From positions 62,001 through 126,000 of the forward strand of contig NZ_JAMJWG010000016.1 of the NCBI RefSeq assembly GCF_024435355.1: a DNA stretch of 64,000 nt, written 5' to 3'. Both the position numbers and the translations under genes were made by a program. Below are positions 1 to 64,000 of the stretch, piece after piece. The notes beneath the pieces were generated by a model that was given only the letters and a program-made list of their open reading frames with translations, had not been told where the DNA came from and made no database searches. Source of the DNA: Streptomyces odontomachi (GTDB taxonomy: Bacteria; Actinomycetota; Actinomycetes; Streptomycetales; Streptomycetaceae). How positions within the stretch are numbered: position 1 is the first letter of the stretch; each line of letters opens with the position of its first letter.

Positions 1-403
1 CCTTCGTCACGCTGCCCGCGCGGAAGGCGTCGTCCGGCCGGGGAGCGCGCCGGCTCCGGAGGTCCGCCATCCCGGCGGTGCCGTACCAGTCGTCCCCCGA
101 GCCGCCGACCCGCAGCTGCGCGCCGACGGACGGGGGATGGGACAGGTCGGAGATCGCAGCTTGGAGCGCACGGGTGTCGAGCGGCGGCGGTGCGGCAGCA
201 CCCGCGGCCTTGGCACGGGCGGAACGGGAAACGCCGGCGGAAGCGGCCTCGGGCGCCGGGCCGGACGTCCGGGACGGCGCGGCCAGCGCCGTCCAACTGC
301 CCGCCGAGACCCCCGCCACCCCGGCCAGCGAGCCGCCGATCAGAACGCGGCGAGACAGTGCACGGTGCGCGGCAGCAGGCCGTCGATGCAGGTGAGGTGT
401 CAT
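1..403 (-). CDS. Tat-exported serine hydrolase (beta-lactamase/DD-peptidase class C fold), 3' end beyond window
   Basis: Reading frame open from an ATG at 403 to the left edge, so only the first ~134 residues are visible. The N-terminus has a twin-arginine signal (SRRVLIGG, about residues 18-25) followed by a hydrophobic Ala/Gly stretch. An Ala/Pro-rich linker follows, then the start of a hydrolase domain. The last visible residues include AGSVTK, which fits the S-x-x-K active-site motif of family S12 serine hydrolases; its Ser would be the acylated nucleophile. The other family motifs (Y-x-N, H/K-T-G) would lie outside the window. The predicted location is outside the membrane. An upstream ATG at 411 is followed by a stop after three codons, so 403 is the start. 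Substrate unknown: beta-lactamase, DD-carboxypeptidase and esterase are all possible. Confidence 0.72.
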   Translation of the reverse strand, partial: MTPHLHRRPAAAHRALSRRVLIGGSLAGVAGVSAGSWTALAAPSRTSGPAPEAASAGVSRSARAKAAGAAAPPPLDTRALQAAISDLSHPPSVGAQLRVGGSGDDWYGTAGMADLRSRRAPRPDDAFRAGSVTK

Positions 404-843
404 GCGTCCATGCTGGTCGCTGTGGCTCCCGCTGCCATCCGGGATGCCCCGCAGCCGTACCCTGACCCGCCCCCGACCCGTTTCCAACCCGAACACCCAT
501 ACGCCTCAGGGGCGCGCGGCAACCACTCTCAGGGGCGCCCGACCGCTCCCCCTTCCCTCCGGGCGCCCGCCGCTCCCCCACCACCAGCCACACCACCGAC
601 ACCCGCACAAGGCAGCCGGCAGACGCAGACGGCACACGGCACACGGCACACGGACACGCGCCACCCACCCCGCGCCCCGCGCCCCGCGCACCACGGCGAC
701 AGCCACGCGCCACGCGCCGCGCCACGCTCGCCCCGCACACCACGCCCGAAGCACGCGCCACGCCCCACGCACACACCCACCCTCACCCACGCCACGCCCA
801 CCACGGACCACAGACCACCCGCCCCCGGGCCTAGGCTGGACCC
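404..843. other. Intergenic region with strongly C-skewed, low-complexity DNA
   Basis: Divergent gap between the serine hydrolase and folP. From about 590 to 830 the + strand is made almost only of C and A with little G or T. It includes short tandem copies of GGCACA-type units near 635-660. Long reading frames cross it in several frames, but their composition looks like simple sequence and I see no gene. The folP promoter lies at its right end. Confidence 0.6.
832..843 (+). promoter_or_regulatory. Leaderless promoter of folP
   Basis: TAGGCT at 832-837 matches the actinobacterial -10 pattern TANNNT and is followed by exactly six bases before the folP ATG at 844. Transcription would therefore begin at the start codon. 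No Shine-Dalgarno sequence precedes folP. The same TAGGCT-N6-ATG layout recurs at 33612 and 40670. Confidence 0.6.
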
Positions 844-1854
844 ATGAGTACGTTGCGTGGTCGCGGCCAAGTCGCGGGGCTGCCCGAGTGGGGCCGATGC
901 GCGGTGATGGGAGTCGTCAATGTGACGCCCGACTCCTTCTCCGACGGCGGCCGCTTCTTCGACACCACGACCGCGGTCAAGCACGGCCTCGACCTGGTCG
1001 CCCAGGGTGCGGACCTGGTCGATGTGGGCGGCGAGTCCACTCGACCCGGCGCCGCACGCGTGGACGAGGCGGAGGAGTTGCGGCGTGTGGTGCCGGTGGT
1101 GCGCGGGCTGGCGTCCGAGGGCGTGCTGGTCTCCGTGGACACCATGCGTGCCTCGGTCGCCGAACAGGCGCTCGCGGCCGGCGCCATGCTCGTCAACGAT
1201 GTCAGCGGCGGCCTGGCCGACCCCGCGATGATCTCCGTCGTCGCGGACGCCGGTGTGCCGTTCGTGGTCATGCACTGGCGCGGCTTCCTTCAGGGCCCGA
1301 ACATCCGCGGGGTCTACGCCGACGTGGTCAGCGAGGTCGTCGACGAGCTGCACGCGCGCGTGCAGGCCGTCGTGGCCGGCGGAGTCGACATGAAGAAGAT
1401 CATCGTCGATCCGGGTCTCGGTTTCTCCAAGGACGTCGAGCACGACCTGACCCTCCTGGCGCACCTCGACGGGCTCGCCGCCCTGGGGCGTCCGATCCTC
1501 GTCGCCGCGTCCCGCAAGCGCTTCCTCGGCCGTGTCCTCGCGGGCCCCGACGGCACGCCGCCCCCCGCACGTGAGCGGGACGCGGCCACCGCTGCCGTCT
1601 CCGCGATCGCCGCGCACGGACGTGCCTGGGCGATCCGGGTGCACGACGTGGGCGCCAGCGCGGACGCGGTCCGTGTCGCGCAGGCCATCGAGAGCGCCAG
1701 GGATGCGAGCCCGCACCCGCACCGGCAGGACACGACCGCCGGTGCGCCCGGCACGACCGACGGTGCGAAGGAAACAGGACGCACCGGGGCTCCACGGAGC
1801 CCCGGACACCCGTCGGCCCGCACGGCCCCCCAGGGCACGGAAGGCGTCCTATGA
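844..1854 (+). CDS. folP: Dihydropteroate synthase
   Basis: Condenses 6-hydroxymethyl-7,8-dihydropterin pyrophosphate with p-aminobenzoate to give dihydropteroate in folate synthesis; the family is the sulfonamide target. The product has 336 residues. The TIM-barrel signature motifs are present in order: NVTPDSFSDGG (26-36), GGESTRPGA (about 62-70), VNDVSGG, DPGLGFSK, SRKRFLG and RVHDV. The last ~48 residues (after about 288) are a Pro/Thr/Gly-rich tail beyond the normal domain and probably disordered. First gene of a folate cluster; its stop overlaps the next start (ATGA at 1851-1854). A TAGGCT -10 box six bases before the ATG suggests leaderless transcription. Confidence 0.96.
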   Translation: MSTLRGRGQVAGLPEWGRCAVMGVVNVTPDSFSDGGRFFDTTTAVKHGLDLVAQGADLVDVGGESTRPGAARVDEAEELRRVVPVVRGLASEGVLVSVDTMRASVAEQALAAGAMLVNDVSGGLADPAMISVVADAGVPFVVMHWRGFLQGPNIRGVYADVVSEVVDELHARVQAVVAGGVDMKKIIVDPGLGFSKDVEHDLTLLAHLDGLAALGRPILVAASRKRFLGRVLAGPDGTPPPARERDAATAAVSAIAAHGRAWAIRVHDVGASADAVRVAQAIESARDASPHPHRQDTTAGAPGTTDGAKETGRTGAPRSPGHPSARTAPQGTEGVL

Positions 1855-2318
1855 CCGGTCCCACCAGCACCGCCGCCGAGCAGGTGGAGGCCGTGAACAC
1901 CGCCTATTACGAGGCGCTGGAACGCGGTGACTTCGAAGAGCTGGCGATGCTCTGGCTGGCCGACGGCGAGCCGGAGGTGTCCTGCGTGCACCCGGGTTGG
2001 CCGGTGCTCACCGGCCGCGGCGAGGTGCTCAGGTCGTACGCCCTGATCATGGCGAACACCGACTACATCCAGTTCTTCCTCACCGACGTCAAGGTCACCG
2101 TCACCGGCGGTACCGCCCTGGTGACCTGCACGGAGAACATCCTCAGCGGCGGCCCCGCGCCCGAGGACGGCGAGGATCCCGGGCCTCTCGTCGGCCAGCT
2201 CGTCGTGGCCACGAATGTGTTTCTGCGCACATCCGACGGCTGGCGGATGTGGTCCCACCACGGCTCGCCGGTTCTGGCCGAATCCGATGACGACGAGGGT
2301 GACGACACCGCCGACTGA
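1851..2318 (+). CDS. NTF2/SnoaL-like fold protein in the folate operon
   Basis: 155 residues. It starts within the folP stop (ATGA overlap), so it is translationally coupled to folP. The N-terminal segment (VNTAYYEALERGDFEELAML, about 14-33) and the following Trp/His-containing block with a beta-rich C-terminal half (WRMWSHHGSPV) resemble the SnoaL/NTF2-like alpha+beta cone fold used by small ketosteroid-isomerase-like proteins. The C-terminus is acidic. This gene commonly sits between folP and folB in Streptomyces, but I know of no assigned reaction. Position suggests a link to folate or pterin metabolism; that is inference only. Confidence 0.8.
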   Translation: MTGPTSTAAEQVEAVNTAYYEALERGDFEELAMLWLADGEPEVSCVHPGWPVLTGRGEVLRSYALIMANTDYIQFFLTDVKVTVTGGTALVTCTENILSGGPAPEDGEDPGPLVGQLVVATNVFLRTSDGWRMWSHHGSPVLAESDDDEGDDTAD

Positions 2319-2577
2319 GTGGGTATGGGGTGTGGTACGCCGGGGCTCTGGCCTGGTCGTCACGGTCTGCGCACGGCCCGAGTGGTCGGCCGGGCCGGGT
2401 CCCACGACCGGACGTCCCGCGTCGGTGAGGTGTGTCGGACGCCACAGCATCGCGCCCGGGGGTTACGCAGGGTCACAGCCCCAGGGCCGAGGGCCGTCGA
2501 TGCTCACGGGTACATTCGCCCGGGGCAGGTGACCGACACCCGGCCCGACCACGACCGACGACGGCAGGAGGATTCGC

Positions 2578-2937
2578 GTGGACCGCATCACGCTGCACGG
2601 TCTTCGCGCCCGTGGGCACCACGGTGTGCTGCCGCGGGAGCGCGAGGAGGGCCAGCCCTTCATCGTCGACCTCGTGATGGGCCTGGACGTCCGGGCGGCG
2701 GCCGCCGACGACGACCTGGCGAAGACCGTGGACTACGGCACCGTCGCGGAGCAGGTCACGGCCATCGTCACCGGGGAACCGGTCGACCTCATCGAGACGC
2801 TGGCCGAGCGCATCGCCCAAGCGTGTCTGAAGCACGAGAGGGTCCAGGAGGTCGAGGTCCGCATCCACAAGCCTCAGGCGCCGATCACCGTTCCCTTCGA
2901 CGACGTGACCGTCACCATCACCCGGAGCCGCGTATGA
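2578..2937 (+). CDS. folB: Dihydroneopterin aldolase
   Basis: 119 residues, GTG start at 2578 with AGGAGG at about 2566-2571, a strong ribosome-binding site that fixes the start. Cleaves 7,8-dihydroneopterin to 6-hydroxymethyl-7,8-dihydropterin and glycolaldehyde. Family landmarks are visible: the substrate-binding acidic region EREEGQPFIVD (about 21-31), the Tyr in VDYGTV (Tyr53) and the catalytic Lys in IHKPQAPI (Lys98). A gap of 259 bp separates it from the upstream gene, so it may have its own promoter. Its stop overlaps the folK start (ATGA). Confidence 0.95.
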   Translation: MDRITLHGLRARGHHGVLPREREEGQPFIVDLVMGLDVRAAAADDDLAKTVDYGTVAEQVTAIVTGEPVDLIETLAERIAQACLKHERVQEVEVRIHKPQAPITVPFDDVTVTITRSRV

Positions 2938-3545
2938 CCGCATTCTTTGCCGAGGGGCAGAGCGACCCGACCGTGCAGCCGGTGCCCGCCTCCGTGGTGC
3001 AGAAGGTGGACGATGCCGACACCACCCTGAGCAACCCCAAACGGGCCGTGATCTCCCTGGGCAGCAATCTCGGCAACCGTCTGGAGACCCTCCAGGGCGC
3101 GGTGGACGCGTTGGAGGACACCCCGGGCCTGCGCGTCAAGGCCGTCTCCCCGGTGTACGAGACGGAGCCGTGGGGCGTCGACCCGGGCAGTCAGCCGTCG
3201 TACTTCAACGCGATCGCCGTCGTGAAGACCACCCTGCCGCCCTCCTCCCTGCTGGAGCGCGCGCAGGCGGTGGAGGAGGCGTTCCATCGGGTACGCGAGG
3301 AGCGGTGGGGGCCGCGCACGCTCGACGTCGACATCGTGGCCTACGCCGAGTTGGTCTCCGACGATCCGACGCTCACCCTCCCGCATCCACGCGCCCACGA
3401 ACGCGCCTTCGTGCTGGTGCCCTGGTACGACGTCGAGCCGGAGGCACAGCTGCCGGGCCGTGGACCGGTGGCCGAGTTGCTGGCCGCGCTGCCCAGGGAA
3501 GGCGTGGTGCCGCGTGTCGATCTGGAACTCCGGTTGCCGGAGTAG
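2934..3545 (+). CDS. folK: 6-hydroxymethyl-7,8-dihydropterin pyrophosphokinase
   Basis: 203 residues. The start is the ATG at 2934 overlapping the folB stop (ATGA); the open frame extends further upstream, but this coupled start is the natural one. Transfers pyrophosphate from ATP to the hydroxymethyl pterin, making the FolP substrate. The HPPK signature RWGPRTLDVDIV lies at about 124-135, with the N-terminal SLGSNLGNR at about 41-49. About 36 residues precede the conserved domain, longer than in many HPPKs. FolB and FolK are separate chains here rather than fused. Confidence 0.95.
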   Translation: MTAFFAEGQSDPTVQPVPASVVQKVDDADTTLSNPKRAVISLGSNLGNRLETLQGAVDALEDTPGLRVKAVSPVYETEPWGVDPGSQPSYFNAIAVVKTTLPPSSLLERAQAVEEAFHRVREERWGPRTLDVDIVAYAELVSDDPTLTLPHPRAHERAFVLVPWYDVEPEAQLPGRGPVAELLAALPREGVVPRVDLELRLPE

Positions 3546-3705
3546 TCGTTAAGGTCTATCGGAAAGGTCCGCTGGGTGGCCGGGACGGGATCCGACGTCC
3601 CCGCCGGGGCCTGACGATCGAGCGAGGTATCCCGGCGGAAGGATCGCTGCCGGCACCGGAGGTCCGCCTGGAGCCGGTGCTCGGCACCGTCGGCGAAGGG
3701 GCGAT

Positions 3706-4197
3706 GTGAAGCAGCTGCGCATCAGGGTGCTGGCCGGGGTGTTCCTCGTGGCCGGAGTGCTGGCCTGGGCGGGCGCCCGGCTGTGGGACTCGGTGGGCAC
3801 GCTGCCGCGGGTTCCGCTGGCCGCGCCCATCGTGCTCGCGATCATCGCCGTCATCCTGCTGGCCACCGCGCTGTCCATCCGCTCCCGGCTACGCGCTCAG
3901 CGTGAGCGGCGGCCAGGGGCGAAGGGCGTCGATCCGATGGTGGCCGCACGCGCGGTCGTCTTCGGCCAGGCCAGCGCCCTGGTGGCGGCGCTGGTGGCCG
4001 GCATGTACGGCGGCACGGGCGTCTTCCTGCTGGAGTTCCTGGACGTCCCGGCCCGCCGCGACCAGGCCATCTATGCCGCTTCCTCGGTCCTCGCCGGGGT
4101 CGCCGTGATAGCGGCCGCGATCTTCCTGGAGCGGGTCTGCAAGCTCCCCGAGGACGACGACGAGGACCACGGGGCAGGGGCGGCCCGCACGGAGTAG
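3706..4197 (+). CDS. DUF3180 family membrane protein
   Basis: 163 residues, GTG start at 3706. Four hydrophobic helices are predicted: about 7-27, 38-57, 83-108 and 122-142. A basic cytoplasmic loop lies between helices 2 and 3 and the C-terminal tail is acidic and charged. Matches the actinobacterial DUF3180 proteins regularly found after folK; function unknown. A 160-bp gap separates it from folK, so shared transcription is possible but not shown. Confidence 0.85.
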   Translation: MKQLRIRVLAGVFLVAGVLAWAGARLWDSVGTLPRVPLAAPIVLAIIAVILLATALSIRSRLRAQRERRPGAKGVDPMVAARAVVFGQASALVAALVAGMYGGTGVFLLEFLDVPARRDQAIYAASSVLAGVAVIAAAIFLERVCKLPEDDDEDHGAGAARTE

Positions 4198-4655
4198 CGC
4201 CGCGGGCCCGCGGCCAGCCGCAATGTGCGGCTCCGCCGCGCGGGCGCGAGCAACACCCGCCGACATGGGGGCACCTCCCGCTCGAGCGAAGCCGAGAGTG
4301 GGGGAGTTCCGGGCACGACAGCAACAGCCCCTTGAGGTCGGTGGCGACGGCGACGGTCTCGTCGGGGCTGGTTGCGCAGTTCCCCGCGCCCCTGAAAGTG
4401 GGCACTACGTGCCCAACACTCGGGCCCCAAGGGGGCGCAACGCGCCCACCCAAGGGGCGCGGGGAACTGCGCGAGCAACCCACCACCGGCCCGGTGATCC
4501 GGACACGACACAAACAGCCCCCTCAGGGCGGTGGCAACCCGACGGCCGCGTCGGAGCTGGTCACGCCCGCAGCGGAGCGGAGCCGCAAGGAACCGTTTCC
4601 GCGGCCACCGGACCCTCGGTCAGCGAAGGACCCTCGGCCGCCGGGATCGGCCCGC
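4198..4655. repeat. Repeat-rich convergent intergenic region with hairpin-forming pair
   Basis: Lies between DUF3180 (+) and folE (-). Two copies of a 19-nt sequence face each other: GCGCAGTTCCCCGCGCCCC at 4374-4392 and its complement GGGGCGCGGGGAACTGCGC at 4454-4472. Flanking bases extend the match on both sides. They could pair as a long stem with a loop of ~60 nt, a plausible bidirectional terminator. A second family member, a TGGGGG...TGGGGGAG element, is at 4265-4306. A block around 4314-4350 recurs in diverged form around 4497-4533. No gene seen. Confidence 0.75.
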
Positions 4656-5261
4656 TCAGCGAGCCATGATCAGGCTCATCGCCTCATTACGGGTGGCCGG
4701 ATCACGCAGCTGGCCGCGGACCGCGGAGGTGATCGTCTTGGCTCCGGGCTTGCGGACACCACGCATCGTCATGCACATGTGCTCGCACTCGACCACGACG
4801 ATCACGCCACGCGGCTCCAGGATCTTCATGACCGACTCCGCGATCTGGGTGGTCAGCCGCTCCTGGACCTGTGGCCGCCGAGCGTAGACATCGACGAGCC
4901 GGGCCAGCTTCGACAGGCCGGTGATCTTGCCATCGCCGGACGGGATGTATCCGACGTGTGCCGAGCCGACGAAGGGCACCAGGTGGTGCTCGCAGGTGCT
5001 GACCACCTCGATGTCCTTGACCAGCACCATTTCGTCATGGCCGAGGTCGAAGGTGGTGGTCAGCACGTCTTCGGGGCGCTGCCTGAGGCCGGCGAAGATC
5101 TCCTGGTAGGCGCGTGCCACCCGCGCCGGTGTCTCCCGCAGTCCCTCTCGGTCCGGGTCCTCGCCGACCGCGATCAGCAGTTCCCGTATGGCGTTCTGTG
5201 CGCGCTTCTCGTCGAACTCGCCTATCGGGCGGTCGCCCTCCAGGGCCAGCGGGTCGGTCAT
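4656..5261 (-). CDS. folE: GTP cyclohydrolase I
   Basis: 201 residues from the ATG at 5261, preceded by GAGGAG; an in-frame extension upstream has no family similarity. Converts GTP to 7,8-dihydroneopterin triphosphate, the first step of pterin synthesis. The zinc site is visible: Cys90 and His93 in CEHH and Cys163 in EHMCMTMRG. The core [10 protein letters not shown]...HVGYIPSG is intact. Transcribed opposite to folP-folB-folK but supplies the same pathway. Lies downstream of ftsH on the same strand, with a hairpin terminator between them. Confidence 0.96.
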
Positions 5262-5398
5262 CTGCTCCTCGCTCACTTGCCTATCCGTACATGCGGTGCG
5301 CCTCTTCCACGACTGACGGCGGCGCTTTCTACGACTGACGGCGCTGTTCTCGACTGGCCGTGCATCCGCCTGGCAGAACGGCACCGGGGCACACGGCG

Positions 5399-5436
5399 AC
5401 GCCGCGTCCCCCGCTAAAACCTGGGGGACGCGGCGT
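5399..5436 (-). terminator. Hairpin terminator after ftsH
   Basis: Perfect 14-bp inverted repeat: ACGCCGCGTCCCCC at 5399-5412 and GGGGGACGCGGCGT at 5423-5436, loop of 10 nt. It sits ~79 bp downstream of the ftsH stop and upstream of folE. There is no U-run, as is usual in Streptomyces. Confidence 0.75.
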
Positions 5437-5514
5437 TCATTCCAAGCCGTCGCTCCTGACATCCGACGTCACACCGACCGTTTTCGCGGCCTGTCGGACG
5501 CCCGGAGCCCGGGG

Positions 5515-7551
5515 TCAGTTCTCCGGACGCTCCTCGGACATCGAGTCGCTGGGCCGCAGGGGGCTCGGGTCCGTTCCGCCGGTGGTGATGGCGGTGGCCG
5601 TGCCGTTCGCCCCGTTGGTCAGGGAGAGCTCCTTGGGGGAGAGCACGGGCGGCCGGGTCGACGGGGTGCGCCGTGAGGAGCCGGTCCACGCGGGGCGGGC
5701 CGGGCGCTTCACCAGCGGGGCGAAGACCTCGGCGATCTGCTCCTTGCCGAGGGTCTCCTTCTCCAGCAGCGCGAGGACGAGGTTGTCGAGGACGTCGCGG
5801 TTCTCCACCAGGATTTCCCAGGCTTCGTTGTGCGCGTTCTCGATCAGCTTCTTGACCTCTTCGTCGACCAGCGCGGCGACCTCTTCCGAGTAGTCGCGCT
5901 GGTGGGACATCTCACGGCCGAGGAACGGCTCGCTCTGATCGCTGCCGAACTTGATCGCGCCGAGCCGCTCGGTCATGCCGTACTGCGTGACCATGGCGCG
6001 TGCCGTGGCCGTGGCCTTCTCGATGTCGTTGGCCGCGCCGGTGGTCGGGTCGTGGAAGACGAGCTCTTCCGCGGCCCGGCCGGCCAGCATGTAGGCGAGC
6101 TGGTCCAGCATCTCGTTGCGCGTGGTGGAGTACTTGTCCTCGTCGGGGAGGACCATGGTGTACCCCAGGGCACGGCCTCTGGAGAGGATGGTGATCTTGT
6201 GCACCGGGTCGGAGTTCGGTGAGGCCGCCGCGACCAGGGCGTGACCGCCCTCGTGGTACGCGGTGATCTTCTTCTCCTTGTCCGACATGATCCGGGTCCG
6301 CTTCTGCGGGCCGGCCACGACGCGGTCGATCGCCTCGTCCAGCATCTGGTTGTCCACCAGCTTGCGGTCGCTGCGGGCGGTGAGCAGGGCGGCCTCATTG
6401 AGGACGTTGCTCAGGTCGGCGCCGGTGAAGCCGGGGGTGCGGCGGGCGACGGCGGCCAGGTCGACGTCGGGCGCGACCGGCTTGCCCTTCTGGTGGACCT
6501 TGAGGATCTCCAGACGGCCCTGCATGTCCGGGCGGTCGACCGCGATCTGGCGGTCGAACCGGCCGGGGCGCAGCAGCGCCGGGTCGAGGATGTCGGGTCG
6601 GTTGGTGGCGGCGATCAGGATGACGCCACCCTTGACGTCGAAGCCGTCCATCTCGACCAGCAGCTGGTTCAGCGTCTGCTCGCGCTCGTCGTGGCCGCCG
6701 CCGAGGCCCGCACCGCGGTGCCGGCCGACGGCGTCGATCTCGTCGACGAAGACGATGGCCGGGGCGTTGGCCTTGGCCTGCTCGAAGAGGTCGCGCACCC
6801 GGGAGGCACCGACACCGACGAACATCTCCACGAAGTCGGAACCGGAGATCGAGTAGAACGGCACACCCGCCTCGCCCGCGACGGCGCGCGCGAGGAGCGT
6901 CTTGCCGGTACCGGGCGGGCCGTAGAGCAGCACGCCCTTGGGGATCTTGGCGCCGACCGCCTGGAACTTCGCCGGCTCCTGGAGGAATTCCTTGATCTCC
7001 TGGAGCTCCTCGACGGCCTCGTCGGCCCCGGCGACGTCATGGAACGTCGTCTTCGGGGTGTCCTTGGTGATCAGCTTGGCCTTGGACTTCCCGAAGTTCA
7101 TGACTCGGGAGCCGCCGCCCTGCATCTGATTCATCAGGAACAGGAAGACCACGACGATCAGCACGAAGGGCAGCAGTGAGAGCAGGATCCCGACGAACGG
7201 GTTCTGCTTCGAAGGGGAGACCGTATAGCCGTCCGGAATCTGCTTGCCCTCGAACTTGGCCTGCAGAGTCTTGGCCAGGTCGACGCCCTGGTCGCCGATG
7301 TAGCTCGACTGGATCTTGCTGCTGCCCTGGACCTTGGTGCCGTCCTTCAGCTCGACCTTGATGGTCTGCTCATCGCCGGTGCTGAGCTTGGCCTGCTTCA
7401 CCTGGTTCTTGTCGATCGCCTGAACGACCTGACCGGTGTCCACCGTCTTGTAGCCACCGGACGAACTGACGACCTGCATCAACACGACCACGGCAAGGAC
7501 GGCCAGCACGATCCACATGACCGGCCCACGGAAGTATCGCTTCACGTCCAT
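5515..7551 (-). CDS. ftsH: ATP-dependent zinc metalloprotease FtsH
   Basis: Membrane-anchored AAA+ protease that degrades misfolded and regulatory membrane proteins. Counting 678 residues from Met at 7551: transmembrane helix 1 about 9-28, an extracytoplasmic domain, helix 2 about 118-141, Walker A GPPGTGKT 211-218, Walker B IVFVDEID about 266-273, the SRH region with [18 protein letters not shown], the zinc motif HEGGH 433-437 and the third ligand Asp509. The C-terminal ~60 residues are a Ser/Thr/Pro-rich tail. An in-frame ATG 12 codons earlier (7587) is possible, but neither start has an obvious ribosome-binding site. I chose MDVKRYF because homologues begin there. Confidence 0.95.
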
Positions 7552-7659
7552 CCATACGGAGCGGTGCCGCCCCGTCCCTCCTGCCATAGTGAGTTTGATA
7601 AAGACTGTTCTTCGGACGGTACCCCAGCATTGTCACCCGTAGCTGCCGGGGACGGCTGG

Positions 7660-7698
7660 GTGGGGGCACCTCCCACGCCCTTCAGACAGTGGGGGAGT
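7660..7698. repeat. Short TGGGGG...TGGGGGAG palindromic element
   Basis: Located in the gap between hpt and ftsH. It begins GTGGGGGCACCTCCC and ends AGTGGGGGAGTG, the same frame as the elements at 4265-4306 and 20420-20457. The middle is variable. Likely a small non-autonomous repeat; no coding content. A smaller hairpin (AACCC/GGGTT) follows near 7726-7740. Confidence 0.65.
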
Positions 7699-7837
7699 GT
7701 CCCCGCATGCTCCAACGGCCAAAACCCCGTGAGGGTTCCCGGTCGTGCTGTGGCATCCGCCTCCCCGGCAGCACTCCGGTCCGCCGCCGCGGCCGGTTTC
7801 GCGCCCGGCACCGGGCCGGCCTTCGGGGACGCGCCGC

Positions 7838-8398
7838 TCAACCGCCGTAGACGTGCGGTGCCAGGGTGCCGACGAAGGGGAGGTTCCGGTACTTCTCGTC
7901 GTAGTCCAGGCCGTAGCCCACGACAAACTCGTTCGGAATGTCGAAGCCGACCCATTCCACGTCGATCGCGACCTTCGCCGCCTCCGGCTTGCGCAGCAGG
8001 GTGCACACGTTGAGGGAGGCCGGCTCGCGCGAGCCGAGGTTGGAGATGAGCCAGGACAGCGTCAGTCCCGAGTCGATGATGTCCTCGACGATGAGGACGT
8101 GCCTGCCCTTGATGTCGGTGTCGAGGTCCTTGAGGATCCGCACCACACCGGACGACTGGGTACCGGCTCCGTAGGACGACACCGCCATCCAGTCCATGGT
8201 GACGGGGGTGGCGAGTGCGCGGGCCAGATCGGCCATGACCATCGCGGCGCCCTTGAGGACGCCGATGATGAGCAGATCCTTGCCCGCGTACGTCGCGTCG
8301 ATCTTCGCGGCCAACTCGGCCAGCTTCGCGTCGATCTGTTCCTTGGTGATGAGCACCGACTTGAGGTCGGTGCCCATGTCTTTCGCGTCCACCCGCAT
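7838..8398 (-). CDS. hpt: Hypoxanthine (guanine) phosphoribosyltransferase
   Basis: 186 residues from ATG at 8398; a second ATG seven codons later (8377) is an alternative. Salvages hypoxanthine and guanine to IMP and GMP using PRPP. The PRPP-binding motif [13 protein letters not shown] is at about 101-113, and the LKG loop and WMAVSSYG are also present. The conserved C-terminal block [17 protein letters not shown] completes the purine-PRTase fold. Placed between tilS and ftsH as in most actinobacteria and many other bacteria. Confidence 0.95.
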
Positions 8399-8466
8399 CA
8401 CTTTCGTCGTCCGAGCCGCTGACCGATCCGTTTCGGAAGACCCTGCGCGCGGCGGTGGTGCTTCGG

Positions 8467-9687
8467 TCAGCCCTGCCGGATCACCAGTCTGCCATCCTGC
8501 CGCTGGGCGACGACCTTGCCGGGGAGATTGATGGCTCCCTGGCCCCGCCACCCGGTGATCAGCCGATCGACTTCCTCGATGTGCCGGGCGAACAGCGAGC
8601 CGGCGGGGGCGCCGGCTCCGATGGCGGCGCGGCGCAGCACGCGCCGGCGCACGGCGGGCGGCAGCGCACGCAGTTTGGCGCACTCCAGGAGCCCGGCGGC
8701 GTCGCGCACGGTGGCCTCGGCCTGGTCGGCCCAGGCGTCCAGGGCGTCGGCGTCGTCGCGGGAGAGTTGGGCGGTGCGGGCGAGGGCTTCGACGACGCCC
8801 TTGCCGAGGGCCTTCTCCAGGGCGGGCAGGCCCTCGTGGCGCAGCCGGGAGCGGGTGAACGTGGGGTCGGTGTTGTGGGGGTCGTCCCAGACCGGGAGGG
8901 ACTGCGCGAGGCAGGCCCGGCGGGCGGTCTGCCGGTCCAGGTGCAGGAAGGGTCTGCGGTAGCGGCCGGCGGCGCCGGAGACGGCGGCCATTCCGGACAG
9001 CGAACGGGTGCCGGAGCCGCGGGCCAGGCCCAGCAGGACCGTCTCCGCCTGGTCGTCGCGGGTGTGCCCGAGCAGGACGGCGGCGGCTCCGTGCCGTTCG
9101 GCGGCGGCGTCCAGGGCGGCGTAGCGGGCGTCGCGTGCGGCGGCTTCCGGTCCTCCGGTGCGGCCGACGGACACCGCGATGGACTCGACCGGGCCGAGAC
9201 CGAGGGCGCTGAGCCGGTCGGCGACCTCGGCGGCGCGCAGGTCGGATCCTTCCTGCAGGCCGTGGTCGACGGTGATGCCGCCGGCCCGGACGCCCAGCTT
9301 GGGCGCCTCGAAGGCGAGCGCGGAGGCCAGTGCCATGGAGTCGGCGCCGCCGGAACAGGCCACGAGGACCAGCGGGCCGGGGGCGGGGGCGGCCGGGGTG
9401 GCGGCGCGGGGCGCGGGGGCGGCGGCTCTGGTGAGCGGCGGCGCGGTGGGGTCGCCGGCCGGCGGCGCGGACACGGTGCCGGTCAGGGCGCGGGCCGACC
9501 CGGCGCCGGGAGCGGGGCTGGAGTGGGTGGCGGTGTGTGCGCACGGTCCGGTGGCCGCGCGACCGGCGAGTGCGGCGGCCGCGCGGAGGTCGGCGCCGGC
9601 CCGCTGGGCGGCGTGGTCGCTGAGGACGTCGTGGAGTACGCGGCGGACCGCCAAACGTATCGCCGCGACCGCGGGATGGGGACCCAT
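8467..9687 (-). CDS. tilS: tRNA(Ile)-lysidine synthetase
   Basis: 406 residues from ATG at 9687. Adds lysine to C34 of tRNA-Ile(CAU) so that it reads AUA. The ATP-pyrophosphatase P-loop SGGADS is at 112-117 and a second motif, [18 protein letters not shown], follows. Between the N-terminal helix (about 1-30) and the P-loop lies ~70 residues of Pro/Ala/Thr-rich sequence, an insertion that looks disordered. It ends 68 bp before hpt, so cotranscription is likely. Open frame upstream of 9687 is not TilS-like. Confidence 0.93.
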
Positions 9688-10126
9688 GTCCGGTTCCCTT
9701 CGTGGAGTACGGGGGGTGAGGCCCGGATGTCGACTGGTTGCTGAGCCACTGCGGATGTGGCGGTCACCCTTCGCGATCACCGTCACAGCCACCGGTCGCC
9801 GGACCGGCCAGTCACTCAGAGTGTGTCGATGGTGACAGAACCGAGCCATTCCCCGAGCATCGCACGCCTACCCATGACCCACGGTCCCTCGGACGGGTGA
9901 TTGTGCGAGGTTCTTCCGCCCTCGACTGGAACCGGCGTACGCATCCGCGTGCACACCGGAGCGTGACGATGCCCCGAACGGGTCGGGTCTGGCCGGGGGT
10001 GCCGGATGGACGCGGGGCGTGCGCGGTCGCTCTGCATGGGCATGCATGGGCACGTATGGGCATGGATGGGCATGGATGGGCAGGGATAGGCCCGTCTGGT
10101 CGATCCGTGCGGGTCCATCTTGTCGA
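9688..10126. other. Intergenic region upstream of tilS with 10-bp tandem repeats
   Basis: No gene recognised. Between 10035 and 10090 a 10-bp unit (consensus CATGNATGGG) is repeated about five and a half times; it is most regular at 10041-10080. A period of 10 bp matches the DNA helical turn, so sites would lie on one face. The region contains the tilS promoter and the 3' flank of the metalloprotease gene. Confidence 0.6.
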
Positions 10127-11269
10127 TCATGGTTCCGGCCGGCGGTGCACCCGCGCGATCCAGTCGGCCGGTTTTGCGATCTCGGCCTTGGTCGGAAGGG
10201 TGTTGGGAGATGTCCAGACGCGGTTGAAACCCGCCACGCCGACCTCGTCGACGACGGTGCGCACGAAGCGTTCGCCGTCGCGGTACTGGCGCAGCTTGGC
10301 GTCGAGGCCCAGGAGCTTGCGGAGCGCTTGGTCGAGCCGGGACGCGCCGCGGGCCCTGCGCTGCTGGAACTTCTCGCGGATCTCGGCGACGGACGGCACG
10401 ACGGCGGGCCCCACGCCGTCCATCACGTAGTCGGCGTGCCCTTCGAGCAGCGACATCACCGCGGTGAGCCGGGCGAGGATCTCCCGCTGCACCGGGGTCT
10501 GCACGATCTCCACGAGCGACCGGCCGCCGTCGCCCGCGTCCCCCTCCTCGCTCTCCGGACGGCCGCCGGCGAGCGACTGGGCGGCCTGCCGGATGCGTTC
10601 GAGAACGGTCATCGGGTCGACGTCGGTCTCCTGGAGGAACGACTGGATCTCGCCCTCCAGATGGTCACGCAGCCACGGAACAGCGGTGAACTGGGTCCGG
10701 TGCGTCTCCTCGTGCAGGCAGACCCACAGGCGGAAGTCGTGCGGGGCCACGTCCAACTCGCGCTCGACGTGGACGATGTTGGGGGCCACCAGCAGGAGGC
10801 GGCCGCCGCCGTTCGCCGCGCCGGGCAGATCGCGGCTGGCCGGCGCGAACGTCTCGTACTGGCCGAGCACCCGGGAGGACAGGAACGACAGCAGCATGCC
10901 CAGCTCGACGCCGGTCACCTTGCCGCCGACGGCGTTCAGGACGACGCCGCCAGGGCCTGAGCCGCGCCGCTGCTGCATCTTGTCCAGCAGGGGCGCGAGG
11001 ATCTCCTTGAAGCCCGCGACGTTGGCCCGCACCCAGCCGGGTCGGTCCACCACGAGTACGGGGGTGTCGTCGGCGGCGTCACCCGCCATCCGGGTGAAGC
11101 CGCGTACGTGCTCCTCCGACGCCTTGGCGTGCCGTCGCAACTCCGCGACGACCGCCCGGGCCTCGTCGCGGCTCACTTCCGGCCCCGGCCGCACGAGGCG
11201 GGTCGCGGTCGCCACCGCGAGATTCCAGTCGACCATCCCGGGAGATGCGGCACCACCGATGCTCGTCAT
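10127..11269 (-). CDS. Zinc-dependent metalloprotease of the DUF2342/zincin type
   Basis: 380 residues. The zinc motif HEETH is at 186-190 in the context LWVCLHEETHRTQF, and EGHADYVMDG near residue 275 probably supplies the downstream ligand, as in zincin-like peptidases. No signal peptide, so probably cytoplasmic. This family is widespread in actinobacteria and was once annotated as coenzyme F420 biosynthesis-associated; its substrate is unknown. It sits between tilS and dacB, as in other Streptomyces. Confidence 0.85.
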   Translation of the reverse strand: MTSIGGAASPGMVDWNLAVATATRLVRPGPEVSRDEARAVVAELRRHAKASEEHVRGFTRMAGDAADDTPVLVVDRPGWVRANVAGFKEILAPLLDKMQQRRGSGPGGVVLNAVGGKVTGVELGMLLSFLSSRVLGQYETFAPASRDLPGAANGGGRLLLVAPNIVHVERELDVAPHDFRLWVCLHEETHRTQFTAVPWLRDHLEGEIQSFLQETDVDPMTVLERIRQAAQSLAGGRPESEEGDAGDGGRSLVEIVQTPVQREILARLTAVMSLLEGHADYVMDGVGPAVVPSVAEIREKFQQRRARGASRLDQALRKLLGLDAKLRQYRDGERFVRTVVDEVGVAGFNRVWTSPNTLPTKAEIAKPADWIARVHRRPEP

Positions 11270-11984
11270 GCGTCAACGGTACGTGGTTCGCTCCGCTAAG
11301 GCTGCGGTACGACCGCGGGCGCACGGGGGCGGGGCCCCGTGGTCCCCCCTCGCGGGGTGCGGGCCTTGCCGGGCGGGGCGGTGTCCTGGGGAAGCGCCCT
11401 TCCAGGGCGGGTGGGTGCGCACGGCGGCACGGCCCTTCGGGCCGGACCGGCCGGGTGGGGTGGCCAGGTCGTGTCCGGACCGTTCCACCGGTGGCTGGTC
11501 GCTCGCGCAGTTCCCCGCGCCCCTTCACGGGGTGCACTTGTCCGCACGGTTCACGAGGACGCCCCTAAAAAAGGGGCGCGGGGAACTGCGCGCCCAGCCA
11601 CAACGAAACCATCACGCCGCCACCGGAAAGGGGCGCGGCGAACTGCGCAACCAACCACGACGGCGCCGTCACAGCCCCACCAACCCAAGGGGGCACCCCG
11701 GAAAGGGGCGCGGGGAACTGCGCGATCAACCACGACGGCGCCGTCACAGCCCCACCAACCCGGAGGGGCTCGGAAAGGGGCGCGGGGAACTGCGCAACCA
11801 ACCACGACGGTGCCGTCGCAGCGCCGCCGACCCGGAGGGGCTCGGAAAGGGGCGCGGGGAACTGCGCGATCAAGCGCGATGAAACCGCCGCATCGGCGCC
11901 GGCCCAAGGGGGCACCCTCGACCGCGCCGGGCGCGCCGGGCGTGCCGGAACCGCCCGCAAAGGGAGACGTTGGCCAGGGATTGG
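11270..11984. repeat. Intergenic array of the GGGGCGCGGGGAACTGCGC repeat
   Basis: Between the metalloprotease start and the dacB stop. One copy in inverted orientation at 11505-11523 is followed by five direct copies at 11573-11591, 11630-11648 (one mismatch, GGCGAAC), 11705-11723, 11777-11795 and 11849-11867. The last four are spaced 72-75 bp apart and the DNA between them is also similar (around ACCACGACGG and CCCGGAGGGGCTCGG). They therefore form a tandem array of ~72-bp units. The inverted and first direct copies could pair into a long hairpin. No protein-coding gene seen. Confidence 0.8.
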
Positions 11985-13592
11985 TTAGCTGCACCCGCAC
12001 TGGGTGAGGGCCGTGGCCAGGTGGTCCAGGCCCGCCTGGGTGGCGGGGGCGGAGGGGGAGTCGGATGTCATGAAGGCGAAGGCCAGGAGCCGGCCGTCGT
12101 GGTCGACGACGGTGCCGGCGAGGGTGTTCACGCCCGTCAGGGTGCCCGTCTTGGCCCGCACCAGACCGGTCGCCGGCCGGTCGGCGGCGGCACCGTAACG
12201 ATGCTCCAGCGTGCCGGTGAAACCGGCCACCGGCAGCCCCGTGAGGACCGGCCGGAGTTCCGGACGACCCGGGTCGCCGGCCTTCGCCAGGAGCGCGGTC
12301 AGCAGGTCCGCGGTGAGCCGGTCGGCGCGGTTGAGGCCGCTGCCGTCGGCGAACCGGGCTCCGGACATCGGCAGCCCCAGACCGGCCAGCCGGGCCCGGA
12401 TCGCCTGCGCGCCCCCGGCGAAGTCGGCCCGCCGGTGGGCGGCGAGCGCGGTCTGTCGCGCGAGCGCCTCGGCGATGTCGTTGTCGCTGTTCGTCAGCAT
12501 CCGTTCGACCAGCGACGACAGCGGCGGCGACGACACGGCGGCGAGCCGCTCGGCGTGCCGCGCCGCCTTCCCCGAACCGGGCTTGCCCTGCACGCCGACA
12601 CCGTGGTCCTTCAGGAATCCCGCGAACGCGGCGGCGGCGTCGCCCGACGGGTCGGTGGAGCGCGGCGCCGGGCCGCTGGTGGAGTGGTCGAGGCGGCCCT
12701 CGTCCGCCGTGAGCGCGGTGATCGGGGCGAGGTTCTCGTTCGGCCCGATGGGGTGCAGGCGGGGGCCGGCGTAGAGCGAGTCGTCGTAGGCCAGCGTGAC
12801 GTGGCCGATGTGCCGGTCCGCCAGGGCGTGCGCGGTCGCCGTGGCGAGCTTCTCCAGGCTGGCCTGGGGGCCCGCTGCGGAGCGCGCCGTGAGGGTGGGG
12901 TCGCCGCCGCCGACGAGGACGACCCGGGGTGTGCCGTGCCCGTCGCCGTCCTCGAGTACGGCGCGCGTCTCGATACGGTGCTCGTCGCCCAGCGCGGAGA
13001 GCGCCGCCACCGCCGTGGCCAGCTTCGTCGTCGACGCGGGCGTCAGCGCCTTGCCCGCGTCACGGCCGTAGACCTGCCGTCCGGTGGCCACGTCGACGAC
13101 GGCGGCGGTGCGGCTGCGGCCCAGGGAGGCGTCCGCGAGCAGCGGGTCGAGCAGCGCCCCGAGTCCGTGCGCGGTCGGCACCGCACCGGCGGCGCCCCCG
13201 GAGCTGGAGCCCTGCGGGGACCCCGAACGCGCCGGGCCGCCGGCTGCGGGCGCCCCGAGCGCCGCGAGCACCTCAGGGGCGCTGGGGGCGGGTCCGGGCT
13301 TGTCGTCGCCGCCCCGTGCGCCGTGATCTGCGCCACCTCCAGGCCGCTGACCCGCCGCCCAGTCACGCTCGGCCGTACGCTGGCCAGTGGAGTCCCACGG
13401 CCCGGCGGCGGAGACCGCGCCGGCCGCGATCACCAACCCGAGCACGGCGGCACCCGTCGTGACCTGCCATGTCTTCAGAGCCATGGGATGCACCCGCTCC
13501 GGGAGCCGCACCAAGGTCCGCGCCGCTGGCAGCTTGGCGCGCAGCCTGGCCCACGGCCCGTGCTCCGGTTCTGGCTCTGGCAGCTCCGGCAC
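11985..13592 (-). CDS. dacB: D-alanyl-D-alanine carboxypeptidase/endopeptidase (PBP4 type, family S13)
   Basis: Trims peptidoglycan stem peptides outside the membrane. 535 residues from a GTG at 13592 with AAAGGGG upstream. An in-frame ATG at 13484 (MALKTW) just before the membrane segment is an alternative. One hydrophobic helix, about 44-64, anchors or exports the protein. Active-site motifs are in order: S-x-x-K at Ser187-Lys190 (PASTTK), S-x-N as SDN in NSDNDIAEAL and KTG in VRAKTGTL. A Gly/Ser/Pro-rich linker (about 70-135) separates helix and catalytic domain. Divergent from ppa. Confidence 0.93.
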   Translation of the reverse strand: MPELPEPEPEHGPWARLRAKLPAARTLVRLPERVHPMALKTWQVTTGAAVLGLVIAAGAVSAAGPWDSTGQRTAERDWAAGQRPGGGADHGARGGDDKPGPAPSAPEVLAALGAPAAGGPARSGSPQGSSSGGAAGAVPTAHGLGALLDPLLADASLGRSRTAAVVDVATGRQVYGRDAGKALTPASTTKLATAVAALSALGDEHRIETRAVLEDGDGHGTPRVVLVGGGDPTLTARSAAGPQASLEKLATATAHALADRHIGHVTLAYDDSLYAGPRLHPIGPNENLAPITALTADEGRLDHSTSGPAPRSTDPSGDAAAAFAGFLKDHGVGVQGKPGSGKAARHAERLAAVSSPPLSSLVERMLTNSDNDIAEALARQTALAAHRRADFAGGAQAIRARLAGLGLPMSGARFADGSGLNRADRLTADLLTALLAKAGDPGRPELRPVLTGLPVAGFTGTLEHRYGAAADRPATGLVRAKTGTLTGVNTLAGTVVDHDGRLLAFAFMTSDSPSAPATQAGLDHLATALTQCGCS

Positions 13593-13677
13593 AACAACCA
13601 GCCCCTTTCGCGATCACACACCTGCGTGAGGGACACTTAACCATCAGAAGTATGTGCTGATCATGGAGGAGCCACCG

Positions 13678-14169
13678 GTGGAGTTCGACGTCACGATCGA
13701 GATCCCGAAGGGTTCGCGTAACAAGTACGAGGTGGACCACGAGACCGGTCGTATTCGCCTGGACCGTCGACTCTTCACGTCGACCAGTTACCCGGCGGAC
13801 TACGGTTTCGTCGAGAACACCCTCGGTGAGGACGGCGATCCGCTGGACGCGCTGGTCCTGCTGGAGGAGCCGACGTTCCCCGGCTGCCTCATCAAGTGCC
13901 GCGCGATCGGGATGTTCCGGATGACGGACGAGGCCGGGGGCGACGACAAGCTGTTGTGCGTGCCGGCGTCCGACCCACGGGTCGAGCATCTGCGGGACAT
14001 CCACCATGTGTCCGAGTTCGACCGCCTGGAGATCCAGCACTTCTTCGAGGTCTACAAGGATCTTGAGCCCGGCAAGTCGGTCGAGGGTGCCAACTGGGTG
14101 GGCCGAAGCGAGGCGGAGACCGAGATCGAGCGGTCTTACAAGCGCTTCAAGGAGGAGGGCGGTCACTGA
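13678..14169 (+). CDS. ppa: Inorganic pyrophosphatase (family I)
   Basis: Hydrolyses pyrophosphate to phosphate and so pulls biosynthetic reactions forward. 163 residues from GTG at 13678, preceded by GGAGGAG; the upstream in-frame ATG is not used in homologues. Family signature [11 protein letters not shown], with the Asp residues that bind Mg2+, is at about 59-69. [15 protein letters not shown] and [10 protein letters not shown] are also conserved. Cytoplasmic, soluble. Followed by a strong hairpin. Confidence 0.96.
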
Positions 14170-14193
14170 TCCGCCCCGGTTCGTAGGAACGGG

Positions 14194-14224
14194 CCGCGCG
14201 ATCCTCCACCGGAGGGACGCGCGG
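14194..14224 (+). terminator. Terminator after ppa
   Basis: Arms CCGCGCGATCCTCC (14194-14207) and GGAGGGACGCGCGG (14211-14224) pair over 14 bp with one mismatch and one G-U, with a 3-nt loop, followed by CTTCTT. It lies 25 bp after the ppa stop. Confidence 0.75.
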
Positions 14225-14657
14225 CTTCTTCGTGTGCGCCGGGCGCTGACCGCGTCGGGTGCGCACGGGCTGGGACGGCTACCCCCTGGGCCGCCCGTGA
14301 GCGGGCGTACGGTCCTCGGGTCCGCACCCGGCCGACGCAGCACGTGAGCAGCCTGTGAGCAGCACCTGAGCAGCGCATCAGCAGAACGCGACAGCTTCAT
14401 GCAGGTCGATGCAGGTCTACACGGGCGGCCTAGCGGACAAGCGGATCCATGCACGGTCGTGCACGCCCACACAGTCCCGGGCGCGCCTGTACAGGCCCGG
14501 CGTACGCCTGTGCCTGTATACGACATCCTGTACGACTATTGCTGTCCATATACACAAATCCCCCCATTACCGCAACCATCAGTTGAGTACCCCAAACGGC
14601 GCGCAACCACCCAGACCACCGCGGCGCCGATCGAGGCGCACAGAAGGAGCTAGTTCG
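14225..14657. other. Leader region of the ThrE-like exporter gene
   Basis: About 430 bp without a recognisable gene. It includes repeated ATGCAGGTC (near 14400-14420) and an unusually AT-rich stretch at about 14515-14580 (TGTATACGACATCCTGTACG and CCATATACACAAATCC), the best place for a promoter. AAGGAG at 14643-14648 is the ribosome-binding site of the next gene. Confidence 0.5.
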
Positions 14658-16364
14658 GTGACCGATTCGGGCTACGCGGGCTCCGCAGGTCCCGCCGTGC
14701 CCCCGAGCCACGACAGGCCCCCGGGCGCGGAGGACCACAAGCCGACGTCGGACGAGGCACGAAGCGCGTTCGCCCAGCCCAAGGGCGTGCACGCGGCTGC
14801 GCAGGTGTCCGAGGACGAGTCGCAGACCACGTCGGAGTTCGCGATCCCGGAAGGCCTCATTCCACCGCAGGCCCATGCGGAGCGCGAGAGCTCGGCGTTC
14901 AGCAGACCCCCCACGTACAACCCGCGCACGGCTCACCCCGCCTTCACTCCGCCGGTCGGCATCCCCCAGGTCCGGCTCACCAAGGAGCTCCCCTGGCAGG
15001 ACCGGATGCGCACGATGCTGCGCATGCCGGTCGCCGAGCGGCCCGCGCTGGACCCCAAGCCCCGGCACGAGGCGGACGAGGCCACCCCGGCGGTGCCGCG
15101 TGTGCTCGACCTGACGCTGCGTATCGGGGAGCTGCTGCTGGCGGGGGGCGAGGGCGCCGAGGACGTGGAGGCGGCGATGTTCGCCGTCTGCCGCTCCTAC
15201 GGTCTCGACCGCTGCGAGCCGACGGTCACCTTCACGCTGCTGTCCATCTCGCACCAGCCGTCCCTGGTGGACGACCCGGTCACGTCCTCCCGGACGGTGC
15301 GCCGCCGCGGCACCGACTACACCCGGCTCGCGGCGGTCTTCCAGCTGGTCGACGACCTCAGCGAGGAGGACAGCCAGATCTCCCTGGAGGAGGCCTACCG
15401 GCGCCTCGCGGAGATCCGCCGTAACCGCCACCCGTTCCCCGGCTGGGCGCTGACCGCGGCCAACGGCCTGCTGGCCGGTGCCGCCTCGATCATGGTGGGC
15501 GGTGGGCTGCTGGTCTTCGTGCTGGCGGCCATCGGCGCGATGCTGGGCGACCGACTGGCCTGGCTCTGCGCGGGACGCGGGTTGCCGGAGTTCTACCAGT
15601 TCACGGTGGCCGCCATGCCGCCGGCCGCGCTCGGTGTCGCGGTGACACTGCTCCAGGTGCCCCTGGACACCTCGGCGGTGATCACCGGTGGGCTCTTCGC
15701 GCTGCTACCGGGGCGGGCCCTGGTGGCCGGCGTGCAGGACGGCCTCACCGGCTACTACATCACCGCCGCCGCGCGCCTGCTGGAGGTGCTGTACTTCTTC
15801 GTCGGCATCGTCGTCGGCGTGCTGTTCATCCTGTACTTCGGCGTACGCGTCGGCGCTCAGCTCAACCCGGACCAGGCGCTGGGCGTCGTGGACCGCCCCG
15901 GCTGGCAGATCGTCGCCTCGATGCTGGTCTCCCTCGCCTTCGCGGTACTGCTCCAGCAGGAACGCTCGACGGTGCTGATGGTGACGTTGAACGGTGGCGT
16001 GGCCGGCCTGGTCTACGGCGCGATGCACTACACCGGCCATCTGTCGACGGTGGCCTCGACGGCGGTGGCGGCGGGCCTGGTCGGCCTGTTCGGCCAGCTC
16101 TTCTCGCGTTACCGGTTCGCTTCGGCACTGCCCTATGTGACGGCCGCGATCGGGCCGCTGCTCCCGGGTTCGGCGACGTACTTCGGGCTGCTCGGATTCG
16201 CGCAGAACAACGCGATGGCGGGGCTCGTCTCGCTCACCAAGGCCGCGGCGCTCGCCATGGCCATCGCGATCGGGGTGAACCTCGGTGCCGAGGTGTCCCG
16301 GCTGCTGATCCGGGTGCCTGCCGCGGCGAACCGGCGTGCGGCCAAGCGCACGCGCGGGTTCTGA
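14658..16364 (+). CDS. Threonine/serine exporter family membrane protein (ThrE type)
   Basis: 568 residues from GTG at 14658 (AAGGAG nine bases upstream). The first ~145 residues are polar and probably disordered. A ThrE-like domain follows, containing LRIGELLLAGGEGAEDVEAAM (about 154-174), a segment associated with the N-terminal cytoplasmic, hydrolase-like part of this family. About ten transmembrane helices then extend to the C-terminus, arranged as two sets of five. Expected to export L-threonine/L-serine or a related small molecule across the cytoplasmic membrane. The substrate is not proved by sequence. A repeat-pair hairpin lies downstream. Confidence 0.87.
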   Translation: MTDSGYAGSAGPAVPPSHDRPPGAEDHKPTSDEARSAFAQPKGVHAAAQVSEDESQTTSEFAIPEGLIPPQAHAERESSAFSRPPTYNPRTAHPAFTPPVGIPQVRLTKELPWQDRMRTMLRMPVAERPALDPKPRHEADEATPAVPRVLDLTLRIGELLLAGGEGAEDVEAAMFAVCRSYGLDRCEPTVTFTLLSISHQPSLVDDPVTSSRTVRRRGTDYTRLAAVFQLVDDLSEEDSQISLEEAYRRLAEIRRNRHPFPGWALTAANGLLAGAASIMVGGGLLVFVLAAIGAMLGDRLAWLCAGRGLPEFYQFTVAAMPPAALGVAVTLLQVPLDTSAVITGGLFALLPGRALVAGVQDGLTGYYITAAARLLEVLYFFVGIVVGVLFILYFGVRVGAQLNPDQALGVVDRPGWQIVASMLVSLAFAVLLQQERSTVLMVTLNGGVAGLVYGAMHYTGHLSTVASTAVAAGLVGLFGQLFSRYRFASALPYVTAAIGPLLPGSATYFGLLGFAQNNAMAGLVSLTKAAALAMAIAIGVNLGAEVSRLLIRVPAAANRRAAKRTRGF

Positions 16365-16415
16365 TCGGGGGTTCTGGTCGGGGGGAGTCCCCGACGGCCC
16401 GGGGTGCACCCGAAA

Positions 16416-16555
16416 GGGGCGCGGGGAACTGCCCGCCCAGCCACGATGCGGCCTTGCGGTCGCCACCGGCCCGGAGGGGCAGTTCTGTCGTATCCGGGCC
16501 ACCGGCCGGTGGGGGCTCGGCCGGTGGGGGCTGGTCGCGCAGTTCCCCGCGCCCC
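16416..16555. repeat. Inverted pair of the GGGGCGCGGGGAACTGCGC repeat
   Basis: Forward copy at 16416-16434 (ending GCCC instead of GCGC) and reverse copy at 16537-16555. Both lie between the convergent thrE-like and dedA-like genes; the reverse copy is followed by a T-run (CCTTTTT) that could help terminate. Probable bidirectional terminator. Confidence 0.7.
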
Positions 16556-16595
16556 TTTTTCCCGCGCCGCCCTTGTGGGGCACGTTACAAACAGG

Positions 16596-17321
16596 TCACC
16601 GCTTGGCGTGCCGGCCGCGGCCTACGGACGTCGCTCCTCGGCGCGGCGCCCCCGGGCCACCGGGGTTGCCGGAGCCTCCGTGCCCACCGGGCCCACCGCC
16701 CCGTTTCGCCTTCCCCCGGGCCCGTAGGAACTCGATGGCTATCGGCACCACCGAGATCAGCACGACGAGGACGAGCATCGCCTCGATGTTGTCCCGTACG
16801 AAGGCGTGCTTGCCGAGCCAGGCGCCGAGCAGGGTCACGCCCGAGCCCCAGAGGGCGCCCCCGAGGACGTTGAACATCAGGAACGGCCGGTAGCTCATAC
16901 CGCTGACGCCCGCGATGATCGGTGTGAAGGTCCGCACGACGGGCACGAAGCGGGCCAGGACCAGGGATTTCGGACCGTGCCGCGCGAAGAACTCGTGCGC
17001 CTTGGTCACGTTCTCCTGCTTGAAGATCCGGGAGTCCGGGCGCCGGAAGAGCGTCGGGCCGACCTTCCTGCCGAAGAGGTAGCCCGCCTGATCGCCGAGG
17101 ACCGCCGCGAGCACGACGAGCGCGCAGGCCTGCCACAGCGGGACGTCCAGCTGGTCGGTGGTGATCAGCAGACCGGTGGTGAACAGCAGCGAGTCGCCGG
17201 GCAGGAAGAAGCCGATGAGCAGTCCGGACTCGGCGAAGACGACGAGTAGCAGACCGAGCAGCCCGAAATGGTTCAGCAGATAGTCGGGGTCCATCCAGCT
17301 CGGCCCGAGGGCAAGCGTCAT
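16596..17321 (-). CDS. DedA family membrane protein
   Basis: 241 residues from ATG at 17321 (an adjacent GTG at 17324 is equally possible). Core DedA features are present: an N-terminal re-entrant region FAESGLLIGFFLPGDSLLFTTG (family E-x-G-x-x-x-P-x-P/PGD pattern), GDQAGYLFGRKVG, then the conserved RFVPVVRTFTPIIAGVSGM with essential arginines. Two to three C-terminal helices follow, then a Gly/Arg-rich basic tail. DedA proteins support membrane homeostasis; some move polyprenyl-phosphate or lipid carriers. The exact substrate here is unknown. Confidence 0.9.
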   Translation of the reverse strand: MTLALGPSWMDPDYLLNHFGLLGLLLVVFAESGLLIGFFLPGDSLLFTTGLLITTDQLDVPLWQACALVVLAAVLGDQAGYLFGRKVGPTLFRRPDSRIFKQENVTKAHEFFARHGPKSLVLARFVPVVRTFTPIIAGVSGMSYRPFLMFNVLGGALWGSGVTLLGAWLGKHAFVRDNIEAMLVLVVLISVVPIAIEFLRARGKAKRGGGPGGHGGSGNPGGPGAPRRGATSVGRGRHAKR

Positions 17322-17776
17322 CACGTTTCCGGGCTCCTGAGGGGTGGGCGGCGCGGTGTGCCTCCGGCTACACCGACAAAACTACCAACGCGCGGCTCTG
17401 GTCCCGGGTTCCCCGGGGGCCCTCCTCGGGGGCGAGGGCGCCCCTGGCGGCGGTGCGCTTCCAGCTGACGCTGGGTACCCCCCTATATCCGTCGCCCCCC
17501 CTTCTTTCAGGGGCGCGGGGAACTGCGCGCCCAGCCACGATGCGACCTTGCGGTCGCCACCGGCCCGAAGGGGTTGTTCCTGTCGTGCCCGGACCACCGA
17601 CCCGAAGGGGCTGTTCCTGTCGTGCCCGGACCACCGGCCGGTGGTGGGCTGGTCGCGCAGTTCCCCGCGCCCCTTACAGGGCACCGTGGCGGGCCTTGGC
17701 CGCCAGAGGACGCCCCCCGGGCCCCCGGAGGGACGTCGTGGCGGCGCCGGCCGCCGGAGAACCCCTGCGGTGCGGA
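17322..17776. repeat. Repeat-bearing intergenic region between dedA and the tipA-like gene
   Basis: Contains an inverted pair of the 19-nt palindromic repeat: forward 17510-17528, reverse 17655-17673. Between them a ~38-bp block (CCGAAGGGGYTGTTCCTGTC plus GTGCCCGGACCACC) is repeated in tandem at about 17565-17640. No gene seen. The pair sits just downstream of the tipA-like gene and may end its transcription. Confidence 0.7.
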
Positions 17777-18571
17777 TCAGGAGTGGCGGGCCGCGTTCGC
17801 GAGGATCGCGGCGCGCTGGTACGCCGCGAGCCCCGGCTTCAGCTTGTCGATGTTGCGGATGAAGCGCTCGTCCGCGATGTACATCTCAGCGAGGCCCCGG
17901 TGGATCTCGTAGGTGCAGTCGTAGTGGTTGCGGCAGATGAGCTGCCGGTGCTCCTCGGCCACGTCCATGGCCGCCTCGGAGTCGGGGTCCTCGCCGGCCT
18001 CCAGGAGGGCGACGAAGCGCCGGGCGATCTCGTCGCCCTCCTCCTGGATCCGTATCCAGTCCTGCTTGGTGTACGAGGCGGATCGGCGCAGGGACTCGCG
18101 GTACGCCTCGGTGTCGCCCCAGCGCTGCTGGGCCTCCTCGGCGTACTCGTCGGGGTCGAAGTCGCCGAAGACCTCGAACTTCTCTTCCGGTGTGAGATTG
18201 ATGCCCATCTTCCGTGCCTCCATCGCTGCCCTGACGGCGGCGGCCATCTGCTCCAGCTTCTCGATCCGGGTGGCCAGCAACCGGTGCTGGCGGCGCAGGT
18301 GCTCGTACGGATCGGCATCCGGGTCGTCGAGCAGCACCGCGACCTCGTCGAGCGGGAAGCCGAGCTCCCGGTAGAACAGGATCTGCTGCAATCGGTCCAG
18401 ATCCGCGTCGCCGTACCGCCGGTGCCCGGCGCGGCTGCGGGCGCTGGGTGCCAGGAGCCCGATCTCGTCGTAGTGGTGCAGTGTCCGCACGGTGACCCCG
18501 GTGAATCCGGCGACCTCTCCCACGGAGTACAGGCGCCCCGGGGATTCCGCCGATGCGGGCGATGCGCACAT
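17777..18571 (-). CDS. MerR-family regulator of the TipA type (TipAS effector domain)
   Basis: 264 residues from ATG at 18571. The N-terminal MerR helix-turn-helix (YSVGEVAGFTGVTVRTLHHYDE, about 15-36), a dimerising coiled coil (about 95-118) and a C-terminal all-alpha TipAS domain match TipAL, the thiopeptide-sensing activator of S. lividans. The promoter at 18602-18632 closely resembles the tipA promoter and would place the transcript start downstream of the GTG at 18601. That selects 18571, which has AAAGGCGAAGG before it. From memory, TipAS binds thiostrepton covalently through two Cys seven residues apart. Here the first is kept (HYDC) but the second is Gly (HRG), so covalent capture may be altered. 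Divergent from glutamate decarboxylase. Confidence 0.88.
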   Translation of the reverse strand: MCASPASAESPGRLYSVGEVAGFTGVTVRTLHHYDEIGLLAPSARSRAGHRRYGDADLDRLQQILFYRELGFPLDEVAVLLDDPDADPYEHLRRQHRLLATRIEKLEQMAAAVRAAMEARKMGINLTPEEKFEVFGDFDPDEYAEEAQQRWGDTEAYRESLRRSASYTKQDWIRIQEEGDEIARRFVALLEAGEDPDSEAAMDVAEEHRQLICRNHYDCTYEIHRGLAEMYIADERFIRNIDKLKPGLAAYQRAAILANAARHS

Positions 18572-18601
18572 GGCCTTCGCCTTTCGTTCGGTACGCGTCA
18601 C

Positions 18602-18632
18602 AGACTGCTACCTCACGCAGGGTGAGGTGCAA
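18602..18632 (-). promoter_or_regulatory. tipA-type promoter with MerR operator
   Basis: On the minus strand TTGCAC (-35, 18632-18627) and CAGTCT (-10-like, 18607-18602) are separated by 19 bp, the long spacer typical of MerR-activated promoters. Inside the spacer region is a perfect inverted repeat, ACCTCAC-N5-GTGAGGT (18610-18628). The arrangement closely matches the thiostrepton-inducible tipA promoter as I remember it. This predicts autoregulation. Confidence 0.75.
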
Positions 18633-18804
18633 GCGGATTGGGCACCGGTCACGGCCTTGCCGGCCTCACCGGGCGAATTGCCCGATTTCTTCGTATTCTC
18701 GGCCGGAGGGCCGAGGCGAGGAACCCGCCACCACGGCGGCCGCGCCCGCACGCCCATCGCGGACACCCGGCCCGAGCCGGGCGAGCAGGGCGAGGAGGGC
18801 CCCG

Positions 18805-20256
18805 ATGCCGCTACACCACGGACCCGACCGGGACGGCCACCGTGCGGCCTCGGTGAACCCCTTCTACGGGGAGGCCGACCCGCTCAGCGGCATGACCGAG
18901 GCCCCGCCCAAGCACCGGCTCCCGGACGGCCCGCTGCCCCCCACCGCCGCGTACCGCCTCGTGCACGACGAGTTGATGCTGGACGGGAACTCGCGGCTCA
19001 ACCTGGCGACCTTCGTCACCACCTGGATGGAGCCGCAGGCCGGTCAGCTGATGGCGGAGTGCCGGGACAAGAACATGATCGACAAGGACGAGTACCCGCG
19101 CACCGCCGAGCTGGAGCGGCGCTGCGTGGCGATGCTCGCCCACCTGTGGCACGCGCCGGATCCCGCCGCGGCCGTGGGCTGCTCCACGACCGGGTCGAGC
19201 GAGGCGTGCATGCTCGCCGGGATGGCGTTGAAACGACGCTGGACACGGCGCGTCGAGCGGCAGGGCGGACGGGGTGGGCGGGGCGGCTCACGAGACGGAC
19301 GGGGGGCGGACGCCGGGAGGCGGCCGAATCTGGTGATGGGCGTCAACGTGCAGGTCTGCTGGGAGAAGTTCTGCACGTTCTGGGAGGTGGAGGCGCGCCA
19401 GGTGCCCATGGAGGGGGACCGCTTCCACCTCGACCCGACGGCCGCCGCCGAGCTGTGCGACGAGAACACCATCGGCGTGGTGGGCATCCTGGGCTCCACC
19501 TTCGACGGCAGCTACGAGCCCATCGCGGACCTCTGCGCCGCCCTGGACGACCTCCAGGAGCGCACCGGACTCGACGTCCCGGTGCATGTCGACGGTGCGT
19601 CCGGCGGCATGGTCGCGCCGTTCCTCGATCCGGACCTCGTGTGGGACTTCCGGCTGCCGCGGGTCGCCTCGATCAACACGTCGGGGCACAAGTACGGCCT
19701 GGTCTACCCGGGCGTGGGATGGGCGCTGTGGCGGTCGATGGAGGAGCTGCCGGAGGAGCTGGTGTTCCGGGTCAGCTACCTGGGCGGGGACATGCCCACC
19801 TTCGCCCTGAACTTCTCCCGGCCCGGGGCGCAGGTCGTCGCGCAGTACTACACGTTCGTACGGCTGGGCCGCGACGGGTACCGGGCCGTGCAGCAGGCCT
19901 CCCGGGACGTGGCCATGTCGCTGGCCGGGCGGATCGAGGAGTTGGGCGACTTCAGGATGCTCACCCGCGGTGACGAGCTGCCGGTGTTCGCGTTCACGAC
20001 GGCTCCGGAGGTGACGGCGTACGACGTCTTCGATGTCGCGCGCCGGCTGCGCGAACGCGGCTGGCTGGTGCCCGCGTACCCGTTCCCGGCGCACCGCCAG
20101 GACCTGTGCGTGCTGCGCATCGTCTGCCGCAACGGCTTCTCCACCGACCTGGGCGACCTGCTCCTGAACGACCTGGAGCTGTTCCTTCCGCAGCTGCGCG
20201 CCCAGTCCCGCCCGCTGACCCACGACCGGGCGGCGGCCACCGGCTTCCACCACTGA
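18805..20256 (+). CDS. gad: Glutamate decarboxylase
   Basis: PLP enzyme converting glutamate to GABA and CO2, consuming a proton. 483 residues from ATG at 18805 with GAGGAGG upstream. The PLP site is clear: HVDGASGG (about 261-268, Asp263 to pyridine N) and SGHK with Schiff-base Lys296. N-terminal FVTTWMEPQA and CSTTGSSEACMLAG are typical of group II decarboxylases. An unusual Gly/Arg-rich insertion occupies about 150-173, where homologues have a short loop. Divergent from the TipA-like gene; the two may share regulation. Confidence 0.93.
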   Translation: MPLHHGPDRDGHRAASVNPFYGEADPLSGMTEAPPKHRLPDGPLPPTAAYRLVHDELMLDGNSRLNLATFVTTWMEPQAGQLMAECRDKNMIDKDEYPRTAELERRCVAMLAHLWHAPDPAAAVGCSTTGSSEACMLAGMALKRRWTRRVERQGGRGGRGGSRDGRGADAGRRPNLVMGVNVQVCWEKFCTFWEVEARQVPMEGDRFHLDPTAAAELCDENTIGVVGILGSTFDGSYEPIADLCAALDDLQERTGLDVPVHVDGASGGMVAPFLDPDLVWDFRLPRVASINTSGHKYGLVYPGVGWALWRSMEELPEELVFRVSYLGGDMPTFALNFSRPGAQVVAQYYTFVRLGRDGYRAVQQASRDVAMSLAGRIEELGDFRMLTRGDELPVFAFTTAPEVTAYDVFDVARRLRERGWLVPAYPFPAHRQDLCVLRIVCRNGFSTDLGDLLLNDLELFLPQLRAQSRPLTHDRAAATGFHH

Positions 20257-20311
20257 ACCGCCATCCCGCCACACCGCTCCGCGCGCCGCGCGCCGCGCGC
20301 CGCAGCTACGT

Positions 20312-20910
20312 CTACGCCTCTGCCCCCGCCTGCTTCCGCTCCTGCTCCCGTTCCAGGACCACGAGGTCGATGGACGACCTGCCGTCCAGGGACTCCCGCA
20401 GGATGTCCGCGTGCCCGGCTATGGGGGTACCCCCTGCTCCTTAAGAGCTTGGGGGAGGGCGAACTCCTCGATGAGGTGGAGCACCAACCACCGCATCGAG
20501 ACGACGCCGTCCTTGGGGAACCAGGGCACCGGCGGCAGCGGGAAGGTGTCGTCGAGGCTGGGTACCGTGCGGATGAACTCCTCGGTCTCGCGGCGTACGT
20601 CGTCCCAGAAGGCGAGGACGCCCTGGATGGTCTCCCCCTCGACGAGGCGGAACCCCTCTGCCCAGGTGTCCTCGGTGCGCACCTTGTCGTTCGGCTTCTG
20701 CTGGGCCATCCGCAGCCAGTTCAGCTCGGCCTCGGCGGCATGCTTGACCAGCCCGGACAGCGACAGCTCGCTGGCGCACGGGTGCTCTGCCGCCTGCTGC
20801 TCGGTCAGGCCGAGCACGGCACGGCGGATGCCGCCGCGCTGCGCCTCGGCGAAGGCCAGCAGTGCCGCACGCTCGTCGCCGTGGGGTTCTGCGGGAACGT
20901 GAGTGACCAT
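20312..20910 (-). pseudogene. DinB-family (DUF664) gene interrupted by a short repeat element
   Basis: The intact part (20910 to about 20460) encodes a DinB-like four-helix protein including SELSLSGLVKHAAEAE (metal-site His) and FPKDGVVSMRWLVLHLIEEFA. Homologues continue with ...RHAGHADILRESLDG. Here a 38-nt element (20420-20457) lies at exactly that point and brings a stop codon, giving a 163-residue truncated product ending ALKEQGVPP. The missing C-terminus, AGHADILRESLDGRSSIDL onward, is still readable in another frame down to a TAG at 20312-20314. The last helix and a probable metal-binding His are therefore lost. DinB-like proteins often act as thiol-dependent transferases or of unknown role; loss of function is inferred. 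Start ATG 20910. Confidence 0.83.
20420..20457. mobile_element. 38-nt palindromic repeat inserted in the DinB-family gene
   Basis: The element begins TATGGGGGTACCCCC and ends GCTTGGGGGAG, with an internal near-palindrome GCTCCTTAAGAGC. It belongs with the elements at 4265-4306 and 7660-7698. Relative to the family protein it has replaced about six bases and shifted the frame by two. It is far too small to be autonomous, so it is most likely a miniature repeat moved or amplified by other means. Confidence 0.7.
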
Positions 20911-21096
20911 GGGGACCGCCTTCCAGGGCTGCCAGGGTTGCGGATGCAGGGCTTCGGGGATGTCACGGCGCCGGCACCACCCGGGCCGCCGCCGTTCTTC
21001 CCGGTGTCTGTGACGCTACGGCTCCTTGCGGCCAGATCCGGTCCGCAATCCCGGACGACCTCGCACGATCCCCTGAGAGACGGATCCGGGCTCCCG

Positions 21097-21171
21097 CAGA
21101 ACGCGCTCCTTCGAAACGCGCTCCCCCGGAACGCGCTCCCCCGGAACGCGCTCCCTCGGAACGCGCTCCTT
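21097..21171. repeat. Five tandem 15-bp repeats at the 3' end of the aldehyde dehydrogenase gene
   Basis: Units of consensus CGGAACGCGCTCCYY at 21097-21111, 21112-21126, 21127-21141, 21142-21156 and 21157-21171, with a partial sixth running into the ALDH stop codon. No protein product is expected downstream of the stop. The rest of the 260-bp gap (20911-21096) shows no gene. Confidence 0.75.
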
Positions 21172-22628
21172 CAGAACGGGAACGTCCGCCGGCCGTGCTG
21201 CACGGAGATCCACTTCTGGGTGGTGAAGGCGTCCACCATGTGCTCGCCGTTCAACCGCCCGAGCCCCGAGCGCTTCTCGCCGCCGAAGCTGACGGCGGGT
21301 TCGTCGTGCACGGTGCTGTCGTTGACGTGGATCATGCCCGTGTCGATCCGGCGGGCGAAGCGCACGCCGCGCTCGACGTCGGCGGTGTGCACGGCGCCGC
21401 TGAGGCCGTACGGGCTGTCGTTCACGATGCGTACGGCCTCGTCCTCGCCGTCGAAGGGGATGAGCAGCGCCACCGGGCCGAAGATCTCCTGGCGCAGTAC
21501 CGGGGAGTCCGGCGGCAGACCGGTCAGCACGGTCGGTTCGACGAGGTTGCCCTCGGCCCGGCCGGCGACCAGCGCGGTGCCGCCCTCGGCGAGCGACTGC
21601 GCCACGACGGCCGTGATCGCGTCGGCCTGGGCGGAGTTGATGACCGGGCCGATGACGGTCTCCGGGTCGCTCGGGTCGCCGGTCTTGAGCGCGGCGACCT
21701 TGGCGGTGAACTTCTCGGTGAACTCCTGCTCCACGGCACGGTCCACCAGGATGCGGTTGGCGGCCATGCAGACCTGGCCCTGGTGCACGTAGCGGCTGAA
21801 GACGGCGGCGTCGACGGCGTAGTCGATGTCGGCGTCGTCCAGCACGGTCAGGGCGCTGTTGCCGCTGAGTTCCAGGATGGCGTGCTTGAAGTGGCCCCCG
21901 CAGACCCTGGCGACATGGCGGCCCACCGCGTCGGAGCCGCTGAAGGAGATCACCTTCGGCACCGGGTGGTCGATCATCGCGTCGCCGATCTCGGCGATGT
22001 CGGTGATGACCACGTTCAGCAGGCCGCTCGGCAGCCCCGCGTCCTCGAAGAGCTTGGCGACCAGCGCCCCGCCGCAGATCGGCGCCTCCTCGTGCGGCTT
22101 GAGCACGACCGCGTTGCCGAGCGAGAGGGCGGGCGCGACGGACCTGACGGCGAGCAGGAAGGGGAAGTTGAACGGGGTGATGACGCCGACCACGCCCACC
22201 GGGACGCGGTAGACGCGGTTCTCCTTGCCGTCCACGGGTGAGGTGATGAGCCGTCCTTCGGCGCGCATCGGCAGGTGGACGGCCTCGCGGAGGAACTCCT
22301 TGACCAGGTGTACCTCGTACGCCGCGTTCAGCCGGGTGCTGCCCAGTTCGGCGACGAGGGCCTCGGTGATCTCCTGTTCGTGCTCCTCGACCACGAGCAG
22401 CGCATGCTCGAACACCAACCGGCGGGTGTACGGGTTGGTGGCGCCCCAGGCCTGCTGGGCACGCTCCGCCGCGCGGTAGGCGAGATCCACCTCCTCGACG
22501 GTGGCGGTGGTGATCGACGCGAGTTTCTCACCGTTGTAGGGATTGACGTCGATGTTGTCCCAGGATCCGCTGCCGCCCCGCCATTCGCCGTCGATGTACT
22601 GCCGGGCCAGGTCGGTGAAGAAGGACAT
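21171..22628 (-). CDS. Aldehyde dehydrogenase, benzaldehyde/vanillin type
   Basis: NAD(P)-dependent oxidation of an aldehyde to its acid. 485 residues from ATG at 22628, with AAGGGG upstream. Catalytic Cys287 lies in HQGQVCMAANR and the general-base Glu253 in LELSGNSAL. The cofactor loop is TPFNFPFLL (151-159, with Asn154). The Glu motif reads ELSGN instead of the common ELGGK/N. Length and VHDEPAVSFGGEKRSGLGR near the C-terminus fit aromatic aldehyde dehydrogenases, but the substrate cannot be fixed. Stands alone; repeated CTGCAG sites lie just upstream. Confidence 0.9.
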   Translation of the reverse strand: MSFFTDLARQYIDGEWRGGSGSWDNIDVNPYNGEKLASITTATVEEVDLAYRAAERAQQAWGATNPYTRRLVFEHALLVVEEHEQEITEALVAELGSTRLNAAYEVHLVKEFLREAVHLPMRAEGRLITSPVDGKENRVYRVPVGVVGVITPFNFPFLLAVRSVAPALSLGNAVVLKPHEEAPICGGALVAKLFEDAGLPSGLLNVVITDIAEIGDAMIDHPVPKVISFSGSDAVGRHVARVCGGHFKHAILELSGNSALTVLDDADIDYAVDAAVFSRYVHQGQVCMAANRILVDRAVEQEFTEKFTAKVAALKTGDPSDPETVIGPVINSAQADAITAVVAQSLAEGGTALVAGRAEGNLVEPTVLTGLPPDSPVLRQEIFGPVALLIPFDGEDEAVRIVNDSPYGLSGAVHTADVERGVRFARRIDTGMIHVNDSTVHDEPAVSFGGEKRSGLGRLNGEHMVDAFTTQKWISVQHGRRTFPF

Positions 22629-23013
22629 GTCATCCCCTTACTGCAGGAAAACACTGCAGAGTGCAGCCGCGCCATGCGCTATGGGCTGCATCGTACTTGT
22701 CATTCAAGTCGGTTGGACCGATGAATCGTGGGCGGCGTCAGGGACTTTGATGTGCTGTAAGCCGCTGTTCGGCCGGTCGAATCCGGCGCGTCTCCCGGGC
22801 GTCTCCGAGACGTCTTTCCGAGGGCCTGCCGGGCGACTCAAGGGACGTGCCACGGGGCGCGGAGAGGCGGAGGGGGTGGCGCGCTGCGGATCCCGCGTTC
22901 GGGTCGCGGGGGCAGGTGGGCGCAACGGCAGCGGGCCGTGGTGCGGAGCCGCTGGCACCGGCCGTTGGCGGGCGTGCGCAGGGCACGGGGCACGGGGCCG
23001 GGCGGGTGCCCGA
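22629..23013. promoter_or_regulatory. Upstream region of aldehyde dehydrogenase with repeated CTGCAG sites
   Basis: CTGCAG palindromes at 22641-22646 and 22654-22659, plus GTGCAG at 22661-22666, lie 13-38 bp before the ALDH start, overlapping the expected promoter. They could be operator half-sites for an unknown regulator. The remaining ~340 bp up to the XRE gene show no gene. Confidence 0.4.
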
Positions 23014-23907
23014 TCAGACCTGCTGGAGCAGGCTCCTGAGCAGATCACGGGTGTCGGCGGGGCCCGGGGCGGTCTGCTGGAGTTCGGTCATGGCGCGTTC
23101 GTACTGCTCGACGTCCTCGCGTTTGTCGAGGTAGAGGGCGCTGGTGAGCTGCTCCAGGTAGACCACGTCGGAGAGGTCGGACTCGGAGAAGCTGAGCATG
23201 GTGAACGCCCCGGACTCGCCGGCATGACCGCCCGCGCTGAAGGGCATGATCTGCAACGTGACATTGGGCCGCTCGGAGACCTCTATCAAGTGCTGCAACT
23301 GACCGCGCATCACGTCACGCCCGCCGTACGGCCGGTGCAGGGCGGCCTCGTCGAGGACGATGCGGAACTCGGGCGCGTTCTCCGAGACGAGTACTTTCTG
23401 CCGCTCGAGTCTCAGCGCGACACGGCGCTCGACCTCCGCGGCGGAGGCCCCCTTCATGCCGCGCGAGACGACCGCGTGCACATACGCCTCGGTCTGCACG
23501 AGACCGTGCACGAACTGCACCTCGTACAGCCGGATGAGGGAGGCGGCACCTTCCAGGCCGATGTAGGTCTGGAACCATCCGGGCAGTACGTCGGAGTAAC
23601 TGTGCCACCACCCGGCGACGTTGGCCTCCTTGACGAGCGAGAGCAGCGCCTCCCGCTCGGTCTCGTCGGCCACGCCGTAGAGCGTCAGCAGATCCTCGAC
23701 ATCCCTCACCTTGAAGCTCACCCGACCCAACTCCATGCGGCTGATCTTCGATTCGGAGGCACGGATCGTGTAGCCCGCTGCTTCGCGGGTGATACCGACC
23801 GCTTCCCGCAGCCGTCTCAGGTGCGAGCCCAGCAGGATGCGCCGCACCACCGAGCCCCCACCGGTGCCCGATGCCTGGGGATAGCCCCAAGACTGCCCTG
23901 CGGTCAC
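23014..23907 (-). CDS. XRE-family regulator with DUF5753 domain (WhiJ-like)
   Basis: 297 residues from GTG at 23907, with GGAGGG eight bases upstream. The N-terminal Cro/C1 helix-turn-helix is at about 25-80 (LGSHLRRLREAVGITREAAG...SKISRMELGR). The rest is the actinobacterial DUF5753 effector domain (LPGWFQTYIGLE, LYEVQFVHGLVQTEAYVHAV, MRGQLQHLIEVSERPNVTLQIMPF). Members such as WhiJ control development together with neighbouring DUF397 and ATP-binding (AbaA-like) genes, exactly the partners found here. It is divergent from the ATP-binding gene, and a 29-nt motif lies in the shared upstream region. Confidence 0.9.
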   Translation of the reverse strand: MTAGQSWGYPQASGTGGGSVVRRILLGSHLRRLREAVGITREAAGYTIRASESKISRMELGRVSFKVRDVEDLLTLYGVADETEREALLSLVKEANVAGWWHSYSDVLPGWFQTYIGLEGAASLIRLYEVQFVHGLVQTEAYVHAVVSRGMKGASAAEVERRVALRLERQKVLVSENAPEFRIVLDEAALHRPYGGRDVMRGQLQHLIEVSERPNVTLQIMPFSAGGHAGESGAFTMLSFSESDLSDVVYLEQLTSALYLDKREDVEQYERAMTELQQTAPGPADTRDLLRSLLQQV

Positions 23908-24070
23908 TTCGTCAGCCCTCCTACACCGTCTTCAGGATGCGAAGTCTGCCACTAAAACGCTCCACCCCGTACTCATCCGGTTACGGAAACAGAGAATCCA
24001 CGAAAGTGCACTACGGAAAGTTCCAGGAATAAATACTGCACAACCCGCGCGATGGCGAGCATACCGGGCA

Positions 24071-24099
24071 CGTGCACGTGCATCTGCCCTTGCATCTGC
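24071..24099 (+). promoter_or_regulatory. 29-nt motif upstream of the ATP-binding gene, shared with the DUF397 promoter
   Basis: CGTGCACGTGCATCTGC, three bases, then TGCATCTGC. The same 29-nt sequence, differing at two of the three spacer bases, appears in the same orientation upstream of the DUF397 gene (25124-25096). Distances to the starts are about 100 and 107 bp. It contains the self-complementary GTGCAC/CACGTG and a repeated GCATCTGC. A likely operator for the XRE regulator. Confidence 0.7.
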
Positions 24100-24198
24100 C
24101 CTACGCATTGGGAACGATGGTCACGCATCACATACCACGGCAGCACCACCGCAGCACGCCAGCAAGCGCTACGGCCGCGAAACCCGGGAGTGCCTCGC

Positions 24199-24687
24199 AT
24201 GGGGACGAAGAGATCGACCATGCTCGTCGATCCGTTAAGGCAGGGACTTCCTCCGCTCGATCCCGCGACGGCCTCCAGCGCTGCATCCTGCGCTCTGCAC
24301 GCACGCTACGAAGCGGTGCGTGACGCCCGGCAATTCACCCAACGAACCCTATACGGCTGGGGTTTGGCGAACCGCTTCGACGATACCTGTCTGGTCGTTT
24401 CCGAGCTGGTGACCAACGCCCTGAAGCACGCCTTGCCGTCGGACGCCATGTGCGAGGGAGAGCCGCCGGTCCGGTTGCACCTGATGCACTGGACGTCACG
24501 TCTGGTGTGTGCGGTACGCGATCCGAGCCAGGAGAGCCCGGTCGCGGTCGAGCCGGAGGCGGCGGACCTGGCGGCGGAGTCGGGGCGCGGCTTGTACCTC
24601 GTCGAGTCCTTCAGCGACGGATGGGGATGGCATCCGCTGGCGGGGGCGCTGCGCGGCAAGGTCGTGTGGGCGCTGTTCCACGTGTGA
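24199..24687 (+). CDS. ATP-binding protein (HATPase_c_2, RsbW/SpoIIAB-like), WhiJ-locus type
   Basis: 162 residues from ATG at 24199. GHKL-fold landmarks: N-box ELVTNALKH at 69-77, the G1 region around VRDPSQ (Asp108) and the Gly-rich GRGLYLVESFSDGWGW at 129-144. Such small stand-alone domains act as anti-sigma factors/serine kinases; many Streptomyces copies lie next to XRE and DUF397 genes. Codon 13 is TTA (24235-24237), the rare leucine codon read by bldA tRNA, which suggests translation late in development. The 29-nt motif lies ~100 bp upstream. Confidence 0.88.
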   Translation: MGTKRSTMLVDPLRQGLPPLDPATASSAASCALHARYEAVRDARQFTQRTLYGWGLANRFDDTCLVVSELVTNALKHALPSDAMCEGEPPVRLHLMHWTSRLVCAVRDPSQESPVAVEPEAADLAAESGRGLYLVESFSDGWGWHPLAGALRGKVVWALFHV

Positions 24688-24748
24688 CGCCGCCTTCCGC
24701 GCCCTCGAGTCGCCGTCCGGTCCGCCGCTTCAGACGGGAAGGGCGGGG

Positions 24749-24988
24749 TCAACCCGCCACGAGATGGTCGAACTCACCATCTTTGATGCCCAGCAGCATG
24801 GCTTCAATCTCGGCACGCGTATAGACCAGGGCCGGGCCATCGGGGTCCCGTGAATTGCGTACCGCCACTTCTCCCCCAGGCAGTTTGGCGAACTCCACGC
24901 ACGAACCCTGGGAGTTGCTGTGCCTGCTCTTCTGCCAGGCGACTCCGTGAAGCTCCGTGGCCGCCATGCCGTTGTACACGTGGTGCAC
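24749..24988 (-). CDS. DUF397 domain protein
   Basis: 79 residues. The start chosen is the GTG at 24988 because GGGGAG lies six to seven bases before it and homologues begin with a similar HVYNGMAATELHG; the ATG at 24967 is less well supported. The conserved DUF397 core WQKSRHSNSQGSCVEFA...VAVRNSRDPDGPALVYT is complete. DUF397 proteins accompany XRE/DUF5753 regulators and are thought to modulate them. Its promoter carries the same 29-nt motif as the ATP-binding gene, though the genes converge. Only 61 bp separate the two 3' ends. Confidence 0.88.
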   Translation of the reverse strand: MHHVYNGMAATELHGVAWQKSRHSNSQGSCVEFAKLPGGEVAVRNSRDPDGPALVYTRAEIEAMLLGIKDGEFDHLVAG

Positions 24989-25095
24989 AGGTTGCTCCCC
25001 GGTGGTGCAGTGGTCAATGTGGCGTTTGTTGCAGCGGTCAACTGCTTCGGAATCATAGCTGTGTCCACGTGTAAACGCATGGGCATATGCACCTT

Positions 25096-25124
25096 GCAGA
25101 TGCATGAGCAGATGCACGTGCACG
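25096..25124 (-). promoter_or_regulatory. Second copy of the 29-nt WhiJ-locus motif, upstream of DUF397
   Basis: Read on the minus strand it is CGTGCACGTGCATCTGC-TCA-TGCATCTGC; 27 of 29 positions equal the copy at 24071-24099. It is oriented toward the DUF397 gene and ends ~107 bp before its start. Confidence 0.7.
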
Positions 25125-25772
25125 CGATGTGTTCCACCGATTACAGCCGACACCCCTTGAAGTGCCGACCCTCGGTTGCCGCTTCCCCGGAATGAGGAAC
25201 ACAGTCCTGATTGCCTAAACAGCCCATCCAAGCCCCCTCGGGCGCTCCCCCGTTCGAAGAAACTGCCGCCCTGCTCAATAGAGACGAATAACACCCGCTT
25301 CTTGTTCCATCTCCCTCCTGCCTGGGACATCTGGCTCAATCCGACCCACGGAACTGCCCCCTCCAACCGGCCGCCGACACCTTCCGGACGGACCGGCGAA
25401 CCGGCGGTAAACCGGAGGGACCGGAGAGAAAGCGGAGGGACCAGAAGAGAAGTGCCGAGAAGCACCGGGAAGCACCATGAAGCGCCAACAAGCAGCCCGC
25501 AGGACCGAGCAGGGCCAAGAACCGCCAACCGCGGAAAAGCGAAAGAAAGCAAAGGTAGTCAAGGGGCCGGGTAACGAACTGGGGAATCCATTGAAGCGTC
25601 CGGACACCCGATGGAAGTGCTCGGATACTGACGGCATCGAAATGTTTCGCGGGACCGGAATCCGGTAGGCACCTATCGCCGGCCCGGGCGCTATGGAAGG
25701 TCGCGAAGGGCAGGGCGGGGCCGAGGAGTCAGGGCGCGGCGGAGCCGGTGGGCCACGAGGGGATACGGCGAC
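25125..25772. other. Gene-poor region with a purine-rich tract
   Basis: About 650 bp. From about 25400 to 25670 the + strand is rich in A and G (many GAAGC, AAAGC and ACCGGAGGGACC repeats) and lower in GC than the neighbours. The only forward open frame, 25477-25668, encodes a Lys/Arg/Gln-rich peptide without a ribosome-binding site or recognisable domain. I do not call a gene. Confidence 0.5.
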
Positions 25773-25810
25773 GGGCCGCGGTCCCCGTGGTGCTGCGGGG
25801 ACCGCGGCCC
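25773..25810 (-). terminator. Perfect 15-bp hairpin after the lipoprotein gene
   Basis: GGGCCGCGGTCCCCG at 25773-25787 and CGGGGACCGCGGCCC at 25796-25810 are exact reverse complements with an 8-nt loop, 72 bp beyond the lipoprotein stop. Confidence 0.75.
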
Positions 25811-25881
25811 GGTGGGCAGGTCGCGGAGTGCCGGCGGTCCGGCGGTGGGGACTGGTCGATTCGGTGCCGTCCCCGGAGGAG

Positions 25882-26388
25882 TCAGGAGGACGGCATGCCC
25901 GCCGTGGGGAGACCCTCGGGGAGCTGGCCGTCCTTGGACTTCGTGTACGACTCGTCGCCGAAGCCCTCCCAGCTGACCACCATCGTGGTGGCGTTGACGG
26001 ACTTGACCATGCCTTCGCCGCGGTCGTGGCCCTTGGTGCACTTGAGGTGGATCATCTTCATGCCCATCTCTTCGCCACCTGTGCCGCTACAGCTGTTGCC
26101 GTCCGACGCGAAGAGTCCGGCCTTGCCCTTGGTGATCACCAGCGCGACGGTGTTGCCACCGGTGGTCGCGACCCAACTGCCCTCGATGCTCCCCTTCGCG
26201 GCCTCGCCGCCGGAGCCGCCCGAGTCGTCCGCCGACTTGGACGGCGACGCGGTGGCGGACGACGAGCTGTCCGCGCCCTTGTCGCCGTCGTCGTCGCTGC
26301 TGCCGCAACCGGTCAGCACAAGAGCGCCGATCAGGCCGCCGGCGAGGGCGCCCAGCCGAACGCGTGCGGGCAGAGAAGCCGAAGTCAT
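25882..26388 (-). CDS. Putative lipoprotein
   Basis: 168 residues from ATG at 26388 with AGGGGGG upstream. The lipoprotein signal peptide ends in the lipobox LTGC (Cys28). A Ser/Asp-rich linker follows to about residue 65, then a small beta-rich domain with two further Cys (NSCSG and LKCTKG), which may form a disulfide. Anchored at the outer face of the membrane. No family recognised; single-gene unit with a terminator. Confidence 0.8.
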   Translation of the reverse strand: MTSASLPARVRLGALAGGLIGALVLTGCGSSDDDGDKGADSSSSATASPSKSADDSGGSGGEAAKGSIEGSWVATTGGNTVALVITKGKAGLFASDGNSCSGTGGEEMGMKMIHLKCTKGHDRGEGMVKSVNATTMVVSWEGFGDESYTKSKDGQLPEGLPTAGMPSS

Positions 26389-26578
26389 TGTGTCCCCCCT
26401 AGGCCTGAGCAAGGCAAGGTGATGGTGTGCGTACGGAGGTGGATCCGGCGGCCAGGACCGCCGGAGCGCATCTCCTGGTTGCAGCAAGTTATCAAGGCCC
26501 CCGCTGCGACCTTCCGAGTGCGGCGCGAAGAATCGGGGGACGTGCGGTGAGCAATCCTGACCGCTCCGGCACGAAGGA

Positions 26579-27304
26579 TCACGGTCGCCGCGCGTGGAAG
26601 ACGAGCTCCCTGCCCGGCCGATCAGGCGCATCGCGCACGTCCTCCACCACATAGCCGTGGGCGAGCAGGTCCTGCTCGACCTCCTGCCGCCCGCGGAAGC
26701 GCAACGTCGATTCCGCCGCCAGCACCTGCCCGTCCGCAGCGAACACGCAGGTGTCCCGGAAGGTCACCAGCGGCAGGCTCACGTCGATCAGCTCGAACCA
26801 GCTCCGCACGGCGCCGACGCCCGGTACCTCCGTCACGCGCAGGGACCTCTCGCGATTCCACTCCTCCCAGGCGCGGCGCGCCGGATCCCGCGTCTCGAAC
26901 ACCAGGAGCCCGCCGGGGCGCAGTGCGTCGTACGCCCCTCGCAGCGTCCCGTGCCAGGTCTCTTGGTCGACGATGGCCTGGGCGACGTTCGCGGTCATCG
27001 TCGCGAGGTCGACCTGCAAGGGCGGAAGGGTCGTCGCGTCACCGCAGATCCAGCGGACCCGCGCACCGCCCGGTTTGGCGCGGGCGATATCGAGGGACGC
27101 CCGGGCCGGATCGACGCCGACGACGTCGATCCCGCGCTCGGCCAGCAGCAGGGCGAACACACCCGTCCCGCAGCCGATGTCCAGCACGCGCTGCGCCCCG
27201 TACTCCTCCGCCGCCCGGACGTAGGCGTCGAGGTCGCTGCGGTCCGGGTTGAACGGGTCGTAGAGCGCGGCCAGTCGTGGATGTCGGTAGCTCTCGTCAG
27301 CCAT
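26579..27304 (-). CDS. Class I SAM-dependent methyltransferase
   Basis: 241 residues from ATG at 27304. The SAM-binding motif I VLDIGCGTGVFALLLAERG (about 41-59), motif II VVGVDPA, and ICGDATTLPP (about 90-99) are all present, with a C-terminal substrate-binding beta region (SWFELIDVSLPLVTFRDTCVF). The initial YDPFNPDRSDLDAYV block is shared with small methyltransferases of unknown substrate. Divergent from the polymerase gene over a 199-bp gap. Weak ribosome-binding site. Confidence 0.85.
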   Translation of the reverse strand: MADESYRHPRLAALYDPFNPDRSDLDAYVRAAEEYGAQRVLDIGCGTGVFALLLAERGIDVVGVDPARASLDIARAKPGGARVRWICGDATTLPPLQVDLATMTANVAQAIVDQETWHGTLRGAYDALRPGGLLVFETRDPARRAWEEWNRERSLRVTEVPGVGAVRSWFELIDVSLPLVTFRDTCVFAADGQVLAAESTLRFRGRQEVEQDLLAHGYVVEDVRDAPDRPGRELVFHARRP

Positions 27305-27503
27305 GGCGGCGAACGTACGCGGAGTCGGGCGCGGACACCCACCGGATTTCGGCGGGGCCCAGCGGCGCCCGGCGGGGCCCGGCGGCGCCCGGCAGCGTTC
27401 GACCGTGTCGGTCGCCGCGCTGCTGACGTCGGGACAACCGCTTGCGTCGGGACCGCAGCGCGTCGGCGCCGCATTGTCAGTGCCGGGTGCCAGAATCGCT
27501 CGT

Positions 27504-29207
27504 ATGAACGAACGGTGGGCGGTGACACCGACCGAGGGCGGCGGGGCGCGACTCGTCGCCCTCACCGCCGACGGCTCGCCCACCGGCGGGATACGCGAGG
27601 AGCCGGACCTCGTTCGCGCGATCGCTGCGCGACCCCAGGTCACGCGCTGGGTCTGGCGGGCGACAGCCGACGTCTATCCGCGGCTGCTCGCGGCGGGCGT
27701 CCGGGTGCCGCGGTGCTACGACATCGAGGCCGCGGAGGCGCTGCTGCTGGGGCACGAGGGGCGGTTCGGCGAGCCCCGTTCGGCAGCCGCCGCATCGGCG
27801 CGGCTGCACCACCGCGCCGTGCCACCGGATCCCCCGCAGCGCGCCGCGGAGCCCGGCGCGCAGTCGTCGCTCTTCGAGCCCGCACCCGTTCCCGTTCCGT
27901 TGGAAGACCTCCTGGAGGTGTACGCGGAGCAGCAGCGGCGGCATGCGGCGGCCGTGCATCCGGAGCGGATGCGGCTGCTGACGGCCGCCGAGTCGGCGGG
28001 CATGTTGATCGCGGCCGAGATGCACGGCGCCGGGCTGCCGTGGCGCGCCGACGTGCACCGCGCGGTGTTGCAGGAGTTGCTCGGGGAGCGGTACGCGGGC
28101 GGTGAGCCGCGCCGGCTGGCGGAGCTGGCGAGCGAGGTGTCGGCGGCGTTCGGGCGGCGGGTGCGCCCGGATCTGCCGGCCGAGGTGGTGAAGGCGTTCG
28201 CCGCCGCGGGCATCAAGGTGCGCTCGACGCGCCGCTGGGAGCTGGAGTCGGTGGACCATCCGGCGGTCCCGCCTCTGATCGAGTACAAGAAGCTGTACCG
28301 CATCTGGGTGGCGCACGGCTGGTCGTGGTTGCAGGACTGGGTGCGGGACGGCCGGTTCCGCCCGGAGTACCTGCCCGGCGGCACGTCGTCGGGCCGCTGG
28401 GTGACCAACGGCGGGGGTGCGCTCCAGATCCCGAAGGTGATACGGCGCGCGGTGATCGCCGACCCCGGATGGTGCCTCGTGGTGGCCGACGCGGCCCAGC
28501 TGGAACCGCGGGTGCTGGCCGCGATCTCCCGTGACCCGGGCCTCATGGAGGTGGCGGGCCGGTCCGGTGACCTGTACCAGTCGGTGTCGGACCGCGCCTT
28601 CGCGGGCGACCGGGCCCAGGCCAAGCTCGCGGTGCTGGGCGCCATATACGGCCAGACGTCCGGCGACGGCCTCAAGAACCTCGCCGCGCTGCGGCGCCGT
28701 TTCCCCAAGGCGGTGGCGTACGTCGACGACGCGGCCCGCGCGGGTGAGGAGGGCCGGCTGGTGCGGACCTGGCTGGGCCGTACCAGCCCGCCCGCGACGG
28801 CGCCCGACGGCGAGGCGGACGCCGGGGCCGTGGGGCTCGACGAGGCCGGCATCCCGCAGGAGCCGGATCCCGGCGCGGGTGACACCGCACGTGGCGGCGC
28901 AGGAGGCGAGTCCCGGGCCCGCGCCCGGGGACGCTTCACCCGGAACTTCGTCGTGCAGGGCAGCGCGGCCGACTGGGCGGTGCTGATGCTGGCGGCACTG
29001 CGTGGGCGGTGCGCCGGAATGGCTGCGGAGCTGGTGTTCTTCCAGCACGACGAGGTCATCGTGCACTGCCCCGTCGAGGAGGCCGAGAGGGTGTCGGCGG
29101 CCGTGCAGGAGGCGGCGGACGAGGCGGGACGGATCATGTTCGGCGAGGTCCCGGTGCGGTTCCCGTTCGCCGCGGCGGTGGTGGACTGCTACGCGGACGC
29201 GAATTGA
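27504..29207 (+). CDS. Bifunctional 3'-5' exonuclease/DNA polymerase (family A type)
   Basis: 567 residues from ATG at 27504. The C-terminal half has the three family A polymerase motifs: A (VVADAAQLEPRVLAAIS), B (KLAVLGAIYGQTSGD) and C (FFQHDEVIVHC). A thumb/finger region with SGRWVTNGGGALQIPK also fits. The N-terminal ~150 residues occupy the place of the 3'-5' exonuclease but lack an obvious DxE motif, so proofreading is doubtful. No 5' nuclease domain. Smaller than PolA and probably used in repair. The stop codon TGA (29205-29207) touches the end of an IS605-family element. Confidence 0.88.
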   Translation: MNERWAVTPTEGGGARLVALTADGSPTGGIREEPDLVRAIAARPQVTRWVWRATADVYPRLLAAGVRVPRCYDIEAAEALLLGHEGRFGEPRSAAAASARLHHRAVPPDPPQRAAEPGAQSSLFEPAPVPVPLEDLLEVYAEQQRRHAAAVHPERMRLLTAAESAGMLIAAEMHGAGLPWRADVHRAVLQELLGERYAGGEPRRLAELASEVSAAFGRRVRPDLPAEVVKAFAAAGIKVRSTRRWELESVDHPAVPPLIEYKKLYRIWVAHGWSWLQDWVRDGRFRPEYLPGGTSSGRWVTNGGGALQIPKVIRRAVIADPGWCLVVADAAQLEPRVLAAISRDPGLMEVAGRSGDLYQSVSDRAFAGDRAQAKLAVLGAIYGQTSGDGLKNLAALRRRFPKAVAYVDDAARAGEEGRLVRTWLGRTSPPATAPDGEADAGAVGLDEAGIPQEPDPGAGDTARGGAGGESRARARGRFTRNFVVQGSAADWAVLMLAALRGRCAGMAAELVFFQHDEVIVHCPVEEAERVSAAVQEAADEAGRIMFGEVPVRFPFAAAVVDCYADAN

Positions 29208-30191
29208 CTCCTCCCCCCATAAACGAGGGGGATTCCTAGCTCACGTTGCCTGCGGTCCGACGACTCAGCAGGTCTTACACGATCAGCACTAGCCGGGTTG
29301 AAGACCAGCCCGGACCAGCATCACGCGTGCGGAGTTCTTGTCTCTGGGCGAGACAGCTCCGCACGCGGTGCAGGTATACGTTCTCTCGGAAAGAGGTGGT
29401 GCGTGCTTGGCTCTCGCTCCGCACTGTGCGCAGGCCATCGTGGTGTGCGCGGGGTTGATCAGGTGCACGATACGCCCGCGCTTGCGCGCCATCTCCAGCA
29501 GAGTCCTTTTGGTGGCACCAATGGTCGCGTCTGCGGCCTTGCGCGCCATCGTGGTCTTCGCCAAGAACTTGGGACGGAAGTCCTCTACCGCGATCTCGTC
29601 ATGGTCGGTCACCACGCGCTTGGCCCACTTGCGGCCGGTGTCCTGCCGCTGAGCGGCCACCTTCCGGTGCAACTTCGCCGTCTGCCGTCTGGCCTCCCGG
29701 TAGCCCTTGGAAGCGGCCTGTCCACGCTTGGGCCTGCGGCGGCTCATCATGCGCTGGTAGCGGGCCAGCTTCTGCGCGGTGGTCCTTCCGTGCTGTGGGT
29801 GCGGAAGATCGTGGGCATCGGATGTGGTGGTCGCGATGTCCTTCACACCCCAGTCCACCCCGATCACCCGGCCGGTTTCCGGCAGGGCCTCGCTCACGCG
29901 GGCCACGACGAAAGAGGCGTACCACGCCCCGGTAGCATCCTGATACACCCGCACCGAACTGGGCCGCTTGGGCAGCTGACGCGACCGCACCAGGCGCACG
30001 ACGATCCCTCCCGCCAGGTGCAGGCGCCCTTCTTTCAGGCGGAATCCGCGCTGGGTGTAGTTCAGCGTCACCCGCGCCTCGCGCTTCCTCTTGAACTTCG
30101 GCATCCCGGCCCGCTGCCGCCTCGGCAGTTGGACCCGGGCAGGGAGCCACGGTCCAAACCCCTGGCCGCGGCCGTCCCAGGCCATACGCAT
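29208..30191 (-). mobile_element. IS200/IS605-family remnant (tnpB plus right end)
   Basis: Contains tnpB and, beyond its stop, an 81-bp right-end region with a hairpin CCCCC-ATAAACGA-GGGGG (29214-29231). Such subterminal hairpins mark the ends of these elements, and the guide (omega) RNA normally overlaps the tnpB 3' end and the right end. No tnpA transposase gene is present, and the left portion, including the tnpB 5' end, is missing. The boundary at 30191 is therefore only the visible coding limit. Confidence 0.65.
29289..30191 (-). CDS. tnpB: TnpB RNA-guided endonuclease, N-terminally truncated
   Basis: About 300 residues in the longest frame (ATG 30191), against roughly 400 for complete TnpB. 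Similarity begins only at about residue 28 (AGMPKFKRKREARVTLNYTQ), so ~100 N-terminal residues are lost. The nuclease core is intact: RuvC Asp113 (VIGVDWG), Glu203 (AVEDF) and Asp284 (SPRDKNSAR), with zinc-ribbon cysteines 254/257 and 274/277. Without its N-terminal recognition domain it is unlikely to cut, but it might still bind RNA. The true start is uncertain. Confidence 0.8.
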   Translation of the reverse strand: MRMAWDGRGQGFGPWLPARVQLPRRQRAGMPKFKRKREARVTLNYTQRGFRLKEGRLHLAGGIVVRLVRSRQLPKRPSSVRVYQDATGAWYASFVVARVSEALPETGRVIGVDWGVKDIATTTSDAHDLPHPQHGRTTAQKLARYQRMMSRRRPKRGQAASKGYREARRQTAKLHRKVAAQRQDTGRKWAKRVVTDHDEIAVEDFRPKFLAKTTMARKAADATIGATKRTLLEMARKRGRIVHLINPAHTTMACAQCGARAKHAPPLSERTYTCTACGAVSPRDKNSARVMLVRAGLQPG

Positions 30192-30816
30192 GGGGCACGG
30201 GTGAGGTCCCGAGGTCCGTCAGGTCACCGTCCAGACGAAGCTCGCACAGTCGGGTCGCCCGCGGGTTCGGGCCGGTGGCAGACGCGTGAGCCCGGAAGGT
30301 GGCAGCGGCAATGGGACGGCAGGTCGGGACATCTGCGGGCCCGTTGGCTTGTTGGCCCCGCCGGGGCCACGTGTGGGTGCGTGTGGGGGACGTGGCCCCG
30401 GCGAGACCCTCCTGTGGGGGGTGGGGATGGTCGGTTGTGGGGGGAGGGGGAACCGTCCCGGTCCGGAAGTGGCGGCGAACCGGAGGTGGTGGCGAAGTGG
30501 TGGCGGAGGGCGGTCCAAACGTTGCTGACACGCCGGTATGCGTTCACTTCTTGACGTTGTAGCGCCCAGGGGCGGGGGTTGCGGTATCAGAGAGCGCTCT
30601 CTGAATGCCCCGATGATGGCGACGGAGGCGATGACTCGTCAAGAAGGTGAACACAAATCAGTACGGTCGTTGTGCGTGAACCGCTTGCGAAGGGAGGTGC
30701 GGGGAACGCCGCCGCATTCTCGGGCCCTGACGCATTGACACCGCCCGACCCCGTTGCTTGGATGCGGCGGTCTGGTGAGCGTTTTCCGGTCAAACGGTCG
30801 AAATCTGGAGAGCCCC
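30192..30816. other. Intergenic region with G-rich tract and PL8 promoter
   Basis: About 625 bp. From about 30380 to 30465 the + strand has many runs of 4-6 G (GTGGGGGACGTGG, GTGGGGGGTGGGG, GTGGGGGGAGGGGG) and could form G-quadruplexes. The part next to tnpB may hold scrambled remains of its 5' end. An 18-bp palindrome at 30587-30604 lies upstream of the lyase gene. No gene seen. Confidence 0.55.
30587..30604. promoter_or_regulatory. Perfect 18-bp palindrome upstream of the PL8 lyase gene
   Basis: TCAGAGAGCGCTCTCTGA is fully self-complementary. Its GAGCGCTC core equals that of the CebR (LacI-family) operator in Streptomyces as I remember it (TGGGAGCGCTCCCA). Lying ~213 bp before the lyase start, it is a good candidate for a LacI-type sugar-responsive operator. 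Confidence 0.6.
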
Positions 30817-33456
30817 ATGGAGCTGTCGCGTCGCGCCCTGTTGTCCGTGGTTCCCGCAGGCGCCCTGCTGGCGCTGGCCGAGCCGCTGCGGGCGCGGGCC
30901 GCCGACGCGGCCACACCCCCGCAGCCGGCGGGCGGCGCGGCGTTCCAGCAAGCGGCCGGCGCCGACGACGACTTCGCCCGGCTGATCGGCAACACCGTGG
31001 CCGTCCTCGCCGGCACCGCGGAGTCCAACGCACGCCCCGAGGTGGCCGCCAAGCTCGCCGCCATCGCCTCGACGGCGCGGTCCCATCTCACCGCGATGGA
31101 CAAGGCGGGGGACGGCGAGCTGTTCCAGGGCGTCGGCAGCCTCGGCACCAGCGACCCGAACCTGACGAAGTCGTACCAGTACCTGTACGAGATCGCGCTG
31201 GCCACCCGCACCGCGGCGGACGGCAACGACCTGTACGGCGACGAGACCGTGCAGCGCCGCGTCATCGACGGTCTGACCTGGCTCTACGACCACTACTACG
31301 GTGATCAGTCGAAGGGCTACTACGGCAACTGGTTCAACTGGGAGATCGGCATATCCCAGCAGGTCAGCAAGGTCCTGGTGCTGTTGAGGGACCAGCTGGC
31401 CGGCTATCGCCCCGACCTGCCGGCGAGCTACGTCGCAGCGATGGACGGCTACCTGCGCAACGGCAAGGACGGCGACGTCGATCTCGACTCCCGCTTCCAC
31501 ACCGGCGCCAACCTCGCCGACATCACCACCGACCGGATCCTCCAGGGCGCCGCCCTCGGTGACGACGCCCGGGTGAGCAAGGCCGTCGCCGACCAGCTCA
31601 CCGTGCTCGCCACGATCGACCCGTACCGGCTCCAGCACGGTGTCACCGACGGCTTCTACGCCGACGGCTCCTACCTCCAGCACGCCTCCGTCGCCTACAC
31701 CGGCAGCTACGGCATCGGGCTGCTCAGCCGGGTCGTCGGCACGTTGCGGCTGCTCGACGGCACCAGTTGGCTGCCGCAGAACGACCTGGCCGGGGTGGTT
31801 CGCGGCTGGGTCGTGAACGCCTTCGCGCCGGTGCTCTTCGAGGGCTGGATGATGGAGATCGTCAAGGGCCGCGGCGCGTCGCGCACCAAGAGCGGCTACA
31901 GCGACGCCGCCACCGTCGTCGAAGCCGTCGTCGACCTGGCCGCGTACTCCCCCGCCGCCGACGCCACCGCGCTGAACGGCTACGTCAAGTTCGTCCGGGC
32001 CGCGTCGAAGGTCGCGGTCGACCCGACCGCGTTCGTCTCCCCGGTGACCGTCGCCCGCTACGCCGACGTCGTCGCCGACCCGTCCGTACCGGCCCGCGAC
32101 CTCAAGGACGCCTCCTACACGGTCGCGTTCAACGCCATGGACCGCACCGTCCACCACCGCCCCGGCTACTGCTTCGCGCTCGCCCGCAGCTCACGGCGGA
32201 TCAGCAAGTACGAGTACATGAGCGGCGAGAACCTGATGCCGTGGTTCCTGGGCGACGGCGCGCACTACCTCTACCTCACCGGCCAGGACCAGTCCCAGGC
32301 CTTCGGCGTCGACTACTACACGACGGTCTCCCCGTACCGCCTCGCCGGCGTCACGGCCCCCGTCGAGACCCGCAAGACGATCCCCGAGCTGTACGGCACC
32401 CAGTGGTACGACAACCCGGACGCCGGGTTCACCTCGTCATCGGAGTCGCAGAACACGTACGTGTACTTCCCGTGCGGCACCTCCTCCCACTCCGGTGGCG
32501 CCACGCTCGGCGCGTACGGGACGGCGGCGCTCGTGCAGTCCGACGACGCCGCGTACGCCGCGAAGCAGGCCGGCAAGCTCCCGGACGACTTCGTCGTCTA
32601 CCGCAATGCGCGCGCCACCAAGTCGTGGTTCCTCTTCGACGACGAGATCGTGGTGCTCGCGGCCGGCGTGGGCGATCCGGCGGGGCGCCCGGTGACCACG
32701 ACGGTGGACAGCCGGATCGCGGGCGCGTCGGACACCGTCACCCTCACGGGGCGGCTGCGCGACGGCTCGCCCTGGCAACCGGTCACCGGCGGCGCCCCGG
32801 AGCCGGCCCCGCTCGCCTGGCTGCGGTACGCCGCGGCCGGCGGGCAGACCGCGATCGGCTATGTCTTCCTGGACGGCGGCTCCGCGCACGCTCCGGCGGA
32901 CTCCCACGGCCCGCGGCCCACCGTCGCCCTCGACACCGTCACCCGCAGCCGCAAGGTCGTCAACGCGTCCAACGCCGACACCCAGGTCACCAAGCAGGTC
33001 TTCGACGTCTGCTTCGAGCAGGCCGCCGGCGCACCGGACACCGCGCTGGCCTACGCGCTCGTGCCGGGCGCCACCGAGGCGCAGCTGGCCGGATACGGCT
33101 CCGGCGGCCCGGTGTCGGTACTCGCCAACACCACCCGGCTCCAGGCCGTCCACCACACGGGCCTCGACCTGCTCGCCGTCAACACCTTCACGCCGGGCGT
33201 CCACCACGCCGACCGGCTCGCCGTCGAGGGCCCCGCTTCGGTGCTGGTGCGGGGCGCCGACGACGGCACCGTCTCCCTCGCCGTCAGCGACCCGACCACG
33301 GAACGCGACACCGTCACGCTCACCCTCCACGGCCGCACCCTGCGCCCGCTCGCCGCGGACGACGGCATCCGGGTCACCCGGGTCCCCGGCGGCACCCGCA
33401 TCGAGGCGACGACGCGGCACGGGTACGGGAGGAGTCTGACGGTGCGGTTGGGGTGA
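30817..33456 (+). CDS. Tat-exported polysaccharide lyase family 8 (hyaluronate/chondroitin/xanthan lyase type)
   Basis: 879 residues from ATG at 30817 with GGAG upstream. An N-terminal twin-arginine signal (SRRALLS, residues 4-10) precedes cleavage near residue 29. The alpha/alpha-toroid domain carries the PL8 residues: NWFNWEIG (171-178), Asn232 (TGANLAD), His289 and Tyr298 in DGSYLQHASVAYTGSYG (same 9-residue spacing as in the pneumococcal enzyme), and Arg352/Arg356 (GRGASR). Beta-sandwich domains follow from about 400. Cleaves uronic-acid-containing polysaccharide by beta-elimination outside the cell; the exact polymer is not determinable. No transporter adjoins it. Confidence 0.9.
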   Translation: MELSRRALLSVVPAGALLALAEPLRARAADAATPPQPAGGAAFQQAAGADDDFARLIGNTVAVLAGTAESNARPEVAAKLAAIASTARSHLTAMDKAGDGELFQGVGSLGTSDPNLTKSYQYLYEIALATRTAADGNDLYGDETVQRRVIDGLTWLYDHYYGDQSKGYYGNWFNWEIGISQQVSKVLVLLRDQLAGYRPDLPASYVAAMDGYLRNGKDGDVDLDSRFHTGANLADITTDRILQGAALGDDARVSKAVADQLTVLATIDPYRLQHGVTDGFYADGSYLQHASVAYTGSYGIGLLSRVVGTLRLLDGTSWLPQNDLAGVVRGWVVNAFAPVLFEGWMMEIVKGRGASRTKSGYSDAATVVEAVVDLAAYSPAADATALNGYVKFVRAASKVAVDPTAFVSPVTVARYADVVADPSVPARDLKDASYTVAFNAMDRTVHHRPGYCFALARSSRRISKYEYMSGENLMPWFLGDGAHYLYLTGQDQSQAFGVDYYTTVSPYRLAGVTAPVETRKTIPELYGTQWYDNPDAGFTSSSESQNTYVYFPCGTSSHSGGATLGAYGTAALVQSDDAAYAAKQAGKLPDDFVVYRNARATKSWFLFDDEIVVLAAGVGDPAGRPVTTTVDSRIAGASDTVTLTGRLRDGSPWQPVTGGAPEPAPLAWLRYAAAGGQTAIGYVFLDGGSAHAPADSHGPRPTVALDTVTRSRKVVNASNADTQVTKQVFDVCFEQAAGAPDTALAYALVPGATEAQLAGYGSGGPVSVLANTTRLQAVHHTGLDLLAVNTFTPGVHHADRLAVEGPASVLVRGADDGTVSLAVSDPTTERDTVTLTLHGRTLRPLAADDGIRVTRVPGGTRIEATTRHGYGRSLTVRLG

Positions 33457-33468
33457 GGGAGGACCGAG

Positions 33469-33527
33469 TCGACCGTCGAGGTGAATCGACCGTCGGGGTG
33501 AATGAGTCGACGGTCGAGGTGAATGAG
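33469..33527. repeat. Tandem repeat after the PL8 gene
   Basis: Three units with core TCGACSGTCGRGGTGAA at 33469, 33486 and 33507 (unit lengths 17, 21, 21) directly after the lyase stop. Function unknown. Confidence 0.6.
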
Positions 33528-33611
33528 CGGCCGTCAACTCGCCCGCATCACACAGTCGTTGTGTTACTGACACGTAGCCCCGGCGCCGGTTCGACTGTCA
33601 GTGCGGGCCTC

Positions 33612-33623
33612 TAGGCTTTTCCA
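33612..33623 (+). promoter_or_regulatory. Leaderless promoter of the LRR gene
   Basis: TAGGCT at 33612-33617 lies six bases before the ATG at 33624. TTCGAC (33590-33595) is a possible -35 with a 16-bp spacer. No ribosome-binding site precedes the ATG. Confidence 0.55.
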
Positions 33624-34532
33624 ATGGAAGCTGCGGTACTCGAACAAACTCTGCGCGATCACCCCGATGACCTCGCCTCCTGGCACGCCTACGGCGAGCA
33701 GCTCGTGGCGCAGGGCGATGCCCGGGGCACGCTGATCCGGCTGGAGGAGCGGCGGGCGTGCGCGCGACCCGCCGACCGCGAGGCGCTGGGGCGTGAGATC
33801 GACGCGCTCGTGACGGAGCACCAGGAAGCCTGGGACGCTGCCCTGCCGGCGGGAGTGACCGTCGTCGCGCGAAGACACGGATTCCCCACCGGGGTCGCCG
33901 TCACCCTCTCCGACGACGCGCCCGCCATGATCGAGAAGGTCCTGCAAGAGCGCTTCGTGACCGGCATGCGGATCAAGGGAGTCAAGGGCACGGACGACGA
34001 TGACGACGAGGACGACTGGGACGAGGAGGAGGACTGGGACGAGGACGACGAAGAGCCGGACCCCAGGCCCGTCGACGTCAGTGCCCTCGCCACGCTCGAC
34101 CTCGGCCGGCTCGTCGAGCTCGACCTGTCGTACCTGCCCATCGGTGCGGCCGGTGCTGCACTGTTGGCCTCCACGGCGAGCAGCCGCCTGGAGACCCTCG
34201 ACCTGAGGTACTGCTACATCGGCGACGCCGGTGTGGCCGCCCTCGCCGCGTCGCTGCGCTTCGACGGCCTGCGCCGCCTGCACCTCCAGCGCAACAAGCT
34301 CACCGCCGAGGGCGTGCGCTCCCTGGGCCTCTTCGGCGGACTCACCGAGCTGGACCTGCGGTACAACCCGATCGGCGCGGAGGGCGCCGAGGCGTTGCTG
34401 GAGGCGCCGTTCATCGGCTCGCTCAAGCAGGTGCAGCTGTACCGCGACGACGTGTCCGACGAGGGCGCGGCGAAACTCGCGTCCGCCACCCAGCTCTCCC
34501 CCGTACTGCGCAGCTATTGGAGAAGTGTATGA
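33624..34532 (+). CDS. Leucine-rich-repeat protein with N-terminal TIGR02996-type domain
   Basis: 302 residues. The first ~42 residues (LEQTLRDHPDDLASWHAYGEQLVAQGDARGTLIRLEE) match the repeat-companion domain TIGR02996, which often precedes bacterial LRRs. A very acidic stretch (about 124-145, DDDDDEDDWDEEEDWDEDDEE) separates it from four to five ribonuclease-inhibitor-like LRRs (LVELDLSYLPIGAAGAALLA, LETLDLRYCYIGDAGVAALA, LRRLHLQRNKLTAEGVRSLG, LTELDLRYNPIGAEGAEALL). It has no signal peptide and is probably a cytoplasmic protein-binding scaffold. Its stop overlaps the start of the oxygenase-like gene (ATGA, 34529-34532), so the two are coupled. Confidence 0.85.
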   Translation: MEAAVLEQTLRDHPDDLASWHAYGEQLVAQGDARGTLIRLEERRACARPADREALGREIDALVTEHQEAWDAALPAGVTVVARRHGFPTGVAVTLSDDAPAMIEKVLQERFVTGMRIKGVKGTDDDDDEDDWDEEEDWDEDDEEPDPRPVDVSALATLDLGRLVELDLSYLPIGAAGAALLASTASSRLETLDLRYCYIGDAGVAALAASLRFDGLRRLHLQRNKLTAEGVRSLGLFGGLTELDLRYNPIGAEGAEALLEAPFIGSLKQVQLYRDDVSDEGAAKLASATQLSPVLRSYWRSV

Positions 34533-36451
34533 GCGCCGAGCTCCGCGACCGTTTCTTTGCCCTGTCGACCGGTACGGCCTCCGCGGACGAGGTCGCCCGC
34601 TACCTCGCCGAGGTCGACGCCATCGACACCGAGCCCGTCACCACGCTCGACGGTCTCGCGATCTCCTGGCACCCCACGGCACGCCACAAGGCGGTGCGCT
34701 TCGTCGACGCCGAGCGCATCGACGCCGACGTGCGCGAGCTGTTCGCCCGGCCGAGCACGGCAGCGCCGTACCTGGCCGCCGTCTTCGTCGATCCACGCGA
34801 GCTGTCCTTCCGCACCTTCGAGAACATCCTGCCGCTCGACCGGCTCTTCGAGGACACCCCGCTGAAGCTCGACCTGACGGACCGCGTCGAGCTCACCGAA
34901 GGGGCGTACACGTTCTCCCTGGGGCTCCCGGACGCCGCCCGCGCCTGCCTGGAGCGCCTGGACTCGCTGGACCTGTACGTCCCGCCGCTGAACGCCGGTT
35001 CGCGCGGCGGCGAGCGCTTCATCTTCCACTCGACGCTGCTCGCCGAGGCGCTCACCGAGGCGGTGACCGCGGCGGCCCCGGAACCGCTGCGCGAAGGCTT
35101 CTCGCATGTGAACCCGGTGTTCCGGTGCAACCGCTTCGAGCCCGGTGACCCCCTCTTCCACCGCCACCGCGACACGCCCTACTACGACGCCGAGCGCCAG
35201 CACGTGTCCCGTTACACGGTGCTGATCTACCTCACCGGAGGCACCGGCGATCCCGCGCTGGACCTCACCGAGGGCGTGGAGCTGACCACCGTCGCCCCCT
35301 TCACCTGCGTGATATTCGACCAGCGGTACGAGCACGAGGGCGCGCCCTTCCAGGACGGCCGCAAGGTCTTCCTGCGCACCGAGCTCATCTTCACCGAGTC
35401 CGAGGTGGCCCATGACCCGGAGATCGGCGCCCTGTTCAGCAAGGCCACCTACCTGACCGGCGAGAGCGTCTTCGCTCCCGAGCTCGCCCGGCACGCCGAC
35501 GCGTACTACAACCAGGTGGCCGAGGCCCACTGGAGCGGCCTCACACCCCGGGCCGACCGGGAGCCCTTCGTCCACAAGCAGTTCCGCGGCCTGCATTTCG
35601 TCACGAACGGCTACGACTTCTGGTTCGCCAGGAGCGAGGCGCTCTCCCTCACCGAATGCGCCGCGATCGCACTGCTCGACTACTTCAACTGCAAACTCGG
35701 CGAGAACGCGTTCCGTGCCCTGTGCGAGACGGAGGTGATCGAGGCCGACGACGCCGCCTGGATCCCCGACTTCCTTGCGGGCAGGGCCGGTGAATCCGTC
35801 ATCGCGCCGGTCGACAAGTCCTTCTTCTTCCCCGACCCGGAGGCACCCGACCCTTCGGTCTGCTGCCCGTTCCACCAGTGGTCGGGATTCGACGCCACGC
35901 GCCACGAGGACATCGTCGATCTGTACACGGACGCCCAGAGCTTCGCGGAGGCACACATCCTGCCGGCGCCGATCGTGATGCTCGGCGAGGATGTGCTCCT
36001 CGATCCGGAGAAGTTCGTGATCCAGGACAACGCCATCCACGTGCTCGGCAAGGAGTCGCTCAAGCCGGTGAACTTCGCGGCGTGCTGGAACGCGGGCGGC
36101 CTCCCGGAGAACTACATCGACGTCGCCACGACCGTCGACGTCGCGCACTTCCTCGTACCGCCGATCCTCTTCACCGATTCCGAGCGCCTTTACCACCTGC
36201 GGTTCGACTTCTTCCGCAATTCCTGGATGGTCAAGCACCAGCAGGCGAAGGTCCCCGTTCCCATGATCTACCGCGGGGTGTGCGACGACGGCGACCCCCA
36301 GCCCTGGATGGAAGCCGTCGACCGTTCGCTGGTCCCCGACGAGGACCACTCCGAGCGCCAGGCGGCCCTGTGGTGGATCGACGCACCCGCGGCCACCGGC
36401 GAGCTGTACGAGAGCCTCATCGAAGCCGACTACGACGAGGACGAGGACTAG
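34529..36451 (+). CDS. Large 2OG-Fe(II) oxygenase-like protein coupled to the LRR gene
   Basis: 640 residues from ATG at 34529 (GGAGAAG upstream; overlaps the LRR stop). The middle holds a plausible prolyl-hydroxylase-like site: HxD at His213/Asp215 (LFHRHRDTPYYD), distal His269 (RYEHEG) and basic residues 10-15 further on (Arg279, Lys280, Arg284) that could bind 2-oxoglutarate. The surrounding beta pattern (VSRYTVLIYLTGG ... VFLRTELIF) supports the double-stranded beta-helix. The N-terminal ~190 residues and the C-terminal ~340 (with CCPFHQW) match nothing I recognise. Predicted to hydroxylate a protein or small molecule in the cytoplasm; the coupled LRR protein could be substrate or adaptor. 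That is inference. Confidence 0.7.
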   Translation: MSAELRDRFFALSTGTASADEVARYLAEVDAIDTEPVTTLDGLAISWHPTARHKAVRFVDAERIDADVRELFARPSTAAPYLAAVFVDPRELSFRTFENILPLDRLFEDTPLKLDLTDRVELTEGAYTFSLGLPDAARACLERLDSLDLYVPPLNAGSRGGERFIFHSTLLAEALTEAVTAAAPEPLREGFSHVNPVFRCNRFEPGDPLFHRHRDTPYYDAERQHVSRYTVLIYLTGGTGDPALDLTEGVELTTVAPFTCVIFDQRYEHEGAPFQDGRKVFLRTELIFTESEVAHDPEIGALFSKATYLTGESVFAPELARHADAYYNQVAEAHWSGLTPRADREPFVHKQFRGLHFVTNGYDFWFARSEALSLTECAAIALLDYFNCKLGENAFRALCETEVIEADDAAWIPDFLAGRAGESVIAPVDKSFFFPDPEAPDPSVCCPFHQWSGFDATRHEDIVDLYTDAQSFAEAHILPAPIVMLGEDVLLDPEKFVIQDNAIHVLGKESLKPVNFAACWNAGGLPENYIDVATTVDVAHFLVPPILFTDSERLYHLRFDFFRNSWMVKHQQAKVPVPMIYRGVCDDGDPQPWMEAVDRSLVPDEDHSERQAALWWIDAPAATGELYESLIEADYDEDED

Positions 36452-36505
36452 AGACGGCTAGGGACAACTGGAGACGGCTGGAGACGACTGGAGAGGCATC
36501 GGGTC

Positions 36506-36576
36506 GGGGCCGCTCCTCCGGGTGGCGCACCCCGCTTCCGACCGTCGCTTCCCGGCGATCGGAAGCGGGCGGCCCC
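36506..36576 (+). terminator. Nested inverted repeat after the oxygenase-like gene
   Basis: Outer arms GGGGCCGC (36506-36513) and GCGGCCCC (36569-36576) enclose inner arms CCCGCTTCCGA (36531-36541) and TCGGAAGCGGG (36559-36569), the inner pair perfect over 11 bp. It lies between the oxygenase-like gene and the GlxA regulator. Before it, at about 36450-36496, GGAGACGGCT-like units repeat about four times. Confidence 0.6.
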
Positions 36577-36649
36577 GGGGCGAGGGAACCCGTGAAAGGC
36601 AATTCGGCCTCCCGTTGACCCGGGCAGGTGTGGCAACGACCATGGGGAT

Positions 36650-37654
36650 ATGCCAAAATCCGTGGCCCTGGCCATCAGCGACGGCATCCCCTTATTGGAA
36701 GTCGCGGCACCCTGCGAGATCTTCGGCACCAAGCGGCGCGGGCTCGCCGACTCCTGGTACGACTTCACGGTCTGCGGGTCCCACACGGCCCAGATCGGCG
36801 GCTGGTTCCAGGCGGGCAGGGCACGCCCCCTTTCCGCCTTGGCGGAGGCCGACACGGTCATCGTCCCCGCCTGTCGCAGTGTCGTCGACGGGCCGTCCAA
36901 GGAGTTGGTCGACGCGGTGCGCGCGGCCCATGCCGCAGGGGCCCGCATCGTGTCCATCTGCACCGGTGCCTTCGTGCTGGCCGCCGCCGGCCTGCTGAGG
37001 GGCCGCCGGGCCACCACGCACTGGATGCACACGGACCTGCTCGCCGCCCGCCATCCGGAGGTGCAGGTCGACCGGGACGTGCTGTACGTGGACGAGGGTG
37101 ACGTCCTCACCTCCGCCGGCAAGGCGGCCGGCTTGGACCTGTGTCTGCACATCGTCCGGCTGGACTACGGCGCGGCGGTGGCCAACGGCCTGGCCCGCAT
37201 CCTGGTCATGCCCCCGCACCGGGACGGCGGTCAGGCCCAGTTCGTCGCGCCCGCGGCGCCCCGTGGGCAGAGCGCCGCGCTCGGCGAGCTGCTGCACTGG
37301 GCCACCGCCCGGTTGGACGAGCCGCTCACCGTGCCTGACCTCGCCCGCCACGCGAGGATGAGCACCCGCACCCTCAACCGCCGGTTCACCGCGGCCACCG
37401 GCATGACCCCGTTGCAGTGGCTCCTCAGCCAGCGGATCTACCACGCCCAGCAGCTGTTGGAGACCACGGACCACAGCATCGAGCAGATCGCCGCCCAGAC
37501 CGGCATGGGCACGGCGACGACCCTGCGGCGGCACTTCAACCGCACGGTGGGGGTGCCTCCGGACACCTATCGGCGCACGTTCCGCGCGGGCGTGCTCCGG
37601 CAGGGGAACGGCGTGCCCCGGCAGGGGAATGGGGCGTCGCGCCCGGGGGCCTGA
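36650..37654 (+). CDS. GlxA-family transcriptional regulator (DJ-1/PfpI plus AraC HTH)
   Basis: 334 residues from ATG at 36650. The N-terminal DJ-1/PfpI-like domain (about 4-170) keeps the nucleophile-elbow Cys in SICTGAFVLAAAGLL. The C-terminal AraC-type double helix-turn-helix (about 215-312) includes LTVPDLARHARMSTRTLNRRF and IEQIAAQTGMGTATTLRRHF. The last residues repeat RQGNGVPRQGNG. Codon 15 is TTA (36692-36694), so translation probably depends on bldA. In this family the DJ-1 domain is a ligand or redox sensor. Target unknown; the convergent MFS gene lies next to it. Confidence 0.9.
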   Translation: MPKSVALAISDGIPLLEVAAPCEIFGTKRRGLADSWYDFTVCGSHTAQIGGWFQAGRARPLSALAEADTVIVPACRSVVDGPSKELVDAVRAAHAAGARIVSICTGAFVLAAAGLLRGRRATTHWMHTDLLAARHPEVQVDRDVLYVDEGDVLTSAGKAAGLDLCLHIVRLDYGAAVANGLARILVMPPHRDGGQAQFVAPAAPRGQSAALGELLHWATARLDEPLTVPDLARHARMSTRTLNRRFTAATGMTPLQWLLSQRIYHAQQLLETTDHSIEQIAAQTGMGTATTLRRHFNRTVGVPPDTYRRTFRAGVLRQGNGVPRQGNGASRPGA

Positions 37655-37678
37655 CGCGCGCCGGGCGCCCGCGTGGGA

Positions 37679-39019
37679 TCACTCCTGCGGCACGGCAGCG
37701 CGTCGCGTGCCGGCGACGGCCGTCACGGTCAGCAGCAGCGCCGGGAGAAGCAGGACCGCGGCGAACACGGCCAGCATCGGGTACCCGAAGGTGGAGACGG
37801 TGATCCCGGCCAGCGCGGTGCCGCCGGCACCGCAGACCAGCATCAACGTGTCCGAGAAACCCTGCACCAGCAGCCGCTGCTCGGCGGCGACCGACTCGGA
37901 CAGCAGGGTCGATCCGGTGACCAGCATGCAGGACCAGCCGAGTCCCAGCAGCAGCATGCCGAGCGCCGACTGGAAGGTCACCATGGCCGGCGACGTGCCG
38001 AGCAGCAGCAGCGCGAGCCCGCTGGTGAGCAGACCGCCGAGCAGCGCGGGCGGCCGGCCCAGCCGGTCGGCGGCCAGGCCGAACAGCGGCGAGAAGCCCG
38101 ACATGCCCGCCAGGTGCATGCTGAACACCAGGGCGACCAGGCCGATGCCGGACGTGGCGCCGTGGTCGTGGTCGGCGTGGCCCATGTGGAGCATCGTCAT
38201 CGACATCATGGACACCATGACCGTCTGGCTGGTGGCCAGCGTCACCACGCTCAGTCGGGCACCGGGCACGGCGAGGGTGCGGGACACCGCCTGCCGCCAC
38301 TGCCCGCGCCGCTTCGACGACCGGCCGGTCGCGGCCTGAAGGTCGCTTCGGGCGGTGAGCAGCGGATCGGGGCGCAGCCGCAGCGTGACCAGCGCCGCCG
38401 CCATCACGAACCCGGCCAGCGAGAAGAGGAAGTCACCGGACAGGTCGGGTATGCCCACCATGCGGGCGACGGCCGCGCCGGCACCGGCCAGGTTCGGCCC
38501 GGTGATCGTGCCGATCGTGCCGGACCACAGCACGAAGGACACCGCGCGCCCGCGGTTCCGGTCGGACGCCAGGTCCCCGGCGGCGAACCTGGCCTGGAAG
38601 CCGGCGGCCGAAGCGAAGCCGTAGCAGGCCATGCCGACCAGGTATATCCAGAAGTTGCCCGCCACCGCGCCGAGCACGCATATCACCGCGCCCACCGCGC
38701 CCATCAGGTACCCGGTCACCAGGCCGCGCCGGCGCCCGCCGCGGTCCGCCAGGGTGGCCAGCACGGTCGCGGCGAGCGCCGAGCCGAGGGTGGAGGCGGT
38801 CAGCTCGAACCCGACCAGGGTGATCGAGTCCGCCAGTTGGGCCGCCAGCAGCGTGGCGACTCCGGTGCCGGTGGCGACGCCCACCCCGGCGACTATCTGG
38901 GTCAACGCCAGGGTGCGTACGGTGCGGCGCTGGAGCGCGGCACGGTCGGATGGACCGTCGGACAGGGGGGTGGCGACTGCCTCTGCCTCTTCCGCCTCGT
39001 CTGCCTCGTGCTGGTCCAT
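37679..39019 (-). CDS. MFS transporter
   Basis: 446 residues from ATG at 39019 (GGAG upstream). Twelve transmembrane segments are predicted. The family loop motif between helices 2 and 3 appears as LADRGGRRRGLVTG and its repeat as LAADRLGRPPALLG. The N-terminus is acidic. A His-rich loop MLHMGHADHDHGATSG near residue 290 is unusual and could bind metal or sense pH. Substrate unknown; efflux is likely by general similarity. The LysR gene upstream on the same strand may regulate it. Confidence 0.87.
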   Translation of the reverse strand: MDQHEADEAEEAEAVATPLSDGPSDRAALQRRTVRTLALTQIVAGVGVATGTGVATLLAAQLADSITLVGFELTASTLGSALAATVLATLADRGGRRRGLVTGYLMGAVGAVICVLGAVAGNFWIYLVGMACYGFASAAGFQARFAAGDLASDRNRGRAVSFVLWSGTIGTITGPNLAGAGAAVARMVGIPDLSGDFLFSLAGFVMAAALVTLRLRPDPLLTARSDLQAATGRSSKRRGQWRQAVSRTLAVPGARLSVVTLATSQTVMVSMMSMTMLHMGHADHDHGATSGIGLVALVFSMHLAGMSGFSPLFGLAADRLGRPPALLGGLLTSGLALLLLGTSPAMVTFQSALGMLLLGLGWSCMLVTGSTLLSESVAAEQRLLVQGFSDTLMLVCGAGGTALAGITVSTFGYPMLAVFAAVLLLPALLLTVTAVAGTRRAAVPQE

Positions 39020-39137
39020 CGCCGCTCCAGGTTCTGCCGACGTCAGGACCCGGTCAGCGCCGATACATGACGATGCCGTTGTCGTGGGCACCCTCGTGCC
39101 CGGTCGGTTGCCGGCCGCACAGCACGGTACGTCACCC

Positions 39138-40046
39138 TCAGGTGGGAACGGTTTCCGGCCATGTGGCGGGCGTCGCGAAGGCGCGGCGGCAGTGCCGTAT
39201 CAACTGCCGGAGGGCGGGGTTCGCCGACTGCCTCCAGGCCAGCGACAGCAGCGCCGCCGCGTCCACGTCCTCGATCCGGCGCGCCGTCAGCAGGGGCTCG
39301 TGCTGGGTGACCATGGACTCGGTGAGGACGGCCGCGCCGAGGCCCCGGATCGCCAGGTCGGCGACGGCGGTGGGGGCGCTGGCCTGGCAGGCGATGTCGG
39401 GCCGGATGCCGCGCGTCGCACAGGCCTGGTCGAAGACGGCGCGGACCCCGGTGCCCGTCGGCAGGCTCACCAGCGGATGGGCACCGAGGTCGGCCAGCCT
39501 CACCCGGGATCGTTCGCCCAGCGGGTGTCCCGGCGGCACGGCGACGACGAGCCGCTCGCGCACGATCTCGTACGCCTCGAGGCCCTTCGGCGTCGCCTCG
39601 GCCGTACCGATCAGGGCCAGGTCGAGCGTGCCGGCGCGCAGCCGCTCCACCAGGCGGTCGGAGGTGTCCTCGTGCAGCGTGATCTCCACACCGGGGTGGT
39701 CCTGACGGAATGCGGAGAGTGCGTCGAAGAGGGGGGTGATCGTGCAGGCGGTCACCATGCCGACCACGAGCCGGCCCCGGATCAGGCCGTTCACCTCGTC
39801 GACCGCCTGGCGCAGTGCCGCGGCGGAGGCCAGCGCGGCGCGGGCATGGCCCAGCGCGGCCGTCCCGGCCGGGGTGAGGCGTGCGCTCCGCCCGGACCGG
39901 TCGATGAGCATGGCCCCCAGCTCCTGCTCCAGCTGCCTGATCTGGGCGCTCACCCCGGACTGGCTGATGTGCACCCGCTCGGCGGCCCGGGTGAAGTGCG
40001 CCTCCTCGGCTACCGCGACGAAGTACTCCAGCTGCCTCAATTCCAT
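39138..40046 (-). CDS. LysR-family transcriptional regulator
   Basis: 302 residues from ATG at 40046. The N-terminal winged helix-turn-helix MELRQLEYFVAVAEEAHFTRAAERVHISQSGVSAQIRQLEQELG is canonical. The C-terminal effector domain has the periplasmic-binding-like pattern (RGRLVVGMVTACTITPLFDAL). It lies upstream of the MFS gene on the same strand and divergent from the SnoaL-like gene. An AT-rich dyad (40052-40074) in the shared promoter is a likely LysR box. Confidence 0.92.
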   Translation of the reverse strand: MELRQLEYFVAVAEEAHFTRAAERVHISQSGVSAQIRQLEQELGAMLIDRSGRSARLTPAGTAALGHARAALASAAALRQAVDEVNGLIRGRLVVGMVTACTITPLFDALSAFRQDHPGVEITLHEDTSDRLVERLRAGTLDLALIGTAEATPKGLEAYEIVRERLVVAVPPGHPLGERSRVRLADLGAHPLVSLPTGTGVRAVFDQACATRGIRPDIACQASAPTAVADLAIRGLGAAVLTESMVTQHEPLLTARRIEDVDAAALLSLAWRQSANPALRQLIRHCRRAFATPATWPETVPT

Positions 40047-40051
40047 AACCA

Positions 40052-40074
40052 GTAATTCTAGCAATCATGATTAC
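40052..40074. promoter_or_regulatory. Candidate LysR operator
   Basis: GTAAT-N13-ATTAC (40052-40074), overlapping a perfect palindrome AATCATGATT (40063-40072), immediately upstream of the LysR start. It is AT-rich against a GC-rich background and near the general T-N11-A size. Probable autoregulatory site. A second GC-rich pair of repeats (GGGAGTCCGTCCC / GGGAGTCCCTCCC) follows at about 40124-40164. Confidence 0.55.
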
Positions 40075-40185
40075 CATCTGTTGGACTTCTCATGAGCGGT
40101 CGCTGATCCTTGATCGTGAAGGGCGGGAGTCCGTCCCGGCCGAGGAGGGACGGGAGTCCCTCCCACCGAGCGAAAGGATCAGGCC

Positions 40186-40566
40186 GTGTCGCAGCACGAG
40201 AAGGCCCAGCACCCGGAGGACCTCACCCGGCTGTTCGTCCGGTACGCCAACGCGGGGGACGCCGAGGGCGTCGCCTCCCTCTACGAGGAGGACGCCGTCA
40301 TGGCCTACCCGCCGGGCCACCAGACGGTGGGCCGCGCGGCCATCCGGACGCTCTGGGAGAAAGTGCTGGCCAACGCCCCGCGCTTCGAACCGGAACCACC
40401 GCTTCCCACCCTGGTCAGCGGCGACATCGCGCTCACCTCGACACCACCGAAGGACGGCACGGGTGCCCGCGCCCAGGTCGTCCGTCGCCAACCGGACGGC
40501 ACCTGGCTCCGTCTGCTGGACCAGCCGGAGTTCATGACACCGGACACCGCGCGGACGACCGGCTGA
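40186..40566 (+). CDS. SnoaL/NTF2-like small protein
   Basis: 126 residues from GTG at 40186, with AAAGGA nine to ten bases before. The pattern LTRLFVRYANAGDAEGVASLYEEDAVMAYPPGHQTVGRAAIRTLW is typical of the NTF2-like superfamily (YybH/DUF4440-like), followed by a beta-sheet region. Catalytic role unknown. Divergent from the LysR regulator, which may control it. Confidence 0.85.
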   Translation: MSQHEKAQHPEDLTRLFVRYANAGDAEGVASLYEEDAVMAYPPGHQTVGRAAIRTLWEKVLANAPRFEPEPPLPTLVSGDIALTSTPPKDGTGARAQVVRRQPDGTWLRLLDQPEFMTPDTARTTG

Positions 40567-40669
40567 GGGACGCGTCTTGCCGGTTCGCACCCTGCCGATC
40601 GGCACGCTGCCGGCACGTACCCCGCCGGCCCGTACCCAGCCGGTCCCCGTGCTCCCCTTCCGTGGCCTC

Positions 40670-40681
40670 TAGGCTGGGCGC
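40670..40681 (+). promoter_or_regulatory. Leaderless promoter of the amidotransferase gene
   Basis: TAGGCT at 40670-40675 followed by six bases and the ATG at 40682; no ribosome-binding site. Confidence 0.55.
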
Positions 40682-41452
40682 ATGGCAACCGCGCTGGTGG
40701 TGCAGAACTCCAAGACCGGCGGTCCGGGCCGCTGGGGGCCCTGGCTCACCGAGGCGAGCCTGACGCCGCAGGTCGTGCAGGCGCACACCGGCGCACCGCT
40801 CCCGTCCCGCCTGGAGCATGACGCGCTGATGGTGCTGGGCGGCGGGTTCATGCCGGACGACGCGGCCCGTGCCCCGTGGCTCCCGGCCGTACGGCGCCTG
40901 GTGGGCGAGGCCCTGACCCGTGGCGTGTGCTACTTCGGCATCTGCCTGGGCGGCCAACTCCTGGCACAGCACGCGGGAGGCGAGGTACGGGCCGGCCACG
41001 GGACGCCGGAGTTCGGCAGCACCCGTCTGACCCTGCGGCCCGAGGCGGCCGGTGACCCGCTCTTCGGCGACCTGCCGCCCGCGGTGTCCGCGATCGAGAA
41101 CCACATCGACCAGATCACCAGGCTCCCCGCGGACGCCGTCTGGCTCGCCTCCTCAGACGACTGCCCCCACCAGGCCTTCCGCCTGGGACCCGCCGCATGG
41201 GGTGTGCAGTTCCACCCGGAGGCCGACGCCGATCGCATCCAGCGCTGGGCGACCCCGCGTCTGGCTGCGCACGGCGTCGACCGCGACGCCCTGCACCGCG
41301 AGGCACTGGCAGCCGAGCCGGCCTCGGCCGAGGTCTGGCGGAGGGTCGCCCACCGCTTCGCCCGCCTGGCCACGGGCGCCGCTGCCCCGGATGCCGCTGC
41401 CCCGGGCGCCCCTGCCCCAGGGACCCGGCGGACCGGGTCCACCACGCCGTAG
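40682..41452 (+). CDS. Class I glutamine amidotransferase-like protein
   Basis: 256 residues. Catalytic triad positions: Cys in FGICLGGQLLAQ (about residue 87), His and Glu in WGVQFHPEAD. The oxyanion segment VLGGGFMPDD fits the class I GATase fold. As a stand-alone domain it may hydrolyse gamma-glutamyl compounds or deliver ammonia to an unknown partner. The C-terminal ~30 residues are Ala/Pro-rich. Transcription appears leaderless. Confidence 0.87.
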   Translation: MATALVVQNSKTGGPGRWGPWLTEASLTPQVVQAHTGAPLPSRLEHDALMVLGGGFMPDDAARAPWLPAVRRLVGEALTRGVCYFGICLGGQLLAQHAGGEVRAGHGTPEFGSTRLTLRPEAAGDPLFGDLPPAVSAIENHIDQITRLPADAVWLASSDDCPHQAFRLGPAAWGVQFHPEADADRIQRWATPRLAAHGVDRDALHREALAAEPASAEVWRRVAHRFARLATGAAAPDAAAPGAPAPGTRRTGSTTP

Positions 41453-41508
41453 TCCGACGGTCGGCCGGCTCACCCTGTTCCGCGTTCTCCGCCTTCTCCG
41501 CGTTCTCC

Positions 41509-41536
41509 GGGTTTTACGGGTTTACGGGTTTACGGG
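41509..41536. repeat. GGGTTTAC tandem repeat across the GntR gene end
   Basis: GGGTTTTAC GGGTTTAC GGGTTTAC GGG at 41509-41536 covers the last codons and stop of the GntR gene. A second repeat, CGTTCTCC/CCTTCTCC, adjoins at 41482-41508. Confidence 0.6.
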
Positions 41537-42292
41537 CTCTCCGGAGGGGTCGACCTCCGGCAGCGTCTCGATGACGCTGCGCAGATGGGCGCGGGCGGCG
41601 CGTTCGGCGGCGTCGGGGTCATGGGCGCAGACGGCTTCGATGATCGCCAGGTGCTGCGGAAGGGAGACGTGCGGCCGGCCGGGGTGCATGGCGAGCTTGA
41701 ACTGGTGGCGGACGCTCTGCGCGCGCAGTCGCTCCAGCACCTCCGACGCCGTCCGCTGGCCGCTGATCGCCCTGATGCGGCCGTGCAGTTCCTCGTTCAG
41801 CCGGGAGTAGCCGAGCACATCGCCGGAGGAGACGGCCGAGCGCATGCTCTCCCCGATCTCCGCCAGTTCCTCGGTCTCCTCCTCGGTGATCCGCTCAGCG
41901 GCCTTGGCGGCGCACAGTCCCTCGACCACCAGCCGCACCTCGGTGATCTCGACGGCCTCGGCGAGCGAGATCGCACGGACCCGGGCACCACGGTTCTGGA
42001 CCCGTTCGACGAGGCCTTCCTTCGCCAGCTCCAGCAGGGCGGCGCGTACGCTCGCACGAGCGGCGGCGAACTGCTCGGACAGGTCGGCCTCGACCAGGCG
42101 CTGGTTCGGCACGAACTCACCGCGGAGGATGGCCTCCCGGATGCCGGTCACCACCGATGGGCGCCCGCTCTCGGCATCGGCAGCGCGGGCGGCCGCACGG
42201 CTGCCGTCACCGCTGCCGCTGCCCCTGCCGCCGCTCCTGCTGCTGGTTCTCCCCTTGGGCTTGCTGTGAGCATCGCCCTCGCCGGTCGGCAC
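41522..42292 (-). CDS. GntR-family regulator, FCD (FadR/VanR) subfamily
   Basis: 256 residues from GTG at 42292 (GGGGGAAAGG upstream). After a Ser/Gly/Arg-rich leader of ~40 residues comes a winged HTH (VVTGIREAILRGEFVPNQRLVEADLSEQFAAARASVRAALLELAKEGLVERV). An all-helical FCD ligand domain follows with the metal-binding His residues (NEELHGRI, QHLAIIEAV, RAHLRSVI). The ligand is probably a small organic acid. Divergent from the aminotransferase over ~150 bp, which it may regulate. Confidence 0.9.
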   Translation of the reverse strand: MPTGEGDAHSKPKGRTSSRSGGRGSGSGDGSRAAARAADAESGRPSVVTGIREAILRGEFVPNQRLVEADLSEQFAAARASVRAALLELAKEGLVERVQNRGARVRAISLAEAVEITEVRLVVEGLCAAKAAERITEEETEELAEIGESMRSAVSSGDVLGYSRLNEELHGRIRAISGQRTASEVLERLRAQSVRHQFKLAMHPGRPHVSLPQHLAIIEAVCAHDPDAAERAARAHLRSVIETLPEVDPSGEPVNP

Positions 42293-42446
42293 TGCCTTTC
42301 CCCCATCCGCAGGTACGCACGTTCCTCATCCGCGGGTCACACACGCGTCCGCGTCCCAGGTTACGTGCGCTCCCTCGTCCAGGGTCGAGCGCACGGCCGG
42401 GCCCGCACCCCCTGGCCCGGGACGAGCCCTTGCCAGACTGTGCCGC

Positions 42447-43250
42447 ATGGCCCTCCTGAACGGACACCCGGCGGACCCCGGCGCCGTGCGTGCCCTCGCG
42501 CTCGGCAACTACGGCCACTTCACCACCCTGCGGGTGGAGGACCAGCACGTGCGCGGCCTCGGCCGGCACCTGGAGCGGCTGGTGCGGGACTGCCGCGCGG
42601 TGTTCGGCACCGACCTGGATCCGGAGCGTGTCCGGCACCAGCTACGCGAAGCCGTGGGGGGCAGGTCCGGCGCCTTCGTCGCCCGCGTCACCGTCTTCGA
42701 TCCCGGCCTGGACCTGGAACGACCGGTCGCGGCGAAGGATCCGCACGTCCTCGTCACGCATCGACCGGCCGGCCCGCAGCCGCCGCCCCCGCTGACGGTG
42801 CGCGTCACCCGGTACCAGCGGGACGTACCCGAGGTGAAGCACACCGCCCTGTTCGGTGCCCTGCACCACCGGCGCGCCGCGCAACTGGCCGGTTCCGACG
42901 ACGCCCTGTTCGTCGACGCATACGGCCACATCTCCGAGGGCCCGACCTGGAACGTCGGTTTCGTCGACGCCGACGGCACGGTGGTGTGGCCCCGTGCGGA
43001 CGTCCTGCCCGGCATCACGATGGCCCAGCTGAAGGACCTGCACGAGCACCGCACCGTCCCCGTCGTCGCCGCCTCCCTCACCGGCATGCGGGCCGCCTTC
43101 GCCACGAACACCGCCGTCGGGGTCCGGGAGATCGTTGAAATCCGGGGGATCGACGCCGCCGATGACGGCCGGGTCCGGTACGCGCCCGAGCATCCGGTCC
43201 TCGCGCGGCTGCGGGAGGTCCATCTCGCCCTGCCGGGAGAGCGGCTGTAG
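42447..43250 (+). CDS. Class IV aminotransferase (PLP)
   Basis: 267 residues from ATG at 42447. The PLP Lys lies in VPEVKHTALFGALHHRR (about residue 134) and the cofactor-phosphate region is ISEGPTWNVGFV (about 170-181). Fold and length resemble branched-chain aminotransferases and 4-amino-4-deoxychorismate lyase, but typical residues for either are not decisive. Divergent from the GntR regulator. Ends before a strong bidirectional hairpin. Confidence 0.87.
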   Translation: MALLNGHPADPGAVRALALGNYGHFTTLRVEDQHVRGLGRHLERLVRDCRAVFGTDLDPERVRHQLREAVGGRSGAFVARVTVFDPGLDLERPVAAKDPHVLVTHRPAGPQPPPPLTVRVTRYQRDVPEVKHTALFGALHHRRAAQLAGSDDALFVDAYGHISEGPTWNVGFVDADGTVVWPRADVLPGITMAQLKDLHEHRTVPVVAASLTGMRAAFATNTAVGVREIVEIRGIDAADDGRVRYAPEHPVLARLREVHLALPGERL

Positions 43251-43306
43251 GGCACGGGCCATGAGTTCGGCGATCGCGCCGTCAGGCACGGGGACAGCGG
43301 TGCGAC

Positions 43307-43337
43307 GGTCAGCCGCCCTTTCCGGGGACGGCTGACC
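43307..43337. terminator. Bidirectional hairpin terminator
   Basis: GGTCAGCCG (43307-43315) and CGGCTGACC (43329-43337) pair perfectly, loop 13 nt. It lies between the convergent aminotransferase and small secreted protein genes. Confidence 0.7.
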
Positions 43338-43360
43338 AGCGGATGGCTTTCGCTACATCA

Positions 43361-43768
43361 CTAATAGCACGACAACCACGTCATTTGGCCATCGCCATTG
43401 TCGTCAAGATAGCGGAGATCGAGATCGGCCTCGGAAAGCCATCCGGGAACGGTGCTGCCCTGCGGGCGCACGTACCACCACACGTTGCCGTACGAGTTCT
43501 CGGTGAAACACCGGAGGTACACGTACGTTCCCGAACTGAGCGGCTCGATGTTATAGCAGTCCCCGTAGAATCCGTCTTTCAGATTGCGGTTTGCGGTGAG
43601 GTAGGCCGCGCCTTCACCATTGACGCTGGAAGTGTTCGACTGCGAGCAGGTGGTGGCTGTGGCGTTCGCCGCAGGGCTGGCCGTGAACATGGCACCTGTG
43701 GCAGCAACGGACAGGGCCACGGTTGTCGCGAAGGCGCGCGCGTGGCGGCCCTTCAGAAGTTTCGTCAT
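43361..43768 (-). CDS. Small secreted protein, possibly SH3-like
   Basis: 135 residues from ATG at 43768, with GGAGGAAGGA upstream. A Sec signal peptide ends near residue 36 (SPAANA). The ~99-residue mature part has four cysteines (TTCSQ, GDCYN, LRCFT and C-terminal LSCY), likely two disulfides, and an SH3-like pattern (GTYVYLRCFTENSYGNVWWYVRP). It ends with DDNGDGQ, resembling a calcium loop. No enzyme motif. GC is lower than in neighbouring genes, which may indicate acquisition. Confidence 0.8.
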   Translation of the reverse strand: MTKLLKGRHARAFATTVALSVAATGAMFTASPAANATATTCSQSNTSSVNGEGAAYLTANRNLKDGFYGDCYNIEPLSSGTYVYLRCFTENSYGNVWWYVRPQGSTVPGWLSEADLDLRYLDDNGDGQMTWLSCY

Positions 43769-44198
43769 TCCTTCCTCCCCCTTTCGGGCATCCTTTGATC
43801 CCGGAGTCGCCTGGACTCCTCTGGTGTGACGACCGAGCACCATGGTGAAGGGTTCAGGCCTGAAGGACGTTGACGGCGAGCGCCAACACGTTGACGATGC
43901 GCGCCACAAGTGGAGCGCCGGGATATCGCCGGCCAGGAAGCCTGCCGAGGCCTGGTCGAAGGCGACCGTGTCTGCCCCGTGCAGGCCAGGGGCGGTGGTG
44001 GTCAGGTGGCTGGGTGGCCGCGGGCCAGTGGCCGGTGCCGTCCCGGGGCTGGAGCTTGCGCTTCTGCCGGCAGGGTTCGCAGGCGTAGACGCTCACGCCG
44101 GGTCCGCAGCCCTGCCCGGTGGTAGGTGCGGTACGGGTGACGGGCGGTGGCGCGCACGGTCCCGGTCGCCCCGCCGCACCGGCGGCGCGACGTGAGAC
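43769..44198. other. Intergenic region with possible vestigial zinc-ribbon ORF
   Basis: About 430 bp between divergent genes. On the minus strand, down to a stop at 43854, a frame with GC-rich third positions encodes VSVYACEPCRQKRKLQPRDG, including a CxxC motif as in small zinc-ribbon proteins. It lacks a clear start and ribosome-binding site. Not called as a gene. Confidence 0.35.
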
Positions 44199-44915
44199 AT
44201 GCCACAGGAACCCCTGCCGGCTCGCGGAGAGACAACGGGTGTGAGGAACACAGACGACGGAGACGGCATGCGTGCGCGCATCCGGGCGGGAGACCGCCAG
44301 GCGTTCGCCGATCTCTACGAGGAACACGCGCGGCTGGTCTACAACCATGCCCTGCGGCTGACCGGCGACTGGTCGACCGCGGAGGAGGTGATGTCCGAGA
44401 CCTTTCTGGCCGCATGGTCGCACCGGGCACGGCTGGAGCCCGAGGGCGGTTCGCTCGCGCCCTGGCTGCTGGGGATCGCGACGCACAAGGCGTACAACGC
44501 CAACCGCGGTCTGCGGCGGCGGCTCGCCTTCCTGGCCCACCGGCCACCGCCGCCGGTGCCCGACTTCGCGGAGGAGACGGCCGGCCGCCTCGACGACGCC
44601 CGCCGGCTGGCGGCGGTCCACGCCGCACTGAGCGGGTTGCGCCGGGAGGAACGGGAGGTGCTCGCCCTGTGCGTGTGGTCGGGTCTTGACTACGCGCAGG
44701 CCGCCGAGGCGCTCGGGGTCCCGGTGGGCACCGTGCGCTCGCGTCTCTCACGTGCCCGCACCCGCCTCGGCAGGCTCAGCGAAAAACGTCAGAAACACCA
44801 GAGACGTCAGCAGCATCAGGAACATCGGGAACGGCCGGAACCGCGGAAGGGCCGCGGAGAGGGAAGAAGTGAAGCCGCTTTCGCGGCACTGCCCCTACGG
44901 GAGGAAAACCCATGA
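44199..44915 (+). CDS. ECF-type RNA polymerase sigma factor
   Basis: 238 residues from ATG at 44199; starts at GTG 44241 (GGAGAG upstream) or ATG 44268 are equally plausible because conservation begins at MRARIRAGDRQAF. Sigma region 2 (FADLYEEHARLVYNHALRLTGDWSTAEEVMSETFLAAW) and region 4 (LRREEREVLALCVWSGLDYAQAAEALGVPVGTVRSRLSRAR) are complete. The C-terminal ~45 residues are Arg/Gln/Glu-rich. Its stop overlaps the next gene (ATGA at 44912), whose product is its probable membrane partner. Confidence 0.9.
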   Translation: MPQEPLPARGETTGVRNTDDGDGMRARIRAGDRQAFADLYEEHARLVYNHALRLTGDWSTAEEVMSETFLAAWSHRARLEPEGGSLAPWLLGIATHKAYNANRGLRRRLAFLAHRPPPPVPDFAEETAGRLDDARRLAAVHAALSGLRREEREVLALCVWSGLDYAQAAEALGVPVGTVRSRLSRARTRLGRLSEKRQKHQRRQQHQEHRERPEPRKGRGEGRSEAAFAALPLREENP

Positions 44916-46078
44916 ACGCCACCCCGCCGTCCCGTTCCGGCCCCCAGTCGGACGACGTGGAGGAACTGGCCCGACTGCTGCCGCGGCCTGTGGAGTTCGA
45001 CCTGCCCGCCGGGCGTCACCTCCACCACAAGGACATCCTGATGCAGCACATCGACCACGACCGCGACGCCACCACCCCGCAGGCCACCGCCCCGCAGGCC
45101 ACCGCCCGGCAGGCCACCACCACGCAGGCCACCGTCCCGCAGGCCACCACTCCGCTCCCCGCACCGCTCCGGCGCAGGCTGCTGCGGCCGGCCGTGCTCG
45201 TCCCGGCCGCCTCGCTGGCCCTGGCCGGGACCCTGGCCCTCACCCTGACCGGCGGAGGTGAAAGCGCCCCCGCCTCCCCGTCGCAGAGCCGCGCGCCGCA
45301 GGCCGTCATCGCGCTCCACAGGATCGCCGACGCCTCCCTGAAGACCGCCGTCACACCGGTCAAGGACAGCCAGTTCGTCTACGTCCGCAGCCTCGTCCAG
45401 GAGAACACGGGGACCTTCGACGGCCCCGTGAAGCTGGGCAGGCCCTACAAGAGCGAGCGGTGGATGTCGCAGGACCCGATCCCCGTCACCGTCGTCGGCT
45501 GGATGCGCGACACCGGCCAGGACGCCCAGATGTCCGGTGAGGACATCCCGATCGAGACCTCCGTACCCGACGGTTCGGACAGCAGCGGCGCCCAGGCACC
45601 CGGGTTCGACCGGCCCACCTACCGGTGGCTGGCGTCCCTGCCGACCGCCCCCAAGGCGCTTCTGAAGCTGCTGGCCTCGCACAGCGGGGCGGGCGAGCAC
45701 GAGTCCAAGGACCAGGCGGTCTTCGAGATGATCGGGGACATACTGAGCACCAACCTCATGCCGGCCGAGAACGCCGCGGCCTTCTACCGCGCCATGGCCG
45801 AGATCCCCGGTGTGCGGGAGGTCCCCGACGCGGTGGACACGGCCGGCCGCCACGGCATCGGCATCACCCGCGAAGACGGCTCCACCGCGAACCGCGACGT
45901 GTGGATCTTCGACAAGCACAGCCTGACGCTCCTCGGCTCGCGCTGGTACACCACAGCGGACAAGAAGCCCGGCAAGGCGAACGTCCCGGCCGGCTCCGTC
46001 GCCATCCTCCAGCGCGGCGTCGCCGACCAGCACGGCATGGTGCCGGAGAAGGACGGCGGAACCTCCACCACCGGCTGA
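44912..46078 (+). CDS. CU044_5270-family membrane-anchored protein (probable sigma-factor partner)
   Basis: 388 residues, translationally coupled to the ECF sigma gene. The N-terminal cytoplasmic part (about 1-80) contains DVEELARLLPRP and a repeated QATxP tract. One transmembrane helix (about 91-112, PAVLVPAASLALAGTLALTLTGG) precedes a large extracytoplasmic domain matching proteins commonly annotated as the CU044_5270 family. These follow ECF sigma genes in Streptomyces and are thought to act in signal sensing, perhaps as anti-sigma-like factors. A classic zinc anti-sigma motif (HxxxCxxC) is absent. Confidence 0.82.
   Translation: MNATPPSRSGPQSDDVEELARLLPRPVEFDLPAGRHLHHKDILMQHIDHDRDATTPQATAPQATARQATTTQATVPQATTPLPAPLRRRLLRPAVLVPAASLALAGTLALTLTGGGESAPASPSQSRAPQAVIALHRIADASLKTAVTPVKDSQFVYVRSLVQENTGTFDGPVKLGRPYKSERWMSQDPIPVTVVGWMRDTGQDAQMSGEDIPIETSVPDGSDSSGAQAPGFDRPTYRWLASLPTAPKALLKLLASHSGAGEHESKDQAVFEMIGDILSTNLMPAENAAAFYRAMAEIPGVREVPDAVDTAGRHGIGITREDGSTANRDVWIFDKHSLTLLGSRWYTTADKKPGKANVPAGSVAILQRGVADQHGMVPEKDGGTSTTG
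45080..45154 (+). repeat. Five in-frame 15-bp repeats coding QATxP
   Basis: CAGGCCACCRYYCCG-type units at 45080, 45095, 45110, 45125 and 45140, within the cytoplasmic linker of the membrane partner. As 15 is a multiple of three, copy-number changes would keep the frame and only alter linker length. Confidence 0.75.
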
Positions 46079-46256
46079 CCCACCGGCACACGGGCCTGCC
46101 GTCACACGGGCCTGCCGTCACACGAGCCCGCCGGCACCCGAGCCCGCCGGCGACTCCGGCACCGGTGGACAGCGGGCGGACTGCGCCCAGTTCAGGCCGG
46201 TCCTGGAGAAGATCCGCATCCCAAGGACCGATCCCGGACAGGCCCTGGCCGCTATC

Positions 46257-46296
46257 GTGCTGATGCGCTGACGTGCTGACGTGCTGACCTGCTGAC
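46257..46296. repeat. Five 8-bp tandem repeats upstream of the lipoprotein gene
   Basis: GTGCTGAT, GCGCTGAC, GTGCTGAC, GTGCTGAC, CTGCTGAC in 46257-46296, about 70-108 bp before the ATG at 46365. Possible binding sites or simple repeats. Confidence 0.55.
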
Positions 46297-46364
46297 GAAG
46301 ACGGGGAGCTGGGACCGTGGTCGCGGACCCGGCTCCCTGAGGCCTGAACAAGGGGGCTGTTGAG

Positions 46365-47486
46365 ATGAAGCCACACGTGTTATCCGCCGCGCTTGCCGTG
46401 TTGGCCCTGACCGCAATCACAGGATGCGGAGGATCGGGGGATGGGAAGCCGACCGCTACTGCCGAGCCCAGTAACACGGCACCGCCGATGGGTAAGAATT
46501 CGGTTGTCGGCGTTGTGGGTTCGAATCCGGCGACCAAAGCGGTGGGAACCCCTGAGACCGCCCGGGTCGTTGGCCTGGGCTACGAGTTCAAGCTTCTGGG
46601 TACGGCGAAGCCCTCAGTCGTCACCACCGGCGAAGGGCCGCGCCAGGCCGCACGGGGACAGCAGATTCTCCTGGTTCGATACGACGCGTTCGGCCACCTG
46701 GGCGAGCAGTCCGACTCGGGTGGCGGTACACCCACGACCACGAACAGCGTCGCCTTGGTGGTGGACGGAACTCGCACCGTCCTGGACTCGGAGGCGCTGT
46801 CGACCGGAGCGAGCCGAACCGTCGCGATGTCCGTCGCCAGCGGCGCCCGTGACGTGGCTCTCGAGGTCGACACGGGAGGTCTCGTCCAGTCGCTTTCCTT
46901 GGTGACCGGCAGACGCTCCGGGGATGATCCGGTGTTGCTCTACCGGACGGACGTCAGCGGTGAAGACGAACCGGACGGCGCCAGCGTCACGACAGACATC
47001 ACCAAGCGACTCTCCTTTCCGTTTGCCCTCATTTCTTCGAACGGACAGCAGGACACGTTCCCCGACGGGAAATACCCGACCATCGTCAACGTCGAAAAGG
47101 CGAATCTCACCTACACCCTCACCCAACCCAACTACGAGCTCAAGTACCCTTCCAGCCCGGACAAGGCGTTCCTGACCCTGGATACGGAGGTGACCGGGGG
47201 CAACAGTTGGCGCACGGCGCTCCCGACGAAAGACTTCACTCTCACCACCGACGAAGGGGAAGCGATCCAGGCGCAGCGATTCGACGACCCGGAGCTGAAA
47301 ACAGGGAAAATCCAGGAACCCGACAACGCCTTTTTCGGAGGCAGGATTTACTGGGAAGTCCCCGCCGACCTCAAGTCGGCCAAGATCGTGATCACCGCCA
47401 CGAAGAATCACCAGATGGGGTCATTTTTTCGCAGTTCCGTGCTCGACTATCACAACAAGAAGCAGACCATCGGCGTTCAGTTCTGA
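46365..47486 (+). CDS. Putative lipoprotein with beta-rich domains
   Basis: 373 residues from ATG at 46365 with AGGGGG upstream. The lipoprotein signal ends in ITGC (Cys21). The mature part looks like two beta-sandwich domains, with an Ig-like pattern in the first (GLGYEFKLLG...QQILLVRYDAFGHL) and a similar one in the second (AFLTLDTEVTGGNSW...). No enzymatic motif. Codon 6 is TTA (46380-46382), so expression may depend on bldA. Base composition is less GC-biased than in neighbours. Single gene, convergent with the LacI gene. Confidence 0.82.
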   Translation: MKPHVLSAALAVLALTAITGCGGSGDGKPTATAEPSNTAPPMGKNSVVGVVGSNPATKAVGTPETARVVGLGYEFKLLGTAKPSVVTTGEGPRQAARGQQILLVRYDAFGHLGEQSDSGGGTPTTTNSVALVVDGTRTVLDSEALSTGASRTVAMSVASGARDVALEVDTGGLVQSLSLVTGRRSGDDPVLLYRTDVSGEDEPDGASVTTDITKRLSFPFALISSNGQQDTFPDGKYPTIVNVEKANLTYTLTQPNYELKYPSSPDKAFLTLDTEVTGGNSWRTALPTKDFTLTTDEGEAIQAQRFDDPELKTGKIQEPDNAFFGGRIYWEVPADLKSAKIVITATKNHQMGSFFRSSVLDYHNKKQTIGVQF

Positions 47487-47634
47487 CCGAGTGCCGAGAT
47501 TGCGGTCCGTGGGCTCCGGCCGGCAGCCACTCACAGCCCGGCGGTGACGGACTCATACGCTGGTGACCACATGCCCTGACCGGGATGGTCGCACGCCGGC
47601 GGGCCCGGGCCGACTCGGCCGGCGCCGCCCGTAC

Positions 47635-48726
47635 TCACCCCGACGCCGCCCGACCCGCACCGACGCCGTCCGCGGTCGGCGGCCGACCACCGGTGCCGGT
47701 ACCGAGGCGGCCACCGGTGCCGGTACCGGTGCTGTCCCGCACGGCGAGTTCGTGAGCGACGGTCACCGTCCTCGGCGGCCCGTCGGCGTCGTCGGTGCGG
47801 GAGGCCAGGAGGTCGAGTGCGGCCTCGGCGATCTGGCGTTTGTCGGGGGTGACGGTGCTCAGGGTAGGCGTGCTGAACGCGCCTTCCTCGATGCCGTCGA
47901 AGCCGATCACGGCGATGTCCTGCGGGACGCGCAGACCGTGGTCGTGTGCGGCGCGGACGGCGCCGAGGGCCAGCAGGTCGTTGAAGCAGAACACGGCGTC
48001 GGGTCTGCGATGCTGCGCGAGCAGTCGGTTCATGGCCGCGGCGCCGTCCGCGCGGTGGAAGCTCTCCACCGACGCCAGCAGGGCGGGGTCCGCCGACATG
48101 CCGTGTGCGGCGAGGGTGTCCCGGAAGCCGTCGAGCCGGAGCTGGGACGTGGGGTGTGAACCACGCGGCTGCGGGCCGATCGCGGCGATCGCTCGCCTGC
48201 CAAGACCGATCAGGTGCTCGGTGGCCAGCGCGGCCGCCGCGTGGTTGTCGATGACGACGCGGTCGTGCGGGCAGTCGGGCGCGTGCTCCCCCAGGAGCAC
48301 CATCGGCACGGTGTCGGTGCGGCGGGCGAGTTCGTCGGCCGGCATGGCGAGCGGGCTGAAGATCAGGCCGTCGCTCTGCTGGAGGCGCTCGCCCTGGAAG
48401 GTGAGCCGTTCGCGTTCCAGGTTCCCCTGGGTCTGGTCGATCAGGACGGTCAGCGAACGGGGCTCGGCCGCCCGGATCATGGCGTCTGCGAGCTCGGCGA
48501 AGTACGGCGCGGTCAGCTCCGGCACCGCCAGGGTGATCACCTCGGTACGACCGCGGCGCAGGTTGCGGGCCGCCATGTTGGGCCGGTAGCCCAGCGCCGC
48601 CACGGCCGCTTCGACCCGTTCACGGGTGGGTGCGGTGACCCGGCCGGTGCCGTTGACCACGTTGGAGACGGTCTTCACGGAGACGCCCGCCAGTGCGGCC
48701 ACGTCCCGGAGCCCGGGTCGGCGCAT
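47635..48726 (-). CDS. LacI-family transcriptional regulator
   Basis: 363 residues from ATG at 48726 (GGGGGAAGG upstream). The N-terminal LacI helix-turn-helix and hinge are clear: LRDVAALAGVSVKTVSNVVNGTGRVTAPTRERVEAAVAALGYRPNMAARNLRRG. The sugar-binding periplasmic-like domain follows, with GFDGIEEGAFSTPTLSTV near the end. The C-terminal tail is Gly/Thr-rich (GTGTGGRLGTGTGGR), made by a DNA repeat at about 47680-47735. Divergent from the binding-protein gene; operators lie between them. Expected to repress the GH1/GH2 operon until a sugar binds. Confidence 0.93.
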   Translation of the reverse strand: MRRPGLRDVAALAGVSVKTVSNVVNGTGRVTAPTRERVEAAVAALGYRPNMAARNLRRGRTEVITLAVPELTAPYFAELADAMIRAAEPRSLTVLIDQTQGNLERERLTFQGERLQQSDGLIFSPLAMPADELARRTDTVPMVLLGEHAPDCPHDRVVIDNHAAAALATEHLIGLGRRAIAAIGPQPRGSHPTSQLRLDGFRDTLAAHGMSADPALLASVESFHRADGAAAMNRLLAQHRRPDAVFCFNDLLALGAVRAAHDHGLRVPQDIAVIGFDGIEEGAFSTPTLSTVTPDKRQIAEAALDLLASRTDDADGPPRTVTVAHELAVRDSTGTGTGGRLGTGTGGRPPTADGVGAGRAASG

Positions 48727-48744
48727 CCTTCCCCCTGTCGTTCC

Positions 48745-48819
48745 GAAGATATGCGTCAGATGTGCGTCATCTGTCGTGCTCTGAATCGTGCTGAAGATAT
48801 CCGTCAGATATGCGTCATC
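48745..48819. promoter_or_regulatory. Duplicated 27-bp site upstream of the LacI gene
   Basis: GAAGATATGCGTCAGATGTG followed by CGTCATC at 48745-48771 and a near copy at 48793-48819 (25 of 27 identical), spaced 48 bp. Each holds two direct CGTCA half-sites 11 bp apart. Likely binding sites in the LacI promoter, distinct from the ACAACGTTGT palindrome. Confidence 0.6.
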
Positions 48820-48916
48820 GCAGGTCAGCACAGTGGGTCTCCAGATCGGCACTCCCCGTGCCGAATCAAGACCCATCCATTGACCATGCGCAAGCCACTT
48901 TGCCGAATCGAGACTG

Positions 48917-48939
48917 TACAACGTTTACCACAACGTTGT
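48917..48939. promoter_or_regulatory. LacI-type operators before the ABC-glycosidase operon
   Basis: A perfect palindrome ACAACGTTGT (48930-48939) with the central CG typical of LacI operators, and an imperfect one TACAACGTTTA (48917-48927) 13 bp away. They lie 63-85 bp before the binding-protein start. Confidence 0.65.
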
Positions 48940-49001
48940 ATCAATATCTCGGCTCACCCGGAGACCGGGGTGATGGAGAACGGGTTGACGGAGGAGTGCT
49001 C

Positions 49002-50339
49002 GTGGATTCGAAGCAGCCAGACCTGCGCGGGCGCAGGGTGCGTAGGGCGGCGTGCATGGTGCTCGTGGGCGGGCTGGCCCTGAGCGCCTGCGCGGGCCAG
49101 GGCGCCGGTCACAGCGCGGGCGACGGGGCGAACAGCGGCGGCAAGGTGACCCTGAAGTTCTGGAACGGCCTGACCGGCGGCGACAAGGCCACGGTCGACA
49201 AGCTGGTCGGCCAGTTCAACGCCGCGCACAGGGACATCGAGGTCGAGTCGAACCCGATGCCGTGGGACGTCTTCTATCAGAAGCTCCTCACCAGCGTCAG
49301 TTCCGGCAACGGCCCGGACATCGTCGGCATGGACAGCATGCAGATGTCCAAGTACGCGCACAGCGGGGTGCTGCAACCCGTCGACGACTTCTACTCCGGT
49401 TCGTCCGCGTCCCCGGTCGCCGCGAAGCTGGTGAAGTCCGCGGTGCAGGCCTCGAAGTTCGACGGCAAGAACTACGGCGTGCCGATGGAGACCGCGCCGC
49501 TGATGCTCTACTGGAACAAGGCGCTGTTCAAGAAGGCCGGCCTCGACCCGGACAGGCCGCCGACCACGCTGGCGCAGTTCGAGCGGGCCGCCGCCAAGCT
49601 CAGCAAGGACACCGACAAGGACGGCAAGCCCGATCAGTACGCCATCGCGGTGGCCGATCACGAGACCATCCCGATGTTCCCGGTGCTGATGTGGGGCAGC
49701 GGTGGTGGTGTGGTGAGCCAGGACGGCAAGAAGGCGACGCTCGACGATGCGGCGACCGTCTCAGCGGTCCAGCACTGGACCGACCTGATCCGCAAGAAGA
49801 AGGTCTCACCGGTGGGCCTCAGCGGCGCCGACGCGGACAAGCTGTTCCAGACCCAGCGGGCCGCCATGGAGATCGTCGGCCCCTGGGACACCAGCACCTT
49901 CACCCAGGCCGGGGTCGACTACGGCGTGACCATGCCGTTCGGCGGTTCGCAGTCGCGGGTGACCGCGGCCAACGTCACCTCGCTGGGCCTGACGTCCAGC
50001 GACCCGGCCACCAAGAAGGCGGCCTACACGTTCTTCTCGTTCTGGAACAGCAAGCAGTCCCAGCTGACGATGGCGAAGGGCACCGGCTTCCCGGCCAACC
50101 GCAGCGACATCACGGCGAAGGACCTGAAGGGCTACCCGTATGCGGCGGCGTTCGGCGCCCCGCAGGTGCTCCGCTCCTCCCGGTCGTTCCTGCCGGGCCT
50201 GGTGAACGCGCCCGGCATCCAGGACCAGGTCTTCTACCCCGCCCTGGAACGCATCCTCAACGGCCGGGGCAGCGTGCGGTCGGTCCTGAAGCAGGCCGAC
50301 TCCGACGTGCAGAAGCAGCTGGAGCAGACCGGCCAGTGA
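49002..50339 (+). CDS. ABC sugar-binding lipoprotein (CUT1 type)
   Basis: 445 residues from GTG at 49002, with GGAGGAG five bases upstream. The lipoprotein signal ends at LSAC. The family 1 extracellular solute-binding fold shows VTLKFWNGLTGGDKATVDKLVGQFNAAHRDIEVE, PDIVGMDSMQM, PMETAPLMLYWNKALFKKAGLDP and GPWDTSTF. Tethered outside the membrane, it delivers an oligosaccharide to the two permeases encoded next. First gene of the operon; LacI operators precede it. Confidence 0.93.
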   Translation: MDSKQPDLRGRRVRRAACMVLVGGLALSACAGQGAGHSAGDGANSGGKVTLKFWNGLTGGDKATVDKLVGQFNAAHRDIEVESNPMPWDVFYQKLLTSVSSGNGPDIVGMDSMQMSKYAHSGVLQPVDDFYSGSSASPVAAKLVKSAVQASKFDGKNYGVPMETAPLMLYWNKALFKKAGLDPDRPPTTLAQFERAAAKLSKDTDKDGKPDQYAIAVADHETIPMFPVLMWGSGGGVVSQDGKKATLDDAATVSAVQHWTDLIRKKKVSPVGLSGADADKLFQTQRAAMEIVGPWDTSTFTQAGVDYGVTMPFGGSQSRVTAANVTSLGLTSSDPATKKAAYTFFSFWNSKQSQLTMAKGTGFPANRSDITAKDLKGYPYAAAFGAPQVLRSSRSFLPGLVNAPGIQDQVFYPALERILNGRGSVRSVLKQADSDVQKQLEQTGQ

Positions 50340-50430
50340 CCTGAGCCAGAGATTCGCCGGTGGAGCGGGGAACCCCGCGCGTCCCGCACACGCCCCCGCT
50401 CCACCGATCGCGCCGTCCCGAAGGTGAACG

Positions 50431-51420
50431 ATGCCCACACAGACCACGCCGCGGCACCCGGCCGCCGCCACCGGCCACGGCCCTGACCCCGGTTCCGGCC
50501 GCGGCACCGGCCGGCCGGGTCGCTCAGGCCGGCGCTTCCGGCTCTCCTACCAGGGCCGGCAGGCGCGGGCCGGCTGGCTCTTCCTCACCCCGAGCCTGCT
50601 GATCCTCGCCGTCTTCGTCGTCTGGCCGATGGCCCAGGCGGGCTATCTCTCCTTCACCAGCTACAACCTGATGCAGACGGCCCAGTGGGTCGGCCTGGAC
50701 AACTACCGCCACATGCTGCATGACCCGGCGGTGTGGCGGGCGCTGAAGAACACGCTGGTCTATGCCGCGGTGAGCACCCCGGTGAGCGTGGTCCTGGCGC
50801 TCGGGCTCGCGCTGTTCCTCAACCGGGCCATGGCGCTGCGCGGCTTCCTGCGCACCGCCGTCTTCCTGCCCTTCGTGGTCTCCCTCGGCGTGGTCTCCAT
50901 CGCCTGGTCGTTCCTGCTCGACGGGAACATCGGGCTGCTCACCGACTGGCTGTCGCACCTGGGCGTCACCACCGAGCAGGGCTGGCTCCAGGACCCGTCC
51001 TACGCCATGCCCGCGGTGATCGCGGTGGGCGTCTGGAAGAACGTCGGCTTCTACATGATCATGTATCTGGCCGGTCTCCAGTCCATACCCGGCGAGCTGT
51101 ACGAGGCGGCACGTGCCGACGGCGCCAACGCGTGGCAACGGCTGCGGAACGTCACCTGGCCGCTGCTGGCCAACCAGACCATGCTCATCACGATCATGGC
51201 GGCGATCGCCACCCTCCAGGCCTTCGACCAGATCTACGTGATGACCCACGGCGGCCCGTTCTTCCAGACCGAGACGCTGGTGATGTTCACCTACCGCGTC
51301 GGCTTCCAGCAGAACCAGTTCGGCTACGGGGCGGCCGTCTCCTGGGTGCTGCTGGTGCTGGTCTTCGTGCTGTCGATGCTCCAGTTCACGTACTTCCGCA
51401 AGCGGGCGGTGTCCTTCTGA
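50431..51420 (+). CDS. ABC sugar permease (MalF type)
   Basis: 329 residues from ATG at 50431. Six transmembrane helices follow a Gly/Arg-rich cytoplasmic leader of ~45 residues. The EAA loop YEAARADGANAWQRLRNVTWPLL (near residue 225), which docks the ATPase, is intact. Its stop overlaps the next start by one base (TGATG). Pairs with the next permease to import the sugar bound by the lipoprotein. Confidence 0.93.
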   Translation: MPTQTTPRHPAAATGHGPDPGSGRGTGRPGRSGRRFRLSYQGRQARAGWLFLTPSLLILAVFVVWPMAQAGYLSFTSYNLMQTAQWVGLDNYRHMLHDPAVWRALKNTLVYAAVSTPVSVVLALGLALFLNRAMALRGFLRTAVFLPFVVSLGVVSIAWSFLLDGNIGLLTDWLSHLGVTTEQGWLQDPSYAMPAVIAVGVWKNVGFYMIMYLAGLQSIPGELYEAARADGANAWQRLRNVTWPLLANQTMLITIMAAIATLQAFDQIYVMTHGGPFFQTETLVMFTYRVGFQQNQFGYGAAVSWVLLVLVFVLSMLQFTYFRKRAVSF

Positions 51421-52292
51421 TGACCATGACCCGACCTTCCGCGGCCGTCCGGCACGGCGACCCGCGCTCCCGGGCCCTGACGACCGCCTGGCGCGTCGCC
51501 GTCGCGGTCGCCGCGCTCGCCATCGCCTTCGCCGTGCTGCTGCCGATCATCTGGATGGTGCTGGCCTCCTTCCGGCCCGAGACGGACATCGTCACCAGCC
51601 CGCCGACGCTGTGGCCGCGCGCCTTCACGCTCGACAACTACCGGGAGATCTGGCACGCGATCCCGTTCGCCGGCCTGTACCGCAACACCGTCGTCTTCGC
51701 CGGGTCGGTCACCGTCATCTCGTTGTTCTTCGACTCGATGGCCGCGTACGCGCTGGCCCGGCTGGAGTTCAAGGGGCGCAACGCGATCTTCGTGATCATC
51801 CTGGTCATGCTGATGCTGCCGTTCCAGATCACCCTGATCCCGCTGTACGACCTGCTGAACCACCTCGGCCTGGTCAACACCTTCGCCGGCATGATCGTGC
51901 CGCGTGCGACCAACGCGTTCGGCATCTTCTTCCTGCGCCAGTTCTTCCTGGCGCTGCCGAAGGACATGGAGGAGGCCGCGCGCATCGACGGCGCGTCGGA
52001 GTGGCGCATCTACTGGCAGATCGTCCTGCCGCTGGCCCGGCCCGCGCTGCTGACCCTGGGGCTCTTCCACTTCCAGTACAACTGGAACGACCTGCTGTGG
52101 CCGCTGATCATGACGTCGAACAACGACCACGCGACCCTGCCCGCCGGGCTGTCGCTGTTCATGGGGCAGCACGTCACCCAGTACGGGATGCTGATGGCCG
52201 GCGCCGTGCTCTCGCTGCTCCCGGTGATCCTGCTCTTCCTGCTCATCCAGCGAAGCTTCGTGCAGGGCATCGCCACCACCGGCATCAAATGA
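51420..52292 (+). CDS. ABC sugar permease (MalG type)
   Basis: 290 residues from ATG at 51420. Six helices; the EAA loop is EEAARIDGASEWRIYWQIVLPLARPAL (near residue 185). LASFRPETDIVTSPPTLWP after the first helix is typical of MalG-like subunits. Its stop overlaps the GH1 start (ATGA, 52289-52292). No ATPase gene follows, so a multi-system ATPase such as MsiK is needed. Confidence 0.93.
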   Translation: MTMTRPSAAVRHGDPRSRALTTAWRVAVAVAALAIAFAVLLPIIWMVLASFRPETDIVTSPPTLWPRAFTLDNYREIWHAIPFAGLYRNTVVFAGSVTVISLFFDSMAAYALARLEFKGRNAIFVIILVMLMLPFQITLIPLYDLLNHLGLVNTFAGMIVPRATNAFGIFFLRQFFLALPKDMEEAARIDGASEWRIYWQIVLPLARPALLTLGLFHFQYNWNDLLWPLIMTSNNDHATLPAGLSLFMGQHVTQYGMLMAGAVLSLLPVILLFLLIQRSFVQGIATTGIK

Positions 52293-53665
52293 CGAACCCA
52301 CCGGCACCACGCCCGGCCTCACGCCCGGTGCCACGCGACGAAAGCGAGCCCTTCACCATGGCCCCCTGGTTCAGGGACGGCAGCCTGCACTTCGCCGTCG
52401 GCATCGAGGACACCTTCGTGCCGCAGGAGGGCGTCGGCCGCCGCAAGCTCGACGAGTACGAACTCACCCAGCACTACCACCAGTGGAAGGACGACCTCTC
52501 GCGCGCCGCGGACGCCGGCGCCGGCATGATCCGGTGGGGCATTCCGTGGTACCTGGTAGAGCCGTCCCCGGGCACGTTCGACTGGGAGTGGACCGACCGC
52601 GTCGTGGCGCACCTGAGCGACCTCGGGCTGCGCTGCATGGTCGACCTGATGCACTACGGGACGCCGCTGTGGCTGGACAACCAGTTCCTCAACCACCGCT
52701 ACCCGGACGCCGTCGCCGCCTACGCCGAAGCGGCGGCCGTGCGCTACCGCGGTGTGCTGGACTGCTGGACGCCGCTCAACGAGCCGATCATCAACGCGGT
52801 GTACTGCGGCGAGCAGGGCACCTGGCCGCCGTACCTGCGCGGCGAGGACGGCTTCGTGAAGATCGTGACCCAGCTCGCCAAGGGCATGGTGCTCACCCAG
52901 CAACGCATCGCCGCCGCCCAGCCGGAGGCGACGTTCGTGCACGTCGACGCCGGTTTCCGCTGGACCGGGCAGTGGCCGGCCGGGGCGCGCGAGCACCTTG
53001 AGGAACGCCGCTTCCTCGGCCTCGACCTGATCACGGGCCGGGTGGACGCGGACCACCCGATGCGCGACCACCTCACCGCGCACGGCGTGACCGAGGCCGA
53101 ACTCGCCTGGTTCACCGAGAACGCGGTGACACCCGACGTGATCGGGGTCAACTACTACCCGGCGTTCACCACGGCCCACCGGAACGCCGGCACCGGCGAG
53201 CTGACGCCCGAAGAGGCCGGCACGGACGGTCTGGTGGACCTGCTGCACACCTACGCCACCCGCTACGAGCAGCCCCTGTTCCTGTCCGAGACCAGCCGCG
53301 GCGGCTCGGTGGAGGAACGGCTGGCCTGGCTGGAAGAGAGCGTCGCCCTCGTGCACCGGCTGCGGGAGGAGGGCATGCCGCTCGTCGGCTACACCTGGTT
53401 CCCGTTCTTCGCGCTCGTCGACTGGCTCTACCGGGAGTCCACCGAGCCGGTGGACCGCTGGCTGGTCCAGATGGGCCTGTACGACCTGAAGCGCGACGCG
53501 GGCGCGATCCTGCGGCGCGAACCCACCGCACTGGTGGACCGCTTCCGCGCCTTGGCGAAGGACGCCCAGGCCAAGGAAGCACAGACCAACGACGCCCAGG
53601 CCAAGGAAGCACAGACCAAGGAGGCCCAGGCCCCCGCGCCGACCGACGGCACCCAGACGTCATGA
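52289..53665 (+). CDS. Glycoside hydrolase family 1-like (beta-glycosidase)
   Basis: 458 residues from ATG at 52289, coupled to the permease. An ATG at 52358 is an alternative. (Beta/alpha)8 barrel features: RWGIPWYLVEPSPGTFDWEW, acid/base Glu165 in TPLNEP, the IGVNYYP block and probable nucleophile Glu334 in FLSETS, which replaces the usual T-E-N-G. It is therefore a divergent family 1 member. No signal peptide, so it acts on imported sugar in the cytoplasm. The C-terminal ~30 residues repeat AQAKEAQT. Confidence 0.82.
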   Translation: MTNPPAPRPASRPVPRDESEPFTMAPWFRDGSLHFAVGIEDTFVPQEGVGRRKLDEYELTQHYHQWKDDLSRAADAGAGMIRWGIPWYLVEPSPGTFDWEWTDRVVAHLSDLGLRCMVDLMHYGTPLWLDNQFLNHRYPDAVAAYAEAAAVRYRGVLDCWTPLNEPIINAVYCGEQGTWPPYLRGEDGFVKIVTQLAKGMVLTQQRIAAAQPEATFVHVDAGFRWTGQWPAGAREHLEERRFLGLDLITGRVDADHPMRDHLTAHGVTEAELAWFTENAVTPDVIGVNYYPAFTTAHRNAGTGELTPEEAGTDGLVDLLHTYATRYEQPLFLSETSRGGSVEERLAWLEESVALVHRLREEGMPLVGYTWFPFFALVDWLYRESTEPVDRWLVQMGLYDLKRDAGAILRREPTALVDRFRALAKDAQAKEAQTNDAQAKEAQTKEAQAPAPTDGTQTS

Positions 53666-53726
53666 CGGCAGGGCCTGCGCGCCCCTCCACCCCCCACCCA
53701 CACCCCTGCGGAACAGGAGCGACGCG

Positions 53727-55691
53727 TTGAGCGCGCACGACACGGCAACTGAAGAAGGCCTCCACCCCCGCCCGCAGTTGTGCCGGCCGCGGTGGACGGA
53801 CCTGAGCGGGGTGTGGCAGTTCGCCTTCGACGACGAGGACCGCGGCACGGGCGCCCGCTGGCAGCACGACGCCGCCGCCTTCGACCGCACGATCACCGTG
53901 CCCTACCCCCCGGAGTCGCCGGCCTCCGGCATCCGCGACACCGGCTACCACCCGGTGGTCTGGTACCGCCGTGCGCTGCCGCTGGACGCGGCGGAGCTGG
54001 GCGGCGACCGTGCCGTGCTGCGCTTCGGCGCCGTCGACTACCGGGCCACCGTCTGGGTGGACGGCACCCGGGTCGGGGAGCACGAGGGCGGCATGACCCC
54101 CTTCGCGTTCGACATCACCGACGCGCTGGCCCCGGACACCGACGAGCACACCGTCGTCGTACGTGCCGAGGACCTCCCCGAGGACGCGGCCCAGCCCCGC
54201 GGCAAGCAGGACTGGCAGACCGACCCGCACGTCATCTGGTACCACCGCACCACCGGCATCTGGCAGCCCGTCTGGCTGGAAGTGGTCCCGTCGACCCATG
54301 TCACGGAGCTGTGCTGGACGCTCGACCTGGAGCGCTGCGCGGTCCGCATGGAGACCGGCGTCCGCCGTGCCCCGGTCCCGTGGGAAGCCTCCGACCTGCT
54401 GCTCGCCGTGCACCTGCGGCTGGCGGGCGAGCTGCTGGCGGAGCACACCACGCTGGTCGCCGGGCCGGTCGGCGACGGCCAGGTCGTCCTGGACATCCCC
54501 GTCCCGGCACTGCGCAACGGCCAGGACCGCGACCGCCTGCTGTGGTCCCCCGAGTCGCCCACCCTCGTCGACGCCGAGGTCCGGCTGTGCAGCCGCGCGG
54601 CGGACGGGACGGTCCGCACCATCGACGAGGTGACGAGCTATCTCGGCCTGCGCACGGTGGGCACCGCTGACGGCCGGTTCCTGCTCAACGAGCGGCCGTA
54701 CTACCCGCGCATGGTCCTGGAGCAGGGCTACTGGCCGGAGTCCCATCTCGCCGCACCCGACACTGCGGCACTGCGCCGCGAGGTCGAGCTGATCAAGGAA
54801 CTCGGCTTCAACGGCGCCCGGCTGCACCAGAAGGTGGAGGACCCGCGCTTCCTGTACTGGTGCGACCGGCTCGGTCTCATAGTCTGGGGCGAGATGGCGG
54901 GCGCGTTCGCGTTCGGCCCTGAGGCGGTGCGCCGGTTGACCACCGAGTGGATGGACGTGGTCCGCCGCGACCGCGGCCACCCCTGCGTGGTGACCTGGGT
55001 CCCGTTCAACGAGAGCTGGGGCGTCCAGGACATCGCCCACTCGCCCGCGCAACGCAGCTTCGTCGAGTCCGTCGTCCACCTCACCCGGGCGCTCGACCCG
55101 TCCCGCCCGGTCATCTCCAACGACGGGTGGGAGATGCCGGACGGCGACGTGTGGGCCATCCACGACTACGCCGCGACCGGCGAGGAACTGCGGGAGCGCT
55201 ACGGGACCGCGGCGGCCGTGGACGCGATGCTCACGCACGGCCGTCCCGGGGGCCGGCGCGTCGTGCTGGACCCGGACCCCGCCGATCCACGCGGCGGGCG
55301 CCCGGTGATGCTCACGGAGTTCGGCGGGCTCAGCTTCCGTCCACAGGGCGAGGAGTGGTTCGGCTACTCGACGGTGACGTCACCCGCCGAACTGCTCGAG
55401 CGGCTCGACGAGCTCACCCGCGCGATCGCGGACTCCCCCGTGCTGGCCGGTTTCTGCTACACCCAGCTCACCGACACCGAGCAGGAGACGAACGGCCTGC
55501 TCACCGCCGAGCGCACCCCGAAGCTGCCACCCGAGCAGGTCCACCGGTTGTTCTCGCGCCCCTCGGCCGCGATGCCCACCGAGGCGCTGGAGCAGCACCG
55601 CCGCAGCGTCGAGGAGGCCCAGTCGGCCCGGCCCGACGCCGGGCGGCGCGCTCCGGAGTCCGTCGACGGCGGTCCCCGCGGTCAGGGCTGA
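53727..55691 (+). CDS. Glycoside hydrolase family 2
   Basis: 654 residues from TTG at 53727, with AGGAG seven bases upstream. An N-terminal sugar-binding jelly roll (about 20-185; WYRRALPL, VWVDGTRVGEHEGGMTPFAFDIT), an Ig-like domain and a TIM barrel. The acid/base is Glu429 in PFNESWG and the nucleophile Glu531 in LTEFGG. No signal peptide; cytoplasmic. Could be a beta-galactosidase, beta-mannosidase or beta-glucuronidase; sequence does not decide. Last gene of the LacI-controlled operon, convergent with the Gfo/Idh gene. Confidence 0.9.
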   Translation: MSAHDTATEEGLHPRPQLCRPRWTDLSGVWQFAFDDEDRGTGARWQHDAAAFDRTITVPYPPESPASGIRDTGYHPVVWYRRALPLDAAELGGDRAVLRFGAVDYRATVWVDGTRVGEHEGGMTPFAFDITDALAPDTDEHTVVVRAEDLPEDAAQPRGKQDWQTDPHVIWYHRTTGIWQPVWLEVVPSTHVTELCWTLDLERCAVRMETGVRRAPVPWEASDLLLAVHLRLAGELLAEHTTLVAGPVGDGQVVLDIPVPALRNGQDRDRLLWSPESPTLVDAEVRLCSRAADGTVRTIDEVTSYLGLRTVGTADGRFLLNERPYYPRMVLEQGYWPESHLAAPDTAALRREVELIKELGFNGARLHQKVEDPRFLYWCDRLGLIVWGEMAGAFAFGPEAVRRLTTEWMDVVRRDRGHPCVVTWVPFNESWGVQDIAHSPAQRSFVESVVHLTRALDPSRPVISNDGWEMPDGDVWAIHDYAATGEELRERYGTAAAVDAMLTHGRPGGRRVVLDPDPADPRGGRPVMLTEFGGLSFRPQGEEWFGYSTVTSPAELLERLDELTRAIADSPVLAGFCYTQLTDTEQETNGLLTAERTPKLPPEQVHRLFSRPSAAMPTEALEQHRRSVEEAQSARPDAGRRAPESVDGGPRGQG

Positions 55692-55785
55692 GCCGAAAGA
55701 CCCTGACGCGACGCCGCTACGCCGCCCCTCGGGCACCAGTGGTCGGCCGCCGTTTCGCGGAACGGGGCCGGGTGCATGCGTGGGC

Positions 55786-56943
55786 TCACTCCCCCGTCGT
55801 GCCCGAGGTGAAGTCCGGGATCTCCACCGCCTCGCCACCGCGCATGGCCGACTCGTGGGCGCACACCCCGGGTGCCGTCCAGGCCGCCGCGGTCAGGGCG
55901 TCGACGGCGGGGGTGCGCCCCTCCACGATGCTGCGGACGAACTCGTGGACCAGGTGCGGGTGCGATCCGCCGTGGTGCGCCCCGACCTCGAAAGGCGTGC
56001 CGTGTCCCGGGTCGAAGGTGGTGGGACGGGTGAAGCGGCGGATTTCCTGCGGCAGCCGCGCACCGAAGTCGGGCAGGTCGACGCGGCGGCTCTCGGCGGC
56101 CCTGCCCCGCCGCCCGGCCTCCTGCGGACCCATGCTGAACCGGACCGGCCCCTCGCCCTCGACCTGCTCCCACTCGAAGCCACCGTCGTGGCCGTAGACG
56201 GAGAAACCTTCCTGGTAGGCGCGCCCGGTGTGGTGGAAGGCCATGGTCACCTCGGCTGCCAACCCCCCGTCGGCGAGCTGGAACTGGGCGGTCTCAAGCG
56301 GGAAGGGGTTGTCGTAGTCGTGCACCAGGTCCTCGCGCAGCCGTCCCGATCCCAGGCAGCGGACGGTCACGGCCCGGGTGTCGGCCAGCGCGAGCAGCGG
56401 GGAGAGCGCGTGGGTGACGTAGTACATGGGCGGGAAGCCCCACCAGTAGCTGGGGAATCCGTGCAGGTCCTGGATGTGGTACCCGCGCAGGAAGGTGAGT
56501 GGCCCCAGCGCACCGGAGTCGCGCAGGTGACGGGCGTAGAAGTACTCGCGGCCGTAGACGGCCGTCTCCATCATCATGTAATTGCGCCCCGACGCGCGTT
56601 GCGCCGCTATGAGCCGGTGGATGTCCGCCAGGGAGGTGGCCATCGGTACGGCGCAGGCGCAGTGCTTGCCGGCCCGCAGCACCTGCGCCACCTGGTCGGC
56701 GTGGAAGGCGACGGGCGAGAGCAGGTGTACCGCGTCCCACCGGTCGTCGCCGAGGACGTCCTCCAAGGTCTCGAACCGGTCGTGCAGACCGTACTGTTCG
56801 CCGACCGTGTCCAGGCGCCCCGCGTCGGGGTCGCAGATGCCGACCCTGGCGACGTCGGGGTGGCTGAGGTAGACGGGCAGGAAGTCGCTCCCGAACCCCA
56901 GGCCGACGACCACCACGGACAGGCCTTCCGGTGCGCTCACCAT
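55786..56943 (-). CDS. Gfo/Idh/MocA family protein with atypical catalytic motif
   Basis: 385 residues from ATG at 56943 (GTG at 56940 also possible), overlapping the EthD-like gene. The Rossmann motif VVVVGLGFGSDF is at about 9-20. Where the family normally has EKP, with the catalytic Lys, it reads CACAVPMATS (residues 96-105), so the Lys is missing. The C-terminal alpha/beta domain is complete, with many His (HHTGR, GAHHGGSHPH). Usually these oxidise sugars or inositols with NAD(P). Here the chemistry may differ. Last gene of the second cluster. Confidence 0.85.
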   Translation of the reverse strand: MVSAPEGLSVVVVGLGFGSDFLPVYLSHPDVARVGICDPDAGRLDTVGEQYGLHDRFETLEDVLGDDRWDAVHLLSPVAFHADQVAQVLRAGKHCACAVPMATSLADIHRLIAAQRASGRNYMMMETAVYGREYFYARHLRDSGALGPLTFLRGYHIQDLHGFPSYWWGFPPMYYVTHALSPLLALADTRAVTVRCLGSGRLREDLVHDYDNPFPLETAQFQLADGGLAAEVTMAFHHTGRAYQEGFSVYGHDGGFEWEQVEGEGPVRFSMGPQEAGRRGRAAESRRVDLPDFGARLPQEIRRFTRPTTFDPGHGTPFEVGAHHGGSHPHLVHEFVRSIVEGRTPAVDALTAAAWTAPGVCAHESAMRGGEAVEIPDFTSGTTGE

Positions 56944-57248
56944 GTGGGGACGACCTCCTCCTCGCCCCGGAGGAAGGTCACTCCGCCGGTGGCGAAGTTG
57001 GGGACGTCGGCGGAGGCCGCTCGTCCCTCGGGCGAGGCGAGGATCGCGTCCATGGCCGCGCGGCTCTCGGCGTACAGGTCGACCACCAGGTGGTACGGGG
57101 AAGGGTCCTGGTCCGTGGCGAGGTGGTTCATGGTCCAGCCGGTCAGTCCCTTCATCCGCCGCGCGATCGGGATGTGCACCTCGCGGTAGTAGTGGTCGAA
57201 GGCTGCCGGGTCGGCGGGTGTGCCGTAGAGGATCGTCATCCGGTGCAT
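56937..57248 (-). CDS. EthD-like dimeric alpha/beta-barrel protein
   Basis: 103 residues from ATG at 57248. The sequence MTILYGTPADPAAFDHYYREVHIPIARRMKGLTGW is typical of the EthD family, which folds as a ferredoxin-like dimer. Function is usually unclear; some act in ether or polyketide degradation. It overlaps the downstream Gfo/Idh-like gene by 7 bp. Inference: a catabolic or detoxifying step on a sugar-derived compound. Confidence 0.85.
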   Translation of the reverse strand: MHRMTILYGTPADPAAFDHYYREVHIPIARRMKGLTGWTMNHLATDQDPSPYHLVVDLYAESRAAMDAILASPEGRAASADVPNFATGGVTFLRGEEEVVPTW

Positions 57249-57298
57249 GGCGGCTCCGTGCGTGGTGGCGGTGTGGCGGTGTGACGGTGTAGCGGTGG

Positions 57299-58537
57299 TC
57301 AGGGTGCGGGCGTGGCGGGTGCGGCGGGGCTCGTCCGGCAGAGTCGGGCCAGGTCATCGGCCATCGCCGCGCCGAACGCCGGGTCGTTCAACCGCAGGCC
57401 CGATCGGTGCACCGTGACGGCTGGTGAGAGTGCGGAGGTCAGCGCGGAGACCAGGGCCGCGTCGGCGCGCGGGTCGTGGAAGGCGCCGCCGGGTTCGGAG
57501 AGCCGGGAGAGGCCGTCGGCCGGCAGGTGGAGGGAGACGGGGCCACGGGCCGCGTTGAGCTTCCGGGCGAGCCGGCGGCCCAGTTCGGCGCAGTCAGCGA
57601 CGCTGGTGCGCATCAGGGTGACGTTGGCGTGGTGGGAGTGCAGGAGGCGGCCGGCGTAGCGCGCCGGGACCGAGGCGCGCTGGCCGAACATCACCATGTC
57701 GAGGCCGCCGAGCGACACCACCTGGGGCAGCCCGCGTGCACCCGCGGCGGTGAGCCGGTCGGGGCCGGCGGAGCACACCCCGCCGAGCAGGTCGTCGGCG
57801 AGTTCGGTGGGTGTCAGGTCCGCTACGCCGACCAGCAGGCCCTGGCTCGCGAGGGCCTCAAGGGACCGGCCACCGCTGCCGTTGCCGTGGAAGACGAGGA
57901 CGTCGTAGCCCTCGGCTTCCAGCCGTGCGCGCAGGCCGTCCACCGCCGCGGTGGTCAGCCCGATCATGGAGGCGCCGATCAGGGGGCGGGTGCCGGCCGG
58001 GGCGCTCCGCGGGGCGGTCACCATCCCGGCGGTGGCCGCCGCGGCGTTGTCCAGCACCGGGATCGAGACGGCGTTCAGGCCGGCGACGTCCACGACGGAG
58101 TGCACCATGGTGATGTCCGATGTGCCCACGTAGGGGCGGGTGTTCCCGGAGGCCATCGTGGACACCATCACCTTGGGAACGCCGAGCGGGAGCGCCCGCA
58201 TCGCCTCGGTGGCGATCGTGGTGCCGCACGACCCGCCGAGCGCGAGGACGGCGTCGAGCCGCTCCTCCTCCCGCAGACGCCTGACGACCGCGGCGGCGCC
58301 CCGGCCCATGGCCGCGACCGCCGCCTGGAGGTCGCCGGCCGCCGCAAGGCCCGCGAGGTCGGCGCCGCCGGCCTCGGCGACGGCCGCCCGGTCGACGTCC
58401 GCCGCGAAGCCGGGGGTGCCCAGCACGCCGGTGTCGACGACGAGGGTGTGGCAGCCCCGTGCGGTCAGGCGCCGTTGCAGGTGGGCGCACTCCTCGTGCT
58501 TGGTGTCGAGGGTCGCGATCAGCACCACGGTGCGCAC
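57299..58537 (-). CDS. UPF0261 / Tm-1-like ATP-binding domain protein
   Basis: 412 residues from GTG at 58537, with AAGGAG five to six bases before. Family motifs: VVLIATLDTKHEECAHLQ (start), LALGGSCGTTIATEAMRALPLGVPKVMVSTMASGN, YVGTSDITMVHSVVDVAGLN and FHGNGSGGRSLEALA. These match the UPF0261/Tm-1-like family, found in catabolic clusters and, in tomato Tm-1, in virus resistance. The TIM-barrel partner domain of Tm-1 is not fused or adjacent. No assigned enzyme activity known to me. Lies in the ABC cluster. Confidence 0.87.
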   Translation of the reverse strand: MRTVVLIATLDTKHEECAHLQRRLTARGCHTLVVDTGVLGTPGFAADVDRAAVAEAGGADLAGLAAAGDLQAAVAAMGRGAAAVVRRLREEERLDAVLALGGSCGTTIATEAMRALPLGVPKVMVSTMASGNTRPYVGTSDITMVHSVVDVAGLNAVSIPVLDNAAAATAGMVTAPRSAPAGTRPLIGASMIGLTTAAVDGLRARLEAEGYDVLVFHGNGSGGRSLEALASQGLLVGVADLTPTELADDLLGGVCSAGPDRLTAAGARGLPQVVSLGGLDMVMFGQRASVPARYAGRLLHSHHANVTLMRTSVADCAELGRRLARKLNAARGPVSLHLPADGLSRLSEPGGAFHDPRADAALVSALTSALSPAVTVHRSGLRLNDPAFGAAMADDLARLCRTSPAAPATPAP

Positions 58538-58566
58538 CGTGTCTCCTTCCGTTCGCGCCGGGCGGG

Positions 58567-59457
58567 TCACTTGAGCGCTCCCGTGAGGAGGCCGGCGGTG
58601 AGTCTGCGCTGGCTGACCAGGAAGATGACGAGGATGGGCAGGGTCGCAAGGGCCGCCAGGGCCATGAGCCGTCCCCACTCGGTCCCGTAGAGGCTGATCT
58701 GCTGGGCCAGCAGGGCGCTGATCGGATAGCCCTCGGGAGTGGTGAGCAGCGTGGTGCCGTAGATGAACTCGCCCCACGAGATCATGAAGACCATCACCGC
58801 GACCGTGACCACGCCGTTGCGCGCCATCGGGACGATCACGCTGAAGAACATCCGCGGCAGCGAGGCCCCGTCGACCAGCGCCGCCTCCTCCAGCTCCGGA
58901 GGGACGGAGAGGAAGAACGGCCTCAGCAGCAGCACGGCGAACGGGATCTGCAACGCCGTGGTGGCCAGCACCACCCCGAAGATGGTGTTGGTCAGGTGCA
59001 CGTCGGCCAGCAGGCTGTAGAGCGGGATGACGGACATCGGCTGCGGCACCATCTGGAGCACGATCATGATGCCGAGGAACACCGCGGTCGCCCGTGACCA
59101 GGCCCTGGTGCGGCGCCGGGCCAGACCGTACGCCGCGGGCACCGCGAGGAGCACGGTCAGCAGCGTCGTACCCGCGGCGATCTGGGCGGAGTTGAGCAGC
59201 GCGGGGACGGCGTCCGCGAGGACGGCGCGGTAACTGTCCAGCGTGGGAGAGAAGAGCAGTCCGGAGGGGTTGCTGAGCACCTCGGACCTGGACTTCAAGG
59301 ACGTGGCCAGCAGCATGAGCACCGGCACGAGATAGCCGACGAGCAGGACGACCCGCCCGACGGCTCCCACCCGGTCGCGCTGGTGGGGCCCGCCCACCAC
59401 GGGACGGTTGCGCGGGCCGGGGCGCCCACCCGGGCGGGACGCGGGGACGAGGGTCAC
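58567..59457 (-). CDS. ABC sugar permease (MalG type), second cluster
   Basis: 296 residues from GTG at 59457, overlapping the preceding permease stop (GTGA). Six helices; EAA loop EEAALVDGASLPRMFFSVIVPMARNGVV. LATSLKSRSEVLSNPSGLLF after helix 1 fits MalG-type subunits. Downstream comes the UPF0261 gene 29 bp further on. Confidence 0.92.
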   Translation of the reverse strand: MTLVPASRPGGRPGPRNRPVVGGPHQRDRVGAVGRVVLLVGYLVPVLMLLATSLKSRSEVLSNPSGLLFSPTLDSYRAVLADAVPALLNSAQIAAGTTLLTVLLAVPAAYGLARRRTRAWSRATAVFLGIMIVLQMVPQPMSVIPLYSLLADVHLTNTIFGVVLATTALQIPFAVLLLRPFFLSVPPELEEAALVDGASLPRMFFSVIVPMARNGVVTVAVMVFMISWGEFIYGTTLLTTPEGYPISALLAQQISLYGTEWGRLMALAALATLPILVIFLVSQRRLTAGLLTGALK

Positions 59458-60422
59458 AGCGACAGCTCCTTGCGTGCGGTGCGCAGGTAGACCAGGCCAA
59501 GGCCGAACACGATGAGCAGCGAGACGCTGGCGACCACGCTGCCCTGGCTGAAGTCGAACTTGGTGAAGGTGTCCCGGTAGGCCAGGAACGGCAGGGTGGC
59601 CGTGGACGTGCCGGGCCCGCCGCCGGTGAGGACGTAGATGAAGTCGAAGCTGCGGAACCCGTACATCACCGTGAAGACCGCGAGGATCAGCAGGGTGGGC
59701 CGCAGCAGCGGCAACGTGATCCTGAGGCGGGTCTGCCACAGCCCCGCGCCGTCGATCGCCGCCGCGTCGTAGAGCTCCGCCGGGATGCTGAGCATCGAGG
59801 ACTTGATGAGGATGACGCTGAACGGCAGGCTCGCCCAGGCCGCCACGATCGACACCGACCAGATGGCCAGGGCTGGGCTGCTGAGCCACGGTACGGGGCC
59901 GAGGCCGGCCAGCCCGAGACTGCTGTTGACCAGCCCGTCGTCGGCGAAGAGGAACTTCCAGACGTTGCCGATGACCACCGGCGGGGTGGCCCAGATGAAG
60001 ACCATGACCCCCTGGAGCACCCCCGCCCCGCGCAGCGGGCCGGTGAGCCAGCAGGCCGCGAGGAAGCCGACGACCACGTTGACGACGAGGAGGAAGGCGG
60101 TGAAGTAGGCGGTGGCCAGCAGCGAGGTCCAGAACTCGTCGCCGGTGAGGACCGGGGCGTAGTTGGCGAACCCCACCCAGTGCCAGCCGTTGAGCAGGGT
60201 GCGCGGAGTGATGTCGCTGAGCCCCATGCGGATCAGCACGAGCAGCGGCAGCGCGGACAGCGCCACCATGAACAGCACTGCGGGGCCCACGTACCAGCCC
60301 ATGGTCCAGCTCCCCAGCCGCGCTCCGGCGCCGGCGCCGGTCCGCCGGCGCGCCCGGGGTCCCGGGGCCGCCGGGGACGGGGCGGACGAGGGGACGTGCC
60401 TGGTCGGTGTCTCAGCAGCCAC
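59454..60422 (-). CDS. ABC sugar permease (MalF type), second cluster
   Basis: 322 residues from GTG at 60422, overlapping the binding-protein stop by 11 bp. After a Pro/Ala/Arg-rich leader, six helices. EAA loop YDAAAIDGAGLWQTRLRITLPLLRPTLL. Confidence 0.92.
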   Translation of the reverse strand: MAAETPTRHVPSSAPSPAAPGPRARRRTGAGAGARLGSWTMGWYVGPAVLFMVALSALPLLVLIRMGLSDITPRTLLNGWHWVGFANYAPVLTGDEFWTSLLATAYFTAFLLVVNVVVGFLAACWLTGPLRGAGVLQGVMVFIWATPPVVIGNVWKFLFADDGLVNSSLGLAGLGPVPWLSSPALAIWSVSIVAAWASLPFSVILIKSSMLSIPAELYDAAAIDGAGLWQTRLRITLPLLRPTLLILAVFTVMYGFRSFDFIYVLTGGGPGTSTATLPFLAYRDTFTKFDFSQGSVVASVSLLIVFGLGLVYLRTARKELSL

Positions 60423-61704
60423 CGCCGCCCTCCTCGAAGTCGTCGTGGATCTTGTCGCGCAGTTGCCGGGCGGCCTGGGCCGGGTCGAGCTTGCCGCCGA
60501 CCAGCGAGCTGAAGACGGTGCCGAGGTCGGTCTGCGCGTCCAGGGTGTTGCGGTTCTGCGGCCAGGGCCGCAGCGCCGTCGGGCCGAGGGCCGTCAGGAA
60601 GGGCCGGGCCAGCTCGCTGCCGCTCACCTCGGGTTCCCGCTGCGCGTCGCGCCGGGTCGGCAGCGCGCCGCTGGCCCGGAACGTGGCGAGTTGCCCCTGC
60701 CGGGAGAGCGTGGCCGTGCGCAGGAAGTCCCACGCCAGGTCCTTGTGCGCGCTGTAGGCGCCCACGCCGACCGACTCGCCGGCGAACGACGCGTGGGAGC
60801 CCGCGGAGCCGGCGGGCACCATGGTGGATCCGTACCGGAAGCCGGGGTGCCCGGCCTGCAAGGCGCCGACCTCCCAGCTGCCGCCCATCACGAAGGCGTA
60901 CTTCCCGGTGGTGAACTGCTGGAAGGAGTCCTCCGGGCCGAGCGCGGCGGCGCTCGGGGACAGGTAGCCGTGCCGCCGCCAGGAGTCGATGCGCGTCAGG
61001 ACCCGCTGGGTGGCGGGTGAGTCGATGGTGCAGTAGTTCACGCCGTCACCGAGCAGCCAGTACACGAGCTGCCAGGCGCTCTGCACGTTGGGCTGCGCGC
61101 TGAAGGCGAGCGGGCGGTAGCGCCCGTCGGCGGCGATCCTGGCCATCGCCGACTCCAGCTCGGTGACCGTACGGGGCGGCTTGAGCCGGTACTTCGCCAG
61201 GATGTCCTGGTTGTACCAGAACCCGAGGTCGTTGAAGCGCCAGTGCAGGGCGTACAGGTGCCCGCCGTCCTTCCAGAGCGCCTCCTTCTGGAAGACGCCC
61301 CGGTCGGCGTAGTGCTGCCAGCGGTCGCGCAGGTCGGTGTAGACGCCCGCCTGGGACAGCAGCGCGAAGTCGGCGACCGGGTTGCCGATGATGACGTCGG
61401 GCCCCTCCCCGGTCCCGCCGGCGGCGAGCAGCTTGGGGCCGAACTCGTTGATGGGGATCGAGACGTAGCGGACGGGGACGTGCGGGTACCGCTGGTGGAA
61501 GAGGGTGGTGAGGCCGGCGAGGGTGTGGTCGGTGTCGGAGTCCTTGAGGTAGGTCCACACCGTCAGTCCCCCCGCGCCGGCCCCGTCGCCGGCGAGCGAG
61601 GCGCGGGTGACGACGCATCCGGTGAGCGCGAGGCTCAGCAGGATCCCCAGTCCCGTGGTGACCAGACGGCGGGTGGCTCGGCCTGTGCTGCGGTGGATGC
61701 GCAT
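60412..61704 (-). CDS. ABC sugar-binding lipoprotein, second cluster
   Basis: 430 residues from ATG at 61704 (AGAGG upstream). The lipobox is LTGC in LSLALTGCVV. The solute-binding fold includes LTVWTYLKDSDTDHTLAGLTTLFHQRYP, PDVIIGNPVADFALLSQAGVY, DLGFWYNQDILAKY and FVMGGSWEVGAL. The C-terminus is EEGGGGC. Extracytoplasmic. The ligand is presumably a carbohydrate or glycoside. A ~235-bp gap upstream (61705-61939) contains an AT-richer promoter region with two GCGTCAA sites near 61815 and 61843. Confidence 0.92.
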   Translation of the reverse strand: MRIHRSTGRATRRLVTTGLGILLSLALTGCVVTRASLAGDGAGAGGLTVWTYLKDSDTDHTLAGLTTLFHQRYPHVPVRYVSIPINEFGPKLLAAGGTGEGPDVIIGNPVADFALLSQAGVYTDLRDRWQHYADRGVFQKEALWKDGGHLYALHWRFNDLGFWYNQDILAKYRLKPPRTVTELESAMARIAADGRYRPLAFSAQPNVQSAWQLVYWLLGDGVNYCTIDSPATQRVLTRIDSWRRHGYLSPSAAALGPEDSFQQFTTGKYAFVMGGSWEVGALQAGHPGFRYGSTMVPAGSAGSHASFAGESVGVGAYSAHKDLAWDFLRTATLSRQGQLATFRASGALPTRRDAQREPEVSGSELARPFLTALGPTALRPWPQNRNTLDAQTDLGTVFSSLVGGKLDPAQAARQLRDKIHDDFEEGGGGC

Positions 61705-61939
61705 CGGACCTCTGCTGGGGTGCGGAAGGCGCGGTGGCGCAGGAGGTGTACAGCGCACCACGACGCCGGCCCTGGCCGGTCACCGCGGTGTGCGTCGACC
61801 GCGATTTATGTCGAGCGTCAACGTAATCGTGGCGAAATCCCGCGTCAATAACCTGGTTTCGATCAGCTCCCGAATAATTGGCGGCCGGCTCGGCGGGGTC
61901 GGCAGGGCGGAGCCGGCCGCGCCGGTGCAACGCCGTCCG

Positions 61940-63169
61940 TCAAGCGTCGTCGCCCGGCCGCGCGGGTGCCGGCACGGCTGCGACGGGGCCCGGTGCCGCC
62001 GGCACCCGGTACAGGGCCGGGACGCCGACCAGCGGGCCGACCCCCAGCAGCAGGAAGGCCCAGCGCCAGCCCACCACGCCGGACACCAGCGGCAGCACCC
62101 AGATGGAGGCCGCGCTCACCGCGTACCCGAGCGCCATCTGCGTGGTCAGTGCCGTCCCCACGGTCCGCGCTGACGCGAAGTCCCCCACCAGGGCGGAGTA
62201 CATCGGGGAGTCCCCGATGATCGTGACGCCCCACAGCACGAGCACCGCCACCACCACCGGCTCGGGCGCGTCCGGCAACAGCGGCGTCAGCAGGCAGCAG
62301 AGTCCGGAACAGGCCAGGCAGGCCATCGCCACCCGGGCGCGCCCCCACCGGTCGGCGGCCCATCCGGCGGCGAGGCAGCCGACCACGCCGCTCGCCCCGA
62401 TCACCAGGAAGGCGCCCCGGGACGGCGTCAGCAGGACGTCCAGCGGCGAACCGTTCCTCGCGCAGCGGGCCGTGAGGGACGGCAGCCACGTCCACATCGC
62501 GTACAGCTCCCACATGTGGCCGAGGTACCCGAGCGTCGCGAGGCGCTGCCGGCGGTCCCGCAGCAGCGCCCACACGGCGTCACGCCGCGGCGGCCGCGCG
62601 GGCGGCACGTACGGCCCGAGCCGGCATCCCAGAGCGAGCAGCCCGGCGAGTGCGGCGGCCCCGGCGGCGCAGGACAGCAGCGCCCGCCAGCCCGGCAGCG
62701 GCAGGTCGAGCGCGAGGCGCGGAGAGGCCGTGCCCAGGGTGAGCGCGGCGACCACGGTGGCGACGGCGGTGCCCCGCCGGGCCCGGTACCAGGACGTCAC
62801 CACGCGCATCCCGGGCGGGTAGACGCCGGCGAGCGCGACCCCCGTGGCGGCGCGCAGGGCGAGCGTCGGGCCGTACCCGAGGTCGAGCACGACGGGTGCC
62901 ACCGTCGTGAGCGCGGTGAGCAGCGCGCTCGCTGCGATCAGGAGGCGCGGCGCCACCCGGTCGGTCAACCGGGCGAGCGCGGAGGCCACCGCGCCTGCGG
63001 CGAAGCCGAGTTGCACGGCGCCGGTGAGCCAGGAGGCCTGCCCGGCGTCGATGTGCCACTCGGCCCGCAGGTCGCCGATGACGGCGGAGACGCTGAACCA
63101 GCAGGAGATCGCGAGGATCTGGACGGCCGTGACGAGGGCGAGCTGGCCACCGGCGCCGGTCCGCCGCAC
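61940..63169 (-). CDS. MFS transporter
   Basis: 409 residues from a GTG at 63169; the start is uncertain because the frame stays open upstream across the ROK gene and the ribosome-binding site is weak. About 12 helices. Motifs: AVQILAISCWFSVSAVIGDLRAEWHIDAGQASWLTGAVQLGFAAGA in the first helices, WYRARRGTAVATVVAALTLG in the middle and ADRWGRARVAMACL in the second half. Resembles CynX/NNP-like importers of small anions more than drug efflux pumps. Lies between the ROK regulator and the ABC operon, all on one strand. Confidence 0.85.
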   Translation of the reverse strand: MRRTGAGGQLALVTAVQILAISCWFSVSAVIGDLRAEWHIDAGQASWLTGAVQLGFAAGAVASALARLTDRVAPRLLIAASALLTALTTVAPVVLDLGYGPTLALRAATGVALAGVYPPGMRVVTSWYRARRGTAVATVVAALTLGTASPRLALDLPLPGWRALLSCAAGAAALAGLLALGCRLGPYVPPARPPRRDAVWALLRDRRQRLATLGYLGHMWELYAMWTWLPSLTARCARNGSPLDVLLTPSRGAFLVIGASGVVGCLAAGWAADRWGRARVAMACLACSGLCCLLTPLLPDAPEPVVVAVLVLWGVTIIGDSPMYSALVGDFASARTVGTALTTQMALGYAVSAASIWVLPLVSGVVGWRWAFLLLGVGPLVGVPALYRVPAAPGPVAAVPAPARPGDDA

Positions 63170-63288
63170 CGATCCGTGGGCCCCGGGTGCACCGCGCTGG
63201 CCAGCGGCAGGGCGGCCCCGGTTGTCCCGGTGAGGAGCCGCCGGCCCGCGCGTGCCGCCCGGCAGCCGCAGGCGGGCGCCCCGCAGCC

Positions 63289-64000
63289 TCACGCGGGCAC
63301 GGACCCGCTGACGAGACGGTCGACGTGCCGCGGGCTGAGGGTGTGCTCGATGACGGCGAGGGCCGCGCCCCGGACGCCGGCGCGCTCGCCGAGGCGGGCG
63401 GGTTCCAGCACCAGCGGGCGGGCCGCGGACGGCAGCGCGGCACGGTAGATCGCCTCGTGCATCCCGGCGAGGAACTGGTCGCCGGCGTCGACGAGATAGC
63501 CCCAGGCGGTGATCACGTCCGGGTTCAGCAGGTTCACCATGGCGGCCACCACCTCCCCCGTCTGCCGCCCGGCGCGGCGCAGCGCCTGGCTGGCCTCCAC
63601 CACGCCCGACCGGGCGAGCGCGGCGAGGTCGCGGGCCGAGTGGGCCTCGAACCCCTGCCGGCCCAGGGACTCGGCCAGCGCCGCGCCACCGGCGACCGTG
63701 TTGAGGCAGCCGGTGCTCCCGCAGGTGCAGGGCAGATCGGAGTCGCGCACCTTCACATGCCCGATCTCCCCGGTCCGGCCGGCCGCGCCGCGCACGATCC
63801 GCCCCTCCACGACCAGGCCGCACGCGATGACCGTGCCCACCTTCAGGCACAGGAACATGCGGGACTCGGGCCAGTAGGCCTCGCGTTCGCCGAGGGCCAT
63901 CAGGTTGACGTCGCGGTCGACGAACACGGGACAGCCGAAGACCTCGGAGAGCCGTTCGCCGAAGGAGGAGGCCGACCACGAGGCGCCGCCGTCCCCGGGC
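63289..64000 (-). CDS. ROK-family regulator/kinase, 5' end beyond window
   Basis: About 236 residues are visible and the frame is open to the right edge, so the N-terminal part, including any helix-turn-helix, is outside. ROK features: FVDRDVNLMALGE, RMFLCLKVGTVIACGLVVEGRIVRGAAGRTGEIGHVKV (sugar site with GEIGH) and the zinc motif CTCGSTGCLN, in which the usual final Glu is Asn. With this context it is more likely a repressor of the adjoining MFS/ABC genes than a glucokinase. Confidence 0.85.
   Translation of the reverse strand, partial: PGDGGASWSASSFGERLSEVFGCPVFVDRDVNLMALGEREAYWPESRMFLCLKVGTVIACGLVVEGRIVRGAAGRTGEIGHVKVRDSDLPCTCGSTGCLNTVAGGAALAESLGRQGFEAHSARDLAALARSGVVEASQALRRAGRQTGEVVAAMVNLLNPDVITAWGYLVDAGDQFLAGMHEAIYRAALPSAARPLVLEPARLGERAGVRGAALAVIEHTLSPRHVDRLVSGSVPA

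Follow-up and report, generated by a model that had tools for sequence, protein, structure and literature searches.

A locus composed of a WhiJ-paralogue regulator gene, an abaA-like gene for an anti-sigma-type ATPase and a gene for a BldB-like DUF397 protein carries matching operators upstream of the latter two genes, which lie on opposite strands of the window (the whole 64-kb stretch of DNA analysed). Both operators open with the palindrome TGCACGTGCA followed by 12-bp units (TGCATCTGCnCA; consensus TGCATCTGCnC(A/G)), the units within an array are unequal in conservation, and the two promoters share one geometry. The operators are conserved at orthologous loci of the genus and are nearly unique to the locus in each genome. 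This paired tag suggests a private switch that would turn on an effector and its own brake together. In Streptomyces development, the function of WhiJ/BldB/AbaA clusters, and the reason why ten or more of them are kept, is a standing question. For a cluster that probably ranks among the most conserved of these, the arrays provide an operator predicted to the base, together with the two promoters that it would serve.

Genes and operators of the locus

The gene trio given in the preliminary description is recovered by Pfam. The regulator gene (23014..23907, minus strand) encodes an XRE helix-turn-helix and a DUF5753 domain (HTH_31, 6e-15; DUF5753, 5e-60), and its product scores 388 bits against NCBIfam NF058600 (cut-off 350). 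The abaA-like gene (24199..24687, plus strand, ATG at 24199) encodes a HATPase_c_2 domain (PF13581, 1.4e-11), and the BldB-like gene (24749..24988, minus strand) encodes a DUF397 protein (PF04149, 1.4e-19). The locus thus has the makeup of a whiJ/abaA/bldB-type cluster, in which an XRE helix-turn-helix and DUF5753 regulator neighbours HATPase_c (AbaA-like) and DUF397 (BldB-like) genes, and it may have a role in development. Since the first ~17 residues of the regulator are without conservation, its true start may be further downstream. The start of the DUF397 gene is best read as the GTG at 24988-24986, because the alignment conserves GGGGAG-N6-GTG.

Judged by Pfam domains, the XRE/DUF5753 protein is the sole recognised DNA-binding protein of the trio. 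Sequence searches for relatives of solved structure returned none for the regulator at E ≤ 0.01 and a best E of 0.47 for the DUF397 protein. A Foldseek search with a weak model of the regulator, built from 30 sequences (mean pLDDT 63.5) and uninformative on DUF5753, gave no match at E ≤ 0.001; its top rows are XRE domains, such as ClgR and C.Esp1396I. PADLOC returned no match for the locus. The abaA-like gene contains a TTA codon near its start (24235-24237), and a TTA codon is present in 80/81 orthologues, the window included. TTA codons make translation dependent on bldA, which implies bldA-dependent translation of the abaA-like gene as a layer on top of the operator.

The preliminary description reported a 29-nt motif, CGTGCACGTGCATCTGC-N3-TGCATCTGC, upstream of the abaA-like and DUF397 genes. 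It is present in two exact copies in the 64 kb, at 24071-24099 on the plus strand and 25096-25124 on the minus strand, and does not occur in 100 shuffles of the window. The copies differ solely in the N3 (CCT and TCA), in agreement with the 27 of 29 identical bases first counted. The near-equal distance to the genes also holds: the motif ends 99 bp upstream of the abaA-like ATG and, because the GTG at 24988-24986 is taken as the start, 107 bp upstream of the DUF397 gene. This earlier observation was right but understated, as the 29 nucleotides are the most strongly conserved segment within longer arrays of 12-bp repeats. A shared conserved site at both promoters is therefore retained from the original claim of a single operator, while "single" is replaced by two arrays of the 12-bp repeat.

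Operator A (24071..24099, plus strand) reads CGTGCACGTGCATCTGC-CCT-TGCATCTGC, with the palindromic core TGCACGTGCA at 24073-24082, and its 24-bp block TGCACGTGCATCTGCCCTTGCATC has a mean column identity of 1.0. The putative -10 hexamer of the abaA-like gene, AACGAT (24113..24118, plus strand), lies 40 bp from the start of the core. Operator D (25058..25124, minus strand) consists of the core CGTGCACG, four 12-bp units and a 10-bp linker. The units in the window are TGCATCTGCTCA, TGCATCTGCAAG+G with one extra base, TGCATATGCCCA and TGCGTTTACACG, and the 25096-25124 copy of the motif is the distal part of this operator. The putative -10 hexamer of the DUF397 gene is TATGAT (25052..25057, minus strand). 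If the two hexamers are -10 elements, the proximal unit would lie over the -35 position. At the expected position, the abaA side has TTGCAT, which part-matches TTGACA, and the DUF397 side has ATGCAT, also a part-match.

Two further elements are conserved. A strongly conserved CAGTTGAC box at ~25030-25045 (minus strand), ~10 bp downstream of TATGAT, is perhaps another binding site. Upstream of the regulator gene, the block GTAAC...GAGTAC...AGTGGCAGACT (23942..23990, minus strand) is conserved by column in the 81 loci described below and in a 30-locus set. This block, which lacks the operator, is presumably the promoter of the regulator. A paralogue of the regulator, P0004, has TGGCACACTG, which resembles AGTGGCAGACT.

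Conservation and distribution of the operator

A scan with the regulator yielded 80 related loci, the best 80 of 468 relatives, of which 79 are titled Streptomyces and one "Actinobacteria bacterium OV320". The regulator and both partner genes are found in the same arrangement in 80/80 of them. Absence or poor conservation of the motif at orthologous loci had been named in the preliminary description as an outcome that would speak against it. The core TGCACGTGCA is instead found upstream of both the abaA-like and the DUF397 gene in 81/81 loci (the 80 related loci and the window), and the longer CGTGCACGTGCATCTGC is exact in 70/81 on the abaA side and 71/81 on the DUF397 side. No other 24-bp block in either promoter alignment is as well conserved as the operator, which scores slightly above the ribosome-binding and start regions. 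A second set has the core at both promoters in 29/29 loci, with 10 of the 29 D regions identical to those of first-set loci and two loci (L175 and L183) shared with a third set. Among 13 more divergent loci of the same genus, the core is present at A in 13/13 and at D in the 11/11 that have a DUF397 gene in the stretch. The helix-turn-helix is almost invariant across the same-genus regulators (the regulator profile holds 80 of the 81 rows, L028 being left out because of a stop codon in the aligned stretch). The regulator itself is near-universal: in the order sample, 132/132 genomes of the genus, including that of the window, reach E ≤ 1e-110 in their best match to P0001.

Genome-wide counts place the operator almost entirely at this locus. 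The 16-mer GTGCACGTGCATNTGC has 218 sites in 121 genomes of the genus, or 1.8 per genome, against ~0.014-0.018 per genome expected by chance and 6 matches to the reversed pattern in the same genomes. The longer core is carried by 119/121 of these genomes, 93 of which have exactly one site per strand, and this supports the co-regulation first suggested for the two genes. The two sites show a ~1-kb opposite-strand spacing among the matches listed. The 28 genomes without the one-site-per-strand pattern were taken as the third set. An orthologue of the regulator is found at E ≤ 1e-100 in 27 of them, with the core at A in 27/27 and at D in 22/22 readable loci (of the remaining five, three lack a recognised DUF397 gene within the stretch and two are truncated upstream of that gene). 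In the 28th, which is 79% complete, the orthologue was not found. At least two genomes (G027 and G087) have an off-locus site. In the window's 10.6-Mb genome, the 22-nt inner pattern has two exact sites, both at this locus. Two candidates for further sites in this genome, with one and two mismatches (L003 and L004), were rejected, as they lie inside ORFs with no WhiJ-type neighbour by eye. Because of these near-unique counts, the operator is, to a first approximation, private to its locus rather than global, and its near-confinement to the locus fits a dedicated local regulator.

The spacing between core and -10 hexamer is quantised on the DUF397 side. All 81 loci have TATGAT 40+12k (+0/1) bp away from the core: at 40 bp in 65 loci, 41 in three, 52 in three, 53 in one, 64 in six, 65 in two and 76 in one. 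One of these first-set loci gives a spacing of 10 by a looser expression and 40 by the stricter one. The second set has spacings of 40 (23 loci), 41 (four), 52 (one) and 64 (one). The third set has 40 (18), 52 (one), 76 (two) and, by a looser expression, 39 (one), and the divergent same-genus loci have 40 in 11/11. The 12-bp steps correspond to whole extra units, and the D arrays therefore hold two to five units. A tree of 110 regulator genes requires six or more changes in unit number, and the steps therefore do not go back to one inherited event. The A-side array is unexpanded, with ATGGT at 43 bp in 76/81 loci, at 44 in four and not found in one, and with AACCAT or AACGAT at offset 40 in 75/81.

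The site extends to two other families of the order, f2 and f3. In homologues at 58-62% identity, it is kept at A in 10/11 and at D in 9/10 scored loci, the eleventh A-side locus (L207) having one mismatch. Two f3 loci without abaA-like and DUF397 neighbours (L205 and L206) are left out of this tally. Of 15 such genomes, 13 have between one and three copies of a 13-mer from the site, part of which were placed, and the reversed control matched four times. In f2, which is represented by one locus (L204), the DUF397 gene follows the regulator co-directionally, and the sole site is the shared one between the regulator and the abaA-like gene. In f3, for which no -10 could be placed, the DUF397 gene is located elsewhere with its own site. 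L205 and L206 have no site, though their recognition helix is that of the site-bearing L208 and L209, and their partner genes are absent. The recognition helix and the site are thus not strictly coupled.

A further comparison comes from paralogues. In the window's genome, 31 DUF5753 and 41 DUF397 matches were counted, the latter including several per frame in some cases, and the DUF397 gene is directly behind the regulator in 24 of the 29 other loci examined in this genome. The assembly comprises 119 contigs with a listed contamination of 6.56%, so paralogue counts may be slightly inflated. The 30 loci of P0004 (C25:147218 in this genome; L211-L240) each have a DUF397 gene immediately following the regulator, plus a divergent abaA-like gene. 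The P0004 site, CACTTGGCAAG-N3-CACTCTG then CAGAGTG (also written CACTTGGCAAGNNNCACTCTG...CAGAGTG), is located upstream of the regulator in 29/30. The pattern occurs once per genome in 37/61 genomes, is absent from the rest and never occurs twice, with 0 control matches. A sister paralogue (L322-L325 and L210) has one shared 12-bp array between divergent abaA- and DUF397-like genes. Its repeats, TGCAAGTGCATC/TGCAATTACATC (other letters in L210), are related to the window repeat, yet different. These arrangements lend support to a tentative rule that each transcription unit carrying an abaA- or DUF397-type gene would have one private site. A general 12-bp rule for WhiJ paralogues was considered and rejected: 7/30 own-genome loci score higher at their best lag than any of 60 block shuffles, and among these seven only the present locus has a best lag of 12. 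Upstream of another WhiJ paralogue in the same genome (L131, on C65), a 16-bp perfect tandem repeat, CTTCCATGCCCGGCAG, is found.

Proposed mechanism and alternatives

Based on these observations, we infer which protein binds, how it would nucleate and spread, that it activates rather than represses, and that the DUF397 protein feeds back. The reading that we favour, with some confidence, is a closed two-promoter circuit in which the WhiJ paralogue would bind both arrays and jointly drive or gate an anti-sigma-like effector and the DUF397 protein as its own antagonist. The WhiJ-type protein would nucleate on the palindromic core and then spread across the neighbouring 12-bp repeats to the -35/-10 region. 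The proximal unit, at a fixed distance from the -10, would be the point of action, and units between it and the core could be added in 12-bp steps. By analogy with WhiJ9/iosA and whiJ/SCO4542, the protein most likely activates both promoters. The DUF397 product may antagonise the WhiJ protein, and the co-production of effector and brake would then amount to negative feedback. In this proposal, the DUF397 gene has its own operator because it is distant from the divergent whiJ/abaA promoter region.

A broader version of this circuit is put forward more tentatively, at somewhat less than even chances. The two own-locus promoters would be the whole of an ancient regulon, with effector and antagonist locked together by matched nucleation cores. 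The strength of the antagonist promoter alone would have been tuned in evolution by whole 12-bp repeats (two to five) inserted between the core and the proximal site, both of which stay fixed, like a cooperative filament growing from the core. The quantised arrays are a natural series (two to five repeats) for studying protein assembly along DNA. The site on the DUF397 side opens the proposed WhiJ-BldB feedback to direct testing, and the predicted picture is one of insulated switches, each specific to its paralogue.

These data leave the sign of regulation undecided, and repression with release by the DUF397 protein is the main rival to activation. The WhiJ-type protein would then cover the -35 of both promoters until released by the DUF397 protein or by a DUF5753 ligand, which we consider the less likely course, though one to be reckoned with. 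The proximal repeat does lie on the expected -35 position of both promoters, with its TTGACA-like part-match on the abaA side. On the other hand, part-matches alone (TTGCAT and ATGCAT) suit dependence on an activator, though they are not decisive. Published systems, cited here and below from excerpts of the papers, point both ways. In the whiJ model, WhiJ is a repressor whose binding is prevented by SCO4542 (Ainsa 2010, as told in PMC6262351), and SCO1979 is among the autoregulatory XRE proteins in PMC12565409, whereas the activation of iosA requires WhiJ9 (PMC10294661). Simple autorepression is not evident here either, as the conserved block preceding the regulator gene is ~80 bp from the site.

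A different, global regulator, such as a Bld- or Whi-type factor, could bind sites that merely mark two developmentally controlled promoters. In favour of this, the WhiJ paralogue is no more than a candidate for the binding protein, the TTA codon in 80/81 abaA-like genes suggests a tie to bldA control, and SCO3423 and SCO3424, probable orthologues of the partner genes, appear in excerpted sigma-E target lists. Such a factor is nevertheless improbable, fitting poorly with ~2 sites per genome and with their presence here in every orthologous locus examined within the genus. Even less credence is given to the XRE and DUF397 proteins as a type II toxin-antitoxin pair with the operator as its autoregulatory site. 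This follows a comparative-genomics proposal for XRE/DUF397 pairs (Makarova 2009, cited in PMC6262351), but overexpression of 14 S. coelicolor DUF397 proteins gave no clear toxicity in the excerpted account (PMC10364602), and the XRE and DUF397 genes here form no operon, the sites preceding the abaA-like and DUF397 genes. That the two copies are functionless products of chance or recent duplication can practically be dismissed: slippage can expand repeats and the D-side unit number does vary, but the core is conserved in 81/81 loci, in divergent genus members and in two other families, with near-perfect column identity.

Comparison with known systems

The locus is probably of the SCO3421/SCO3423/SCO3424 type. 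SCO3421 is described as the WhiJ paralogue that almost every complex actinomycete carries, and the anti-sigma gene adjoining it in Streptomycineae nearly always has a TTA codon (Chandra & Chater 2014, PMC4255298, in excerpt). The assignment is based on the near-universal regulator and on the TTA codon in 80/81 abaA-like genes; presence in nearly all Streptomyces and a TTA codon in the adjacent anti-sigma-like gene are what characterises the type, and a SCO3421-type label would suit the regulator. SCO3424 is "similar to AbaA and BldB" and is listed with a sigma-E-type promoter (PMC6767563), and SCO3423 is among the sigma-E targets (PMC10771440). If the locus is of this type, sigma-E would be a further input and other factors would act there, because both genes are listed as sigma-E targets. 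The promoter printed for SCO3424 in the excerpt of PMC6767563 differs from the operator and TATGAT promoter described here. A sigma-E-type -10 for the abaA-like gene was also considered and rejected, as by eye no CGTC-like element is properly spaced from GGAAC.

The window regulator also shares NCBIfam NF058600 with the regulator SCO1979, reportedly the subject of a study by Zhu et al. 2020 (cited in PMC10364602 and PMC12565409). P0004, rather than the window regulator, fits the SCO1979 family better, with 462 bits (the best among the proteins scanned, against 388), a DUF397 gene directly behind it and a different site, CACTTGGCAAGNNNCACTCTG. In S. coelicolor, whiJ (SCO4543) and its neighbours SCO4542 and SCO4544 comprise the same three kinds of gene, namely XRE/DUF5753, DUF397 and anti-sigma-like ATPase (PMC6262351, PMC4255298). 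By comparison, SCO4543 is found in four or fewer streptomycetes (Chandra & Chater, PMC4255298), whereas the present locus is near-universal. The excerpts of PMC6262351 and PMC4255298 give no whiJ operator sequence, the operator string TGCACGTGCATCTGC had no literature match, and no operator of this kind is described in the excerpted literature found on SCO3421/3423/3424. As far as these searches reach, the operator is unpublished.

The closest published parallel is WhiJ9/iosA of S. venezuelae, in which WhiJ9 binds direct repeats and is needed to activate the neighbouring gene iosA (Avramova et al. 2023, PMC10294661, in excerpt); the same source proposes that BldB-family proteins are linked to such loci. 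Both systems have a WhiJ paralogue beside a BldB paralogue and short direct repeats upstream of a neighbouring gene, and in both the units are unequal, for WhiJ9 in binding and here in conservation. They differ in the repeat (CGXXCTCAAC for WhiJ9, TGCATCTGCnCA here) and in layout, as WhiJ9 has one site 113 bp upstream of the transcription start and the present locus has two sites 40+12k bp from predicted -10 hexamers. Binding has been measured for WhiJ9 and is predicted here. Searched at a 12-bp period with up to three mismatches, the WhiJ9 repeat matched in 72/121 genomes, and its reversed control also matched some. None of 30 loci from this search matches the regulator, abaA-like or DUF397 profiles. 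The best match, with one mismatch (L298), is without a helix-turn-helix or WhiJ-type gene, and in a three-mismatch locus (L310) a helix-turn-helix ORF lies at the end of the stretch, ~1 kb from the match. The search lends no support to a 12-bp period of the WhiJ9 repeat. A WhiJ paralogue that binds direct repeats is already published in WhiJ9, and the present operator would be a variant of this kind. It has tandem direct repeats upstream of a neighbouring gene but not the consensus CGXXCTCAAC. Because its own consensus, TGCATCTGCnC(A/G), differs, it is an operator of the same general kind rather than the WhiJ9 operator itself.
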